A DNA stretch of 64,000 nt from Flavobacteriaceae bacterium (GTDB lineage: Bacteria > Bacteroidota > Bacteroidia > Flavobacteriales > Flavobacteriaceae): positions 1-64,000 of the forward strand of contig JANTFO010000002.1 of NCBI GenBank assembly GCA_024763365.1. Reading direction: 5' to 3'. Under the pieces are notes generated by a model that did not search any database, had not been told where the DNA came from, and saw nothing but the letters and a program-made list of their open reading frames with translations. The position numbers were made by a program, and so were the translations under genes. This document shows, in pieces, positions 1 to 64,000 of the stretch. Numbering within the stretch: the stretch's first letter is position 1; each line of letters opens with the position of its first letter.

Positions 1-304
1 TTTTTCCATCGGTAAGGTCGTCAATACTTTCCACATTGTTCATACCGTCTATGATGTGCTGCCATGCCGAGCCATCATAATAATAAAATCCCGGGGTGTT
101 GTCGGTTTGGAAAATCATTAAGCCCGTTGCAATGGGGTTAATGGCATCGCGCTGAGATTTTGTCATCCGCGGGATAAGCATTCCTTTGTCGGTGCTTCTT
201 ACTTCAAGCATTGATGAGGCGTCGGGATTGGTGGTTCCGATGCCTACTTGGGCGTAAATGTTTAAAGACAGCACACTTAGTATAAAAAATAGTACTTTTT
301 TCAT
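1..304 (-). CDS. Secreted surface protein with N-terminal GIGTTNP motif (C-terminus outside window)
   Basis: Reverse-strand translation from ATG at 304: MKKVLFFILSVLSLNIYAQVGIGTTNPDASSMLEVRSTDKGMLIPRMTKSQRDAI...; signal peptide plus GIGTTNP..S.LEV motif of Bacteroidetes surface/tail-fibre-like proteins. Runs off the left edge. Confidence 0.8.
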   Translation of the reverse strand, partial: MKKVLFFILSVLSLNIYAQVGIGTTNPDASSMLEVRSTDKGMLIPRMTKSQRDAINPIATGLMIFQTDNTPGFYYYDGSAWQHIIDGMNNVESIDDLTDGK

Positions 305-444
305 AAGTTAAGAATTTTATTATTATAAATACCAAATTTAGGGCATTTCAAGTATAGTATAATTAAAAAAAGGTACTCAATTGGTACTCCTAAAAGAATT
401 TTGTACTTTTAAAATTTTTAAAATAAAATTCAATCAAACAAGTA

Positions 445-2340
445 ATGAAACCTTGGTTAATAATTATTCTATTCTTTAAATTCAGCCTATCTTACTTACC
501 TGTTTTGGGTCAGCAGCAATATGATACGGCTGAAAAAATTTCTGAATTAAAAATAAAATTGACCGATGATAATTTAAAAAAAGAAAAAGGTGACATTTTA
601 CTTCAACTGACAGAATTATATTGGAAAAACAATCCTCAAAAAGCCATTAAAGTCGGAAAAGAAAGTATCGGCTATTTTGAAAAAAACAATCCTAAAAAGC
701 TACCCGATGCACTTATTAATACGGCCATCTCCTTTTATTACAACGGGAATGTAGATTCTACCATTGTGTACACCTTAAAAATCTTTTCACTTAATTCAAA
801 ATATTTATCAACCGAAAAAAAAGGGGTGAGCTATAACCTGCTGTCTGTTGCCTATAAACATAAGAGTGATTATCCTAATTCTTTAGCGTATGGCACAAAA
901 GCGATAGCTACTTTTAGACAAGTAAAAGATAGCCTCCGCCTGGCAGGTGCCCTAGATAATATAGCGTCTACTTATCGATTGATGGGGAATTATGAGCAGG
1001 CTCTTTCTTATTCTTTAGATGGATTGCAAATTTTTGAAAATCAGCAAGACAGTACTGGTATAGCGAGGTGCTTAGCAAATATCAGCACGCTGTATAGCAA
1101 TTTAAAAGATTATAAAAAAAGTAAAGAATACCATCAAAAAACACTCCTTTTTGCACTCAAAATAGAGGATGCTTTCTTTTTGGCTGATACTTATAACAAC
1201 TATGCCGCCATTTTTAACGAAACTAATCAATTGGATTCGGCCTATTTTTATTATCAAAAGGCTTTGAATTTATATCAAAAAGTCAAAAGTCCTACAGGAA
1301 TGGCTACTGTTCAACAGAATCTAGGCGAGTTATACTTAAAACAAGGGGAAGTGCCAAAAAGTATTGCCCATTTAACACAAGCCTACACCCTGTTTCATTC
1401 ACTTTCGCATAATGCCGATCTGGTAGACGCTTGCATTAATTTAGCAGAAGCCTATCAGCAAGCTAATAACTTTGACCAAGCACTTCAATATTACAATCAG
1501 GCTGTGGAGATAAGTCAAAAAATAGGAAATGTTCCTCTACAAAAAAGAGCTTTAAAAGGTAAGCAACAACTACTAATAGAAAATAAGCTTTATAAAGAAG
1601 CATATAGTACACTTCGCAGTTATTACCAATTAAAAGACAGTATTGAGAATGTTGATGTAAAAGAAAAAGTTGCTGAATTGGATAAAAAATACCAAACTGA
1701 AAAAAAAGAAAAGGAAATTGCCCATCTTAAAATAAGTAAACAAAAACAGAAAAATACGTTATATTTTCTTTCAATAGGGATAATTACGCTCTTCTTGTTT
1801 TCGTTTTTTTGGTGGAACTTCTTAAGAAACAAAAGAAAAAGAGAAGCAGCTTACAATAAGTTGAAAGTAATACAAATGCAACAAAATGAAAAGCAACTTA
1901 GAAATGAATTGGAGTTTAAAAATAGAGAATTGGCAACTAAAGTTATCAATATTCAAGAACGAAATAATCTACTTAAAGAATATTTACAAATCATCAATAA
2001 CATCAAAGATAATTCTTGTCAAGATGTGATGCCTGAGCTCAATCATCTAAAACGTGAGATTAAAGCAAAATTGAATTCTAAAAAAGAATGGGATGATTTT
2101 CAATCATATTTTGAACAAGTGAACGCTGATTTTAGTAAAAGTTTGTTTGACATCAATCAAAACTTGACAGAAAATGATTTTCGATTGGCTACACTCTTAA
2201 AACTAGGGATGAATAACCATGAAATTTCCGGGATTTTAAGTATTACAAGTCAAAGCACTAAAAATGCCCTCTATAGGTTAAAAAACAAATTAAAATTAGA
2301 TAAGCATACTTCTCTGAGAAGCTATATTAGAAATTTATAA
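445..2340 (+). CDS. Tetratricopeptide-repeat transcriptional regulator (signal peptide, TPRs, TM helix, coiled coil, LuxR-like HTH)
   Basis: 631 aa ORF with repeated TPR-like units, TM segment NTLYFLSIGIITLFLFSFFWW, and C-terminal LTENDFRLATLLKLGMNNHEISGILSITSQSTKNALYRLKNKL. Confidence 0.85.
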   Translation: MKPWLIIILFFKFSLSYLPVLGQQQYDTAEKISELKIKLTDDNLKKEKGDILLQLTELYWKNNPQKAIKVGKESIGYFEKNNPKKLPDALINTAISFYYNGNVDSTIVYTLKIFSLNSKYLSTEKKGVSYNLLSVAYKHKSDYPNSLAYGTKAIATFRQVKDSLRLAGALDNIASTYRLMGNYEQALSYSLDGLQIFENQQDSTGIARCLANISTLYSNLKDYKKSKEYHQKTLLFALKIEDAFFLADTYNNYAAIFNETNQLDSAYFYYQKALNLYQKVKSPTGMATVQQNLGELYLKQGEVPKSIAHLTQAYTLFHSLSHNADLVDACINLAEAYQQANNFDQALQYYNQAVEISQKIGNVPLQKRALKGKQQLLIENKLYKEAYSTLRSYYQLKDSIENVDVKEKVAELDKKYQTEKKEKEIAHLKISKQKQKNTLYFLSIGIITLFLFSFFWWNFLRNKRKREAAYNKLKVIQMQQNEKQLRNELEFKNRELATKVINIQERNNLLKEYLQIINNIKDNSCQDVMPELNHLKREIKAKLNSKKEWDDFQSYFEQVNADFSKSLFDINQNLTENDFRLATLLKLGMNNHEISGILSITSQSTKNALYRLKNKLKLDKHTSLRSYIRNL

Positions 2341-2505
2341 AGAATCTTTATTTTTTTTAATTAATAAGAAACAAATAAGCTTAATCAGGTTATTTTAATA
2401 AATCTTTTAAATCTCATAACTCAATATCAATATTTCAGGGTTTTTCCTCTTTTTAATATTGCCTTTTTTATAGAACTTTGACATGAGGATTTAAATAAAA
2501 AAATC

Positions 2506-4011
2506 ATGGCCACTTTAGATACAAGTTTATACAATCAAAAAGGCAGTACTTACTTTTACAGTTTTGCCACTTTTCCTTCCGTTAAAATTTATAAGAAATC
2601 TACCGGTAGTTCTTGGAACCAGCACTTACTTTTTGGGGATTTTATACGCATTCTCGATCCTGAGATCGTCCATAACAGGGTGAAAGCCAGAAGTAGGAAT
2701 AAAACCGGCTGGATTCCTGTGGAAGGTATTCAAAAGAACAGAATACTCGAAGTTAATTTTATAGATATCGGTCAAGGTGACGGTTGCCATATCGTCACAC
2801 CGGATGACCAACATATCCTGGTAGATGCCGGAGAATATGACAACATGAACAGGTATCTGTATTGGCGTTTTAACTTGTATCGTAAATACAAACCCCTGCC
2901 CTTTCCATTCCATGTAGTGATCAGCCACTCCGACAAAGACCATTACAAGGGCTTTGAATACATTTTCAAAAACGATAAAATTAAGATTGACAAAATTTTC
3001 CACAATGGAATCGTGGAACGTCCCGGCGAACCTAGTGCTTTCGGTAGCATCAAAGATGGATACATCACTACATTGGTTCAAGATACAGCAGATATGCTAA
3101 AGCTTCTAGAAAATCCCAACAAACGGAAAGGTAAAAACTCCATGTACCTAAAAACACTACATCATGTGTTAAAAAATAATCCCGAGGTGGCATTTAAGAA
3201 TTTGTCCATTGAAGATGAACATTTGATGGCATATAATGAAGGGAATCTGATTGAAGGAAAAAAATTTGAAGTCGACGTATTAGGGCCCATTTTAGAAGAA
3301 AAAAACCATAAAAAGGTGTTGAAATCTATCAATAATGCTGGAAAAGATAAAAACGGTCATTCGGTCCTACTCAAACTAATCTATGACAAAGTTCGCATAT
3401 TGCTCGGTGGAGATATCAATACGGAATTTGGAGAAATGATACAGGATTATTACAAATCCAAAGATCAATCAGATAGGCTGGTTATGGATGTAGCCAAAGC
3501 CTGTCACCATGGAAGTAACCACTTTCACTATGGTTTTTTAGAAACCTTGAATCCCATTGCTACCGTTATTTCTAGTGGCGACAATGAATCTTATGCCCAC
3601 CCAAGGCCCGATGCAATTGGTGCTTTCGGCAAAACCGGATACAGTAAAACACCACTGATATTTAGTACAGAACTGGCACGTTCCAACAAAGAAATCACCA
3701 AATTAACGATTACTAAAATTGCCGATAAATTAGAAAAGATCAAGCAAAACGAAAACACGATCAAGGACTTAGCGGAATCCGTTAACGTATTTACAGAAGA
3801 GATCAAAAAACTGAAGGCAAAGAATAAACAACTCAATAAGGAAGTCAACTCTTATATCACCAAATTTGGCATGATCAACCTAAGGACAGATGGCCAAAAT
3901 ATGATCATCGCACAAAAACTGGAAAAAGAAGCGGCTTATGGTAAATGGGACATTCACCCCTTAACCTATCAGGAAGACACCGGCAGGTTTGAACATGATG
4001 ACACACATTAA
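2506..4011 (+). CDS. MBL-fold metallohydrolase, ComEC/Rec2-like, with N-terminal SH3-like segment and C-terminal coiled coil
   Basis: IDIGQGDGCHIVTPDDQHILVDAG, VISHSDKDHYKGFEYIF and KACHHGSNHF motifs of the ComEC-type MBL fold; upstream GDFIRILDP..NKTGWIP resembles a bacterial SH3; Lys/Glu heptads near the C-terminus. Confidence 0.8.
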   Translation: MATLDTSLYNQKGSTYFYSFATFPSVKIYKKSTGSSWNQHLLFGDFIRILDPEIVHNRVKARSRNKTGWIPVEGIQKNRILEVNFIDIGQGDGCHIVTPDDQHILVDAGEYDNMNRYLYWRFNLYRKYKPLPFPFHVVISHSDKDHYKGFEYIFKNDKIKIDKIFHNGIVERPGEPSAFGSIKDGYITTLVQDTADMLKLLENPNKRKGKNSMYLKTLHHVLKNNPEVAFKNLSIEDEHLMAYNEGNLIEGKKFEVDVLGPILEEKNHKKVLKSINNAGKDKNGHSVLLKLIYDKVRILLGGDINTEFGEMIQDYYKSKDQSDRLVMDVAKACHHGSNHFHYGFLETLNPIATVISSGDNESYAHPRPDAIGAFGKTGYSKTPLIFSTELARSNKEITKLTITKIADKLEKIKQNENTIKDLAESVNVFTEEIKKLKAKNKQLNKEVNSYITKFGMINLRTDGQNMIIAQKLEKEAAYGKWDIHPLTYQEDTGRFEHDDTH

Positions 4012-4020
4012 TATATGAAG

Positions 4021-4053
4021 AGACCTAACAGGTTTTGAAAACCTGTTAGGTCT
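4021..4053. terminator. 33-nt perfect palindrome, probable bidirectional terminator
   Basis: AGACCTAACAGGTTTT-G-AAAACCTGTTAGGTCT, 16-bp arms, between convergent genes. Confidence 0.75.
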
Positions 4054-4056
4054 TGA

Positions 4057-4977
4057 CTATTTTTTGACTTTGATAAAGTATTCTTTTCGTGAATCATTGT
4101 TCAGATGATCTTCGCGAAGCCAAGGGTTGAGGATTTTCAATTCTTTGTAATTCATATCAAACTTTTGCGCAAAATTATTCATGTCGTTAATGACCGAATC
4201 TACCCTGACCAAATGATACTGATGTGGTTCATACAAGTCACTTTTGTCAAATTGGAAACCATATTTATGGGGGTGTGACAAGATCTCTTTAATGGCTAAA
4301 ATCCTTGGAATATATCGAGAAGTCTCCGTTCCCAACAAGAGGTCGTAATAGTTATCCACTTCTTGCTCCTCTAAGCGTTTGCCTATTCCGTTATTTCCTG
4401 CATTGTATGCTGCAGCGGCCATAGTCCAGGATCCAAATTTCTCTTTAGATTCCAAGAGATATTGACAAGCCACCTCTGTGGATTTTTCTATATGATAACG
4501 TTCATCCACATTATCGTTAATTTCCAAGCCATGTTCACGTCCGGTAGCTTTCATAATCTGCCAAATGCCTTTAGCACCGGCAGGGGAGGTAACATGTTGG
4601 AGCCCACTCTCGGCAACTGCAAGGTATTTAAAGTCATCAGGAACATTGTATCTCGCTAATATAGGTTCAATAATAGAAAAATACTTATGTGCCCTTTTAA
4701 ACATTAATAGACCATTAGATTGCCAATATGTATTGACTAACAATTCGCGGTCTATCCGCTCTCTGATATCCTGTTTGTCCAAAGGAGCAGGTTCCCCTGC
4801 AAAATCCATTCTCTTGGGTAGTTTCAAGGCTTTGATTTCATAAGTCTTGGCCGTGTTCTTATCCGGGTCATTGACAGGATTATCTCCTTTATCATCAATC
4901 TCCAGCGTACTAACCAAAAATGCAGACATAGCCAACAAACTCAAAATGATAAGGATATGATATCTTTTGTTATTCAT
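4057..4977 (-). CDS. Lytic transglycosylase (SLT/MltD-like)
   Basis: AVAESGLQHVTSPAGAKGIWQIMKATGREHGL...AAAAYNAGNNGI, Goose-type/SLT catalytic motifs. Confidence 0.88.
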   Translation of the reverse strand: MNNKRYHILIILSLLAMSAFLVSTLEIDDKGDNPVNDPDKNTAKTYEIKALKLPKRMDFAGEPAPLDKQDIRERIDRELLVNTYWQSNGLLMFKRAHKYFSIIEPILARYNVPDDFKYLAVAESGLQHVTSPAGAKGIWQIMKATGREHGLEINDNVDERYHIEKSTEVACQYLLESKEKFGSWTMAAAAYNAGNNGIGKRLEEQEVDNYYDLLLGTETSRYIPRILAIKEILSHPHKYGFQFDKSDLYEPHQYHLVRVDSVINDMNNFAQKFDMNYKELKILNPWLREDHLNNDSRKEYFIKVKK

Positions 4978-4994
4978 CTTATTATATTTTACAA

Positions 4995-5534
4995 TTAAAA
5001 TGGGGATTTAAATGTTCCAAACTCTATACCTTGCGCATCCTTTTCGGAGATGATGGGTTCTGTAACATTCCAATTTATATTGAGGTCTTTATCATTCCAT
5101 AAGATTGTAGCATCAGATTCAGGATGGTAGAAATTAGAACACTTGTAAGATAAAATCGTCTGATCGGCTAAACTCACAAATCCATGGGCAAAACCTTTGG
5201 GAATAAACAACTGCTTCTTATTCTCCGCAGAAAGCAACACACTGACATATTCACCATAAGTCGGTGATTTATGTCTCAAATCTACCGCAATATCCAACAC
5301 ACTGCCATGGACAACACGTACCAACTTGTCCTGTGCATGGGGTGGCTTTTGAAAATGCAAACCTCTTATCACATTTTTAGCAGATTGTGACTCGTTATCC
5401 TGAACAAAGTCAACATTGATAAATTCTTCCCAAGCCAAACGGTTATAAGTCTCCATAAAATAGCCTCTGTTATCTGTAAAAACACGTGGTGTGAATATTA
5501 ACAAACCCTTTATTTTAGTTGATTCTATTTGCAT
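4995..5534 (-). CDS. rfbC: dTDP-4-dehydrorhamnose 3,5-epimerase
   Basis: FTDNRGYFMETYNR, VIRGLHFQKPPHAQDKLVRVVHGSVLDIAVDLR, IPKGFAHGFVSL. Confidence 0.95.
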   Translation of the reverse strand: MQIESTKIKGLLIFTPRVFTDNRGYFMETYNRLAWEEFINVDFVQDNESQSAKNVIRGLHFQKPPHAQDKLVRVVHGSVLDIAVDLRHKSPTYGEYVSVLLSAENKKQLFIPKGFAHGFVSLADQTILSYKCSNFYHPESDATILWNDKDLNINWNVTEPIISEKDAQGIEFGTFKSPF

Positions 5535-5552
5535 ACTTTCCCTTGTTTGATT

Positions 5553-6209
5553 TTATAGAATATCCTGCAATATAGCATTAATTTTTTTGGCTTTTGTCAA
5601 GATCATTACATGCGTACCACCGGGAATCCATATACAGTTATGAATATTTTTTGCCGGAAATATAAAGTCATTATCGCCATGAATATGGATCACATCAGGG
5701 TCCGGCTCTGTCCTGTCCCAATTCACTATGGTATGGATAGCCCAAGGTAAATATAATGAATCACGCATACTCAAGAATTTCTTGTACAATTCAAGCCTTT
5801 TTTTAATTGCGGAATGGAAAGCATACTTTTCATAATGTTCCATATTAGCAAGGAGGCTCGTAGGTAATATTTTATGAGCCCCTGTTTTTTGGGCAAAACG
5901 CATCCTAAGTGGCATTTCCCCTTTTGTCTTAACAGAAGAAATAATGATTACCTTTTCCGGGTCACAGATAGCTTTCATTTCCTGCACCATCACCCCACCG
6001 AAAGACACGCCGACCAATATCGGATTTTTATGATGAATCTGCGCACACATACGGGTAGCATATTCCCTTAAACTTTCTGACTTATCCAAAGGCACCAACC
6101 ACTCCAATCTGTGCACTTGGTATTTGTCAGGCACCTGTATATAATCAAAAATACTGGAGTTGGCCGCCATACCCGGCACGAAGTAGATATGTTTTTTGGG
6201 CTTTGTCAT
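5553..6209 (-). CDS. Alpha/beta hydrolase
   Basis: VGVSFGGVMVQEM nucleophile elbow and C-terminal IHGDND...GGTHVM. Confidence 0.8.
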   Translation of the reverse strand: MTKPKKHIYFVPGMAANSSIFDYIQVPDKYQVHRLEWLVPLDKSESLREYATRMCAQIHHKNPILVGVSFGGVMVQEMKAICDPEKVIIISSVKTKGEMPLRMRFAQKTGAHKILPTSLLANMEHYEKYAFHSAIKKRLELYKKFLSMRDSLYLPWAIHTIVNWDRTEPDPDVIHIHGDNDFIFPAKNIHNCIWIPGGTHVMILTKAKKINAILQDIL

Positions 6210-6218
6210 AGGACAAAG

Positions 6219-7538
6219 TTAGGGGTTTGTATGGACTAAAACCACCCCATCCGTATCAATTTTTGTTAATTTTTGTTTGGTGATCGTGTTGACCAAATCT
6301 GCCTGATAAGGCCTCTTAACTTTTACGTAGTTTTCAGTAAATCCATACATCACGTCTCCTTTTTGTTCGGCTTCCCACAAAATAGTTTTTTCTTTACCCA
6401 ACTGGCTTTCGTAAAAAACCCGCCTTTTCTTTACAGATAAGGCACGAAGCATCTTACTGCGTTTGCTCCTTACCACTTTAGGAACTACTCCCTGCATTTC
6501 TTCTGCTTCTGTTCCGGGCCGTTCGGAATAAGTAAATACATGTAAATAAGAAATGGGCAACTCATTCAGGTAATGGTAGGTCTCTAAAAATAGTTCGTCT
6601 GTTTCTCCCGGAAAACCAACGATCACATCCGCGCCGATGCAAGCATCGGGTAAATGTTCGTGAATTTGTGTCACTTTATGGGTATACAACTCCCGTTTGT
6701 AGCGGCGTTTCATCAGCTTTAAAATAGTATCACTACCGGATTGTAAAGGAATATGAAAATGTGGTACGATCTTGTTGGATTGAGCAATCCAGGGAATCAT
6801 CTCATCCACTAGCAGGTTGGGCTCGATAGACGAAATCCGTAATCTTTCCAAACCTTCCACCTCGTCTAAAGCTTTAAGCAGGTCAAAGAAGGTATGTTCG
6901 TGTTTTTTATTACCTAACTCCCCTTTACCATAGTCGCCAATATTGACTCCTGTGAGGACGATTTCTTTTCGACCTTGGGCTACTATTTCATGAGCATTTT
7001 TTACTACATTATCCAGCGTATCACTTCGGGAGATACCACGTGCTTGCGGTATAGTACAATAGGTACAGACATAGTCACAACCATCCTGGATCTTGAGAAA
7101 GGCACGGGTACGTTCGCCAATAGAGTAAGCACTTTCAAAATTCTGCACCTCATCAATCTCACAAGCATGAATTTCGGCCACTTCTTTCTTTTGCAGATTG
7201 TTTACAAAGTCAGTGATAGAAAACTTTTCATGAGCCCCTAAAACCAAATCTACATTATCCACTTGGGCAATTTCCTCCGGCCGCAATTGAGCATAGCAAC
7301 CTATGGCAATGATAAAGGCGTCCGGATTGTTTTTATATGCTTGTTTTACAATCGTCTTAAACTTTTTATCCGCATTATCGGTTACCGAGCAGGTATTGAT
7401 CACATAAATATCTGCGGCTTCGTCAAAGTTTACCGTTTGGTAGGTTTTTTTCTGAAACTGCTGGCTTATAGTTGCTGTCTCGGAAAAATTCAGCTTGCAA
7501 CCCAGCGTATAAAAAGCGACTGTAGGATTTTTAGTCAT
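6219..7538 (-). CDS. mtaB: tRNA (N6-threonylcarbamoyladenosine(37)-C2)-methylthiotransferase MtaB
   Basis: TLGCKLNFSET, radical-SAM CDYVCTYCTIPQARG, TGVNIGDYG; MtaB/YqeV type. Confidence 0.93.
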   Translation of the reverse strand: MTKNPTVAFYTLGCKLNFSETATISQQFQKKTYQTVNFDEAADIYVINTCSVTDNADKKFKTIVKQAYKNNPDAFIIAIGCYAQLRPEEIAQVDNVDLVLGAHEKFSITDFVNNLQKKEVAEIHACEIDEVQNFESAYSIGERTRAFLKIQDGCDYVCTYCTIPQARGISRSDTLDNVVKNAHEIVAQGRKEIVLTGVNIGDYGKGELGNKKHEHTFFDLLKALDEVEGLERLRISSIEPNLLVDEMIPWIAQSNKIVPHFHIPLQSGSDTILKLMKRRYKRELYTHKVTQIHEHLPDACIGADVIVGFPGETDELFLETYHYLNELPISYLHVFTYSERPGTEAEEMQGVVPKVVRSKRSKMLRALSVKKRRVFYESQLGKEKTILWEAEQKGDVMYGFTENYVKVKRPYQADLVNTITKQKLTKIDTDGVVLVHTNP

Positions 7539-7604
7539 GGTTTGTTTTTAGCGGAGCAAATTTAAAGGAATAAATTGATTTATAACATTTTAATGTTAAG
7601 CTAT

Positions 7605-8138
7605 TTATCCCAAAAAACTAAAACCCGTCCCGCCATATTTTCGAATCTCTTTAAAATTGAGATGTTTTGAGAAATCGTATTGGGAAGTGTGTTCTAAAAT
7701 GAATAATCCATTTTCGACAATCAATTCTTTGCTAAATATAAGATCGATCAACTGAGTTAAGTGTTCTATAGAAAGATCATAAGGCGGGTCGGCAAAAATG
7801 AGGTCATATTCTTCAGCAGTCTTGCTTAAGAATTTAAACACATCGCTTTTAATTGTCCGGATGGGTAGATCCAGTTCTTTGGCCGTTTTATTGATATAGC
7901 GGATACAACCAAAATGCGCATCTACTGCCGTAATACTTTTACTGCCTCTGGATGCAAATTCATAGGCTACATTTCCGGTTCCGGAGAAAAGGTCCAAAAC
8001 TTTTAGCTCTTTGATCTCCATACTATTGGCCAATATGTTAAACAAGGCTTCCTTGTGCATATCGGTCGTGGGGCGTACAGGTAAATTTTTAGGCGCCTGC
8101 AGGCGCCTGCCTTTATATTTTCCGGAAATGATTCGCAT
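7605..8138 (-). CDS. rsmD: 16S rRNA (guanine966-N2)-methyltransferase
   Basis: MRIISGKYKGRRLQAP, LDLFSGTGNVAYEFASRG, FADPPYDL. Confidence 0.93.
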   Translation of the reverse strand: MRIISGKYKGRRLQAPKNLPVRPTTDMHKEALFNILANSMEIKELKVLDLFSGTGNVAYEFASRGSKSITAVDAHFGCIRYINKTAKELDLPIRTIKSDVFKFLSKTAEEYDLIFADPPYDLSIEHLTQLIDLIFSKELIVENGLFILEHTSQYDFSKHLNFKEIRKYGGTGFSFLG

Positions 8139-8992
8139 TAGTACAGGTGTAGCAGTTCAAAGAACTCGTGCCGGGCTACCTCCGGATTGTTTTGATAGAA
8201 CTCTTCGGAAACATTGAAATTATCAACTTGAAGAAAGTCAATATTTCGCACATATTTATAAGTAATTTCGTAAAGTGGTGAACCTTCTTCAATATCACCT
8301 AAGAATGTCAAGGTTTGTACATCAGGGTTGAGCATAAGTTGTTCCAAGGCAAACAAGATATAGTAAATAAAATCTTCTCTGGTGTAAAACAAAAAGCTAT
8401 TGTACAATTGTAATTTGCTATAACTGATATAAATGATGTCCAGGCTATTGCCGGAAACGTTCACAAAAAAATGCTTTTCTAATGGGTTTTTATGATACTT
8501 CAAGAGGTTTGAAAGTAACACAGCAGCACTATGTGTAAAAGAAAAATCAGGGTGGACAGTTTTAAAAAAATCATTGACATTTTGAAAGGAGATATACAAG
8601 TTTTTTGATTCATTTTCCAAAACCGGCTCTACTTCTATCATATCATCTTCCAGCACTTTTACCGAATACTTCAAGTAGTCTTCCTGAAATTCTTTATTGT
8701 ACAAAGCCTCCGGAACTAATACAGCCAAACTGTTTTTGTGACATACCTGAACAGATTCAAATGATGCGGAAAGCACTTCATCTTTTTTAAAAACTTCCTG
8801 TACGTAATCTAAAAGTTGTTCGGGTGTTAAAGCACGACTATCAAAAGTATAAGACTTGAGACCTATAACATCTGCCAGGTCTTTATCAAAGATACCATAA
8901 TCCAATCCATTTAAACTTAAATAAATGGACAGATGGCTAATTTCAAAATTTGTTGCCGGGAAATTATTTGTCTGCTTCTTGAGCTGTATCAT
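8138..8992 (-). CDS. DUF3822 family protein
   Basis: Conserved Bacteroidetes neighbour of rsmD; 4-nt-class overlap with rsmD. Start chosen at internal ATG (MIQLKKQTNN); the track ORF starts at 9025. Confidence 0.7.
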   Translation of the reverse strand: MIQLKKQTNNFPATNFEISHLSIYLSLNGLDYGIFDKDLADVIGLKSYTFDSRALTPEQLLDYVQEVFKKDEVLSASFESVQVCHKNSLAVLVPEALYNKEFQEDYLKYSVKVLEDDMIEVEPVLENESKNLYISFQNVNDFFKTVHPDFSFTHSAAVLLSNLLKYHKNPLEKHFFVNVSGNSLDIIYISYSKLQLYNSFLFYTREDFIYYILFALEQLMLNPDVQTLTFLGDIEEGSPLYEITYKYVRNIDFLQVDNFNVSEEFYQNNPEVARHEFFELLHLY

Positions 8993-9695
8993 AAAGTGGC
9001 GGCCAGTTACCACTGTCTTTGACATCTTCCAGGTTACCTACGGAAATATATTCACCTCTAACCTCGTCCACGCCCAACACAGCTTTTTCCTGTTTAATCA
9101 TATTATGGTTTAAACCTTCAAGCACTAAAGCCTTATCTACTCTAGCTTCAAAAACAGGTGTCTTGATACTTGTAGGGCCTTTTTCTACATAACCCGTAGC
9201 CAGCTCGAAATTGGCATCCGTACCGGGCACATGCATCATGTTTTTGTAGTCTACATTTTTAAATTCTCTGGCTACCATAGTCCAGCCCACAGTATCAACT
9301 TTTTTGTATTCTTTAGCTACTTCAACCCCTCTTTCAACGACCATTTTTACCATTTCTCTTTCACTAATCACCGGGAAACTGTCGTTTTCAATAAAACTGA
9401 TCAACTTATTGAAATCATTGGTGTAATCCCCTTTTCCTTTTTTATAGGCTAATTCCGCATCACGTATCACTTTTAACCGGTCAATGACTTTAGCATAGCG
9501 TTTTACCTTTTCATTATTGAATTCTATGTTTCCTACAACGCCTCTATATATTTTATAGCCTAAAAAAATGGCTGCTACAAACAATAAAAGTGAAATGATC
9601 CAATGTACTTTACGAGGCACATATTCCACAATAACTTTTGCTAATAGTAAAAAAAGTAAAATGAGGCCGAGTAAGAGTAAAATAAACTTTAACAT
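8964..9695 (-). CDS. Conserved hypothetical membrane protein
   Basis: 243 aa ORF with two N-terminal TM helices; overlaps the downstream gene, suggesting translational coupling. Confidence 0.75.
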   Translation of the reverse strand: MLKFILLLLGLILLFLLLAKVIVEYVPRKVHWIISLLLFVAAIFLGYKIYRGVVGNIEFNNEKVKRYAKVIDRLKVIRDAELAYKKGKGDYTNDFNKLISFIENDSFPVISEREMVKMVVERGVEVAKEYKKVDTVGWTMVAREFKNVDYKNMMHVPGTDANFELATGYVEKGPTSIKTPVFEARVDKALVLEGLNHNMIKQEKAVLGVDEVRGEYISVGNLEDVKDSGNWPPLYDTAQEADK

Positions 9696-9822
9696 GATGA
9701 ATACGAAATTTAATTGTTACCTCGCAAATTTAAAAAAAAAATTCAGATGTAATTTTATATTTTTCACCAATTTGTATTGTAGAAAAATAAATAATTTATA
9801 AAAATATCTTTCCTTTGCCACT

Positions 9823-11250
9823 ATGATCAAAAGTGCTGCAACTTTTTTTAGCCATCTCAGTAAAGAATTTCCCCATGAGCCTACTAAACTTCAAAAAGAG
9901 CTCCTAAGGGATTTTTCGGCTTTTATCTTTGATCCTGACAGGCACAGCTTGTTTTTACTCAAAGGTTATGCCGGCACAGGTAAAACGACTACTGTAAGTA
10001 CTATCGTCAACAATTTATGGCATACGGGAAAGAAAGCCGTATTACTGGCCCCTACCGGTAGAGCTGCAAAAGTGATTGGGAATTATTCGGGAAGAGAAGC
10101 CTTTACCATACACAAAAAGATCTATAACCCCAGACGAAGCAAAGGTGGAGGGGTCAATTTTGTTTTAAAGAAAAATACCCATACCAATACCTTGTTTTTT
10201 GTAGATGAAGCTTCCATGATCCCTGAAAAATCGGATGACCAAAGCCATTTCAAAAATATGTCTCTCTTACAAGACCTGATGGATTATGTCTATGGTGGCA
10301 TTAACTGCAAACTGGTATTAATAGGTGATACAGCACAGCTTCCTCCAGTAAAATTAGTCATTAGTCCGGCCTTAAATACCGATATTCTTACCTTACAACA
10401 CAACAAAGAAGTCAACGAAATAGAATTGACCGAAGTGATGCGTCAAGATAAGAAATCCGGTATTCTGGTCAACGCCACCACTCTTCGTAATAAAATTGCC
10501 GGATTTGAAACAGATGATTATATATTTGACATTAGTCTGCCGGAAGTTATCAGGCTATATGATGGTTATGATATACAGGACGCCATACAAAGTTCCTATG
10601 ATCAAAACAGTTTTGAGGATACCTGTATCATCGTCCGTTCTAATAAAAGAGCCAATCAATACAACCAACAGATCCGGACAAAAATTCGCGGCCTGGAAAG
10701 TGATATCACAGCCGGAGATTATATTATGGTTGTCAAAAATAACTATTATTGGCTGGACGAGTATTCAGAAGCAGGGTTTATAGCCAATGGGGATACTTGT
10801 GAGATTATGTCAATAGAAAAAAGGGTACAGCTTTTCGGTTTTCACTTTGCACATGCCACTGTTAGAATGATAGACTATCCCAAACAAAAACCGGTAAGTG
10901 TAGTTTTACTTTTAGACACACTCACTTCTACCTCTGCCTCTTTGACTTATGAACAAAGTAATCAACTCTATCAGGAAATAGCGAAAGATTATGCCCATTT
11001 AAAATCGAAATACAAGATATTCCAAAGCATTAAGGAAAACAAATATTTCAACGCCCTTCAGATCAAATTTTCCTATGCCATGACTTGTCATAAATCTCAG
11101 GGGGGGCAGTGGAAGAATGTTTTTGTTGAAAAGCCCTGGCTGCCTGATGGGCAAAATATCGAATATTGGCGTTGGTTATATACAGCCTTGACAAGAGCAC
11201 AGGAAAAACTATACCTGATAGGTTTTTCAGATAGTGATTTTGTATCTTAG
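9823..11250 (+). CDS. RecD-like ATP-dependent DNA helicase (AAA_30/UvrD_C_2)
   Basis: LLKGYAGTGKTTTV Walker A, FVDEASMI Walker B, SYAMTCHKSQGGQWKNVFV, LYTALTRAQEKLYLI. Confidence 0.9.
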   Translation: MIKSAATFFSHLSKEFPHEPTKLQKELLRDFSAFIFDPDRHSLFLLKGYAGTGKTTTVSTIVNNLWHTGKKAVLLAPTGRAAKVIGNYSGREAFTIHKKIYNPRRSKGGGVNFVLKKNTHTNTLFFVDEASMIPEKSDDQSHFKNMSLLQDLMDYVYGGINCKLVLIGDTAQLPPVKLVISPALNTDILTLQHNKEVNEIELTEVMRQDKKSGILVNATTLRNKIAGFETDDYIFDISLPEVIRLYDGYDIQDAIQSSYDQNSFEDTCIIVRSNKRANQYNQQIRTKIRGLESDITAGDYIMVVKNNYYWLDEYSEAGFIANGDTCEIMSIEKRVQLFGFHFAHATVRMIDYPKQKPVSVVLLLDTLTSTSASLTYEQSNQLYQEIAKDYAHLKSKYKIFQSIKENKYFNALQIKFSYAMTCHKSQGGQWKNVFVEKPWLPDGQNIEYWRWLYTALTRAQEKLYLIGFSDSDFVS

Positions 11251-11268
11251 CCCGCATTTTAGACTTTT

Positions 11269-12516
11269 ATGAAAATACATGTTAACATATATTACTTTGT
11301 GATTATTGGACTTGCCGGTATATTTTTTACCTCATGTAATGCCCCTAAAAAAACAGTCCTTAAGAGCTTGGAAAACAACAAACACTTCAGTGGATTTGTT
11401 CTTTACGAACCTGAAAAAGAACAAACTTTAGTATCTTATAATGCAGATAAGTATTTCACACCTGCCAGCACATTAAAACTTTTTACACTTTATGTATCTC
11501 TAAAAAGCTTATCGGACAGCATTGCATCTATTAGTTATTATGAAACGGACAGAAGCCTGTATTTCAAAGCTTTAGGCGACCCTTCTTTTTTATATGACAG
11601 TTTACCGAACAACACCTATGATTTTCTGTCAAATACATCTAAAGAACTCATTTTAGTACCGCAGCCATTTGAGGACTTCATTTATGGGGACGGCTGGCAA
11701 TGGGATGATTTTCAATACTATTATATGCCTGAAAAAAGCCAATTTCCCCTATATGGCAATCTTGCTTTTTTAAATGAAAATGTGATTAGTCCAGTTTACT
11801 TTTCAGAAAATCTTTCCCATAAAAAGGGAAATAATTTCCGTAGAGATTTTTATGAAAATATTTTTTACACTGACAGTTCCTCTACCCTTGTACCTTTCAA
11901 AACTTCCATTGAGCTATCCAGACAACTATTGAGTGATACGCTTAAAAAACCTGTATATATTTCAGAATCCATAGAAGAAGTAGTATTTACCCCTTATATA
12001 AGTACACCTACCTTGCCTTTATATCACCGATTGATGGATGAAAGTGAAAATTTTATAGCCGAACAACTCTTCCTGATGATTGCCAAAGAAAAAACAGATA
12101 CTTTTTCTGTTAAAAACAGCATACAATTTGCGTTGGACAGCTTGCTCACAGATATGCCGGGCAAAGCCAAATGGGTTGATGCTTCGGGGCTTTCGCGATA
12201 TAATCTTATCAGCCCGGATCAAATGTTATACCTGCTAAAAAAAATGAACATTGATTTTGAAAGAACTTTTTTGAAAAATATACTACCTAAAAACGGTGAG
12301 AAAGGAAGCCTGCAAAAATGGTATCCATCCTCGGATACCTATTTGTATGCTAAAACAGGTTCACTCTCTAACCAACACAACCTATCTGGCTTTATAGAAA
12401 CAAAAAAAGGAAAATGGCTAATATTTAGCTATATGAACAACAACTATATGCAAGATAGTAAATATGTCAGGCAAGAAATGAATGAGATTTTACAATATAT
12501 CTACCATACCTATTAA
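11269..12516 (+). CDS. D-alanyl-D-alanine carboxypeptidase/PBP4-like (S13), lipoprotein
   Basis: Lipobox FFTSCNAP, TPASTLKLFT (SxxK), WVDASGLSRYN (SxN), YAKTGSLSN (KTG). Confidence 0.88.
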   Translation: MKIHVNIYYFVIIGLAGIFFTSCNAPKKTVLKSLENNKHFSGFVLYEPEKEQTLVSYNADKYFTPASTLKLFTLYVSLKSLSDSIASISYYETDRSLYFKALGDPSFLYDSLPNNTYDFLSNTSKELILVPQPFEDFIYGDGWQWDDFQYYYMPEKSQFPLYGNLAFLNENVISPVYFSENLSHKKGNNFRRDFYENIFYTDSSSTLVPFKTSIELSRQLLSDTLKKPVYISESIEEVVFTPYISTPTLPLYHRLMDESENFIAEQLFLMIAKEKTDTFSVKNSIQFALDSLLTDMPGKAKWVDASGLSRYNLISPDQMLYLLKKMNIDFERTFLKNILPKNGEKGSLQKWYPSSDTYLYAKTGSLSNQHNLSGFIETKKGKWLIFSYMNNNYMQDSKYVRQEMNEILQYIYHTY

Positions 12517-12621
12517 TGAAGCCTTATACTTCGACTGGGCTCAGTACAAGTAGTGGGATAGAACAAAAAAAACCTCTACAAAAGTAAGAGATTTAATATC
12601 AAACAATTAATATATATTCGT

Positions 12622-13176
12622 ATGAAGAGAATATTAGGAAATATTTGGCTTTGGCTATCGGGTTGGAAAAGTGATTACCGGCAAGAACTAAGAGTGGAAA
12701 AGTCTGTGATGATTGCAGCTCCACATACCTCAAACTGGGATTTGATCTATGCTTTGGCGGTTTTTTGGAAATTTAAGATACCAGTCCGGTTTTTTATTAA
12801 AGATTCTTTTACTAAAGGACCTCATGGGTGGTTTTTTAAAATGCTGGGAGCCATTGGTGTTGACAGGAGTAAAAAAGGAAATTTGGTGGATTTTGCTGTG
12901 CAGGTTTTACAGGAAAGAGACAAAATCGTACTACTCGTTCCTGCAGAAGGTACACGTTCAAAGGTAGATAAATGGAAAACAGGTTTTTATCATATCGCTA
13001 AAAAAGCTAAAGTGCCAGTATTGCTTGGTTATTTGGATTATAAAAAGAAAATTGCCGGTGTAGGTGATAAGGTGAAACTAACAGATAATTACCAAAAAGA
13101 CATGCAAAAAATTCAAGATTTTTATGCAAAGATTTCAGCAAAACATCCTGAGCAATACAATCCGAATATTTATTGA
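12622..13176 (+). CDS. 1-acyl-sn-glycerol-3-phosphate acyltransferase-like protein
   Basis: APHTSNWD (HxxxxD-like), FFIKDSF, VPAEGTRSKVDKWKTGFYHIA. Confidence 0.85.
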   Translation: MKRILGNIWLWLSGWKSDYRQELRVEKSVMIAAPHTSNWDLIYALAVFWKFKIPVRFFIKDSFTKGPHGWFFKMLGAIGVDRSKKGNLVDFAVQVLQERDKIVLLVPAEGTRSKVDKWKTGFYHIAKKAKVPVLLGYLDYKKKIAGVGDKVKLTDNYQKDMQKIQDFYAKISAKHPEQYNPNIY

Positions 13177-13179
13177 TTA

Positions 13180-13323
13180 TTATTCTGCTTGGTCAACAAC
13201 AATCTCTTGTTGAGCTTGAGAAGCAGCATCGGCTGTCATACCACAACCTTTCTTTTTACTGCCACAAGAAGCTAATGCAGTTAATATAAAAGCAAATAAG
13301 AATATATACACTATTTTTTTCAT
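13180..13323 (-). CDS. Small lipoprotein, 47 aa (absent from supplied ORF track)
   Basis: ATG at 13323: MKKIVYIFLFAFILTALASCGSKKKGCGMTADAASQAQQEIVVDQAE*; signal peptide with lipobox LASC. Confidence 0.65.
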   Translation of the reverse strand: MKKIVYIFLFAFILTALASCGSKKKGCGMTADAASQAQQEIVVDQAE

Positions 13324-13397
13324 CGGTTCTTTGTTTGTTGCGAAAATACTCATTTATTTTACAAAACGACAAAAAGCGGAAAAAATTATCCTAAAGG

Positions 13398-13425
13398 GTT
13401 AATTGTTAATAGTTATTAGAACTCC
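13398..13425. repeat. Short heptamer run (GTTAATT-type)
   Basis: gttaatt gttaata gttatta gaactcc. Confidence 0.6.
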
Positions 13426-13458
13426 GTGTAATTAGAACCATACCTGCTTTCTCAGGCA

Positions 13459-13479
13459 ACTAAAGACTAACGACTAACG
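13459..13479. repeat. Short heptamer run (ACTAACG-type; CGTTAGT on minus strand)
   Basis: actaaag actaacg actaacg. Confidence 0.65.
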
Positions 13480-13483
13480 AACA

Positions 13484-14362
13484 TCACCCGGCAGCTAATT
13501 TATGTAAGGTGTATTCAATCAATGCTTCGACCGATTTGTATGGGTCCTTACTAAAAGTTCCATTTGCACGATTGGCGATAATACAATTCATAGAACAAGC
13601 TCTATGACCCAACAACTTTGACAATCCATAGATAGCGGAAGTTTCCATTTCAAGATTGGTCACTCTATGACCCTGATACTCAAAATCTGCGATTTTATCA
13701 TTTAAATCCGCATCTTGTACCGGCAGGCGTAAAACACGTCCTTGAGGCCCATAAAACCCTCCGGCAGTACCGGTAATACCTGCATGCACTCTGGGACTGT
13801 CAAATAATAAATCTCCTAATGCAGGATCATTTTGTACAATATAAGGTTTGGCTTTTTCAGTTGCCCAAGCAGTGTGTTTAACAAAAGCATCTGACATGGC
13901 TTCCTCAATTATGGAACCTGTTTGGTATGACCAGATCATTCCCTCCATTCCTAAACCATAATCCGCTACCACAAAGTCATCAACAGGTATATCTTTTTGC
14001 AATGAACCTGAAGTGCCTATTCGCACAATAGTCAGTTGCGTATGCTTTTCTTTTACCGCTCTTTTTTCCAGATCAATATTGACAAGTGCGTCCAATTCAT
14101 TCATGACAATATCAATATTGTCAGGACCTATTCCGGTAGAGATCACAGACATTTTTTTTCCTTTGTAGGTACCCGTTACCGTTTTAAATTCCCTTTTTTG
14201 AGTTTCAAAAATGATCTCATCAAAATGTTTGGAAACTTTGTTTACCCTGTTTTGATCACCCACAAAAATGATGGTATGGGCTATATTTTCCGGCTTAAGG
14301 TTTAAGTGATATACACTCCCATCCGGGTTTAACACCAACTCCGATTCTGCTATTCTACTCAT
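13484..14362 (-). CDS. Nucleoside phosphorylase (uridine phosphorylase-like)
   Basis: ISTGIGPDNIDIVMNEL, VRIGTSGSLQ, NLEMETSAIYGLSKLLGHRA. Confidence 0.88.
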   Translation of the reverse strand: MSRIAESELVLNPDGSVYHLNLKPENIAHTIIFVGDQNRVNKVSKHFDEIIFETQKREFKTVTGTYKGKKMSVISTGIGPDNIDIVMNELDALVNIDLEKRAVKEKHTQLTIVRIGTSGSLQKDIPVDDFVVADYGLGMEGMIWSYQTGSIIEEAMSDAFVKHTAWATEKAKPYIVQNDPALGDLLFDSPRVHAGITGTAGGFYGPQGRVLRLPVQDADLNDKIADFEYQGHRVTNLEMETSAIYGLSKLLGHRACSMNCIIANRANGTFSKDPYKSVEALIEYTLHKLAAG

Positions 14363-14482
14363 AGGATTAGATTAAAAAAAGGCAAATGTAATAAAATTAA
14401 GAATTACGATTTGCTAATTTCGAATATAAAAGTTTCTGTCATCACATGTCAAGTCAAACATCTCATGTCTCGCAACTTACCT

Positions 14483-15487
14483 CTAATGAAGTATCTTAAA
14501 CAATAACTCTTTCATCAAATCTGCATCACTAAGATCTCTGGCACCTACCCCCTTGCTTTTGACATCTGATTCTCTTAAATAGCTGATGACTTGTGATACT
14601 TTACGCATGGGATAATTCTTACCTGCCGTAATATAATCTTGTATGAAAAAAGGATGTACACCCAAGGCGGCAGCCACTTTTTTCGGATCATTTTTATTAG
14701 GTAACGCGTGGTATTGTAATAATTGCGTAAAAAAACTGAGCAGCAGCGCTAAGGTGACAACTACAGGATTACTCTTTGGATTTTGGGCAAAGTAATTGAT
14801 GATCTGATTGGCTTTAACCACATTTTTCACACCAATGGCTTTACGAAGTTCGAAATTGTTAAAATCCTTACTAATTCCGATATGCTCTTCCACATCTATA
14901 GCATTGATCGCTGAGCCTTTAGGTAAAACTATCATCAATTTATCAAGCTCGTTAGCTATTTTATGCAGGTCAGTTCCTAGAAACTCTACCAACATTTGTG
15001 TTGCTTTAGGTTCTATGCTAAAAGCCTTGGCTTTTATATAAGAATTGATCCATGTAGGCACTTGATTTTCGTATAGCTTCTTCCCTTCAAAAAGCACACC
15101 TACCTTAGACAACTTTTTAAATACACTTTTTCGTTTATCGGGTTTTTTGTGTTTATAGTTGAAAACTATAGTCGTCGTAGGTTGCACATTTTCAAAATAG
15201 CTTGCAAACTTTTCAAAAGACTTTGCAAGATCCTGTGCTTCCTTTACTATGATTACCTGACGTTCCGCCATCATAGGAAAACGTTTGGCATGAGTAATGA
15301 GTTCTTCCACACTGGTATCTCTCCCATAAATGATCATCTGATTAAAGCTTTTTTCATCTTCTTTTAGCATATTCTTTTCAATATAATCTGAAATGGTATC
15401 GATGAAATAGTCCTCCTCACCATATAAAAAATAGACTGGGCTTATGTCACCATTATCTATATTTGATATTATCTCATTAGCTGTCAT
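14483..15487 (-). CDS. holA: DNA polymerase III subunit delta
   Basis: PVYFLYGEEDYFID N-terminus; FPMMAERQVIIVKEAQ; HolA architecture. Confidence 0.9.
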   Translation of the reverse strand: MTANEIISNIDNGDISPVYFLYGEEDYFIDTISDYIEKNMLKEDEKSFNQMIIYGRDTSVEELITHAKRFPMMAERQVIIVKEAQDLAKSFEKFASYFENVQPTTTIVFNYKHKKPDKRKSVFKKLSKVGVLFEGKKLYENQVPTWINSYIKAKAFSIEPKATQMLVEFLGTDLHKIANELDKLMIVLPKGSAINAIDVEEHIGISKDFNNFELRKAIGVKNVVKANQIINYFAQNPKSNPVVVTLALLLSFFTQLLQYHALPNKNDPKKVAAALGVHPFFIQDYITAGKNYPMRKVSQVISYLRESDVKSKGVGARDLSDADLMKELLFKILH

Positions 15488-15551
15488 ATATCTAATTCAA
15501 TTTTTAAGTCAAACAAATGGAAAAATCATAATTATATCGTATTTTTACCCT

Positions 15552-15992
15552 ATGATACGTTTAAATTTTCCATCTTATACTTTCAAAACCAAAAATATAG
15601 AAAATAAACCGTATATCTGGGATGTAGTGAGAAAAAAATATATCATTATTACGCCCGAGGAATGGGTAAGGCAGCACGTCATTAATTATCTTATTGAAGA
15701 AAAACGTTACCCTCCCCAATGGATGAGTGTTGAACGACAATTTACCATCAACGGTCAACATAAACGTGCAGATATCGTAGTACATAACAAAGCGCTATTA
15801 CCACACATTATCGTAGAATGTAAAGCCCCAAATATCAAAATAACTCAAGAAACTTTTGACCAGATAGCCCGTTATAACTTATCTCTTGATGCCAGCTATT
15901 TGATGATTACCAATGGTTTACAACATTTCTACTGTCAAATGGACTTTGAAAAAGAAACCTATGTGTTTTTACAAGATCTACCGGAATATTAG
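15552..15992 (+). CDS. Type I restriction HsdR N-terminal-domain protein (HSDR_N_2-like), solitary
   Basis: TPEEWVRQHVINYLIEEKRYPPQWMSVERQFTINGQHKRADIVVHN...PHIIVECKAPNIKITQETFDQIARYN; D...ExK nuclease pattern. Start ATG 15552 preferred over 15444, which lies inside holA. Confidence 0.88.
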   Translation: MIRLNFPSYTFKTKNIENKPYIWDVVRKKYIIITPEEWVRQHVINYLIEEKRYPPQWMSVERQFTINGQHKRADIVVHNKALLPHIIVECKAPNIKITQETFDQIARYNLSLDASYLMITNGLQHFYCQMDFEKETYVFLQDLPEY

Positions 15993-16145
15993 TTGCTAGT
16001 GGCTTCGATACATCCTGAAATTAGCCAGCCTGTGGCAGTCAGATTCAGTGCACTCAGCCACCTCTAACCTATAATTTTAGGTCATTGAGTGAATTTTACG
16101 ACGAAGGAGTAAAATTAGTATCGAAATGACCGATTCTATATATCT

Positions 16146-17021
16146 TTACTTCTTCTTCCCCCTGATCATGGCCTCCAGCATATCCCACATGTGTTCCGGG
16201 ATAGCTTCGAGCATATTGAATTCACCGGCACCTTTTAGCCATTCGCCACCATCTATAGTGATCACTTCCCCGTTGACAAATGCAGAGAAATCACTCATCA
16301 AGTAGGCAGCTAAATTAGCTAACTCTTGATGTTCACCTACCCTGCCCACCGGGATTTTCTTTTTAAAGTCAAATTTTTCTTTCAAATCACCGGGTAAAAG
16401 CCTGTCCCAAGCCCCTTTGGTAGGGAATGGACCGGGCGCAATGGCATTAAAACGGATACCATATTTTGCCCATTCTACTGCCAAAGAACGTGTCATTGCC
16501 AGTACACCGGCTTTTGCGGTAGCAGAAGGCACCACATAAGCCGAACCTGTCCAGGCATAAGTCGTCACGATATTGAGCACAGTGGCTTGTTCTTGTTTTT
16601 CTTTGATCCAGTGTTTCCCGAAAGCCAGCGTGCAATTCTTGGTGCCTTTTAGCACTATATCTATGATCACATCAAAAGCTCCGGCAGATAATCGTTCCGT
16701 GGGGCTGATGAAGTTTCCTGCCGCATTGTTAAGCAGGCCATCTACCCTACCCCATTTTTCCAAAACAGCTTGTAGCATTTCCTCTACTTGATGGTATTGC
16801 CTAACATCACAGGCTACCGCTAGCACTTCGCCTCCGGTTTTTTGGTGTAGTTCTTGCGCCGTTTTTTCTAACTTTTCCAAATTTCTGGAAGTAATAGCTA
16901 CTCTGGCTCCGAGTTGTAAAAAGTATATGCTCATCGCTTTTCCAAGACCACTTCCGCCTCCGGTTACGACGATTACTTTGTTTTTAAGGCTACCTTCTTT
17001 AAGCATGGGTTGGGTATACAT
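16146..17021 (-). CDS. SDR-family oxidoreductase (2,4-dienoyl-CoA reductase-like)
   Basis: VVTGGGSGLGKAMSIYFLQLGARVAITSRN, NNAAGNFISPTERLS, AKAGVLAMTRSLAVEW. Confidence 0.88.
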   Translation of the reverse strand: MYTQPMLKEGSLKNKVIVVTGGGSGLGKAMSIYFLQLGARVAITSRNLEKLEKTAQELHQKTGGEVLAVACDVRQYHQVEEMLQAVLEKWGRVDGLLNNAAGNFISPTERLSAGAFDVIIDIVLKGTKNCTLAFGKHWIKEKQEQATVLNIVTTYAWTGSAYVVPSATAKAGVLAMTRSLAVEWAKYGIRFNAIAPGPFPTKGAWDRLLPGDLKEKFDFKKKIPVGRVGEHQELANLAAYLMSDFSAFVNGEVITIDGGEWLKGAGEFNMLEAIPEHMWDMLEAMIRGKKK

Positions 17022-17027
17022 ATTTTT

Positions 17028-17062
17028 GAATTAAGATTTTAGAAATAAGAATTAAGAATTAT
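17028..17062. repeat. Heptamer run (GAATTAA-type, 5 units)
   Basis: gaattaa gatttta gaaataa gaattaa gaattat. Confidence 0.7.
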
Positions 17063-17328
17063 GGTAGCAATTTACGTTTATTTGGGGAATTGGGTGAAGT
17101 AAAATACCTTAATTCATTGATTTAATTGAAACAATTTACATTATTTCGTTGAATAATGCGGGATAAGAGGAGTGAATATTTATAATATTAAGACTTTTAT
17201 AAATTATCATATAACTAAAAATTTATTATTTTTGATACATGTTTTACAACATCCTTCTATATCTAGATATTTACCGAAATATCAAGCGGCCTTTTTCCAA
17301 AAAATAAGTCTGTACTTCAAAATAACAG

Positions 17329-17370
17329 CTTACTTTTAACCTTTTACATCATACTTTTTACTTCTTAGCA
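17329..17370. repeat. Heptamer run (TTTACTT-type, 6 units) ending at the tnaA start codon
   Basis: cttactt ttaacct tttacat catactt tttactt cttagca. Confidence 0.65.
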
Positions 17371-18746
17371 TGAAACTACCTTACGCAGAACCCTATAAAA
17401 TAAAAGTGGTAGAACCGCTTTATCGTTCAACTCAAACAGAAAGAGAACAATGGATCAAAGAAGCACATTACAATCTTTTTAACCTAAAATCCAGTCAGGT
17501 ATTTATCGATTGTCTTACCGATTCCGGCACAGGTGCCATGAGCGACCGCCAATGGGCTGAAATGATGGTAGGAGATGAAAGCTATGCCGGTTCCCGCTCT
17601 TTTGACAAGCTTAAAGAAACTGTACGACGCATTACCGGTTATGAATATTTTTTACCAACCCACCAGGGGCGGGCTGCAGAAAACGTACTTTTTTCAGTAT
17701 TGGTCAAAGAAGGTGATATCGTTCCCGGAAATTCACATTTCGATACCACCAAAGGGCACATCGAGTTTCGTAAAGCGAGTGCTGTTGACTGCACCATTGA
17801 TGAAGCTTTTGATACAGCGGTTTATCATCCCTTCAAAGGAAATGTGGATCTTGAAAAATTAGAAAAAGTTTTTAAAAAATATCCTAAAGAAAAAATACCT
17901 TTCATTGTGGTAACTGTCACCTGCAATACAGCAGGCGGTCAACCTGTTTCTATGGAAAATATCAAAGCAACCTCAGCGCTTTGCAAACAATACGGCATAC
18001 CCCTTTATTTTGATGCGGCACGTTTTGCCGAAAATGCTTATTTCATCAAAAAAAGAGAAGAAGCTTATGCTGATAAAACAATCAAAGAAATAGCTTTGGA
18101 AATGTTTTCTTACGGAGACGGCATGACCATGAGTGCTAAAAAAGACGGCTTGGTCAATATGGGAGGTTTTATTGCTTTAAACAGTCATGATATATTTAAG
18201 AAAGCAAGCGTTTTTAACATTATGTTTGAAGGTTTTATCACCTATGGTGGAATGAACGGTCGTGATATGGGTGCTTTGGCAGTAGGGCTGGATGAAGCCA
18301 CAGAATTTGATTATCTGGAAAGCCGGGTGGAACAGGTCGCTTATTTAGGTCAACGATTAGAATATTTTAAGGTTCCTGTGCAACACCCGTACGGTGGCCA
18401 TGCCATTTTTATCGACGCTAATAAATTTGTGCCAACTATTCCAAAAGAGGAATTCAGAGCCTGGTCTTTGGCTATGGAACTTTATATTACCAGTGGTATT
18501 CGCGGGGTAGAAATTGGTACTATTCTGGCAGATAGAGACCCTATTACGCGTAAAAACCGTTTCCCTGAATTAGAGCTGGTACGACTTGCAATTCCACGCC
18601 GAACCTACACCAATCACCACATGGATTATATCGCTGTTGCCTTAAAGAATATTTTTGATACCCGTACTGAAGCCAAACATGGTTACCGTATCATAGAGGA
18701 GGCCCCGATCATGCGACATTTTACTGTGAAAATGGAGAAAATTTAA
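17370..18746 (+). CDS. tnaA: Tryptophanase (beta-eliminating lyase; tyrosine phenol-lyase less likely)
   Basis: FIDCLTDSGTGAMSDRQWAEMMVGDESYAGSRSF, PTHQGRAAEN, MSAKKDGLVNMGGF (PLP lysine). Confidence 0.85.
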   Translation: MKLPYAEPYKIKVVEPLYRSTQTEREQWIKEAHYNLFNLKSSQVFIDCLTDSGTGAMSDRQWAEMMVGDESYAGSRSFDKLKETVRRITGYEYFLPTHQGRAAENVLFSVLVKEGDIVPGNSHFDTTKGHIEFRKASAVDCTIDEAFDTAVYHPFKGNVDLEKLEKVFKKYPKEKIPFIVVTVTCNTAGGQPVSMENIKATSALCKQYGIPLYFDAARFAENAYFIKKREEAYADKTIKEIALEMFSYGDGMTMSAKKDGLVNMGGFIALNSHDIFKKASVFNIMFEGFITYGGMNGRDMGALAVGLDEATEFDYLESRVEQVAYLGQRLEYFKVPVQHPYGGHAIFIDANKFVPTIPKEEFRAWSLAMELYITSGIRGVEIGTILADRDPITRKNRFPELELVRLAIPRRTYTNHHMDYIAVALKNIFDTRTEAKHGYRIIEEAPIMRHFTVKMEKI

Positions 18747-18753
18747 TTTAAAA

Positions 18754-18786
18754 AGACCTACTAGGTTTTGAAAACCTAGTAGGTCT
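18754..18786. terminator. 33-nt perfect palindrome, probable bidirectional terminator
   Basis: AGACCTACTAGGTTTT-G-AAAACCTAGTAGGTCT; same architecture as 4021-4053 with compensated changes. Confidence 0.75.
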
Positions 18787-18791
18787 AAAGC

Positions 18792-21119
18792 TTAGAAGCT
18801 ATACTTCACAAACAGATTAAAACTCCTGCCGGGTTCAAATATCCTATCTTTAACAACATTATCTACCGTATTTACATAGGAAAAGTTCATATGATTATAA
18901 TAGGCTTCATCAAAAATATTGATGATATTGCCACCTACGACTAATCCTTTAACAGGCTTAAAACCAGTACGTAAATCGAAAGTTTGATATGCCGGAGTGG
19001 GAATTGTTTCCCTAAAACTAGCAGACAAGCGGGCTTGCTGGGCTGAATATGTTCCTCTAAAATCAATCCACCATTTAGGTTTGATATACTTAAGGCCGGC
19101 ATGCGCCATAAAGGGCATAACTTGCGCCAAAGGCTCATCAAAGGTTTCATTCTCTGCCTGTGTATAAGCAGCATCAACTGTGAATGTAAGTTGCTCTATA
19201 ATTTGCCATTGCAAAAAAACATCAAACCCCAGCTGGTTAGCATCTACATTTACATATTGCTTTGCATACGGAAATGGACTGCTATACAACTTGGCAAAGT
19301 TCGGGTCGTTTTCTTTATAAACCGCAGAAATATAATCAGGCATTTTGGAGTAGAACACATTGGCACCCCATGTTACCAAACCGTTTTTCATATTTAATCC
19401 CAATTCAATTTGATGATTCTTTTCAGGTTTTAAATATGGATTTCCTACATATTCATACCCATCAGTGCCAATGGAAAAATGGTAAATATATCGCTCACCC
19501 ATACTGGCCGATCGCATACCCAATCCATAGGCCAACTGTAATTGTCCTTTAGGCAAATGATAAGTAAAACCTATATTTCCTGAAATAGTCTGCTCATTAA
19601 CTTTGTCAAAACCTTCCCCATATAAAGTTTCAAACCCCGGAATGACAACACCTCCTTGTAAAGTCATATCTGTTGCAGGATCTGCTACTTCTGACATGAC
19701 AAAATCCACTCTTAAACCTGTATTAAGATTCAATTCTTTTGACAACTTAGTTGTTATCTGAGTATACACCCCATAATCCGCTAAAGTAGCATCCTGCCAT
19801 ACTTTATCAATTTTGGTGATAGGATTTTCTAGAGGGACACCATTCATAACTTTTATAATACGTGTGCGTTCACCATCCCGTTTTATGATATCTGCATCTA
19901 TACCACTATATAGTAATAATTTATCAGAAGGTTTAATGGCTACTTCCAGCTTTCCTCCAATTGTATTTGAGGTTACCGGCGTACTTGCATCCATTGCAAG
20001 AGCATTGGGCCGTTTCTCATTAGTCATTAAGTGATCAACAAAAGAATAGTATGATTTAAAACGCACACTTTTAACTTGATTAGATACCTGTTGTATTTTA
20101 TAATCCAATGACAAAGAGTTACTATTATCCTTAGGTGAATCCATTGGCAAACCTGCATGGTCAATATCACTACCAAACTTCTGTCTCCAATCTACTTGTA
20201 AACGCTGATTTTGTGTGGGGTTAAGAGCAGCTTTTACTGAGTAGGAATCCGTTTTAAAACTTGAAGGTACTTCTACCCCATTTCCATCCTTATAATTATT
20301 AAAGTCACGGTGTTCTGCATTTATAGTAACATCAAATTTTTCTTGCGCATATTGCAATTCTCCTCGAGCCATTAAATTGTTGCCATTTACTTCATATCCG
20401 GTCTGAATACCTCCATTTAGTCCAAATTCATTCGGGAAAGGTGGGCGGGTAACCATATTGACAATTGCACCTACATTTTGTCCAAAACGCACATCAAAAG
20501 GCCCTTTTATAAACTCAATTTTACTCACTTCTTCAGGAATTACATGCGCAGTAATAGGATCCATCCTGTTAGGACAAGCATGAACGATCTTTGTTCCCCC
20601 GTCGTATTTAATATTCATCTGCTCGTATTTAAAAACCCTAAAAGAAGGCTCTGTTGCCATGGCGCTTCTCTTATTAATGGCAAAGCCGGGAATATCAGTA
20701 AACAACTCAGAAGCAGACCTCACCTGACTACTTTTTTGCAGCGCTTTATCATCCACTCTGGCATGTAAAATTTGATCTAAAGGATCCGTTTCTAAGATAA
20801 TCTCATCTAAGGATATTTTAGTAGATGTCAAAAGGATTTTTTTAGTATCATTAATGGCAATAACTTTGTTAACATAGGAAATATGTGATACTTCAACCTG
20901 AACATCGGGTGTTGTATTAAGCGTAAACATCCCTTCATCATTTGTGTAAACACTTATATCAGTACCTACCACTCTAATATTGACATCTGAAATTGGTTTT
21001 AAAGTTGTATCATCTAAAACTTGTCCTCGAAATGACTGCTCTTGCGCCCATAATGAACCCATAATCATCAGGAACGCGAATATTTTTAATATTTTTATTC
21101 TCATATATAATTCTTGCAT
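18792..21119 (-). CDS. TonB-dependent receptor, putative copper-receptor (OprC/NosA-like) type
   Basis: Signal peptide, CarboxypepD_reg-like domain, plug with VHACPNRMDPITAHVIPEEVSKIEFIKGPFDVRFGQNVGAIVNM, C-terminal barrel ending ..FVKYSF. Confidence 0.9.
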   Translation of the reverse strand: MQELYMRIKILKIFAFLMIMGSLWAQEQSFRGQVLDDTTLKPISDVNIRVVGTDISVYTNDEGMFTLNTTPDVQVEVSHISYVNKVIAINDTKKILLTSTKISLDEIILETDPLDQILHARVDDKALQKSSQVRSASELFTDIPGFAINKRSAMATEPSFRVFKYEQMNIKYDGGTKIVHACPNRMDPITAHVIPEEVSKIEFIKGPFDVRFGQNVGAIVNMVTRPPFPNEFGLNGGIQTGYEVNGNNLMARGELQYAQEKFDVTINAEHRDFNNYKDGNGVEVPSSFKTDSYSVKAALNPTQNQRLQVDWRQKFGSDIDHAGLPMDSPKDNSNSLSLDYKIQQVSNQVKSVRFKSYYSFVDHLMTNEKRPNALAMDASTPVTSNTIGGKLEVAIKPSDKLLLYSGIDADIIKRDGERTRIIKVMNGVPLENPITKIDKVWQDATLADYGVYTQITTKLSKELNLNTGLRVDFVMSEVADPATDMTLQGGVVIPGFETLYGEGFDKVNEQTISGNIGFTYHLPKGQLQLAYGLGMRSASMGERYIYHFSIGTDGYEYVGNPYLKPEKNHQIELGLNMKNGLVTWGANVFYSKMPDYISAVYKENDPNFAKLYSSPFPYAKQYVNVDANQLGFDVFLQWQIIEQLTFTVDAAYTQAENETFDEPLAQVMPFMAHAGLKYIKPKWWIDFRGTYSAQQARLSASFRETIPTPAYQTFDLRTGFKPVKGLVVGGNIINIFDEAYYNHMNFSYVNTVDNVVKDRIFEPGRSFNLFVKYSF

Positions 21120-21199
21120 GTATAAAGTATTTATAATAAATAAACATTAACTTCCATTATGGGAAGCACTTTACGTACTTGTTATGTCGATTGTATCGA

Positions 21200-21619
21200 C
21201 TAAGAAAAAATGAGAAATGATTTGGGAGGATGAAAAATGTCATTAATCAATTCAGGGGCATGGAAATAATCTAGATAATTAATATTGTGTTTGGTTAGAC
21301 TATGACATATGAATACCGAATAGATATTACTTTTTGGTAGTGGGAAAACAGAGAATTCTATCTTGGTTGGGGCCGGTTGGTCGTCATTATGTTCTTCCTT
21401 AGGACAATAATCCAACTTTTCATAGATTGCTTTCATCGGGCATGCACCACCATGTAGATCGGGTAATGGCATAGCTACATCTAGATTCTTTGAATTTACT
21501 TTATTCTGTTTAACATAATAAATTAGATGTGGGATAAAAGGTTTGGCCATAACAAAAATATACAGCAGACTTAAAAAGATACTTATGATTTTATTTGACC
21601 AATTCATACTAAAAGACAA
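21200..21619 (-). CDS. Hypothetical membrane-anchored protein with Cys/His/Met-containing region
   Basis: 139 aa; N-terminal TM then GGACPMKAIYEKLDYCPKEEHNDD; immediately upstream of and co-directional with the TonB receptor. Confidence 0.6.
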   Translation of the reverse strand: MSFSMNWSNKIISIFLSLLYIFVMAKPFIPHLIYYVKQNKVNSKNLDVAMPLPDLHGGACPMKAIYEKLDYCPKEEHNDDQPAPTKIEFSVFPLPKSNIYSVFICHSLTKHNINYLDYFHAPELINDIFHPPKSFLIFS

Positions 21620-21763
21620 AAGTAGGAATTATCTTAAGATTAAGTTAAAGTAGATAAGATACTGTTGTTTTAATGGAATGATAAGAAAAATTAATTGAGA
21701 ATAGTTTTTTGTAATTTCACAAATTATAAATTTGCTCCATAATTTACTTGAAAAGTTTCAAAC

Positions 21764-22717
21764 ATGCAAGAACTATATGATATAATAATTGTTGGCGGTG
21801 GTCCCGGAGGCATTGCAGCTGCCGTCGAATCATACATCTTTAAAATTAAAAAGATCTTAATGATAGAAAAAGGAGATAACCACTCCCAAACTATTAGGAT
21901 GTATTATAAAGATTCTAAGCGTGTAGATAAGGTTTGGAAGAAACAAGATGTAGAAATGCTGGGTAATGTTGATTTTTTCGATGGTACCAAAGAAAGTACG
22001 CTAGACTACTTTGAAGAACTTTTGGACAGTGATGCTATAAATACCCAATACCATACAGAAGTCGATAGCATTGAAAAGCAAGATGATAGTCATTTCAAAG
22101 TCATCACAAATAATGGTGATTTTTTAAGTAAATATGTCATCATAGCGATAGGAAGAATGGGTAAACCCAATAAACCCTCCTACCCTATTCCTTCATCCAT
22201 CAAAAAAATGGTTAATCACAACCCTTATGATTGCAGAGGTAAAGAAAAGATTCTGGTAGTAGGAGGCGGTGACTCTGCTGTTGAATATGCTTGTCAATTA
22301 ACCACAGAAAATGACGTAACCTTATCTTACCGAAGAGATAAATTTAGTAGGATAAACGATATCAACCAAGAGATGATAGAGCGCTATGATCAAGAAGAAA
22401 GGCTCAGGGTAAGATACTCTACCGACATTGAATCCATAGAAGCTCATGAAAATCAGATTAAGGTTAATTATACCAATGGATTTTCAACTATTTACGATCG
22501 AATTATTTATGCGCTAGGTGGTACTACACCGACAGGATTTCTTCAAAAATCAGGTATTGAAGTTGATGAAAACAAAATGCCGGTCTATAATGAGCATTTT
22601 GAGACTAATGTACCGGGTATTTACATAGTAGGTGATATCGTATATAAAAATGGAGGTTCTATCGCTTTAGCCATTAATCACGCTTATGAAGTTCTAAAAG
22701 ATATTACTTCTAAATAA
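21764..22717 (+). CDS. FAD-dependent NAD(P)H oxidoreductase (thioredoxin-reductase-like, FqrB/YpdA-type, no CxxC)
   Basis: DIIIVGGGPGGIAAAVE, VVGGGDSAVEYACQL, SYRRDKFSRIND, PGIYIVGDIVY. Confidence 0.85.
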   Translation: MQELYDIIIVGGGPGGIAAAVESYIFKIKKILMIEKGDNHSQTIRMYYKDSKRVDKVWKKQDVEMLGNVDFFDGTKESTLDYFEELLDSDAINTQYHTEVDSIEKQDDSHFKVITNNGDFLSKYVIIAIGRMGKPNKPSYPIPSSIKKMVNHNPYDCRGKEKILVVGGGDSAVEYACQLTTENDVTLSYRRDKFSRINDINQEMIERYDQEERLRVRYSTDIESIEAHENQIKVNYTNGFSTIYDRIIYALGGTTPTGFLQKSGIEVDENKMPVYNEHFETNVPGIYIVGDIVYKNGGSIALAINHAYEVLKDITSK

Positions 22718-23005
22718 AATTTTAAGGCACCAAATGTTTTAGCTATTATATTAAGAGTTGTAGTTAGTAGGAATAACAACTTTTAGTTTAATAATTAGTA
22801 GATATACGCTTGCATTTAGGAGAAGAAGTCAAAGACAAAAGTCATGTAGAAGCTATAATATTTAATTACTTTTCATTTGGCCCATCAAATACTTAATTAA
22901 CCTAATTATTTCTATAATATTATATTATAAAATAATGCTAAATATCTTTCTATTATATGAGCTAAATGGTATTTTTGCAAAAGCTTAAATCGAACAAAAA
23001 TACAA

Positions 23006-23965
23006 ATGGAAAAACTATATGATTTAATAATTGTTGGTGGTGGCCCCGGAGGTATCGCATCAGCCGTTGAAGCCTATATTTTTAAAATCAAGAAAGTTTT
23101 ATTAATCGAAAAAGGTAAAAATCACTCACAAACTATTCGGATGTATTATAAAGACTCCAAAAGAGTGGATAAAATATACAAAAAACAAGATGTTGAATTA
23201 ATAGGCAATGTTGATTTTTTTGATGGAACCAAAGAAAGCACATTAGATCATTTTGATGCACTCTTAGAAAAAGGATTAATAGACACTAAATATAGTACTG
23301 AAGTTCATAGCGTGACAAAAGAAGCAGACATTTTTACTGTAAACAGTACCAATGGAGAGTTCTATGCAAAAAATGTTATAGTGTCAATAGGTAGAATGGG
23401 AAAACCAAACAAACCTCCTTATGATTTACCACGTTCACTTAGAAAAATCACAAATCATAATGCTTTTGATTGTGCAGGAAACGAAAATATATTGGTAGTA
23501 GGTGGTGGCGATTCGGCAGTAGAATATGCTTGTCAATTAACAACAGCAAATAATATAACTTTATCGCATTTAGGTCCAGACATTGTTGATGCCAATGATA
23601 TCAATTATGAAATGATCACACGTTATGAAAAAGAGGGCAGACTTAAAGTATTACATGATTCAATAACCACTGCCCTTGAAGATGTTAATGGAAAAGCAAA
23701 AATATCTTTTGCTGATGGAACATCAGGGATTTATGACCGAGTTATCTATGCTATAGGTGGCACAACCCCTATAGGCTTTATGCAAAGTTCAAATATTGAT
23801 CTAGACGAAGAAAACAAGCCTATATTAAGTGATAATTATGAAACAAGTGTGAAAGGTTTGTATCTTGCAGGTGATATAATATATGACAAAGGAGGTTCTA
23901 TTGCTATGGCAATAAACCATGCATATGAAATAATGAAAAATATCAAAGCTAATAAAGACATATAG
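23006..23965 (+). CDS. Paralogous FAD-dependent oxidoreductase (tandem duplicate of the preceding gene)
   Basis: DLIIVGGGPGGIASAVEAYIFKIKKVLLIEKGKNHSQTIRMYYKDSKRVDK nearly matches the previous ORF throughout; NADPH motif replaced by SHLGPDIVDAND. Confidence 0.85.
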   Translation: MEKLYDLIIVGGGPGGIASAVEAYIFKIKKVLLIEKGKNHSQTIRMYYKDSKRVDKIYKKQDVELIGNVDFFDGTKESTLDHFDALLEKGLIDTKYSTEVHSVTKEADIFTVNSTNGEFYAKNVIVSIGRMGKPNKPPYDLPRSLRKITNHNAFDCAGNENILVVGGGDSAVEYACQLTTANNITLSHLGPDIVDANDINYEMITRYEKEGRLKVLHDSITTALEDVNGKAKISFADGTSGIYDRVIYAIGGTTPIGFMQSSNIDLDEENKPILSDNYETSVKGLYLAGDIIYDKGGSIAMAINHAYEIMKNIKANKDI

Positions 23966-24023
23966 CAATATTTTTCTTAAAGCTACGTTAAGCATACATA
24001 TTTTAACTAACCCCCCTAAACTC

Positions 24024-24710
24024 ATGAAAAAATATTTCATTTTTCTTGCCTTATCTCTATTTAGCATTATTACCCTTAAAAGCCAAAATGACAATCAACA
24101 TCAATTTACGTTGGGCATTCAATCCGGTTATAATTTGGGCTTGGGGTTTCAAGCCAATATTACTGCCCATAACATATTGATGGACAATCCCTTAAATATC
24201 AGATTTACTTTTGGGCATACTAATTTAAACCCCGGGAGCTCTGACGATGCCCGAAGAATTTTTATTAATAATGCTACTAATGGTACTCCGGAAAAAAAGG
24301 GTCGTATTATTGATTATAGACTAGATTTTCTTGTTCCAATAAATATTGCCGATGATTCCTTCCTAAAAGTGGGTCCTCGATATGCCAATTTTAAAGGCAA
24401 TTTCAATTATATAGGTGGCAATGAAAATTTTGATATAGTTTCTAATCAATTTGGGTTTGGAGTAGGAATTGGAAAAACTTATGCGATCAATGATGTTTTA
24501 AATCTTGAAGTAAACGCTGGTTTTGACTATTTCTTGCCAAATACCATAACAGGTCACGACACTTCTTATAGCCCCGATGATGAAAATATCAACGGAAGGA
24601 ATGATAACCAAAATGGAGATATACCTTTTACCTTTGCTGATGCAGACGAAGCCATCAACCAGCCCAAGTACATGCCACAGCTTATGATAGGTATAAATTA
24701 TAAACTTTAA
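24024..24710 (+). CDS. Outer-membrane beta-barrel protein
   Basis: Signal peptide and alternating beta-strand pattern ending YMPQLMIGINYKL. Confidence 0.7.
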   Translation: MKKYFIFLALSLFSIITLKSQNDNQHQFTLGIQSGYNLGLGFQANITAHNILMDNPLNIRFTFGHTNLNPGSSDDARRIFINNATNGTPEKKGRIIDYRLDFLVPINIADDSFLKVGPRYANFKGNFNYIGGNENFDIVSNQFGFGVGIGKTYAINDVLNLEVNAGFDYFLPNTITGHDTSYSPDDENINGRNDNQNGDIPFTFADADEAINQPKYMPQLMIGINYKL

Positions 24711-24727
24711 AAACTAGAAAAACATAT

Positions 24728-24757
24728 TTGCCAATTCTAATTGTTTTTATAAATTTG
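24728..24757 (+). promoter_or_regulatory. Bacteroidetes-type promoter of rplS
   Basis: TTG at 24728-24730, 19-nt spacer, TAAATTTG at 24750-24757; matches TTG-N19-TAnnTTTG. Confidence 0.6.
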
Positions 24758-24822
24758 CAGCCATTTTCAACCTCTGACGAGAATCGTGCATGTTGATTAT
24801 GAAAATCTAATATTTTTGACAA

Positions 24823-25176
24823 ATGGAATCAATAATCAAATTTGTACAAGACGAGTTTATCAACAGAAAAGAAATTCCTAATTTTTCTGCAGGTGATACC
24901 ATTACGGTTTATTACGAAATTAAAGAAGGTGAAAAATCAAGGGTTCAGTTTTTTAAAGGAGTTGTCATTCAACGCAAAGGAAGTGGTGCTACCGAAACTT
25001 TTACTATCCGAAAAATGTCCGGCAGTATTGGTGTAGAACGTATTTTCCCGATTAATATGCCATCTATCCAAAAAATTGAGGTAAACAAACGCGGTAAAGT
25101 TCGTAGAGCTCGCATTACGTATTTCAGAGAATTACGTGGTAAAAAAGCTAATATTAAAGAGCGAAAAAGAGTTTAA
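24823..25176 (+). CDS. rplS: 50S ribosomal protein L19
   Basis: FSAGDTITVYYEIKEGEKSRVQFFKGVVIQRKGSGATETFTIRKMSGSIGVERIFPINMPSI. Confidence 0.97.
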   Translation: MESIIKFVQDEFINRKEIPNFSAGDTITVYYEIKEGEKSRVQFFKGVVIQRKGSGATETFTIRKMSGSIGVERIFPINMPSIQKIEVNKRGKVRRARITYFRELRGKKANIKERKRV

Positions 25177-25201
25177 ATTAAACTTACTACATAGCTTAGA
25201 T

Positions 25202-25227
25202 AACCCGTCACAAAGACGGGTTTTTTT
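25202..25227 (+). terminator. Intrinsic terminator after rplS
   Basis: AACCCGTC-acaaa-GACGGGTTTTTTT. Confidence 0.9.
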
Positions 25228-25314
25228 ATGAACAAATGTTAATAATTTCGGTTTATATTTTGTTTATAATAAAACCACAAAAAAGTTGCAAAAAATTAAC
25301 TTATTGCCTTACAT

Positions 25315-25632
25315 TTGATACATGAAATAAAGCAGAGATTTATCTTTGCCTCTTATTTCGAAGTTCATGAACATAGTTTTTCAGGTTTTCTAGAAAGTAT
25401 AGGCCAAGGTTGTATTTAGCATAGAATCAAAGTTTATATAAATCTGAAAAGCAAATTTTAAAATAATAGTTTAAATCGAGTATAACTCCTAGAGCTATAC
25501 GACAAAGGTTTAGCTGCTATTTTAAAAGAGGAGTCTCTTTGACCAAAAGAAATTGAATTAGTAGGAATTCAGTAAGAAAAATCAAATTGTTGGTTTTTAC
25601 TTTTAGTCAAATACTTCAGCAAAATGCCATAG
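25315..25632 (+). pseudogene. Decayed small ORF (single frame with five internal stops plus a terminal stop)
   Basis: One frame reads IHEIKQRFIFASYFEVHEHSFSGFLESIGQGCI*HRIKVYINLKSKF*NNSLNRV*LLELYDKGLAAILKEESL*PKEIELVGIQ*EKSNCWFLLLVKYFSKMP*; TTG-N21-TACATTTG promoter-like element upstream and hairpin downstream. Confidence 0.45.
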
Positions 25633-25655
25633 TGAAATTTCGATTTCGTTATGGC
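25626..25655 (+). terminator. Intrinsic terminator with TTCG tetraloop
   Basis: GCCATAGTGAAAT-TTCG-ATTTCGTTATGGC (13-bp stem including two G-U pairs) followed by TTTTGTGTTTTT. Confidence 0.75.
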
Positions 25656-25850
25656 TTTTGTGTTTTTATACACTTGTATTTTCTGAAATAAATTCATCTG
25701 TTTTTTAATTTTTATACATTATATTCTTTAATATTTAATGATTATGTAAATATTGTAAAGATATTTACTTTTTGATTAGAAATATGATAATATAAATAGG
25801 TGAATTTGTATATTTGCAATCATTTATTAAAAATCTGTAAAAACTTATAT

Positions 25851-28070
25851 ATGTCACACAAAATTATATGGACCGCTGTCGATGAAGCACCTGCATTGGC
25901 TTCCTATTCACTTCTCCCAATCATGAGGAAATTTAGCCAAGTGGCTGATATTGAAATAGAAACAGTAGATATTTCACTAGCTGGCAGAATATTGGCCAAT
26001 TTCCCTGAAAAACTAAAACCCGAACAAAAAGTAAAAGATTACCTTTCTGAGTTGGGACAATTGGTACATCAAAAAGAAGCCAATATCATTAAGCTACCCA
26101 ATATTTCTGCTTCTGTCCCTCAGCTTAAAGCAGCCATAGCCGAACTTCAGGAAAAAGGCTTTGACATACCGAATTATCCTGAAAATCCTGTGTCTGATGA
26201 AGAAGAAAAACTAAAAAAACGCTATGCCGTTTGTTTAGGCTCTGCAGTAAATCCTGTGTTACGTATGGGAAATTCCGATCGTAGGGCAGCTGTTGCCGTA
26301 AAAAAACACGCTCAAAAAAACCCACATAAACTCAAAGCATGGAATACCAATAGCCACACCAATGTGGCACATATGGAGTCAGATGATTTTTATGGCAATG
26401 AAAAATCTGTCGTGATGCCTGCTGATACAAAATTGGACATCATTCTTGAGTCAAAAAATGGTCATAAGACTACCCTTAAAAGTATTGAAACTATAAAAGG
26501 AGAGATTATTGATGCTACTTTTATGAGTGTGACAGCCTTAAAAGATTTTTACAAAAAGGCCATGAGAGATGCAGCCGATGAAAATAATCTTTTTTCGTTG
26601 CACCTAAAAGCGACCATGATGAAAGTTTCAGATCCTATCTTATTTGGTCATGCAGTAGCCACTTATTTTGATGAAGTTTTCACCAAGTATCAAAAGGAAT
26701 TTGAAAATATAGGTGTAAACCCAAATCTCGGTTTGGCTGATCTGTACAAAAAAATGGACAAATTACCTGAAGAAAAACAACTTGAAATTAAAAATGCTAT
26801 TACTGAAACCCATCACAGAAAAGCCGATTTAGCTATGGTCAATAGTGATAAAGGAATCACCAACCTACACAACCCTAATGATGTCATTATCGACGCCTCT
26901 ATGCCGGTTGTGATAAGAGATGGGGGTAAAATGTGGAATAAAAACGGGCAACTACAAGAGTGTAAAGCCGTGATACCGGACAGGACTTATGCAGGTTTTT
27001 ACAAAGTATGTGTAGAAGATTGTAAGGTCAACGGTGCTTATGATGTAGCTACGATGGGTAATGTGTCAAATGTTGGTTTAATGGCTCAAAAAGCGGAAGA
27101 ATATGGTTCACATCCTACTACATTTGAAATTCCCCAAGAAGGCATCGTTTATGTCATGGATACAAACCAAAAAATCCTAATGCAACATGAGGTACAGCAA
27201 GGTGACATTTGGCGCATGTCACGCACCAAGGACATCCCTGTCAAAGATTGGGTTAGATTGGCTGTTGAGCGAGCCCGCATAACAGGCTATCCTGCTATCT
27301 TCTGGTTGGATAAAAACAGAGCACATGATGCCAATATTATCAGCAAAGTAGAAACCTATCTCAAGGATCACGATACTGATGGTTTGGAAATTCAGATTCT
27401 AGCACCGGTTGAGGCCATGCAATATACCCTTAAAAGGGTTAGAGCAGGAGAAAACACTATTTCAGTTACAGGAAATGTATTGAGGGACTACCTGACAGAT
27501 TTATTTCCCATATTGGAATTAGGGACTTCTGCACGTATGCTTTCAATCGTGCCTTTAATCGCCGGAGGAGGATTATTCGAAACCGGAGCCGGCGGATCTG
27601 CTCCCAAACACGTGCAACAATTTATTAAAGAAGGACACTTGCGTTGGGATTCCTTAGGAGAATTCCTAGCTTTTGCAGAATCTCTCAGGTTTATCGCTCA
27701 AAAAACGAATGATCAACAAATCAACATTTTGGCGAATGCTTTGGACGATGCTAATGAAAAATACTTAGAAAACAGTAAAAATCCTTCCAGAAAAGCTGGC
27801 GAACCCGATACCAAAGCCAGTCACTATTATCTGGCAATGTACTGGGCACAAGCCTTAGCTTCTCAAAATGATTCTACAGCTATAGCTGAAAAGTTCAACC
27901 CACTAGCAGAAGCATTGCAAAACAAAGAAGCACAGATAATTCAAGAAATGCTAGCCATAGAAGGATATTCTCAAGATATTGGCGGGTATTATAAACCTGA
28001 TTTTGACAAGACAGATGCTGCCATGAGGCCTAGTGATACTTTGAATAATATGCTTAGTAGTTTTAAATAA
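25851..28070 (+). CDS. icd: NADP-dependent isocitrate dehydrogenase, monomeric type
   Basis: MSHKIIWTAVDEAPALASYSLLPIMRKF; GNSDRRAAVAVKKHAQKNPHK; ~740 aa. Start ATG 25851. Confidence 0.95.
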   Translation: MSHKIIWTAVDEAPALASYSLLPIMRKFSQVADIEIETVDISLAGRILANFPEKLKPEQKVKDYLSELGQLVHQKEANIIKLPNISASVPQLKAAIAELQEKGFDIPNYPENPVSDEEEKLKKRYAVCLGSAVNPVLRMGNSDRRAAVAVKKHAQKNPHKLKAWNTNSHTNVAHMESDDFYGNEKSVVMPADTKLDIILESKNGHKTTLKSIETIKGEIIDATFMSVTALKDFYKKAMRDAADENNLFSLHLKATMMKVSDPILFGHAVATYFDEVFTKYQKEFENIGVNPNLGLADLYKKMDKLPEEKQLEIKNAITETHHRKADLAMVNSDKGITNLHNPNDVIIDASMPVVIRDGGKMWNKNGQLQECKAVIPDRTYAGFYKVCVEDCKVNGAYDVATMGNVSNVGLMAQKAEEYGSHPTTFEIPQEGIVYVMDTNQKILMQHEVQQGDIWRMSRTKDIPVKDWVRLAVERARITGYPAIFWLDKNRAHDANIISKVETYLKDHDTDGLEIQILAPVEAMQYTLKRVRAGENTISVTGNVLRDYLTDLFPILELGTSARMLSIVPLIAGGGLFETGAGGSAPKHVQQFIKEGHLRWDSLGEFLAFAESLRFIAQKTNDQQINILANALDDANEKYLENSKNPSRKAGEPDTKASHYYLAMYWAQALASQNDSTAIAEKFNPLAEALQNKEAQIIQEMLAIEGYSQDIGGYYKPDFDKTDAAMRPSDTLNNMLSSFK

Positions 28071-28073
28071 AAA

Positions 28074-28112
28074 AGTTGTTCCGCTCGGCGCAAAGCGCCG
28101 AGCGGAACAACT
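28074..28112. terminator. Long perfect hairpin, bidirectional terminator between icd and the DUF349 gene
   Basis: AGTTGTTCCGCTCGGCGC-AAA-GCGCCGAGCGGAACAACT, 18-bp arms; the most GC-rich hairpin in the region. Confidence 0.85.
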
Positions 28113-28135
28113 AATGTTTTTGATTCAGAAAAGTT

Positions 28136-30172
28136 TTACGAAATTGACCTTAAGAAAGTCAATTTTGCTTCCCATATAGATAATTCAAAATCTAGTTTTT
28201 CTACATTTTTAAGAATCTTTTTGATCATCGGATTAGATTCATCTGCATTAGAGAAAAACTGTATATTGTTTTCCAATTGTTGTTTTTCTCTCGAAATTTC
28301 ATCTATTTTTTTACGGACAAACTGCACTTCATAATTGATTTTATTGAAATCTTTCTGTGCTATAAACTCATTGATCATATTTTCGTATCTGATGAGTATA
28401 CTTTCTTTTTTATCAATAGAAAGTTTGTCAAAGCATAAATCGATGAGCTTGTTGAATTTAGAACTAATATAGCGTTGTTTCATAGGCACAACACCCAGCT
28501 CATTCCACTCTTTAATGATTGTTTTTAAGGCTTTTAAATCTAATTCAATGTCACCAGCATCCAATTTTTCTTTGAAGTCCTCATAGAACTCTTTTTTCTT
28601 GATAAATACTTCATTCTGCTCCTCAAAAACCGAATCCTGAAAATTATGCAAGCGGTTAAAATAATGATTACAAGCTTCTTTGAATCGTTTCCAAATCTTA
28701 TCGGATTGACTTCGTGGCACATGTCCGATTTTTTTCCAATCGTTTTGGATATTCTTCATGATTTCTGTAACTGTATCCCAATCCTCACTGTCTTTTAGGG
28801 ATTCTGCCTGCTCTACCAACTTCATTTTTTTATCCAAATTCTCTTTCTGCTCATTTTTAAGATCTTTATAATAATTATTCTTTTCTTGATTAAATTTTTT
28901 GGTAGCTTCTTTAAAACGGTTCCAAATCTTAGCGTTTACATTTCTGGGAACTCGGCCAATTGAAAAGAAACGCTCACGTAAATTTTCAATTTCCTTAATA
29001 CTCTTCTGCCAGTCATGATGTGTCTTATTTCCTGAAGTATCATAATTTTCAATTTCTTCTATTACAGCTTCTTTCATCAAAACATTTTCCTGGTATTGAC
29101 CTTTAAGTTCTTCAAAAATCTCATGTCTTTTATCATGGATCTTTTTAGTAGCTGCACTAAAACGTTCCCAGACTTTTTCTCTTAATTCTCGAGACACCGG
29201 ACCTATCTCCTCTTTCCAAATCATATGTAACTCTTGTAGCTCTTTGAATGCTTCATTGACATTCTCACTTTCTGCTAAAACTTCAGCTCGGGCAATAAGT
29301 TTTAATTTTTCATCCAAATTATGCTGAAAATCAAGGTCTCTTAAATCATTGCGAAGGTGTAATAGATCATAAAAACGCTCGGTATGAAAATGATATGTTC
29401 TCCAAAGATCTGTGTAATATTCACGCGATACCGGTCCTACTTCTCTCCATTTCTGTTGGATATCCTTAAAGTGCTTGAACATTTCACCACCGTCACCATT
29501 GTCAACCAAGTCTTTGAGCTCTTCAATAATGTTTCGTTTTTTAAGTAAATTCTCTTCGTAGGCTTTTTGAATATTTTTTTGATACTCTTGCAACCTTCTT
29601 TTATATTGAAGTAACACTTCATTATAAGTAGCCTGAACAGGATTTTCATAGTGAAAATCTATACTGTTACCCCCTTCCTTTAAAAATTGATCTTTGGCTT
29701 CTTTAAGTTCCTTACCAAACTTACGATTAAAGGTCTTTTTGAGTAAATCTACATGTTTTCTAATGCTTTGTATGGGGTGCTCCTGAAGTAAATTTTGGAT
29801 TGCAGCAACTATACCCGCAAGGTCCATAGATTTGTAATCTTCAATAGGAATTTCCTCTTCTGTAATCTTTTCTGATGAGGCAGCCACCTCTTTCTCAATA
29901 GCATCAACAGCTTTTTTAATTTCATCACCTTCTTTAGTTGCCTCTACCGAATCATCGTGATTTACAATCTGATCTTCCTGATCAACATCTACTTCAGAAT
30001 TCTCTGTTGTCTCTTCAGTTGTTTCGGATTCTAAAACTTCAGCATCTTTATTGGTATCAGCAGGATCATCAGGAGTTATGTCTTGCTCTATTTCTACAGA
30101 TTTTGATTCTTCTTTTGGTTGGCTTTCGTTTGACTCCGGTAATTTACTATTGTCTTTGTCTAACATTTTCAA
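28136..30172 (-). CDS. DUF349 domain-containing protein
   Basis: Repeated W..xGPVSR/xGxVPR units (EVGPVSREYYTDLWRTYH, SIGRVPRNVNAKIWNRF, KIGHVPRSQSDKIWKRF), acidic N-terminus. Confidence 0.9.
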   Translation of the reverse strand: MKMLDKDNSKLPESNESQPKEESKSVEIEQDITPDDPADTNKDAEVLESETTEETTENSEVDVDQEDQIVNHDDSVEATKEGDEIKKAVDAIEKEVAASSEKITEEEIPIEDYKSMDLAGIVAAIQNLLQEHPIQSIRKHVDLLKKTFNRKFGKELKEAKDQFLKEGGNSIDFHYENPVQATYNEVLLQYKRRLQEYQKNIQKAYEENLLKKRNIIEELKDLVDNGDGGEMFKHFKDIQQKWREVGPVSREYYTDLWRTYHFHTERFYDLLHLRNDLRDLDFQHNLDEKLKLIARAEVLAESENVNEAFKELQELHMIWKEEIGPVSRELREKVWERFSAATKKIHDKRHEIFEELKGQYQENVLMKEAVIEEIENYDTSGNKTHHDWQKSIKEIENLRERFFSIGRVPRNVNAKIWNRFKEATKKFNQEKNNYYKDLKNEQKENLDKKMKLVEQAESLKDSEDWDTVTEIMKNIQNDWKKIGHVPRSQSDKIWKRFKEACNHYFNRLHNFQDSVFEEQNEVFIKKKEFYEDFKEKLDAGDIELDLKALKTIIKEWNELGVVPMKQRYISSKFNKLIDLCFDKLSIDKKESILIRYENMINEFIAQKDFNKINYEVQFVRKKIDEISREKQQLENNIQFFSNADESNPMIKKILKNVEKLDFELSIWEAKLTFLRSIS

Positions 30173-30267
30173 AATGTTTTAAGGTTCCTATGAATGGATA
30201 AAGATACCAATTGCCCATTATCTGACAAAAGATTTTCATCAAATCAAGTAAAATTTAGCATTAGCTA

Positions 30268-31026
30268 CTATAAATTCCAAATTTCCCAGGATTTTTCTGC
30301 CTGTAAGTGGAGCATTTCTAGGCCATTTTTAATTTGCGCACCTTGCTCCAAGGCTTTTTTTAAAAATAAAGTTTGGGTGGGATTATAAACCAAGTCATAT
30401 ACTAGGTAAGATGAGTTGAACAGATGGTAAGGAATGTCGGGAAAAGTATTGATGTTAGGAGTAGTCCCCACAGGGGTACAATTAATGACTATCTGATATT
30501 TTTGAAATATATCTTTATCAAGTTGGGCATAGCTATAAGCATCGGATTTTTCATTTCTACTCACAAACGTCGAAGCTATTCCCATCTGGGAAAATGCATA
30601 CTTTATAGCCATAGCTACTCCACCGGTACCTAAAATCAATGCTGCACGGTGATGTTCTTGTATAAAAGGGCTTATACTTTCTTGAAAAGCAACATAATCT
30701 GTATTGTACGCACATAGTTTTTTCTTTCTTACTTGTATGACATTCACAGCATTAATTTTCTGGACTTCTGGGCTTAATTCATCCATAAAACTCAGTACCG
30801 TTGTTTTATACGGAATGGTTACATTGAGCCCTTTATATTGAAAAACTTCGCGCTTAAAAAAATGTGCTAATGCCTGTTCACGCTCAAAAGATATATTGGT
30901 ATAACTATAATTATGTAAGCCTTCTTTTTGAAATTTTTCTTGAAAGTACGATTGTGAAAAAGAATAGTGTAATTCTTTCCCTATCAAACCGTAACGATTA
31001 TTATCTATGTTGATTTTTGTCCCCAT
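30268..31026 (-). CDS. aroE: Shikimate dehydrogenase
   Basis: YGLIGKELHYSFSQSYF, GLNVTIPYKTTVL, YNTDYVAFQ, LILGTGGVAMAI. Confidence 0.93.
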   Translation of the reverse strand: MGTKINIDNNRYGLIGKELHYSFSQSYFQEKFQKEGLHNYSYTNISFEREQALAHFFKREVFQYKGLNVTIPYKTTVLSFMDELSPEVQKINAVNVIQVRKKKLCAYNTDYVAFQESISPFIQEHHRAALILGTGGVAMAIKYAFSQMGIASTFVSRNEKSDAYSYAQLDKDIFQKYQIVINCTPVGTTPNINTFPDIPYHLFNSSYLVYDLVYNPTQTLFLKKALEQGAQIKNGLEMLHLQAEKSWEIWNL

Positions 31027-31931
31027 TTTTCAAGGGCTAATATAAGTAGAAAACCTGCAAAGCCTAGTATAATTGCCCAAAGTATTTGTGGATCTCCATC
31101 ATATTGGGTTGGCCACACATTTTTTTCTGTCAACAATACAGGTTTTTCATTCGTAAAGCTGTTTTCTATTGCTACTTTCCATGGCCATATCTTAGTTAAA
31201 GCTCCGATGATAAATCCTGTTAAAAGTGCTAAAGTAGCTGATTTGTAATGGCTTAAGAAATATTTTAAAACTCTTGAAAAAGATAGCAAACCTACCACGG
31301 CTCCTACTCCTACAATGGCAATTATCTTAAAATTAAATTCATGTACAGCATTTAAAACTACTTGATATACACCCAATAAAACTAAAATAAAAGCTCCGGA
31401 AATTCCCGGTAATATCATGGCGGTAATAGCCAAAGCACCGGACAAAAACAAATAAAGATATTCTGGATCTGTAGATTGAACGGGCTGAAAAGTAGTTATT
31501 AAATAAGCCGAAATGATACCGGTTATTAATGAAAAAATGCTCCTAATATTCCAAACTTTAATCTGTTTTCCAACAAACCAAATACTGGCTATCACCAAAC
31601 CAAAAAAGAAGGACCAGATCAACACTGGTTTATGTAGTAATAGCCAACTTAAAAGCTTTGCCAGGGATAATACACTGATACCAATTCCCAAAAGTAGTGC
31701 CACTAAAAAATTAAGATTAGCTTTCTGCCACGCAGCTTTAATTCCTTTATTCTTTAAAACTGGAATCAAGGATAATTTAAATGCATTGATCGTATCGAGA
31801 AGTTCTTCATAAATTCCAGAAATAAAAGCAATAGTACCTCCGGATACTCCCGGCACTACATCTGCTGCCCCCATAGCCATACCCTTCAAAGTAATGATAA
31901 AATAATCAAGAAAAGATCTTTTCTCCTTCAT
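31005..31931 (-). CDS. DUF368 domain-containing membrane protein
   Basis: KGMAMGAADVVPGVSGGTIAFISGIYEELLDTI, multiple TM helices. Confidence 0.92.
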   Translation of the reverse strand: MKEKRSFLDYFIITLKGMAMGAADVVPGVSGGTIAFISGIYEELLDTINAFKLSLIPVLKNKGIKAAWQKANLNFLVALLLGIGISVLSLAKLLSWLLLHKPVLIWSFFFGLVIASIWFVGKQIKVWNIRSIFSLITGIISAYLITTFQPVQSTDPEYLYLFLSGALAITAMILPGISGAFILVLLGVYQVVLNAVHEFNFKIIAIVGVGAVVGLLSFSRVLKYFLSHYKSATLALLTGFIIGALTKIWPWKVAIENSFTNEKPVLLTEKNVWPTQYDGDPQILWAIILGFAGFLLILALEKWGQKST

Positions 31932-31937
31932 AAAAGC

Positions 31938-33335
31938 CTATAAATTTTGGAATTCAAGGACTATATTCTTAACCATTTTACTGTGGTGAATGGAAGGAAA
32001 CATACTTTTAAATAATTTATAATTACTACTGTCGTGGTTTAAAGCGTTCAAAAGATGTTTCTTACCTAACATAGGGCTTCCGGTTCGAAAATAGTAACCA
32101 CTTAATCTATAGTCAATTTGAGATTGGTTTCCGTAATAAATTTCGGCTTCCAGCAAAACCTTGATGGCTTCGTTAAAATCAGCATTTAAAAAATGGGTGT
32201 CCGCTAAGTCCAAATATGTGTTTAAATTCCTATCACCCAACTGTATACACTTCTCAAAAGATTTAGCTGCTTCTTTATAAAAAGGTATTTTTAAATTAGC
32301 TTTTGCGAACAGTTTCCAATATTTGGGATTCTCGTCATTAATATCTATCAATTTGTTCAAATAATAAATAGCTTTCCTAAAATTGTTTTGCTCTAAATAC
32401 AATTCCGACAAAGCAATCAAAGGTTTGTCCAAATACGGGTCTTGCTCAATAGATTCTAAATAATATTTTATAGCATTATCAAAATCTTTAAGTATTCTGT
32501 AATTCTCTGCAATCTTAAAATAAACAAATGCAGAAGCATCATCAATTTTTACAGATAACAGATAATTTTCAATTGCTTCTTCATTTCTGTAAATGGCTTC
32601 CAGACTTTTGGCTTTTTCCACATAAGCTCCTATAAAAAACTCATCGACCAGTAAGGCGTATTCATAGCTTCTAATAGCATCGTAATGCCTATTTAGTTGA
32701 GCATATTGCAAGCCTAACTGATGCCAGGCAATTTCACTGTAAGGATTGTTATTGATATATTTATTTAAATAATTTATTGAATCTTGCTGCCTGTTCAACA
32801 TATTGAAACAATACACCACATTATGTAATAAAGTGTCGTCTTCCGTGTCTATCCTGATGCATCTTTTAAAATAAGCCAAAGCATTGGCAAAATCATCCAA
32901 AAACATAAATTCCATACCTATCAGTGAAAGGACATCGGTATCGTCATTCTCTGCTAGCTTAAGAGCCTTTTTTAATAATTCTATCGCTTCCAGATGTTGC
33001 TCTTTTTTTGATAACAATAAGGCTTTTTGAATATAGATATCTTCATTATTGGGCTCAATATGTGTCAAGGTATCCAAAAGTTGAACAGCTTTTTCAAACT
33101 TATCCTGAATAATAAAGAGTTCGGCTTGTAGCAATTGTATGCTACTAGTATCCGGATGTTGAGACATGGCCAAAACCAAAGCTTTTTTGGCTAAATTGAT
33201 CTGAGCGTGGTCCAAATAATACTTAATGATGTTCTCAAATTCCTGAGAATCAAAAAAATACACGTTATCTGTTTTGAGCATTCGCTCAAACCTTTCTATG
33301 CTTGTATATAAATTTTCTTCTGGGTTGAAATCCAT
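31938..33335 (-). CDS. Tetratricopeptide repeat protein
   Basis: Consecutive TPR units (AIELLKKALKLAENDDTD..., AWHQLGLQYAQLNRHYDAIRSYEYAL...). Confidence 0.9.
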   Translation of the reverse strand: MDFNPEENLYTSIERFERMLKTDNVYFFDSQEFENIIKYYLDHAQINLAKKALVLAMSQHPDTSSIQLLQAELFIIQDKFEKAVQLLDTLTHIEPNNEDIYIQKALLLSKKEQHLEAIELLKKALKLAENDDTDVLSLIGMEFMFLDDFANALAYFKRCIRIDTEDDTLLHNVVYCFNMLNRQQDSINYLNKYINNNPYSEIAWHQLGLQYAQLNRHYDAIRSYEYALLVDEFFIGAYVEKAKSLEAIYRNEEAIENYLLSVKIDDASAFVYFKIAENYRILKDFDNAIKYYLESIEQDPYLDKPLIALSELYLEQNNFRKAIYYLNKLIDINDENPKYWKLFAKANLKIPFYKEAAKSFEKCIQLGDRNLNTYLDLADTHFLNADFNEAIKVLLEAEIYYGNQSQIDYRLSGYYFRTGSPMLGKKHLLNALNHDSSNYKLFKSMFPSIHHSKMVKNIVLEFQNL

Positions 33336-33492
33336 TTTTTAGTGAATTCTATCTGTCTTAAGTAGCTAACTGCTTAAATTCAGTTATACAAACTTACTTC
33401 TTATGTAAAAATACAATATGCCCCAATGTATGAAAAAAAAATAAGTTATCTTTTTTAACAATTTAATTAACACATTTATATAACAATATTAA

Positions 33493-35598
33493 TCAACTAA
33501 TATTTGCCCAAACACCAACTTTTCTATCAATTTCCCTGTAAGTATCTTTTATATCTTTATTTCCCGGCAAATTCAAATTAGGGTCTTTTTTGAGTAAATC
33601 AATCGCTGCATATCTAGCCATTTTTAATTGGGCGTTATCTTTGACAATATCAGCAATTTTTAGACTTAAAACGCCACTCTGCTGGGTACCCATCAAATTA
33701 CCGGGGCCTCGTAATTTTAAATCTACTTCGGCAATCTCAAAACCGTCTGTAGTATCAACCATGGTCTGTAACCGAACTTTGGCATCATTCGAAAGCTTCT
33801 GCCCGGCCATCAAGATACAGTAACTTTGATCAGCTCCACGACCTACCCTGCCTCTTAGTTGATGGAGTTGTGACAAGCCGAATTTTTCTGCACTTTCTAT
33901 GATCATCACACTGGCATTAGGCACATCAACGCCCACTTCAATCACTGTAGTAGCTACTAATATTTGGGTTTTGCCTGTTGCAAATTGTTGCATTTCGTAT
34001 TCCTTGTCTGTTGGTTTCATCTTCCCGTGAACAATACTTACCTGATATTCGGGTTTTGGAAAACTCCTGACAATACTTTCATAACCATCCATCAAATCTT
34101 TATATTCCAATACCTCCGATTCCTCAATTAGGGGATATACAATATAAACTTGCCTGCCCTTTTTGATTTCCTCTCTCACAAACTGAAATACAGAAGCACG
34201 ATTTTTGTCAAATCGCCAGGCTGTTTGAATTTTTTTTCGGCCAGGTGGCAATTCATCAATCACGGAAATATCCAAATCTCCATAAATACTCATAGCCAAA
34301 GTTCTTGGGATAGGGGTAGCGGTCATTACTAATATATGTGGTGGTAACACATTCTTTTTCCACATACGAGCACGTTGTGCTACCCCAAAGCGATGTTGTT
34401 CATCGATAATCACCAAACCTAAATTCTTGAATTTTACCGTATCCTCAAGTAATGCATGTGTGCCAATTAAAATATGTAAATCACCTTCTATCAATGATTT
34501 ATGTATTTCTTTACGCGCTGTTGTTTTAACACTACCTGTCAAAAGTACTACTTTGACAGGCATATCTCCCAACATACGATTGATACTTTCAAAATGTTGT
34601 TGCGCTAGTATTTCGGTTGGCGCCATTAAAGCTACCTGATAATCATTGTCCAAAGCGATAAGTGCCGATAGTAATGCTACAATAGTTTTGCCGGAACCTA
34701 CATCACCTTGTAACAAGCGGTTCATTTGAGCTGAAGAATTCACATCCTTTCTAATCTCTTTTAAGACTCGTTTCTGGGCTCCTGTCAATTCAAAAGGTAG
34801 ATACTCTTTGTAAAATTGATTGAAAAAATCCCCCACTTTTTGAAATGGATAACCTTTTATCTTTTGCTTTCTCAGAATATTTTTTCTAAGCAATTGTAAT
34901 TGTATGAAAAATAACTCCTCAAATTTAAGTCGTAACCTTGCTTTAGATAACTTCTCCTGACTTTGCGGAAAGTGAATTTGAAATAGGGCTTCGTTTTTCG
35001 AAACAAGCTTGTGCTGTTCTATGATCTCTTCTGACAAGGTTTCCTGAAAGCGGTTTTGGAATTGCAAAAACAGGCTTTGGATCAACTTTTGGACCACCTT
35101 GTTGGTAACATTTTTCTTACCCAGTTTTTCGGTAGAAGGGTAAACAGGTTCCAAAGCTGTTCGCAAACTTTTGTTAAAATGCGACCGCAATTCCATCTCG
35201 GGATGCGGCATGGAAAAAGTACTCTTGAATTTACTTGCACGGCCAAAGATCACATAGTCGACTCCGGTTTTTAAATTTTGAGCAATCCACTTGGTTGAAC
35301 GAAACCAAACCAATTCCATAGTGCCGGTTTCATCTGTGAAAGTAGCTACCAGTCGCATTTTTCGTTTTGTTCCTACACTTTGTATACTGGTTATTTGCCC
35401 AATAATTTGAACATCTGCCCCTGACTCTTTTAATTCAGCAATTTTATAAAATTTTGTTCGATCTATATATCTGTTAGGGAAAAAATTGACTAGGTCACCC
35501 AAGGTTTTAATGCCCAATTCTTCTTCGAACAGAATTGATCTGGCAGGGCCGACACCTTCAAGGTAAAGAATACTTTTTTGTAGTAAATTTGTTTCCAT
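33493..35598 (-). CDS. recG: ATP-dependent DNA helicase RecG
   Basis: LLQGDVGSGKTIVAL, IIDEQHRFGVAQR, MTATPIPRTLAMS, QLRGRVGRGADQSYCIL. Confidence 0.97.
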   Translation of the reverse strand: METNLLQKSILYLEGVGPARSILFEEELGIKTLGDLVNFFPNRYIDRTKFYKIAELKESGADVQIIGQITSIQSVGTKRKMRLVATFTDETGTMELVWFRSTKWIAQNLKTGVDYVIFGRASKFKSTFSMPHPEMELRSHFNKSLRTALEPVYPSTEKLGKKNVTNKVVQKLIQSLFLQFQNRFQETLSEEIIEQHKLVSKNEALFQIHFPQSQEKLSKARLRLKFEELFFIQLQLLRKNILRKQKIKGYPFQKVGDFFNQFYKEYLPFELTGAQKRVLKEIRKDVNSSAQMNRLLQGDVGSGKTIVALLSALIALDNDYQVALMAPTEILAQQHFESINRMLGDMPVKVVLLTGSVKTTARKEIHKSLIEGDLHILIGTHALLEDTVKFKNLGLVIIDEQHRFGVAQRARMWKKNVLPPHILVMTATPIPRTLAMSIYGDLDISVIDELPPGRKKIQTAWRFDKNRASVFQFVREEIKKGRQVYIVYPLIEESEVLEYKDLMDGYESIVRSFPKPEYQVSIVHGKMKPTDKEYEMQQFATGKTQILVATTVIEVGVDVPNASVMIIESAEKFGLSQLHQLRGRVGRGADQSYCILMAGQKLSNDAKVRLQTMVDTTDGFEIAEVDLKLRGPGNLMGTQQSGVLSLKIADIVKDNAQLKMARYAAIDLLKKDPNLNLPGNKDIKDTYREIDRKVGVWANIS

Positions 35599-35711
35599 TA
35601 GATAAAACGAAAGTAAAAAAAAAGCATGATTTTATCAGTGAAAACTTTCTCCTAATCATAAAAAGCTAGTAACTTTGTAAACCTTAAGATAAAAGATATA
35701 AATACAGCGAC

Positions 35712-36797
35712 ATGAAAAATACAGTCCTTACTTCCATCCATGAATCTTTACAAGCTAAAATGGTCCCTTTTGCAGGGTATTTAATGCCGGTACAATATGA
35801 AAGTGTCAATGCCGAACATATGGCAGTGAGAAATTCTGTGGGTGTATTTGATGTGTCCCACATGGGTGAATTTCATCTAAAAGGTGAAAAAGCACTGGAT
35901 TTAATCCAAAAATTAACTTCCAATGATGCCTCCAAACTTTTTGACGGGAAAGTACAATATTCTTGTTTACCTAATGATAAAGGAGGTATCGTAGATGATT
36001 TGTTGGTTTACCGTATACATGAGGATGCATATATGCTGGTCGTGAATGCGTCTAATATAGAGAAAGACTGGAACTGGATCGCTTCACACAATGATCTCGG
36101 CGTAGATATGACCAACCGCTCTGATGAGATGTCCTTATTGGCCATTCAAGGCCCCAAGGCCGCTGAAGCCATGCAATCTTTGACAGAAGTTGATCTTAAA
36201 GCTATGAAGTATTACACATTTGAAATTGGAAAGTTTGCCGGATTTGACGATATCATTATCTCTGCTACCGGCTATACTGGTAGTGGTGGCTTTGAGATCT
36301 ATATGCCCAATGAGGCAGCTCCGGCTATTTGGAAAGCTGTTTTTGAAGCCGGAAAAGATTATAATATCAAGGCCTGCGGATTGGCTGCCCGTGATACATT
36401 GAGATTGGAAATGGGCTTTTGCTTATATGGAAATGATATTGACGATACTACTTCTCCCATAGAAGCCGGATTGGGATGGATTACCAAATTTACCAAAGAC
36501 TTTACCAATTCCGATGTACTACAAGCACAAAAAGAACTGGGTGTTCATAAAAAACTGGTAGGTTTTGAGCTACTGGAAAGAGGCATTCCCAGACATGATT
36601 ATCACATAGTAAACGAAAAGGGTGAGCATATAGGCCGTGTTACTTCCGGCACGATGAGCCCCTCACTTAATAAAGGTATCGGTATGGGCTATGTATTAAT
36701 AGAGTATAGTAAAGCCGATACAGAAATCTATATCCAAATCCGTAAAAAAAGTGTACCTGCTAAAGTGGTGAAATTGCCTTTTTATAAGGGGAAATAA
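35712..36797 (+). CDS. gcvT: Aminomethyltransferase (glycine cleavage T protein)
   Basis: [42 protein letters not shown]. Confidence 0.96.
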
Positions 36798-36829
36798 TTC
36801 TAAAAGGAATTATAAAAACCTGTTTGTTC

Positions 36830-37246
36830 TTATTTTTTTAAAAACGCTACAGCCAACCTATAGCTCTCCAGCCCAAAACCGGCAATCACTCCTACTACGT
36901 GTGGCGAAAGATAAGAGGTATGCCTATAGCTCTCTCTTTTCCAAACATTGGAAATATGTACTTCAACAACGGGTATATCCAGCACTTTAACCGCATCAGC
37001 AATACCAACGGAAGTGTGGGTATAAGCGGCCGCATTGAGAATCAGCGCTTCGGCTGTAGTAGCTGTTTTTTGGATGGCATCGATGAGTTCGCCCTCAATA
37101 TTGGATTGGAAATAACTAAAGCTTACCTGCGGAAAATCTTTTTTTAATTTTATTAAATAGTCCTCAAAAGAAGTATGCCCGTATACCTCAGGTTCTCTTT
37201 TTCCGAGCAAATTTAAATTGGGGCCATTGATAATCGCAATTCTCAT
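36830..37246 (-). CDS. aroQ: 3-dehydroquinate dehydratase, type II
   Basis: INGPNLNLLGKREPEVYG, LNAAAYTHTSVGIADAV, VEVHISN. Confidence 0.95.
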   Translation of the reverse strand: MRIAIINGPNLNLLGKREPEVYGHTSFEDYLIKLKKDFPQVSFSYFQSNIEGELIDAIQKTATTAEALILNAAAYTHTSVGIADAVKVLDIPVVEVHISNVWKRESYRHTSYLSPHVVGVIAGFGLESYRLAVAFLKK

Positions 37247-37252
37247 TTTATG

Positions 37253-37897
37253 CTAAAAGAAACTAAATCCGGCCGATAGTTGTATTACACCATTTGTAAG
37301 GTTTCTATCTATACCTTCCTGTAATTTTGAGGTATTTAACAAGCCTAAATTATATCGGGCAGACAGGTAAAAACCAGTTTCTGTCAAATAACCAACGCCC
37401 AACACTATGCCTGCATCTATGTGTTCTGTTTCTTCATAAAGATTGATTGGAGCTTCTTCATAACCATAGGTAGATCTATTAATATCATCTATAGACAAGT
37501 TTTTGGCATTGAGCAAATAAGCTACTTGCGGACCGGCTTGAATATTGATACGTTCTGTCACATAATACTTAGCCATCACCGGCAAGGATAGGTAATGATA
37601 TTCATAATGATATCGCAAATCGGCATCTGAGGTATCCTTAAATCGTGCCCCTTTAATGGAATACAAAAGTTCGGGTTGCAAGGAAAAAAAATCGTTAAAA
37701 ACAATCTCTGCAAAAGGACCAAAATGTGCTGCCACTTTCATTCTGTCATTATCTAAAAAATTATTTTGATCACCTGTGTAATACAATTGACTGATGTTTG
37801 TTCCGGCTTTCACACCATAGTAAACCTCCAGGTATTGTGCCATTGACACATGACTAAAGCTGATAATTAGGATCAAAAGTGTAAAAACTCTTTTCAT
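37253..37897 (-). CDS. PorT-family outer-membrane beta-barrel protein
   Basis: YYGVKAGTNISQLYY..., LQPELLYSIKGARF, AGPQVAYLLNAK. Confidence 0.85.
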   Translation of the reverse strand: MKRVFTLLILIISFSHVSMAQYLEVYYGVKAGTNISQLYYTGDQNNFLDNDRMKVAAHFGPFAEIVFNDFFSLQPELLYSIKGARFKDTSDADLRYHYEYHYLSLPVMAKYYVTERINIQAGPQVAYLLNAKNLSIDDINRSTYGYEEAPINLYEETEHIDAGIVLGVGYLTETGFYLSARYNLGLLNTSKLQEGIDRNLTNGVIQLSAGFSFF

Positions 37898-37978
37898 GAT
37901 AATTCTATTTTTATTTAAGCTTCAACACACAAATATAAACCAATTCAATTACATAACAGCTTTTTATTATAAAAAACA

Positions 37979-38698
37979 CTACATCAATTGGGTATAATAG
38001 TTGTAATCATTGATCACTATTTCCACAAAATGGATGGGCTTCATATCGGTTGTAATACCTGTTAGATCAATGATCTTGGCATGAAGCTTGTTTACTATTT
38101 TGTGATTTTTTTGACGTAATGCTTTGTAATACAAATCTTTAATAGTTTGTATATCAGCATCATTCAAAGTAGTGACTTCAGGGAATGTCGGTTTGTAATC
38201 TTTGGGAATGTCTACACTGAGTGTATCAGACAGTTTCGTCAATTGTTTCTCACTGATTACTGTCGTACCGGCAGCCATATCTCCCAAGCGTTGGCCTTTT
38301 CCATTTAATAATATGGTTAATAATGCTACCCCACCGGAGGCAAACGTAATATCAATAATACGCAATACCCATCTTATCAAATAACTACCAAAAGTGGGTT
38401 TAGAACCGTCTAGCTTAACGACACGCATTTTCAGTATGGACTTTCCGAGGGATTGTCCGTTAAAAAAAGTTTCAAAAAGCAAATGATATAAAAAGGCGGG
38501 TAAGGTCAAAACCATCCAAAAAACAACACTGTCAAAAACAGCAGCACCTACCATATATCTGGCCAACAAGATGATCAAGATATAATAGGCAGTTATAAAT
38601 AAGCCATCGAGTAAAAAAGCACCAATACGCTCACTAACATTAGCTACCTGTTGGTGAATACTTACATTTTGAGCCGTTTCAATTTGAAATTTATCCAT
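37979..38698 (-). CDS. RDD family membrane protein
   Basis: SERIGAFLLDGLFITAYYI, FFNGQSLGKSILKMRVV. Confidence 0.9.
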   Translation of the reverse strand: MDKFQIETAQNVSIHQQVANVSERIGAFLLDGLFITAYYILIILLARYMVGAAVFDSVVFWMVLTLPAFLYHLLFETFFNGQSLGKSILKMRVVKLDGSKPTFGSYLIRWVLRIIDITFASGGVALLTILLNGKGQRLGDMAAGTTVISEKQLTKLSDTLSVDIPKDYKPTFPEVTTLNDADIQTIKDLYYKALRQKNHKIVNKLHAKIIDLTGITTDMKPIHFVEIVINDYNYYTQLM

Positions 38699-38974
38699 AT
38701 TTCTTTTTACATTTCATGTGTCTAAATTATAATAAATTTTATAGGTCACATGTAATAGGCATTTATACTTTATCAATTGGTTATGATATTTTTTCTTATG
38801 ACTATTTCTTGTGAGAAAAATAATATATTTGCCAAAGGTCACAAGTAACCTCCGTATAATTTTTTTCATGAACTTTTACATTTTTTCATAAAAAAAATTA
38901 TATCGGTTTGGCACAAAGATAAAGTAATACATTATTTTTACGAGCATCATTGATCTGTAATCGAAAAAAAGCTT

Positions 38975-39961
38975 ATGCGCGAGGCTGCTTTTATCAAAAA
39001 TAACAAATCACGTTGGGTACTCTTTGAAGCAGTTTTGCAAAACAAAGAGCGTATACATCCTGATAAATTGGCAGACCTGTATATAGAAATCACAGATGAC
39101 CTAAGCTATGCCAATACCTTTTACCCTAACAGCAAAACTTCTTTTTACTTAAACAGCTTGGCTTCGCAAGCACACCAAAAGATTTACAAAACCAAAAAAG
39201 AAAGTAAAAACCGCTTAGTTAGCTTCTTTAAAACCGAATTTCCCTTACTATTTTTTAATTATCAAAAAGAATTGTTGATTACATTTATAGTCTTTGCCTT
39301 TTTTATAATCGTCGGGGCTTATTCTTCCGCTTCCGATGGAAATTTTATACGTCTCATTTTGGGTGATGCTTACGTAAACATGACACTAGAAAATATTGAA
39401 AATAACGACCCTATGGCCGTTTATAAGAAGGCAGGGGAATTGGATATGTTTATCGGTATTACCATCAATAATATTAGGGTAGCCCTATATGCCTTTGTCA
39501 TGGGAATCTTGCTTTCTGTAGGGACACTTTATGTGATGATGCAAAACGGAATTATGCTGGGGTCTTTTCTATACTTTTTTTATGACAAAGGACTGTTTTG
39601 GGAATCTATGCGCACAATTTGGATACACGGGACAATTGAGATTTCCGTGATTATTGTGGCAGGAGCTGCCGGATTAGTTGTTGGAAACAGCCTCTTATTT
39701 CCGGGTACCTATACACGTTTACGATCCTTTATCAATGGTGTTAAAAATGGTCTCAAAATTATGTTGAGTACCATTCCTTTTTTTATCATAGCCGGATTTT
39801 TAGAGGGCTTTGTCACCAGACATACAGAGATGCCGGATAGTTTAGCAGTATTAATCATCTCGCTATCTTTGATAGCTATCATTTATTACTATGTCATGTA
39901 TCCCCGAAAAGTGTATATGAAACATAAAATAACTAACCAAATCAATACAAATGGAAACTAA
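38975..39961 (+). CDS. Stage II sporulation protein M-like (SpoIIM/DUF95) membrane protein
   Basis: NNIRVALYAFVMGILLSVGTLYVMMQNGIMLGSFLYFF..IWIHGTIEISVIIVAGAAGLVVG. Confidence 0.85.
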   Translation: MREAAFIKNNKSRWVLFEAVLQNKERIHPDKLADLYIEITDDLSYANTFYPNSKTSFYLNSLASQAHQKIYKTKKESKNRLVSFFKTEFPLLFFNYQKELLITFIVFAFFIIVGAYSSASDGNFIRLILGDAYVNMTLENIENNDPMAVYKKAGELDMFIGITINNIRVALYAFVMGILLSVGTLYVMMQNGIMLGSFLYFFYDKGLFWESMRTIWIHGTIEISVIIVAGAAGLVVGNSLLFPGTYTRLRSFINGVKNGLKIMLSTIPFFIIAGFLEGFVTRHTEMPDSLAVLIISLSLIAIIYYYVMYPRKVYMKHKITNQINTNGN

Positions 39962-40826
39962 CGAATTCATTATTTTTAAAAAAGAAAGAGATGTCGGCAC
40001 TATGATCACCGATACCTTCAAATTTTTACGAACTCAGTGGAAAGAGTACTTTCTGAGTGTACTTAAAATCGTAGGGCCAGTTCTGCTAATAACGCTAATA
40101 GTTTTGATAGGCTATTTCTTTGCCATGTCGGACATCTTTTCAAATATAAATAATACAGATAGTCCTTCCACTTTTCTTAGTAGTTTTATCCCCTGGATGG
40201 GTATTTTATTTCTTGTATATATAGTTTTGTACACCTTGTTAAGTATGACTTCCTTGTATTTCATCAAATCATATATTGAAACAAAAGGCAAACCGGTATA
40301 TCATGAAATTAAAACACAAGTATGGCGAAATTTCTGGAAGTTTTTAGGTTTAGGTTTCTTAGTAGGTATAAGTGTTTTTGCCGGAGCTATCCTATGTTAC
40401 TTACCCGGCATCTATCTTTGGGTAATATTATCTTTAGGATTTGCCATTATGGTATTTGAAAATAGAAGTGCCGGAGATTCTTACAGCCATTCCTTTACAC
40501 TGATTAAAGGTGAATGGTGGAATACATTTGGGGTAAAATTATTAGTCGGTTTATTAGTTGGTATACTCGCACAAGCTTTTGCCATTCCGGCTCTTATCTA
40601 CCAAATGATTTATATGTCAACACATACAGCCGGTGACCCAACTGAGGTTTTTAGCATGTTTAAAGATCCTATATATTTGGCTCTTAATGTGTTATCTTAC
40701 GCATTTCAGTTTATATTATCATCGGTTTCATTGATTGCCGGTGCCTTTATTTATTTTGATCTCAACGAACAAAAAAACCTAAGTGGCACCATAGAATTGA
40801 TAGATTCTCTCGGCAATAGTGAATAA
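39951..40826 (+). CDS. Hypothetical multi-TM membrane protein
   Basis: 291 aa, about 6 TM; overlaps the previous ORF; part of the 38975-45074 operon. Confidence 0.75.
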   Translation: METNEFIIFKKERDVGTMITDTFKFLRTQWKEYFLSVLKIVGPVLLITLIVLIGYFFAMSDIFSNINNTDSPSTFLSSFIPWMGILFLVYIVLYTLLSMTSLYFIKSYIETKGKPVYHEIKTQVWRNFWKFLGLGFLVGISVFAGAILCYLPGIYLWVILSLGFAIMVFENRSAGDSYSHSFTLIKGEWWNTFGVKLLVGLLVGILAQAFAIPALIYQMIYMSTHTAGDPTEVFSMFKDPIYLALNVLSYAFQFILSSVSLIAGAFIYFDLNEQKNLSGTIELIDSLGNSE

Positions 40827-41547
40827 ATTCTTAATCACATATAGCCTGATAGTATTTCTCATTAGCCTGTCTGTCTTTGCACAAAATGATTCTATTAAAT
40901 ATGAGAAAGAATCTGTAAATATCTTACAATTTGATCAAAAAAAATTAGAGCAATTCAAAAACGAAAAAGCCTTTAATTATGAAATCAAAGAACGTAAAGT
41001 AACCTGGCTGGATAGGCTATTAAATTGGTTAGGTAACAGACTCATGCGGCTATTGGAATGGCTTTTTGGCACACGCAATGCCTCAGGTATTTTTAAGATA
41101 ATCATCGAAATTTTGCCTTACTTAATAGGAATTATTGTCTTGTTTTTAATCTATAAATTATTTGGCAGCATTCACACCAATAGCATTATAGCAAAGGACA
41201 TTAAAGCTTACGATGTGCCTATAAACGAAGCCAGCCTGATCAATAGTCCTCAAGACCTACAAGCACTCATTAAAGAAGCACTAACCCATAAAGATTTTCG
41301 CTTGGCTATACGATATAAATATTTACAAATACTATATGAGTTGGAGCAGCATGAAATCATCCAATGGGAAGAACAAAAAACCAATCAGGATTATGAAAAT
41401 GAAATACAAGACAAAAGTTTAAAGGCAATATTTAAAGATATTACCTACTTGTATGACTTTGTATGGTATGGGAATTTTAATATTGATGAAAATGGATATG
41501 CCAAGGCCGGGGCAAAATTTAATGATATAAAAAATAGTTTGAAGTAA
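40819..41547 (+). CDS. DUF4129-like membrane protein
   Basis: C-terminal DFRLAIRYKYLQILYELEQHEIIQWEEQKTNQDYENE...YDFVWYGNF. Confidence 0.7.
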   Translation: MNKFLITYSLIVFLISLSVFAQNDSIKYEKESVNILQFDQKKLEQFKNEKAFNYEIKERKVTWLDRLLNWLGNRLMRLLEWLFGTRNASGIFKIIIEILPYLIGIIVLFLIYKLFGSIHTNSIIAKDIKAYDVPINEASLINSPQDLQALIKEALTHKDFRLAIRYKYLQILYELEQHEIIQWEEQKTNQDYENEIQDKSLKAIFKDITYLYDFVWYGNFNIDENGYAKAGAKFNDIKNSLK

Positions 41548-42738
41548 GTGGTGAATAAAACAATTCGGTTATATAGTATCATTTTTATGCTCGCCATTGG
41601 GGCTTTGTATTTGTATGAATATTCAAAACCAAAGCCTATCAATTGGTATCCCAGCTTTGCCAAAAAGCACAAAATACCTTATGGCACATACATCTTGTAT
41701 GATGCCTTGCCGGATTTATTTCCCAATACTGAGATAAAGGAAACACATTTGCCCACCTTTGAGTTTTTGGATGATACACTTGTTTCAGGCACTTTATTTC
41801 TTATAAACAACAAGATTGATATTGATGATGCTACCTTAAACAGGTTGTTAGATTTTGTCTCCAGAGGCAATACTGTTTTTGCATCAGCTTCAGGCTACAC
41901 TATCGACACTTTAAACATAAAAAGTAAAAGACTCTTTAAAAATGACGTAGATAACCAACTTATCTATAAATTGTACAGTCCGAGTTTTAAAAACAGAGAA
42001 TATACTTTTAAGGCCAAAATGGATCAATCTATATTTAGTAGTATAGATACGACAAACACTAAAATTCTTGGTTTGTCTGCTTATGTAAGTAAAAATGGCG
42101 AACGTTCAGCCTACGGGGCAAACTTCATCGAAGTAAAATTTGGTAAAGGCAAATTTCTTTTACACAATGCTCCGGAAGTTTTTACCAACTATGGCATTCT
42201 CGAGAAACCTATTGATCAATATGCGGCAGGGGTTTTATCTTATTTAGCTGATGCTAAAAATATCATTTGGGATGCCTACCACAAATCTGGAAAAAGTAGT
42301 ATCTCCTCTCCCATGCATTACATTTTGACAAACAGATCTTTGAAATGGGCTTACTTTATCATGCTCTTCGGGCTTTTGTTTTATGTGATTTTTGAGGGGA
42401 AAAGAAAACAACGTAGTATTCCTGTTCTTAAAGAATTGAAAAATCAAAGTCTGGCTTTTACGCGAACTATAGGTAACATGTATTACGAAAAACAAGACCA
42501 TTATAGTATTGCCCAACATCAAATCCGGTATTTTATGGATCATATTCGTACCACTTACAGGATAAAAACAAATGCTTTTGACAATCAATTCTATCAGGAT
42601 TTGACTGCTCGCAGCGGTAAAGTACTTACAGACATTAAAAAACTTTTTAAATTAATACAAAGCCTTCAACAGAAAAACAGGATCACTGCTGATGAACTGA
42701 AAAATTTAAACCAGCAAATAGAAAAATTTAAACAATAA
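41548..42738 (+). CDS. DUF4350 domain-containing protein
   Basis: YEYSKPKPINWYPSFAKKHKIPYGTYILYDALPDLFP; GTG start. Confidence 0.85.
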   Translation: MVNKTIRLYSIIFMLAIGALYLYEYSKPKPINWYPSFAKKHKIPYGTYILYDALPDLFPNTEIKETHLPTFEFLDDTLVSGTLFLINNKIDIDDATLNRLLDFVSRGNTVFASASGYTIDTLNIKSKRLFKNDVDNQLIYKLYSPSFKNREYTFKAKMDQSIFSSIDTTNTKILGLSAYVSKNGERSAYGANFIEVKFGKGKFLLHNAPEVFTNYGILEKPIDQYAAGVLSYLADAKNIIWDAYHKSGKSSISSPMHYILTNRSLKWAYFIMLFGLLFYVIFEGKRKQRSIPVLKELKNQSLAFTRTIGNMYYEKQDHYSIAQHQIRYFMDHIRTTYRIKTNAFDNQFYQDLTARSGKVLTDIKKLFKLIQSLQQKNRITADELKNLNQQIEKFKQ

Positions 42739-42748
42739 ATCAAATATC

Positions 42749-43732
42749 ATGGAGGAAAACCAAATGAATTTTGAAAATCGAATTGACTTATCGGAACTAA
42801 AGAAAGCTGCCGATGATATCAAAGCAACTCTCGGTAAGATCATTATTGGGCAAGAGGAGTTTATTGAATTGTTATTGGTATCACTATTGGCAGACGGGCA
42901 TGTGCTAATTGAAGGCGTTCCCGGTATAGCTAAAACCATCACTGCCAAATTACTAGCCAAAAGTATAGACACCGGTTTTAGCCGTATACAATTCACGCCC
43001 GACTTGATGCCCAGTGATGTACTAGGGACTTCAGTTCTGAATATGAAAAATGCTGAATTTGAGTTTAAAAAAGGACCTGTATTTTCGAATATTATTTTAA
43101 TCGATGAGATCAATAGGGCACCGGCCAAAACCCAGGCGGCACTTTTTGAAGTGATGGAAGAAAGGCAGGTAAGTATGGATGGGAAAACCTATCCCATGGA
43201 AAAACCATTTGTAGTGATCGGTACTCAAAACCCAATTGAGCAGGAAGGCACTTATGCCCTACCCGAAGCACAATTAGACCGGTTTATCTTTAAAATAAAT
43301 GTAGGTTACCCCAATCTGGAAGAAGAAATACGCATCCTCAAAACCCACAATGAGCGTAAAGGCGTCTTACCTCAAAGTTTAATAAAACCTGTACTCAAAG
43401 GAGACGACCTATTGAAATATAAAGCCAAAGTCCATGAAATATTGATCGAAGATAAGATCGTACAATATATTGCTAAAATAGTCACTCAGACCAGAAACCA
43501 TCCTCATTTATATCTGGGTGGTTCACCGCGTGCAAGCTTGGCTGTCATGTTTGCATCCAAAGCTTTGGCAGCTTTAAACGGACGCGATTTCGTCATTCCG
43601 GAGGACATCAAGAAAGTCGTCTATCCGGTACTAAGACACCGATTAATATTAACTCCTGAAAAAGAAATGGAAGGCCTTACTGCAGACAAAGTCATTGAGA
43701 TGGTCATGCATTCCATAGAAATTCCAAGATAA
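42749..43732 (+). CDS. MoxR family AAA ATPase
   Basis: LIEGVPGIAKTITAKLLAKS, RIQFTPDLMPSDVLGT, LIDEINRAPAKTQAALFEVMEERQV. Confidence 0.95.
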   Translation: MEENQMNFENRIDLSELKKAADDIKATLGKIIIGQEEFIELLLVSLLADGHVLIEGVPGIAKTITAKLLAKSIDTGFSRIQFTPDLMPSDVLGTSVLNMKNAEFEFKKGPVFSNIILIDEINRAPAKTQAALFEVMEERQVSMDGKTYPMEKPFVVIGTQNPIEQEGTYALPEAQLDRFIFKINVGYPNLEEEIRILKTHNERKGVLPQSLIKPVLKGDDLLKYKAKVHEILIEDKIVQYIAKIVTQTRNHPHLYLGGSPRASLAVMFASKALAALNGRDFVIPEDIKKVVYPVLRHRLILTPEKEMEGLTADKVIEMVMHSIEIPR

Positions 43733-43739
43733 GAATAAT

Positions 43740-45074
43740 ATGTTTCAGTTTCTCAGCAGTTTATACTTACACAAACGCTTTTATTACTACCTCAGTCTGG
43801 TAAGCATTTTGTTTTTGGCTTCCTTTTGGTTTAGTGCACTGTATACGATTGTTTGGTTGCTGCTTTTCATATTGGTTTTTGTATTCTCATATGACATTTG
43901 GCTTCTTTATAGGCACAAAAATGCTTTCACCGGTGCAAGAATTTTAGCCGATAAACTCTCCAATTCAGATGAAAATGACATCAAAATAAAACTCCATAAC
44001 CAATACCCTTTTCAAGTCCATATCAAATGTATAGATGAAATACCACTTCAATTTCAAAAGCGTGATTTTTTATACGAAAACAAGGTAAAATCCTATGAAA
44101 GAGATGTTTACACTTATAAGCTAAGACCTGTGGAACGTGGGGTTTACACTTTTGGGAAATTAATCGTCTATGTATCCAGCCCTTTAAAGATGGTGGCACG
44201 ACGCTATAATTTAAGTCAGTCCAAAGAAGTAAAAGTATACCCTTCTTACATTCAAATGAAAAAATACGAGTTTCTCGCTATGAGCAACCGGTTGACAGAA
44301 TATGGCTTGAAAAAAATTAGGCGTTTGGGGCATTCTATGGAATTTGAGCAGATCAAAGAATACATCAGCGGTGATGATGTACGTACCATTAACTGGAAAG
44401 CGACCGCCAAAAAAGCCCATTTGATGGTTAACCAGTACCAAGATGAAAAATCACAACCAATATATTCCATCATTGATCTAGGCAGGGCGATGAAAATGCC
44501 CTTTGAGGGCTTAAAACTATTGGATTATGCCATCAATGCTACTTTGGCTTTTTCCAATATTGCCTTACGCAAAAATGACAAAGCAGGATTGGTTAGTTTT
44601 TCAAAAAAAATAGATCTGATAATACCGGCCAGTAATAAAAAAACACATCTCAATTTGCTCAATGAAAGCCTATATAATATAGATACGGCCTTTACGGATA
44701 GTGACTTTGAACTTTTATACGCCGTGGTCAAAAGGAAGGTCACTCAAAGAAGTCTGTTAATCTTATACACCAACTTTGAGCACATCTCTGCTATGAAAAG
44801 GCAAGTAAACTCGCTAAAAGCCTTGGCCAAAAAACATCTTTTATTAGTGGTATTTTTTAAGAATACAGAATTAGACGAATTGATCGAAGAAAAGGCTGAA
44901 GACATCGAAAGCATATATGACAAAAGTATTGCCCAGAAATTTGCCTTTGAAAAACGCCTCATTGTGAAAGAACTTGAGAAAAGAGGTATTCATGTTATAC
45001 TTACCAAACCACAAGAACTGAGTGTACAGGTAATTAACCGTTATTTAGAATTTAAAGCCAGGGGATTAATCTAA
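43740..45074 (+). CDS. DUF58 domain-containing protein
   Basis: RRLGHSMEFEQIKEYISGDDVRTINWKATAKKAHLMVNQYQDEKSQPIYSIIDLGRAMKMPF. Confidence 0.93.
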   Translation: MFQFLSSLYLHKRFYYYLSLVSILFLASFWFSALYTIVWLLLFILVFVFSYDIWLLYRHKNAFTGARILADKLSNSDENDIKIKLHNQYPFQVHIKCIDEIPLQFQKRDFLYENKVKSYERDVYTYKLRPVERGVYTFGKLIVYVSSPLKMVARRYNLSQSKEVKVYPSYIQMKKYEFLAMSNRLTEYGLKKIRRLGHSMEFEQIKEYISGDDVRTINWKATAKKAHLMVNQYQDEKSQPIYSIIDLGRAMKMPFEGLKLLDYAINATLAFSNIALRKNDKAGLVSFSKKIDLIIPASNKKTHLNLLNESLYNIDTAFTDSDFELLYAVVKRKVTQRSLLILYTNFEHISAMKRQVNSLKALAKKHLLLVVFFKNTELDELIEEKAEDIESIYDKSIAQKFAFEKRLIVKELEKRGIHVILTKPQELSVQVINRYLEFKARGLI

Positions 45075-45147
45075 TATGAGAATTGTCATATTTAATTATA
45101 ATTCATTAATTACATTTGTAGAATTATTAATCAAATTATTAATTATT

Positions 45148-45654
45148 ATGAAAAAAGTACTCTTTTTATTAATTGCAATTTTTGCTTTTAGTTTTTCTTA
45201 TGCTCAAAATGGGCCTAATATTGTTAAAGTTAATCCATTAGGTTTAGTTTTTGGTAGTTTTAATGCAACCTTTGAACATGCTTTAAACGAATCCAGTTCT
45301 TTTGAAATAGGCGCTAACTACTTTAACTGGTCAAACTTAGATCTTTCCGGTTATGGTGCTGAAGCGGCTTACAGGTTTTATTTTTCAAAGAATAATGATG
45401 CCCCTGAAGGTATATTTGCCTCTCCATTTTTGTCTGTCAATGGTTTAACTTATACTTATGACGGCGATTCAACAGACTCCTCATTTGGTTTTGGTGGTGG
45501 TGTTAAGGCTGGTTATCAATGGGTATGGGATAGTGGATTAGCCCTAGATTTATTTTTTGGTTATGGCTATACAAAAATTAGCTTTGATGAAGCAGATTAT
45601 GATTATTCAGGTGGTTTACCAAGGTTAGGACTTTCACTTGGATACAACTTCTAA
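45148..45654 (+). CDS. Outer-membrane beta-barrel protein (DUF3575-like)
   Basis: MKKVLFLLIAIFAFSFSYAQN signal peptide (start 45148 preferred over 45076); NPLGLVFGSFNATFEHAL. Confidence 0.75.
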   Translation: MKKVLFLLIAIFAFSFSYAQNGPNIVKVNPLGLVFGSFNATFEHALNESSSFEIGANYFNWSNLDLSGYGAEAAYRFYFSKNNDAPEGIFASPFLSVNGLTYTYDGDSTDSSFGFGGGVKAGYQWVWDSGLALDLFFGYGYTKISFDEADYDYSGGLPRLGLSLGYNF

Positions 45655-45680
45655 AAGAATAATTCTATATTTAATATACT

Positions 45681-45712
45681 AAAGACTGTCATTCAAGACA
45701 GTCTTTTTTTTT
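45681..45712 (+). terminator. Intrinsic terminator
   Basis: AAAGACTGTC-attcaa-GACAGTCTTTTTTTT. Confidence 0.9.
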
Positions 45713-45826
45713 AATATTTACCTATTGCTATTAAAAAACAGCTAAAAACTAAAATTGAAAAAAAAATAGAAAAGTACTTAAAATAAACTATATTTGTTCT
45801 TAGTATTAATTTAAATTAAACAAAAA

Positions 45827-46486
45827 ATGAAAAAATTTGTGTTTTTATTAGTAGCCCTATTTAGCCTTTCTGTAGTATTTGCCCAGGATATTTCTTATGG
45901 GTTAAAAGCAGGCGTTAACTATGGTGCTACCAAAACTACAGATGCTGATTATAATGCATCTTTCAACCCTGTTTTAGGTCCTGCTGTAGGGGTTTTTGCT
46001 CAAATAGGTTTAGGTGAATATTTCGCCATTCAACCAGAATTACAGTATTTCCCAAGTGGGTCAAAACAAGTAGATGATTATTATTTCACTCCTTACGATG
46101 ATGGTATTGACTATGATGTAAAAAACAGTGTGAATTATTTTAACATACCTATTATGGCTCAATATATGTTTACTGAAGGTTTGGCTTTAGAGGCAGGGCC
46201 TTATGTTGGTTTCTTACTTTCTGCCAAATCTAAAGGTACAGTTGGCGGCGTAGATGTAGACGAAGATACAAAAGATGGTTTTGAATCTATGGATTATGGT
46301 GTAGGAGTTGGTGCTGCTTATGCTTTAGATAATGGTGTTTTCTTTAACTTACGTTATTATTTAGGTCTCGCTGACCTTCATAAAGAAGCCGAAATGACAG
46401 AAACAAAAGCTGGTGAAGTTGGCACAGCAGATTTTAAAGTTCAGAATAGGATATTACAATTTTCTGTAGGTTACAAATTCATGTAA
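45827..46486 (+). CDS. PorT-family outer-membrane beta-barrel protein
   Basis: Signal peptide; ISYGLKAGVNYGATK; FAIQPELQYFPSGSKQ; LEAGPYVGFLLSAK. Confidence 0.85.
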   Translation: MKKFVFLLVALFSLSVVFAQDISYGLKAGVNYGATKTTDADYNASFNPVLGPAVGVFAQIGLGEYFAIQPELQYFPSGSKQVDDYYFTPYDDGIDYDVKNSVNYFNIPIMAQYMFTEGLALEAGPYVGFLLSAKSKGTVGGVDVDEDTKDGFESMDYGVGVGAAYALDNGVFFNLRYYLGLADLHKEAEMTETKAGEVGTADFKVQNRILQFSVGYKFM

Positions 46487-46506
46487 TCACTTATTAAAAT
46501 GTATTT

Positions 46507-46533
46507 AAACCGCTCTTTTCGAGCGGTTTTTTT
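46507..46533 (+). terminator. Intrinsic terminator
   Basis: AAACCGCTC-ttttc-GAGCGGTTTTTTT. Confidence 0.88.
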
Positions 46534-46550
46534 ATTTGTACCTTTATCCA

Positions 46551-47453
46551 GTGAAATGGAAAGACGCCATACAAGACTATCAACATTACCTTAAAATAGA
46601 AAGAGGCTATTCGCAAAATACTATTGGCTCTTACGTGCGTGATGTACAAAAGCTGGTCAATTATAGCAACGAGTATGAAACAAGCATTACACCCTCAAAT
46701 ATTGACAAAGAACAAGTTCAGGAATTTGTTTACCACACAGCCAAATACCTGAAACCCAGAAGCCAATCAAGACTCATTTCTGCCCTTAGAGGTTTTTTTG
46801 ATTTTCTCATTTTTGAAAAATATAGAAAAGACAACCCCACTTCACTTTTAGAATCACCCAAAATAGGTCGTAAACTGCCGGATACTCTTAACACGCAGGA
46901 GATTGACCTGATCATTAGTCAAATAGACCTTAGTAATCCTTTTGGAGAACGTAACAGGGCCATGTTTGAAACACTTTATAGTTGTGGTTTACGTGTAACG
47001 GAATTGATAAGTTTACGCATTTCTGATCTGTTTTTTGACGAAGGTTTTATCAGAGTTATCGGGAAAGGAAACAAACAACGTTTTGTCCCTATCAACGAAC
47101 TGAATGTCAAATTTTTAAATATTTATATTAAGCAGATTCGGGTCCATCAAAATCCCAAAAAAGGCTATGAGGATACTTTATTTCTCAATAGAACCGGTAA
47201 ACAATTAAGTCGTAATATGGTGTTTATGATCCTAAAAGATTTAGCTCAAAAAGCAGGTATTCAAAAAAATATCAGCCCACATACTTTTAGACATTCCTTC
47301 GCTACACACCTATTAGAAAACGGTGCTGACCTACGCGCCATTCAACAGATGCTGGGACATGAGAGCATCACCACTACGGAAATATATATGCATTTAGATA
47401 GAAAATTCCTAGGTGAAACAGTTAGGAAATACCATCCGAGGAGTGGTTCTTAG
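46551..47453 (+). CDS. xerD: Tyrosine recombinase XerD/XerC-like
   Basis: YLKIERGYSQNTIGSYVRDV; LYSCGLRVTELISLRISD; SPHTFRHSFATHLLENGADLRAIQQMLGHESITTTEIYMHLD. GTG 46551 preferred over the TTG at 46536. Confidence 0.93.
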   Translation: MKWKDAIQDYQHYLKIERGYSQNTIGSYVRDVQKLVNYSNEYETSITPSNIDKEQVQEFVYHTAKYLKPRSQSRLISALRGFFDFLIFEKYRKDNPTSLLESPKIGRKLPDTLNTQEIDLIISQIDLSNPFGERNRAMFETLYSCGLRVTELISLRISDLFFDEGFIRVIGKGNKQRFVPINELNVKFLNIYIKQIRVHQNPKKGYEDTLFLNRTGKQLSRNMVFMILKDLAQKAGIQKNISPHTFRHSFATHLLENGADLRAIQQMLGHESITTTEIYMHLDRKFLGETVRKYHPRSGS

Positions 47454-47521
47454 TCTGCAGTTCTCAGTCTACAGTCTATAGCCCTAAAAACTGAATACTG
47501 CCTACTGGAGATTGGAGACTG
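47451..47521. repeat. Two inverted heptamer blocks filling the xerD/rny convergent junction
   Basis: tagtctg cagttct cagtcta cagtcta tagccct (a) aaaactg aatactg cctactg gagattg gagactg. Confidence 0.7.
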
Positions 47522-47527
47522 TAGGAA

Positions 47528-49087
47528 CTACTTCGCTACATTTATGGCTCTGGTCTCTCTAATCACCGTTACTTTTACTTGTCCGGGATAGGTCATATCG
47601 TTTTGGATTTTCTGAGAGATATTAAATGACAATTCAGCGGCTTTATCATCGCTCACTTTTTCACTCTCTACAATAACACGTAATTCCCTTCCTGCTTGAA
47701 TAGCAAATGCTTTTTGTACTCCTGTAAATGAGAATGCAGTATCTTCTAAATCTTTTAAGCGTTGAATATAAGAATCCAAAGCTTGTCGTCTCGCTCCCGG
47801 GCGAGCCCCTGATATAGCATCACACACTTGTATAATAGGTGCATATAATGAGGTCATTTCTATCTCATCATGGTGTGCTCCGATAGCATTACAGACATCG
47901 GGTTTCTCTCCATATTTTTCTGCCCAATTCATGCCTAGAATGGCATGGGGTAACTCACTTTCTTTTTCAGGTACTTTACCAATATCATGTAAAAGCCCTG
48001 CTCTTTTGGCTACTTTTGGATTTAAACCAAGCTCGGAAGCCATAATACCACAAAGATTGGCTACTTCGCGAGAGTGTTGTAAGAGGTTTTGTCCGTAAGA
48101 CGAACGAAATTTCATTCTACCTACCACTTTGACCAATTCGGGATGTAACCCATGGATTCCCAGATCGATGACCGTTCGTTTACCAACATCAGCAATTTCC
48201 TGGCTAATCTGTTTTTCAGTCTTACTCACCACTTCTTCAATCCTAGCAGGGTGTATTCTACCATCTGTAACCAGCTTATGCATTGACATTCGGGCTATTT
48301 CACGCCTTACGGGATCAAAACAAGAAAGGATAATAGCTTCGGGGGTATCATCAACAATAATCTCTACCCCGGTAGCTTGCTCCAGAGCTCGTATATTTCT
48401 ACCTTCACGGCCTATGATACGACCTTTAACATTATCGGAATCCAAGTTGAATACAGAAACACAATTCTCAATGGTTTGTTCTACCCCGATTCGTTGGATA
48501 GTATTGAGCACTATCTTTGTCGCTTCCTGCTCTGCTGTTAATTTGGCTTCTTCCAACTGCTCTTGAATAAAAGATTGCGCATCGGACTTAGCTTCTTCTT
48601 TAATGGTAGCGACTAATTCCTTTTTAGCTTCATCGGCAGATAAACCTGAAAGAACTTCTAATTGTTCAACTTGTTTTCGGTGTAATTTCTCGACTTCGTT
48701 TTGTTTCTTTTCCAGAAAACTAATACGATAATCATAATCTTTAATTTTAGCAGATAGCTCTCCGTTAAGGCTTTTGTTGGTATTCAACTCTTTAGAAACT
48801 TGCGATTCTTTCTCTCGCACTCTTTTTTCCGCTTCAACTACTTTTCTATCGCGGTTTAGGATCACTTTTTCATGTTCTGCTTTGAGTTCAATGAACTTTT
48901 CTTTTGCCTGTAAAATTTTATCTTTTTTGATTGATTCTGCTTCAATCTTGGCTTCTATTAATACCCTGTTTGCTTCTGCATCAGCTCTGCTTAATATACC
49001 TGAAGCCCGTCTTTTTTCTATAAATTTAGCGATGGCATAGCCTAAAACTAATCCGGCTATCGCTAGTATGATGTATATGGTTTCCAT
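47528..49087 (-). CDS. rny: Ribonuclease Y
   Basis: [66 protein letters not shown] + HD ([10 protein letters not shown]). Confidence 0.97.
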
Positions 49088-49134
49088 TGATTTTAGTTTT
49101 GCTTGTAATTAATACAAAATTATATATATAAAAA

Positions 49135-49291
49135 ACCTGCATTAAAGAAAAGGGTTTTAAAACTCCATTCAAACAAGTTTAGGGCTAACTATATGATCAA
49201 GTATCCGTTCTAAGACGGCCCGCTTTAACATATAAGACTTACCCTTTTGAATAAAATTCTGTTGAGTTTAACAACCAAATTTAATGCAGGT
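49135..49291 (-). ncRNA. ssrS: Probable 6S RNA
   Basis: Closed by 12-bp perfect terminal stem ACCTGCATTAAA/TTTAATGCAGGT; nested internal helices AAACTC/GAGTTT and ATTCAAA/TTTGAAT, open central region, apical hairpin CCGT-cttaga-ACGG; ~157 nt; lies between zapA and rny. Confidence 0.65.
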
Positions 49292-49314
49292 AGTAATATT
49301 TTTATGTAAAGAAC

Positions 49315-49614
49315 TTAGGCTAATCTCTCTTCCATCAATTGATTTAATGCTTTCAATCTATCAACTGCATTTTGCACAACATCTTTTGAGTCTATATCAT
49401 TCAATTCCAATGCTGAAGCAAATTGTAAGGCACACATGGCCAATACATCTTGCTTATCACTTACAGCATAATCCCTTTCAAAGCGCAAGGCTAATTCATT
49501 TATCCTTTGAGCAGCTCTACGCATGGCTTCTTCTTCATTGGCTGAGTTAATATTGAGCGGGTATTTCCGGTTGGCAATATGAACTCTTATTTTAATTTTA
49601 TCTGACATAAACAA
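49315..49614 (-). CDS. zapA: Cell division protein ZapA
   Basis: KIRVHIANRKYPLNINSANEEEAMRRAAQRINELALRFERDYAVSDKQDVLAMCALQFA. Confidence 0.9.
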   Translation of the reverse strand: MFMSDKIKIRVHIANRKYPLNINSANEEEAMRRAAQRINELALRFERDYAVSDKQDVLAMCALQFASALELNDIDSKDVVQNAVDRLKALNQLMEERLA

Positions 49615-49619
49615 AGTAC

Positions 49620-49907
49620 CTAATCACTTAATTGTGCAATACACCAGTCCAAATCTTTAATCAATTCATTTATCTTACCGGTGGTTATTTTAATATTATC
49701 ACTACCTTGTATAGTTCTACCAACACTTAAAGTACCCAAATTTTCTTCTAGTTCTTCAATCTGTCGGTTTTTTTGGATAACATCCTGCTGAATTTGTTGT
49801 AAGTCTTTACGTAAAAGCTCATTTTCCTCTTTTAAAAAATCATATCTTTCAAGAATGAGTTTTAACCTATCTTCAAGAACTTCAACAACTTGCGAAATAT
49901 CAGACAT
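49620..49907 (-). CDS. Small coiled-coil protein
   Basis: 95 aa, LEDRLKLILERYDFLKEENELLRKDLQQIQQDVIQKNRQIEELEENL; adjacent to zapA. Confidence 0.75.
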   Translation of the reverse strand: MSDISQVVEVLEDRLKLILERYDFLKEENELLRKDLQQIQQDVIQKNRQIEELEENLGTLSVGRTIQGSDNIKITTGKINELIKDLDWCIAQLSD

Positions 49908-50055
49908 ATATTATCCATATAAAACTACTGTTACAAATGTAGGTTACATTATCTTCTTTTGCAAGATTTTCCACATTTTATTTTGCTAATGTGATCATTA
50001 CTCTTAATATTGTACTTCTGACTAAGCTACGAAACCTATAAAATTTTTTATTGTT

Positions 50056-51762
50056 TTGAGATTATTTATATACACTTTGAGCCTTTATTTAATAGGCTTT
50101 CAGCTACTTCAAAGTCAAAATATTTACCCAAAAAATTATTTTGAAAAACCCATGGATATTCCGCTGATTCTATCAGGGACATTTGGAGAGCTACGTCCTA
50201 ATCATTTTCACTCCGGTATGGATTTTAAAACTCAGCAGAGAGAAGGAATTCCTGTCTATTCCGTTGCAGAAGGTTATGTGTCTCGTATCAAAATAAGCCA
50301 CTGGGGTTATGGCAAGGCCGTTTATATCACGCATCCTAATGGCTATACTTCTGTGTACGGACATCTTAAAAAATTCGATAAAAAAATTGAATCCTATCTC
50401 AAAAAAAAACAATACGAAAAGGAGCGTTTTAGCATTCAGCTTTTTCCTTCACCCGAAGAACTACCCATCTCAAGAAAAGAATTGATTGCTTATTCCGGTA
50501 GTACCGGAGGATTTGTGGGACCTCATTTACACTTTGAAATCAGAAAAACCGATGGAGCCATACCCATCAATCCTATGCTTTTCGGTATAGAAGTGGCCGA
50601 TCATAAAAAACCGGTCATCAATGCTTTATATGCGTATCCGCTATCATATGATGCGCAAGTACATCAATCGGCTAATCCGGTTAAAATAAATTTTAGCAGT
50701 AATGAATATGGTAATCTTTTAGCCGAAAAAGTGACCGCTAGCGGCACCATTGGTTTTGGCATCAACACCTATGACCGGCAAGATGGTGCGCTTAATAAAA
50801 ATGGGATTTACAGCTTGGAAATGTATGTAAATGGCCAAAAATACTACGGACATAAAGTAGAAAAATTCTCTTTTAACGAATCTAAACTCATTAACTTACT
50901 CATTGATTATGAGAAATATATGAGAACTGGTCAACGAGTTCAAAAATGTTTTGTCGAACCGAATAATACCATGAGCATATATGACCGTTCTATCCCACAA
51001 TTAGGATATATCGAAGTAGAGGAAGGTAAAAAATATAGTGTGGAAATTATCGTCAAAGACCTGTCGGGAAATAACATAAAGTTAAACATTCCAGTAGTAG
51101 GTGAGCTAAAACCGGTAACATTACCCAAAGAGGAAACAATAACAGATTACCCTTTGATCGCTTCTGCTTATAACAAATTTGAAAAGGATGGTGTAGCTTT
51201 GGCTTTCCCCAAGAATACTTTTTACGAAGATATTTATTTAGATTTTAAAGTAAATGTTGATGGTACCGCTTATGTACACAGACCGGTGGTGCCAGTAAAT
51301 AAATCTTTTACCATCAGTTTTGATGTATCTAAATATAGTGCTGAAGAAATCAAACATCTGTTTATCGCACGCTACAATTCAAAAGGTTATCCACGTGCTC
51401 TAACTACCAAAAGGAAAGAAAACAAAGTGTATGCTACAAGCAAATACTTGGGTAAATACAGCTTACTTTCAGATTTTAAAGCGCCTACAGTAGAACCTTC
51501 CAATTTCAAAAACGAACAATGGATGAGCAAATACAAGTTTTTAAAAATGAAAATTAAAGACGACCTTTCCGGCATTAAATCATACCGTGGAGAAATAGAC
51601 GGACAATGGATCTTGATGGAATGGAACCTTAAAAAAGGCCAGCTCGTGTATGATTTTAGTGATAAAAAACTGGAAGGGACCAAACACACACTTAAAGTTA
51701 CGGTTACAGACAATGCCAACAATACTAAAACCTATTCCGGCACGTTTTACAGAAAGGAATAA
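50056..51762 (+). CDS. M23 family metallopeptidase
   Basis: GELRPNHFHSGMDFKTQQREGIPVYSVAEGYVSRIKISHWGYGKAVYITHPNGYTSVYGHL ... GPHLHFEIR. TTG start. Confidence 0.92.
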   Translation: MRLFIYTLSLYLIGFQLLQSQNIYPKNYFEKPMDIPLILSGTFGELRPNHFHSGMDFKTQQREGIPVYSVAEGYVSRIKISHWGYGKAVYITHPNGYTSVYGHLKKFDKKIESYLKKKQYEKERFSIQLFPSPEELPISRKELIAYSGSTGGFVGPHLHFEIRKTDGAIPINPMLFGIEVADHKKPVINALYAYPLSYDAQVHQSANPVKINFSSNEYGNLLAEKVTASGTIGFGINTYDRQDGALNKNGIYSLEMYVNGQKYYGHKVEKFSFNESKLINLLIDYEKYMRTGQRVQKCFVEPNNTMSIYDRSIPQLGYIEVEEGKKYSVEIIVKDLSGNNIKLNIPVVGELKPVTLPKEETITDYPLIASAYNKFEKDGVALAFPKNTFYEDIYLDFKVNVDGTAYVHRPVVPVNKSFTISFDVSKYSAEEIKHLFIARYNSKGYPRALTTKRKENKVYATSKYLGKYSLLSDFKAPTVEPSNFKNEQWMSKYKFLKMKIKDDLSGIKSYRGEIDGQWILMEWNLKKGQLVYDFSDKKLEGTKHTLKVTVTDNANNTKTYSGTFYRKE

Positions 51763-51778
51763 TCACCTAAAAGAGATT

Positions 51779-54223
51779 ATGTTGAGATATTTTATTACGA
51801 TTCAATTTTTATTTTTTTTGTCTTTACAAATTAGTTTTGGACAAGAAGCACATGTCAGAGGAACCATTAAAAACAAGCTTGGAGAAACCATTAATGATGT
51901 TTCTGTCAAATATAAAGAATCCGGAACTACGAGCGATCAAAGCGGATTCTATTCTCTGAAAATTCCTGCTGAGAAAGATGTTGAGATCTTTTTTTCGCAT
52001 GTAGGCTATCAAAACCAAACTAAGATTTTAAAGCTAGCTGCTAATAGCATTGAACAACTTGATATCGTTTTAGCCGATAAAGTGGAAAATCTGGAAGAGA
52101 TTGAAATCATCTCTCACAAAGACGAAGCAGAAGGTATTACCAAAGTCAAAGTAGAAACCATTAAAAACCTACCTAGCGCCAACTCGGGTATAGAAAGTAC
52201 TATCAAGACGCTTGCTTTAGGTGCCAGTTCCGATAATGAATTGAGTACACAATACAAAGTGCGTGGAGGGAACTATGATGAAAATCTGGTATATGTCAAT
52301 GGTATAGAGGTTTACAGACCTTTTTTAGTGCGATCCGGACAACAGGAAGGCTTGAGTTTTGTGAATGTGGACATGACCCAAAATGTAAAATTCTCCTCTG
52401 GCGGATTCCAGGCAAAATACGGCGATAAATTGTCATCCGTTTTGGATATAACTTATAAAATACCTGAGGCATTTGCACTAGGCTCAGAGCTTAGTTTATT
52501 GGGCGGGACATTAACAGCTGAAGGCATTTCCAAAAACAAAAAAAGTAGTGGTATTCTCGGATTCCGCTATAGAGACAACAGCTTATTGGTAAACAGTACC
52601 GAGGTGATCTCTGATTACAATCCCCGTTTTATGGATTTGCAGTCTTTTTTAAGCCATCGATTTTCTAAAAAATTCTCTATTGACTTTCTCGGCAATCTCT
52701 CCCAAAACGATTATCGCTACCAACCTACAACAAGAGTCACTAAATTTGGGTCTCTTTTAGACCCTAAAGAAGTCTTGATCAATTACGACGGACAGGAGAA
52801 TACCAATTACTTTACCACTTTTGGTGCATTAAGCGCTAATTATCAAGCTAATACTAACCTAAAGTTCCAAACTATATTTTCCCTTTTTAACACGCAAGAA
52901 GAAGAATTTTTTGATATAGGTGCCGTTTACAATTTCGGCACACCCAATACGGATGCCGCTTCGGAAGAGTACGGCGAAACAGAATATGAAGAGGTAGGCT
53001 CACAAATAGACCACGCTCGCAACATCCTTGATGCCTTGATTGGTAATGTCCAAATCAAAGGGCAATACAAAAAGAATCACAACTATCTGGATTTTGGGGT
53101 TAAATATCAGGTCGAAAATATCAAAGACCGTCTGGTAGAATGGCAAGTAATTGATTCAGCAGGTTTTTCTTTACGCCCCCCGGGTTCAGGTGTTTACGAC
53201 CAACCCTATGTATCTTATGAAGGGCCTATCATCCCCTATCAAAGTTTGCATGCCACCCAAACTACTGATATGACCCGTCTCATGGCATTTGCTCAGTGGA
53301 ATAAAAAATCCTACCTCAATGAGCACCAAATTTGGACAAGTTTGGGACTTAGGGCACAGCAGTGGACAATTGAAGGCAACTCCCAACAGATCTTTAGCCC
53401 GCGCTTTCAGGTTGCCCTAAAACCCGACTGGCAAAGAGAAGTCCTTTTCCGTTTATCTGGAGGAAATTATGCGCAACCACCTTTATACCGAGAACTAAGA
53501 GACTTAAATGGAGATGTAGTCCCCGGCGTTAAAGCACAACAATCCTGGCATATTGTATTGGGTAGTGATATGGATTTCCAAATTTGGAAAAGGCCTTTTA
53601 AACTTGTGACGGAAGCTTATTACAAATTCTTAACTGATGTCAATCCTTACACACTGGACAATGTACGTATTCGCTATGCTGCCGAAAATAATGCCGTTGC
53701 TTATGCCACCGGATTTGACATGCGTATCAACGGGGAATTCGTGCCGGGCACGGAAAGTTGGTTTAGCTTTAGCTACTTAAACACCAAAGAAAATATTGAC
53801 GATCAGGGATATATCCCCCGTCCTTCTGACCAACGCTTAAAATTTGGCTTGCTATTCCAAGATTATGTGCCCACCATGCCACAGTTAAAGATGTTTCTCA
53901 ACTTGGTGTACAACACCGGGGTTCCGGGTGGTTCGCCAACCTACGCCGACCCTTACGATTTCCAATTGCGCTTGAACGATTACAAGCGGGCAGATATTGG
54001 CGTATTCTATGTGTTTAAGGATGCGCTCAATACCCAGCACCCGGGCAAATGGCTCAATGGTTTTGATGAATTGAGTTTAGGCCTTGAACTGTTTAATATG
54101 TTTGACATTAACAATTCCATCACCAATACTTGGGTACGTAATATCTACGACAAGCGTATGTATGCCGTAAAGAACTATATGACCGGTAGGGTGTTTAATG
54201 TAAAGGTAAAAATGAAGATATAG
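51779..54223 (+). CDS. TonB-dependent receptor with CarboxypepD_reg-like domain
   Basis: Signal peptide MLRYFITIQFLFFLSLQISFGQ; AHVRGTIKNKLGETINDVSVKYKESGTTSDQSGFYSLKIP; plug and barrel. Start 51779 rather than the ORF-track 51650. Confidence 0.9.
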   Translation: MLRYFITIQFLFFLSLQISFGQEAHVRGTIKNKLGETINDVSVKYKESGTTSDQSGFYSLKIPAEKDVEIFFSHVGYQNQTKILKLAANSIEQLDIVLADKVENLEEIEIISHKDEAEGITKVKVETIKNLPSANSGIESTIKTLALGASSDNELSTQYKVRGGNYDENLVYVNGIEVYRPFLVRSGQQEGLSFVNVDMTQNVKFSSGGFQAKYGDKLSSVLDITYKIPEAFALGSELSLLGGTLTAEGISKNKKSSGILGFRYRDNSLLVNSTEVISDYNPRFMDLQSFLSHRFSKKFSIDFLGNLSQNDYRYQPTTRVTKFGSLLDPKEVLINYDGQENTNYFTTFGALSANYQANTNLKFQTIFSLFNTQEEEFFDIGAVYNFGTPNTDAASEEYGETEYEEVGSQIDHARNILDALIGNVQIKGQYKKNHNYLDFGVKYQVENIKDRLVEWQVIDSAGFSLRPPGSGVYDQPYVSYEGPIIPYQSLHATQTTDMTRLMAFAQWNKKSYLNEHQIWTSLGLRAQQWTIEGNSQQIFSPRFQVALKPDWQREVLFRLSGGNYAQPPLYRELRDLNGDVVPGVKAQQSWHIVLGSDMDFQIWKRPFKLVTEAYYKFLTDVNPYTLDNVRIRYAAENNAVAYATGFDMRINGEFVPGTESWFSFSYLNTKENIDDQGYIPRPSDQRLKFGLLFQDYVPTMPQLKMFLNLVYNTGVPGGSPTYADPYDFQLRLNDYKRADIGVFYVFKDALNTQHPGKWLNGFDELSLGLELFNMFDINNSITNTWVRNIYDKRMYAVKNYMTGRVFNVKVKMKI

Positions 54224-54248
54224 TTTGGTTTTTTAAAGGCTGCGCAAT

Positions 54249-54313
54249 CCTGATAGCTATCAGGACTGACTTTGAGCCATACCCGCTCCGTCGGGGTCTC
54301 CTGCCCCAGACGG
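54249..54313. repeat. Two adjacent GC-rich palindromes downstream of the TonB receptor
   Basis: CCTGATAGCTATCAGG (54249-54264, perfect) and CCGTCGGGG-tctcctg-CCCCaGACGG (54288-54313). Confidence 0.6.
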
Positions 54314-54387
54314 CGACTAAAACTACAAATATGCTATGCAAAGTTTAAAACTTCGTACAGCACTGTATTTATAAATGTAGTAAAATA

Positions 54388-54840
54388 CTACTCCTCCAAA
54401 ATCTGAGCAGCGTGGTCTTTGGTTTTTACTTTTTCAATGATTCTTTCGATGATTCCCTGTTTATCTATTAAAAAAGTAGTACGGTGGATACCTTCATATT
54501 CCCGTCCCATAAATTTTTTTGGTCCCCAAACACCATAAGCGTTGATGACCTCTTTTTCGGTATCGGCTAATAAGGGATAGGGCAATTCGTTTTTATCGCA
54601 GAAGTTCTTTTGTCGTTTTTCACTATCGCCACTTACACCGAGTATGTCATAACCGGCTTTTTGGAGGTCGGTATAGAAATCACGTAAATTTTTAGCTTCC
54701 ATCGTACAACCGGGTGTACTGGCTTTGGGATAAAAGAACAAGACCAATTTTCGTCCGTTATAATCTGATAGTTTTCTCAAAGTGCCATTTTGATCTTTTA
54801 CGGCAAAATCAGGGGCTTTATCGCCTGGTTTTAATTTCAT
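54388..54840 (-). CDS. bcp: Thioredoxin-dependent peroxiredoxin (Bcp)
   Basis: KPGDKAPDFAVKDQNG..LVLFFYPKASTPGCTMEAKNLRD. Confidence 0.95.
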   Translation of the reverse strand: MKLKPGDKAPDFAVKDQNGTLRKLSDYNGRKLVLFFYPKASTPGCTMEAKNLRDFYTDLQKAGYDILGVSGDSEKRQKNFCDKNELPYPLLADTEKEVINAYGVWGPKKFMGREYEGIHRTTFLIDKQGIIERIIEKVKTKDHAAQILEE

Positions 54841-54843
54841 TTG

Positions 54844-54920
54844 TCAGGTATTAGGTGTTAGGTGTTAGGTGTTAGACGTTAGATGTTAGACGTTAGGTGT
54901 TTGAAGTTAAGTGTTAAGCC
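54844..54920. repeat. Heptamer tandem repeat (TTAGGTG-type, about 10-11 units)
   Basis: (tcaggta) ttaggtg ttaggtg ttaggtg ttagacg ttagatg ttagacg ttaggtg tttgaag ttaagtg ttaagcc. Confidence 0.9.
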
Positions 54921-54968
54921 CATCAACTCTTTAACCCATCAACTCATCAACTCATTAACTCATTAACT
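54921..54968. repeat. Octamer tandem repeat (CATCAACT-type, 6 units) abutting the heptamer array
   Basis: catcaact ctttaacc catcaact catcaact cattaact cattaact. Confidence 0.9.
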
Positions 54969-55092
54969 CTCATGGCAAAAATACATAATCTCATAGATTG
55001 TAACAATACGTTATTATTCCTGACAAATAGTCGTAATGTTTTTTTAGCATGTTATTTGATAAACATAGCTTAGTTTAACCCAAAAATTAAAT

Positions 55093-55599
55093 ATGGATAC
55101 ATTCTTAGTAATAACAGGATTTTTATTGGCAATTGCCGGATTGGTAGGTTCTATCTTACCCATTTTACCGGGGCCACCTACTGGATGGGTAGGTTTACTT
55201 TTACTTTACCTCACCAGTATCATCCCGATGGATTGGTGGGTTTTAGGCATTACGCTGGGTATTGCTATTATCATAAGCATTCTAGATTATATCATTCCCG
55301 CCATGGGGACCAAAAAATATGGTGGTTCCAAATATGGCATGTGGGGGACAACCATCGGGTTGATCATCGGGCTTTTATCCCCCATTCCACTCGGTTTTTT
55401 GATCGGGGCCTTTGTGGGTGCTTTTGCAGGTGAATTAATGTATAATAGTAAAGATACCGGCCGAGCTACCAAAGCTGCTTTTGGATCCTTCTTTGGATTC
55501 CTTACATCAACCTTTATCAAATTACTGATTTCTTTTGTATTTTTGGTCCTGTTCGTTGTCAAATTCTGGCAATTTAAAGAGACCTTTTTCGCCTTTTAA
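55093..55599 (+). CDS. DUF456 domain-containing membrane protein
   Basis: GFLLAIAGLVGSILPILPGPPTGWVGLLLLYL; IPAMGTKKYGGSKYGMWGTTIG. Confidence 0.92.
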   Translation: MDTFLVITGFLLAIAGLVGSILPILPGPPTGWVGLLLLYLTSIIPMDWWVLGITLGIAIIISILDYIIPAMGTKKYGGSKYGMWGTTIGLIIGLLSPIPLGFLIGAFVGAFAGELMYNSKDTGRATKAAFGSFFGFLTSTFIKLLISFVFLVLFVVKFWQFKETFFAF

Positions 55600-55689
55600 A
55601 CTCTTAAGGAATTTTTAACATTAAATACTTAAACCTGGTTTTGAAAGTATGGTCAAAGACATATAAATTTTAAATACAAACATAAAAAG

Positions 55690-56187
55690 ATGAAAAAATC
55701 AATTTTATTAAGTGCCTTATTCTTATTGAGTATCGTCAGTTTTGCACAAAAACAAGGACCCGGTAAAGCTTGGTCAAATTTTTCACCGGAACAACATGCA
55801 ACATTGCAAAGCAAACAATTATCACTCCAGTTAGGACTTTCAGAGAAACAACAAAAAGATGTTTACAATTTACTCCTGAAAAATGCCGAAGAACGTGAAA
55901 AATACAGAGAAGAGATGAAAACCAAACGTGAAGCAGGCAACCCGGGTGATGAAGAAATGTTCAACAGGAAAAATCAAAGGTTAGATCATCAATTGGCCAT
56001 GCAGAAAGAAATGAAAAAAATATTGGATGACAAACAGTTTGAAAAATACCTTGAACTACAAAAAGAACGTCAACAAAAAATGAAAAGACGTCCTGCTAAG
56101 ATGCAAAAAGGAAATAGATTCCCAAAAGGGTCTCAAAAAAGATCGGGTATGCCCCAAAGACCTGACACTCCTAATCAACCTGAATAA
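55690..56187 (+). CDS. Secreted Spy/DUF4890-like protein
   Basis: Signal peptide; LQLGLSEKQQKDVYNLLLKNAEEREKYREEMK..; Lys/Arg-rich tail. Confidence 0.65.
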   Translation: MKKSILLSALFLLSIVSFAQKQGPGKAWSNFSPEQHATLQSKQLSLQLGLSEKQQKDVYNLLLKNAEEREKYREEMKTKREAGNPGDEEMFNRKNQRLDHQLAMQKEMKKILDDKQFEKYLELQKERQQKMKRRPAKMQKGNRFPKGSQKRSGMPQRPDTPNQPE

Positions 56188-56204
56188 GTTTTAGCAAAAA
56201 ATTT

Positions 56205-56335
56205 GACGCTATCTTATAAGTACAATTTTCTGTCATTTCAACTGAAACGGAGAAATCTAATTTTTAAATATTCAACAGATTAGATTTCTCGACTCCGCTC
56301 GAAATAACAACTTAATAAGCTTATGAGATAGCGTC
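56205..56335 (+). terminator. Terminator hairpin with a palindromic repeat in its loop
   Basis: Outer arms GACGCTATCTTATAAG (56205-56220) / CTTATGAGATAGCGTC (56320-56335) then T7; inner arms 56231-56261 / 56279-56309. Confidence 0.7.
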
Positions 56336-56440
56336 TTTTTTTATTCATTGGATAAAAACCAATGAATGGGTTTGGCTTAATATCTTGATGCTATAAGTCA
56401 GAACTTAAGGTTCCCGAGTTAATCTGAGGTATGATAGTAT

Positions 56441-57718
56441 TTATTTGACCTTCAATTCTTGCCCCACAAATATAGTATTGTCGGATAAATTATTCTTTCG
56501 TCTTAATTCATTTATTTCCATATCATACATCCTGGAAATGGAATACAAAGTTTCTCCTTTTTTTACAGTATGCGTATGGGATGATATGGGTTGCTCGACG
56601 GAAGTAATACTTGTATTAGGGTCTGATAAATATAATTTTTGGCCAACTCTTATTTCATCTTTTTTTATGCCATTCCACTTTCTGATATCTGGTATTTCTA
56701 AATTGTATTGGTACGCAATAGCATATAATTTTTCACCCGGTCTTACAATATGAAATGTAGGTTTTGAATTGACTATACTGTCTTGCTTAGCTGCAGGTTT
56801 TTCTTCAGGCTCTTTTAAATCAGGTTTTGTAGCAACTGGAGGAATGGTATCACTTTTTATTTCTTGAATTTCAACAACTTCCTGTTTTATATTTTTTGGT
56901 TTCAGATAAATGTGTTGACCAGGATAGATATTCGTATCCTCCAAATCATTTATATCCATTAAAGTCTGAACATCTGTGTTATATAATTTTGAAATTTTAT
57001 ACAATCCATCACCTTTTTGAACAATATAAAAATCAGGGTAAACTTGATTTATAGCTTCTTTTTCTTTTTTATTATTAAAGGGCTTTTTGTCAATCAAACC
57101 CGACTGCAAATCGTATTGATGTAAATTATATTTTTCAATCAGTTTAATCAATTTATGAGCATATTTTTTGTCAGTAGCATAACCGGCTTTTTTCAATCCG
57201 TGCGCCCATGCTTTATAATCTGATATGGGTAGGGTAAAAAGGTTTTGATATCGCGATCTCTGGGTTAAAAATTTTGAATGGTCATTAAAAGACTCCATGG
57301 GATCATTGTATACTCTAAAACATTCTCCTTCCTTATCATCATTATAAAAAGTACGCATCCCATCCCAACCTTTGTGACATTTGATGCCAAAATGATTATT
57401 AGATACTGCTGTGAGATCACTATTCCCGCTTCTGGACTCTAATATGCCCTGTGCCAAAGTTATACTGGCAGGAATCTTGTGAATTTTCATTTGAGTAATA
57501 GCAATAGGTGCATATTGTTTTACATAGTCCTCCGTACTAATATCACTTTTTTCAGAAAATGTTTCTGCTGGTTTAACTTGTGTATTGTCAACCACCTCTT
57601 TCTTGGGTTTGACAACTTCATTTCTTGTTTTTTTAGAAACAGTTTTCTTTTTGGCTCTACATGATCCCAAAAAAGAGATTATACTAAAAGCGAGAAAATA
57701 ATATAGAAGTTTACGCAT
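56441..57718 (-). CDS. Glucosaminidase with three LysM domains
   Basis: ITLAQGILESRSGNSDLTAVSNNHFGIKCHKGW; LysM repeats YIVQKGDGLYKISKLYN, HIVRPGEKLYAIAYQYN, HTVKKGETLYSISRMYD. Confidence 0.92.
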   Translation of the reverse strand: MRKLLYYFLAFSIISFLGSCRAKKKTVSKKTRNEVVKPKKEVVDNTQVKPAETFSEKSDISTEDYVKQYAPIAITQMKIHKIPASITLAQGILESRSGNSDLTAVSNNHFGIKCHKGWDGMRTFYNDDKEGECFRVYNDPMESFNDHSKFLTQRSRYQNLFTLPISDYKAWAHGLKKAGYATDKKYAHKLIKLIEKYNLHQYDLQSGLIDKKPFNNKKEKEAINQVYPDFYIVQKGDGLYKISKLYNTDVQTLMDINDLEDTNIYPGQHIYLKPKNIKQEVVEIQEIKSDTIPPVATKPDLKEPEEKPAAKQDSIVNSKPTFHIVRPGEKLYAIAYQYNLEIPDIRKWNGIKKDEIRVGQKLYLSDPNTSITSVEQPISSHTHTVKKGETLYSISRMYDMEINELRRKNNLSDNTIFVGQELKVK

Positions 57719-57724
57719 GCGATC

Positions 57725-58642
57725 TTAATTTAAAGTGGGTAAATTTTTAGTTTGTAAACGTATATTCATTCCTTGTATACCTTGTAGCCCTCCGGTGTGG
57801 ATCATCAGAATTTTTGCTTTTTCAGGCAGCTTTGATTTCCTCAACATATCTATCACACCAAAAGCCATTTTTCCGGTATAGAGCGGATCTAATTGAATGC
57901 CGGTTTGTCTTTTAAAATCATTGATAAAAGTAATTAATTTTTTATCAATTTTAGCAAAACCTCCAAAATGATAATCTTGCAGGCTCCAATTATCAGTTCT
58001 ATTGACATATTTTTCAATTTCCTTGTCTAAAAAATTTCCCTTTAGAGCTGGAAATCCCAAGATCTTTTGGTCTTTACCGGCAGCATTGATAATTCCGGAA
58101 ATGGTTCCACCCGTACCAATAGCCACACTTATATAATCATAATCCATATCGGTCTCTGTCAGTATTTCTTCACAACCTTTTACAGCCAATTCATTAGTCC
58201 CCCCTTCTGGCACCAAGTAAAAACGACCATACTCCTGATGTAATTGGTCAATAAATGTAGGATCAGTTTTTTGCCGATAGGTTTGTCTATCCACATACTT
58301 GAATTGCATTCCCTGAGATTGGGCAAATCTTAATGTTGGATTTATATCTTTTTCTTTGGCTAACTCATCTCCTCTTATCACGCCAATAGTTTTAAAACCC
58401 AGTTCGTTTCCAGCCGCTGCAGTTGCTGCAATATGGTTGGAAAAAGCACCACCAAAGGTCAACAAAGTATCCTGTTTTTCGGCTTTAGCCTGCTCTAAAT
58501 TATAACGTAATTTTCTGTATTTGTTACCGGAAATATGCTCGTGTAAAAGGTCTTCTCGTTTTATCCATAATCGAAAGGGAGCTGCACCTTCTACACGGTA
58601 AACTACTTCTTGAACTAAAGTATTTTGTAAGGGTAATAACAT
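57725..58642 (-). CDS. PLP-dependent enzyme, ACC deaminase/D-cysteine desulfhydrase-like
   Basis: IKREDLLHEHISGNKYRKLRYNL; TFGGAFSNHIAATAAAG; VAIGTGGTISGI. Confidence 0.88.
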   Translation of the reverse strand: MLLPLQNTLVQEVVYRVEGAAPFRLWIKREDLLHEHISGNKYRKLRYNLEQAKAEKQDTLLTFGGAFSNHIAATAAAGNELGFKTIGVIRGDELAKEKDINPTLRFAQSQGMQFKYVDRQTYRQKTDPTFIDQLHQEYGRFYLVPEGGTNELAVKGCEEILTETDMDYDYISVAIGTGGTISGIINAAGKDQKILGFPALKGNFLDKEIEKYVNRTDNWSLQDYHFGGFAKIDKKLITFINDFKRQTGIQLDPLYTGKMAFGVIDMLRKSKLPEKAKILMIHTGGLQGIQGMNIRLQTKNLPTLN

Positions 58643-58678
58643 CGGATAAAAATACCCAATTAAATGAAATATTAAAAG

Positions 58679-59227
58679 CTAAATAAATCTTCTAAATAAG
58701 ACAATAAGACCATTGACAATAATATAAGCTAAACAAAAGCTTATGAGAATAAACTTGAGAAATGCAAAATAATAAGCCATACTTACCCATTGCTGATCGA
58801 TACTGCCTGTAAGTATTTGGATTAAGCCAATATTTTCCAAAACATCAAAAAAGGCTGCTATGACTATCAGATAGATAAAAAACTGAGTCATACGTCTAAC
58901 TACTGGGCTTTTCCATGGTTTTCCAATTAAAAAAATTAGAAGAGACAAGAAGAAGGCATAAATAATTAAATACAAAAAATCAAAACCAATACTCAATCCT
59001 GCTATTCCCAAAACATGATTTTGATTCCATGTATCTATGATACTTTGTGTTAAATTAACATCTTTGGCCAGTTCAAAGGAAATAATACCATTTGGGCTGA
59101 ATTCAGTTTGTAAATTTTTATCAAAATGACGTAATGTTAAAAAACAAATTACAAATGATATAATGAAAAAAAAGAATAATCTCCTGTTTCTTTTATTGGT
59201 ATTTTTATGGAAGAATGAATATAGCAT
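58679..59227 (-). CDS. Hypothetical membrane protein
   Basis: 182 aa, about 4-5 TM helices. Confidence 0.7.
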   Translation of the reverse strand: MLYSFFHKNTNKRNRRLFFFFIISFVICFLTLRHFDKNLQTEFSPNGIISFELAKDVNLTQSIIDTWNQNHVLGIAGLSIGFDFLYLIIYAFFLSLLIFLIGKPWKSPVVRRMTQFFIYLIVIAAFFDVLENIGLIQILTGSIDQQWVSMAYYFAFLKFILISFCLAYIIVNGLIVLFRRFI

Positions 59228-59389
59228 AACCTAAGTATTTACATTACATTTAAGAATGGGAATAAATAAGCAGCATTCTCATTTTCAAGCCTTGCTTTCT
59301 ACAAATTTACAAAATAATTAATATAATTGTTAAATTTTACTCTTTAATTCAATCATTTCATCATGATATTTTATAATGTAAAAGAAAAA

Positions 59390-59413
59390 ACAGCATCCAA
59401 AACTAAATGCTGT
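59390..59413 (-). terminator. Intrinsic terminator closing the tRNA-Lys repeat cluster
   Basis: Minus strand ACAGCAT-ttagttttgg-ATGCTGTTTTTTC. Confidence 0.75.
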
Positions 59414-59420
59414 CTTTCTA

Positions 59421-59675
59421 AAAGTGACTTGGCCGGGTCTTCCCGATATCTCCGCCTCAGGCGGATCATCGGGACAGGCTTCTCTACTCAAATTAATTTC
59501 TCCACAAAAAAAAACAGAACTCAAAATCAATGAATTCTGTTTCCTAAAAGTGACTTGGCTGGGTCTTCCCGATATCTCCGTCTCAGGCGGATCATCGGGA
59601 CAGGCTTCTCGACCAACTTAATTTCTCCACAAAAAAAAACAGAACTCAAAATCAATGAATTCTGTTTCCTAAAAG
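59421..59675 (-). repeat. Two tandem ~126/125-bp units, each with tRNA-Lys 3' end, palindrome and terminator
   Basis: 'gtgacttggc[c/t]gggtct' occurs at 59424, 59550 and 59675 (the last is the real tRNA); the intervening sequences are almost identical. Confidence 0.9.
59631..59665 (-). terminator. Intrinsic terminator of tRNA-Lys
   Basis: Minus strand ACAGAATTC...GTTCTGT followed by T9. Confidence 0.8.
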
Positions 59676-59748
59676 TGACTTGGCTGGGTCTCGAACCCAG
59701 GACCACCTCCTTAAAAGGGAGGTGCTCTACCAACTGAGCTACCAAGTC
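59676..59748 (-). tRNA. tRNA-Lys (anticodon UUU)
   Basis: Minus strand GACTTGG TA GCTC AGTTGGTA GAGC A CCTCC CTTTTAA GGAGG TGGTC CTGGG TTCGAGA CCCAG CCAAGTC A: full cloverleaf, 73 nt, no encoded CCA. Confidence 0.96.
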
Positions 59749-59830
59749 ATAAATATTTTCTTCTAAAGCGGGTGCAAATATATAATCTTATTTAGTAATA
59801 TCAAATAAAGAATAAAAAAATATTTTTAAG

Positions 59831-60652
59831 CTATTCATTTTGCATGGCTTCACGGACTTTTTTGTATAAATTAGAAGAATATACAAAGTCAACGATAGCT
59901 TCATTATCAGTTTTAAAAATGGTTTCTTTAGAACCCTCCCAAGCTTTATAACCATCTTTAAGGAAAACGATTTTATCTCCAATTTCCATCACAGAATTCA
60001 TGTCGTGGGAATTGATCACGGTTGTCATATTATACTCTAAGGTAATCTCTCTAATAAGGTTGTCAATGACAATGGCTGTTCGTGGATCCAAACCAGAATT
60101 GGGTTCATCACAAAACAAATACCTTGGATTCATCACAATGGCACGTGCTATGGCTACTCTTTTTTTCATTCCTCCGGACAACTCTGATGGGAATAATTTA
60201 TTAGTGTTTAACAAATTAACCCGATCGAGCACAAAATTTACTCGATCTAACATTTCCTTATTAGTCTGGCTGGTAAACATCCGTAATGGAAACATTACAT
60301 TTTCTTCTACACTCATAGAATCATAAAGTGCACTTCCTTGAAAAACCATCCCAATCTCTTTTCTTATGTTTCGCTTTTCTTTTTCACTCAAATCATGAAA
60401 AATTCTTCCATCAAAAGATATTTGGCCACTATCAGGATCAAAAAGCCCCAACATACTTTTCATAAATACTGTTTTACCGGATCCACTTTGCCCAATTACC
60501 ATGCTGGTTTTACCTTTTTCAAAGTTTGCAGAAATACCTTTTAAAACATGCATTTCTCCAAAGGATTTGTGTATGTCATGTACGTTGATCATTACCCTAA
60601 AAGCATTTGAGTTAGAAAATAGTTCAACAATATAATCACTATACTGGTCCAC
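59831..60652 (-). CDS. ABC transporter ATP-binding protein (MlaF-like)
   Basis: VIGQSGSGKTVFMKSMLGL; LSGGMKKRVAIARAIVMNPRYLFCDEPNSGLDP. Confidence 0.92.
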   Translation of the reverse strand: MDQYSDYIVELFSNSNAFRVMINVHDIHKSFGEMHVLKGISANFEKGKTSMVIGQSGSGKTVFMKSMLGLFDPDSGQISFDGRIFHDLSEKEKRNIRKEIGMVFQGSALYDSMSVEENVMFPLRMFTSQTNKEMLDRVNFVLDRVNLLNTNKLFPSELSGGMKKRVAIARAIVMNPRYLFCDEPNSGLDPRTAIVIDNLIREITLEYNMTTVINSHDMNSVMEIGDKIVFLKDGYKAWEGSKETIFKTDNEAIVDFVYSSNLYKKVREAMQNE

Positions 60653-61332
60653 ACTACAGCCTTTGTACTGGCTCTACCTACCTCTAAGGCACCTCCTGAA
60701 ACCCTATGCCCGTGATAAGAGGCTATGGTAACCATCACAAAAGCAAAAACCAAAGTTTTGATTAACGCATATTGTATAAAATATGGGTCAAAATCCAATT
60801 GTATTCCCATGATATAATCCTCCGTAAAAAACAAATCTGTGATAATGCCAGCAGCCCAACCGCCGAATATACCGAGGAACATCGCTAATACAACCAATAC
60901 CGGATAAAATAATAAGACTGCCACAACTTTTGGTAAAACTAAATAATTGATAGAGTTTATCCCCATAATCTCCAAGGCGTCTATTTGTTCAGTTACTCGC
61001 ATAGTACCTATACTGGAGGTAATATATGAACCTACTTTACCAGCTAAAATCACTGAAATGAAAGTTGGTGCAAATTCAAGGATAACAGACCTTTTAGTAG
61101 CAAACCCAATAAGATATTTAGGAATAAATGGACTTTCTACGTTTAAAGCTGTTTGAATGGATACAACCCCTCCAACAAAAAAAGCAATGAATCCAACAAT
61201 ACCTAATGATTTTAATCCTAAATCATCTATCTCCCGAAAGAGTTGTTCCCAAAAGACCTTCCATTTTTCCGGTTTTTTAAAAACCTCTTTTAGCATTAAA
61301 AAAAAGGCCCCTATGTGATAAAAATAATGCAT
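60592..61332 (-). CDS. ABC transporter permease (MlaE-like)
   Basis: LEFAPTFISVILAGKVGSYITSSIGTMRVTEQIDALEIMGINSINYLVLPKVVA. Confidence 0.93.
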   Translation of the reverse strand: MHYFYHIGAFFLMLKEVFKKPEKWKVFWEQLFREIDDLGLKSLGIVGFIAFFVGGVVSIQTALNVESPFIPKYLIGFATKRSVILEFAPTFISVILAGKVGSYITSSIGTMRVTEQIDALEIMGINSINYLVLPKVVAVLLFYPVLVVLAMFLGIFGGWAAGIITDLFFTEDYIMGIQLDFDPYFIQYALIKTLVFAFVMVTIASYHGHRVSGGALEVGRASTKAVVWTSIVIILLNYFLTQMLLG

Positions 61333-61384
61333 TGATATATTAACAAAAGAAGTGCAATTTACAAATACTATACTTTTTAAATAG

Positions 61385-63298
61385 TTAAGAAAGGTTTATT
61401 TTTTTTAAAAGTGATTCATCCAAGTGTATCCACTCCTCCACCAATGCATCCAAATCATCCTTTTTTTCCTGATACTGTACAAAAAAGTTGACATCTAAAA
61501 CTGACGTTTCACTAGATGAAATTTTCCTTTCCATTTCTTCAATTTCTTTCTCAGTATTTTTAATAGCTATATCCAACTTGCTGATCTTATTTTTAATACG
61601 TTTTATTTCTTTTTGGAATTCTCTAGATAAATTGACTTTTTCTTTGGGCTTTTCACTTGATTCAGACTGCTTTTTTTCGACCTCTCTAAAATTCTCAAAG
61701 TTTCTTTCACCTAGGTAATAATCTATACCACCCAGAAACTCTTTAATCTTATGATCTCTAAATTCATATACCCTATCTACCAAACCTTGTAAAAATTCAC
61801 GATCGTGAGAAATCAAAATGATGCTACCATCAAATTCTTTTAAAGCCTTTTTCAATACTTTTTTTGAGCGCATATCTAAATGATTGGTTGGCTCGTCCAT
61901 GATCAATACGTTAAACGGATTCATCAACATTTTACACAAAGCCAAGCGGTTTCGTTCACCTCCGGATAACATTTTTACTTTCTTTTCTACATCATCTCCA
62001 CCAAATAAAAAACTTCCCAATCTATTTCTGATTTCAACCCTGTTCTGTTCGTTGGCTACTGTTTCCATCTCTTGCAACAGAGTGTTTTCAGCAGTTAAAT
62101 ATTCAGCCTGGTTTTGTGCAAAATAGCCTATTTTGACATTGCTCCCATGAATCAATTTACCTTTAAAATCTATTTCTTGTACCAAAATTTTTGCCAATGT
62201 AGTCTTCCCCATTCCATTTTGTCCAACAAAAGCTATTCTACTTCCTCTATCAAGTATTAGGTTATAATTATCAATCACTAGATTATCTCCATATGATTTT
62301 GTGATATTTTCCAATTCAAATATAATCTTACCTGGAGGTTCTGCATGGGGAAAGCGAACATTCATCACCGAATGATCTTCTGTATCTACTTCTATCGGCA
62401 CAATTTTTTCCAGCTTTTTAATTAAAGACTGAGCAAAAGCAGCTTTACTGGCTTTATAGCGAAACTTTTCAATAAGCTCTTTAGTTTGCTTGATCTTTTT
62501 ATCCTGATTTTTTTTTGCTTGTACTTGTTTTTCTATCAATCCTTTACGAATGCTTTGATAGGCGGAATAAGACTTTTTAAAATCATAAATATGGCCTAAT
62601 GAAATCTCAATAGTACGATTGGTGACCCGATCCAAAAACATCCTGTCATGTGAAACGAGTAATACAATACCTTTAAACTGCGACAAGAAATTCTCAAACC
62701 AGATAATGGAATCTATATCCAAGTGGTTGGTTGGTTCATCTAAAAGTAAAATATCATTCTGCTGCAAGAGGATTTTTGCCAATTCTATACGCATACGCCA
62801 CCCTCCGGAAAAATGTTCTGTCAACTGGTCAAAATTTTCACGCTTAAAACCTAAACCAAGTAATATTTTTTCCGTCTCGCCTTTATAAGTATAGCCCCCT
62901 AAAAGTTCATACTGATGTGTTAAGTCATCTAAACTATGCATTAGTTCATGATAAGCTTCACTTTCATAGTCAGTTTGCTCAGCTAAGGCTCTATTGATCT
63001 TATTGATTTTTTTTTCTGCGGCAATTATTTCTTCAAAAGCTTGATAGGTTTCCTCAAGAATAGTTTTACCCTGATTGAAATCGATGTCTTGTTTTAAAAA
63101 ACCAATTTTGGCATTTTTATCAATATTTAATTGGCCTTCGTATTCTTGTTCTCCGGCTATTACACGTAATAAAGTAGATTTACCGGCTCCGTTTTTTCCT
63201 GCCAAACCTACTCTGTTTCCAGGATTTAATTTAAAACTGATATTGGAAAACAAATAGGTCCCTGAAAAAGATACCGATAAATTCTGTAAATCAATCAT
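61385..63298 (-). CDS. ABC-F family ATP-binding protein
   Basis: Two ABC cassettes (GLAGKNGAGKSTLL, AFVGQNGMGKTTLA), LSGGERNRLAL, LLLDEPTNHLD; charged linker and C-terminal coiled coil. Confidence 0.93.
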   Translation of the reverse strand: MIDLQNLSVSFSGTYLFSNISFKLNPGNRVGLAGKNGAGKSTLLRVIAGEQEYEGQLNIDKNAKIGFLKQDIDFNQGKTILEETYQAFEEIIAAEKKINKINRALAEQTDYESEAYHELMHSLDDLTHQYELLGGYTYKGETEKILLGLGFKRENFDQLTEHFSGGWRMRIELAKILLQQNDILLLDEPTNHLDIDSIIWFENFLSQFKGIVLLVSHDRMFLDRVTNRTIEISLGHIYDFKKSYSAYQSIRKGLIEKQVQAKKNQDKKIKQTKELIEKFRYKASKAAFAQSLIKKLEKIVPIEVDTEDHSVMNVRFPHAEPPGKIIFELENITKSYGDNLVIDNYNLILDRGSRIAFVGQNGMGKTTLAKILVQEIDFKGKLIHGSNVKIGYFAQNQAEYLTAENTLLQEMETVANEQNRVEIRNRLGSFLFGGDDVEKKVKMLSGGERNRLALCKMLMNPFNVLIMDEPTNHLDMRSKKVLKKALKEFDGSIILISHDREFLQGLVDRVYEFRDHKIKEFLGGIDYYLGERNFENFREVEKKQSESSEKPKEKVNLSREFQKEIKRIKNKISKLDIAIKNTEKEIEEMERKISSSETSVLDVNFFVQYQEKKDDLDALVEEWIHLDESLLKKINLS

Positions 63299-63321
63299 TG
63301 TTGCAAAATAGCTATTTTATA

Positions 63322-64000
63322 TCAATTGATCGTATAGAATCTTTGAATGTCCATTTCTTGGGGTAGTTTTTGGGCATTTGTCATATGCTTATACAAAGTT
63401 TGGGCTAAATAAGGTGCGATAATCACTCCACGTGTACCTAATCCATTTAAAAGTGCCATATTTTTGTATGAGGGATGTATGCCAATAACAGGCCTTCTAT
63501 CCTTTACAGTAGGCCTGATACCGATTTTTCGAGCAACAATTTCATAAGGTACACTCAAAAAACTTTTTAACTTTTCTTCAATCTCAAATTGTGCTTCATC
63601 AGTTGGACTTAATGTGATATCCTCCCAGTTATACGTAGCGCCAGTAATGTATAGATTATCACCCAGAGGCACTAAAAATACACCAGATTTGATTGTAAAA
63701 TCTATAGTAAGTTCAGGAATTTTAAGTACTAACATTTCACCTTTAGCAGGTTTCATTTCAACCTCATTAAAAAAAGGATTATATAAAACATAAGAACCCT
63801 CTGAAAAAATAATTTTATTAAACTTAATATCCTGATACTTAACTCCATATTCATGATGTTCCAACAAACTGTATTTAAAATCTGAAAAAGTGAACAGGCC
63901 CTTTTCTATTAAATAAGACTTATAATCTTTTAATAGTTCTTCACCGGCTACCCTACCTACTCCATGTAACTCTCCAAAGCCAAAGGGTGTCTTTATGCCA
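63322..64000 (-). CDS. FAD-dependent oxidoreductase, DAO family (N-terminus outside window)
   Basis: Frame stays open past the track start to the window edge (..GIKTPFGFGELHGVGRVAGEELLKDYKSYLIEKGLF...); GIRPTVKDRRPVIGIHPSYKNMALLNGLGTRGVIIAPYLAQ. Confidence 0.85.
   Translation of the reverse strand, partial: GIKTPFGFGELHGVGRVAGEELLKDYKSYLIEKGLFTFSDFKYSLLEHHEYGVKYQDIKFNKIIFSEGSYVLYNPFFNEVEMKPAKGEMLVLKIPELTIDFTIKSGVFLVPLGDNLYITGATYNWEDITLSPTDEAQFEIEEKLKSFLSVPYEIVARKIGIRPTVKDRRPVIGIHPSYKNMALLNGLGTRGVIIAPYLAQTLYKHMTNAQKLPQEMDIQRFYTIN

Follow-up and report, generated by a model that had tools for sequence, protein, structure and literature searches.

The window, a 64,000-nt stretch of a Flavobacteriaceae bacterium genome (contig JANTFO010000002.1, positions 1 to 64,000), carries on its minus strand an intact tRNA-Lys(UUU) gene with its terminator, followed by two tandem units that each hold a hairpin, a copy of the tRNA 3' end and a terminator. 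In the direction of the minus strand the features are:

59675–59748 (−), intact tRNA-Lys(UUU) (ARAGORN; Rfam RF00005, 72.7 bits)
59631–59666 (−), proximal terminator, ACAGAATTC..GAGTTCTGT followed by T9, equal to the unit 1 terminator (sequence; repeat family D2, 99%)
59601–59617 (−), unit 1, remnant T-stem 5' strand GTTGGTC, invariant GAGAAG and CCTG (sequence; conserved in the 28-sequence alignment A3)
59567–59600 (−), unit 1 hairpin TCCCGATGATCCGCCTGAGACGGAGATATCGGGA, at the T-loop position (sequence; hairpin stem covaries in A3)
59551–59566 (−), unit 1 tail AGACCCAGCCAAGTCA, the exact last 16 nt of tRNA-Lys (sequence; tail search; R1 match)
59506–59541 (−), unit 1 terminator, identical to the tRNA-Lys gene's own (repeat family D2)
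59441–59489 (−), unit 2, decayed T-stem strand (GAGTA), GAGAAGCCTG and hairpin TCCCGATGATCCGCCTGAGGCGGAGATATCGGGA (sequence; R1 match 59427–59493)
59425–59440 (−), unit 2 tail AGACCCGGCCAAGTCA, the tRNA-Lys tail with one mismatch (sequence; tail search)
59381–59414 (−), distal terminator GACAGCATTTAGTTTTGGATGCTGTTTTTT, diverged with its hairpin kept (sequence)

The tails follow one another at 125 and 126 bp, and a repeat search of the locus recovered a 78-nt block (99%) and a 99-nt block (84%). Covariance model R1 matched unit 1 at 59553–59619 (E = 7.7e−9), and the hairpin of unit 2 alone spans 59474–59441. These results upheld the outline given in an earlier note on this DNA, namely a complete tRNA-Lys(UUU) with a T9 terminator (sequence, ARAGORN), a 125-bp unit holding the last 16 nt of the tRNA and the identical terminator (sequence, repeats), and a 126-bp second copy with a different terminator, to which we add the mismatch in its tail. 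The palindrome that the note had called perfect is present, but in unit 1 its arms differ (CTGAGACGG versus CTGAGGCGG), and the T-stem 5' strand and the invariant GAGAAG-YYTR linker, both upstream of the palindrome, were missing from that account of the unit.

Neither tRNA-Lys unit of the window contains a GIY-YIG nuclease ORF, and no recombinase gene or cargo lies between the tails, which are separated just by terminator, spacer and hairpin. At the locus Rfam matched the tRNA alone, the other, sub-gathering matches being chance, and rtT RNA (RF00391) had no match in the window at the gathering score or at E up to 5. Elsewhere in the window, a 6S-Flavo RNA (49160–49267, minus strand) and a Flavobacteria L19 leader (24768–24795, plus strand) scored above the Rfam gathering threshold. 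The source genome is a metagenome assembly of 84% completeness, in which arrays may be collapsed.

The T-loop element and its distribution

Alignment A3, composed of 28 non-identical sequences from Lys, Trp, Leu, His, Met and Asn tRNAs, defined a T-loop element with the order T-stem 5' strand, GAGAAG, YYTR, variable hairpin, A(A)G and exact tRNA tail. GAGAAG was invariant in 28/28 sequences, drawn from many genera and several tRNAs. The outer stem, formed by the T-stem strand with the tail, and the hairpin stem both covaried and tracked tRNA type. In A3, 86.6% of cells were paired, as against at most 62% in slid controls, and double changes were found in 40 cells compared with 13.4 in shuffles, a level reached in 0/500 shuffles. 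The YYTR linker occurred as CCTG, TTTA, TCTA and CTTG, with covariation of its first and last letters (A3 columns 17 and 20). For this type, we dropped a reading of the upstream strand as a new copy of the tail in inverted orientation; the strand is the T-stem 5' strand, adjusted for pairing. At L350, L355, L358, L328 and L307, a second palindrome of the CCTGCCTGCC..GGCAGGCAGG type is nested between GAGAA and GTTTAT of the element, and tRNA-Asn tails at L307, L199 and L313 carry an extra palindrome between T-stem and acceptor strand.

R1 gave 48 matches in ten genomes; the nine in this genome were all at tRNA 3' flanks, and units lying away from tRNAs, a prospect that the earlier note had raised, were not seen among them. 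All 30 fetched R1 loci lay 3' of a tRNA on the same strand. Across the family, R1 matched 65 of 201 Flavobacteriaceae genomes, and a scripted rule placed 19 of 21 new loci beside a tRNA, the remaining two being a contig end and a locus with tRNA-Thr just upstream. A pattern search for CGAGAAG-TCCCGAT in this genome likewise returned tRNA 3' flanks exclusively, so that by neither R1 nor this pattern was dispersal of units between genes encountered, and the palindrome search that the note had proposed found the CGAGAAG-hairpin core at tRNA-Trp, Leu, Asn and others.

Copies of tRNA ends are widespread in this genome. In a survey of its 33 tRNA genes, plus G171, 3'-tail copies were present downstream of 11 of the 33 (tandem intact Pro tRNAs left out), and these copies are not due to chance, since by our arithmetic a 500-nt flank should hold a 14-nt tRNA tail, one mismatch being allowed, only ~1e−4 times. 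Copies of the 5' half were found between promoter and tRNA at several tRNA genes, with the hairpin in the D loop.

Six genomes of the same genus, for which synteny or contig data were available, were compared at this locus, again as the note had suggested. G004 has two such units with another hairpin sequence, G001 has a decayed unit remnant, and G002, G003, G005 and G006 have, in synteny, one tRNA-Lys with one terminator and no unit. Occupied and empty tRNA-Lys alleles thus coexist within one genus, and this patchy presence indicated that the units are a patchy addition. Several contigs, both in G004 (C53, C55, C116, C174 and C177) and in G000 (C113, C15 and C18), terminate at a tRNA gene or next to one, as though arrays had broken the assembly.

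These data bear on the reading, offered in the earlier note, of a decayed tandem array in which tRNA bodies were lost. Intact tandem tRNA-Lys genes are indeed common in Flavobacteriaceae, but T-loop elements never hold acceptor-5', D or anticodon parts, the missing parts are always identical, the same GAGAAG and hairpin linker recurs at Lys, Trp, Leu, His, Met, Asn, Thr, Gln and other tRNAs, and same-genus relatives have a single tRNA-Lys, all of which makes such decay hardly credible.

Stacked att-like scars, another proposal of the note, came nearest of its three readings, in that repeated, site-specific events at tRNA genes which duplicate the tRNA end are borne out; an integrase origin is not, and the evidence favours elements that join a tRNA half to a hairpin and belong to a GIY-YIG nuclease family. 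Att sites typically show direct repeats of a tRNA 3' end, and integrative elements with a tRNA attB restore the tRNA gene by their own copy of one end, as the elements here would. However, we found no integrase or cargo between the repeats, in the window or in the Lys arrays of other genera. The Lys-specific tail pattern, detected in 23 of 400 genomes and 20 genera, often forms ORF-less tandem arrays of 73–190 bp units; hairpin and GAGAAG stand at every junction; and both 5' and 3' halves are used. Scars of tyrosine-recombinase elements at the tRNA-Lys 3' end are accordingly a very improbable source.

The third reading in the note was a small processed RNA that would use the tRNA tail. The conserved unit could have a function of its own that owes nothing to GIY-YIG genes: it might be a structured RNA, or it might serve as a decoy aimed at tRNA enzymes or at toxins that cut tRNAs, its copies having multiplied through ordinary tandem duplication. 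The invariant GAGAAG, the covariation of both stems and the Lys arrays without an ORF would suit such a role, and there is a precedent in the 178-bp repeats of E. coli tyrT, which lie in tandem downstream of a tRNA, each with its 3' end, and yield rtT RNA. The tyrT repeats share with our units the tandem repetition of a tRNA 3' end; they differ in involving one tRNA, no nuclease and no GAGAAG hairpin. Every unit here stands behind a terminator with no promoter identified, the 5'-side elements look like mirror images of the 3' ones, which suits DNA better than RNA, and the tandem copies are patchy among close relatives. We therefore regard an autonomous function as rather unlikely.

Nuclease-bearing units and their targets

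At tRNA-Phe in this genome, the hairpin-tail of the unit is separated from the tRNA terminator by a small GIY-YIG ORF, and the same architecture with a small GIY-YIG gene was found across Bacteroidota. Two layouts occurred in other genera. The 3'-type consists of tRNA, terminator, ORF, hairpin, exact tRNA 3' half and the same terminator, often repeated, and a last tail; the 5'-type consists of promoter, tRNA 5' half, hairpin, ORF and intact tRNA, the ORF end running into the next tRNA 5' end. Among 18 tRNA-linked ORFs, the catalytic residues Y6, Y17, R27, H31 and E63 were invariant or nearly so. The Phe ORF had no match in a phage collection at E 1e−3.

A profile built from these 18 ORFs, which favours the tRNA-linked subset by construction, matched 116 of 201 family and 152 of 297 phylum genomes at E ≤ 1e−15. 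A tRNA lay within 700 bp of the ORF at 102 of 113 Flavobacteriaceae loci, on the same strand in 102/102, and we estimate that a random gene would be so placed in about 2% of cases. An exact copy of a tRNA part of at least 13 nt was present at 80 loci, and at least two ORFs at 31. In the subset from a place-blind profile search, 80 of 90 loci had a tRNA within 700 bp; the other ten, two long arrays among them, had none in the stretch. Seven GIY-YIG ORFs lie in tandem at L334 (G203:C1:540500-545300) and eight at L310 (G216:C34), and neither fetched stretch contains a tRNA. The phylum search placed 24 of 27 loci likewise near a tRNA, as were most of those from outside the family, and a single-protein contig scan gave one locus, in Salinimicrobium catena, again at tRNA-Phe. 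An unselected Pfam census of 11 complete genomes found just 3 of ~24 small GIY-YIG genes near tRNAs, and because most lie away from tRNAs we restrict our claim to the tRNA-linked subset.

For each tRNA, the copied part started or ended at fixed nucleotides across genera:

Arg-tcg: copy of 1–22, then 23–35 (resumption at 23)
Val-tac: copy of 46–76
Asn, 5' side: copy of 1–14
Phe: copy of 62–74

A tree was built of 112 ORFs, drawn from 79 genera and labelled by tRNA plus side. It rests on few columns, many of its forks are weak, and adjacent pairs of tRNAs leave a few labels uncertain. The label of tRNA plus side changed 36 times on this tree, compared with 87.2 ± 2.1 in shuffles, and the genus label changed 105 times. 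The ORF phylogeny tracks tRNA identity, not genus. The fixed insertion nucleotides, the linkage of ORF with tRNA half and the clustering of the phylogeny by target can thus be added, as direct observations, to the unit anatomy and tRNA specificity described above.

Palindromes are another candidate source. REP palindromes tagged GTAG/CGTC are short palindromes of intergenic DNA that go with RAYT transposases (PMC3733652), and palindromes of this kind could have been inserted into partial tRNA copies from ordinary duplication, with no nuclease involved. The hairpin sequences here (TCCCGA..TCGGGA, CCTGCCTGCCGGCAGGCAGG) do recur and can nest in the element, as at L350, L355 and L358, and they resemble REPs in being short and intergenic. 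In contrast to REPs, they are bound to tRNA halves and not dispersed, with no GTAG/CGTC tag seen. Confinement of the CGAGAAG-TCCCGAT pattern and R1 matches to tRNA 3' flanks in this genome speaks against such an origin, and neither the fixed insertion nucleotides nor the enclosed ORFs are accounted for by chance duplication; we consider this origin improbable.

The ORF-less units could be connected to the nuclease-bearing ones in several ways. A GAGAAG element lies directly behind the ORF at tRNA-Asn in several genera. Among 201 genomes, nearly one per genus, the ORF was present in 54 of 65 with a T-loop element and in 62 of 136 others (Fisher p = 3e−7). The window's units also share junction anatomy and tRNA exclusiveness with ORF-bearing units. 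We infer that ORF-less T-loop units were made by, or derived from, nuclease-bearing ones. No ORF occurred in any tRNA-Lys array examined, other genera included, so these units may have arisen by ORF loss, may depend on action in trans or may be independent, and they may never have had an ORF. As a tentative refinement, the T-loop element (T-stem strand, GAGAAG-YYTR, hairpin and tail) could be non-autonomous and depend for its mobility on GIY-YIG nucleases that cut tRNA genes and act in trans; its covarying stem would then hold the spare tRNA half in a fold of its own, clear of the working tRNA.

A proposed homing account of the tRNA-Lys units

The units in the window are probably ORF-less members of a Bacteroidota-wide group of tRNA-gene-targeting, SegB-like homing elements that supply the displaced tRNA half. 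In T-even phages, SegB is a freestanding GIY-YIG homing endonuclease located at tRNA genes that cuts inside them at the motif RAWTSGAAC, whose complement resembles the T-loop, and drives tandem amplification through short homology of the tRNA 5' end with the segB 3' end (PMC13096335). Both systems place a small GIY-YIG nuclease beside tRNA genes. Unlike SegB, the elements here are chromosomal, Bacteroidota-wide and split into many tRNA-specific lineages, carry a tRNA half and leave a hairpin-marked half, and also occur as ORF-less arrays. As to what characterises a homing endonuclease, an encoded nuclease is absent from the window's two units and present in sister units of this genome and others, and a fixed insertion site with occupied and empty alleles was observed.

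The architecture, site specificity and spread of the elements are direct observations, to which the homing account would add cleavage by the predicted nucleases and mobility. A full element would encode an 80–110 aa GIY-YIG nuclease whose cut would fall in the D, anticodon or T arm of one tRNA gene, where the element would insert through repair of the break. It would bring the displaced half with it, the 3' half plus terminator in the 3'-type or the 5' half in the 5'-type, so that the tRNA would stay intact and the native displaced half would be left on the far side with a hairpin at the junction. The intact tRNA would again hold the target, and this regeneration would account for tandem arrays, by renewed cutting or unequal recombination. 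Applied to the window, the terminator of the intact tRNA-Lys and unit 1 would be element copies, as would the tRNA-Lys 3' half, regenerated by the element, and the unit 2 tail and distal terminator would be native. The terminators fit this account, since the proximal ones would travel with the element and the distal one would be native. In the displaced half, the junction hairpin may abolish the target, or it may keep that half self-folded, sparing the working tRNA; the covariation favours a pairing role. One point against homing is that the intact tRNA retains the presumed target, so an explanation of immunity is needed.

We found no published description of these elements in the open-licence literature on GIY-YIG, tRNA genes and Bacteroidetes or Flavobacteria. 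If the homing account is right, tRNA genes throughout the phylum would be home to a large family of minimal selfish elements, each insertion being paid for with a rebuilt tRNA, and the phage SegB story would extend to chromosomes. It would account for partial tRNA copies, tandem GIY-YIG genes and assemblies broken at tRNA genes, and would provide many tRNA-specific nucleases with testable specificity.
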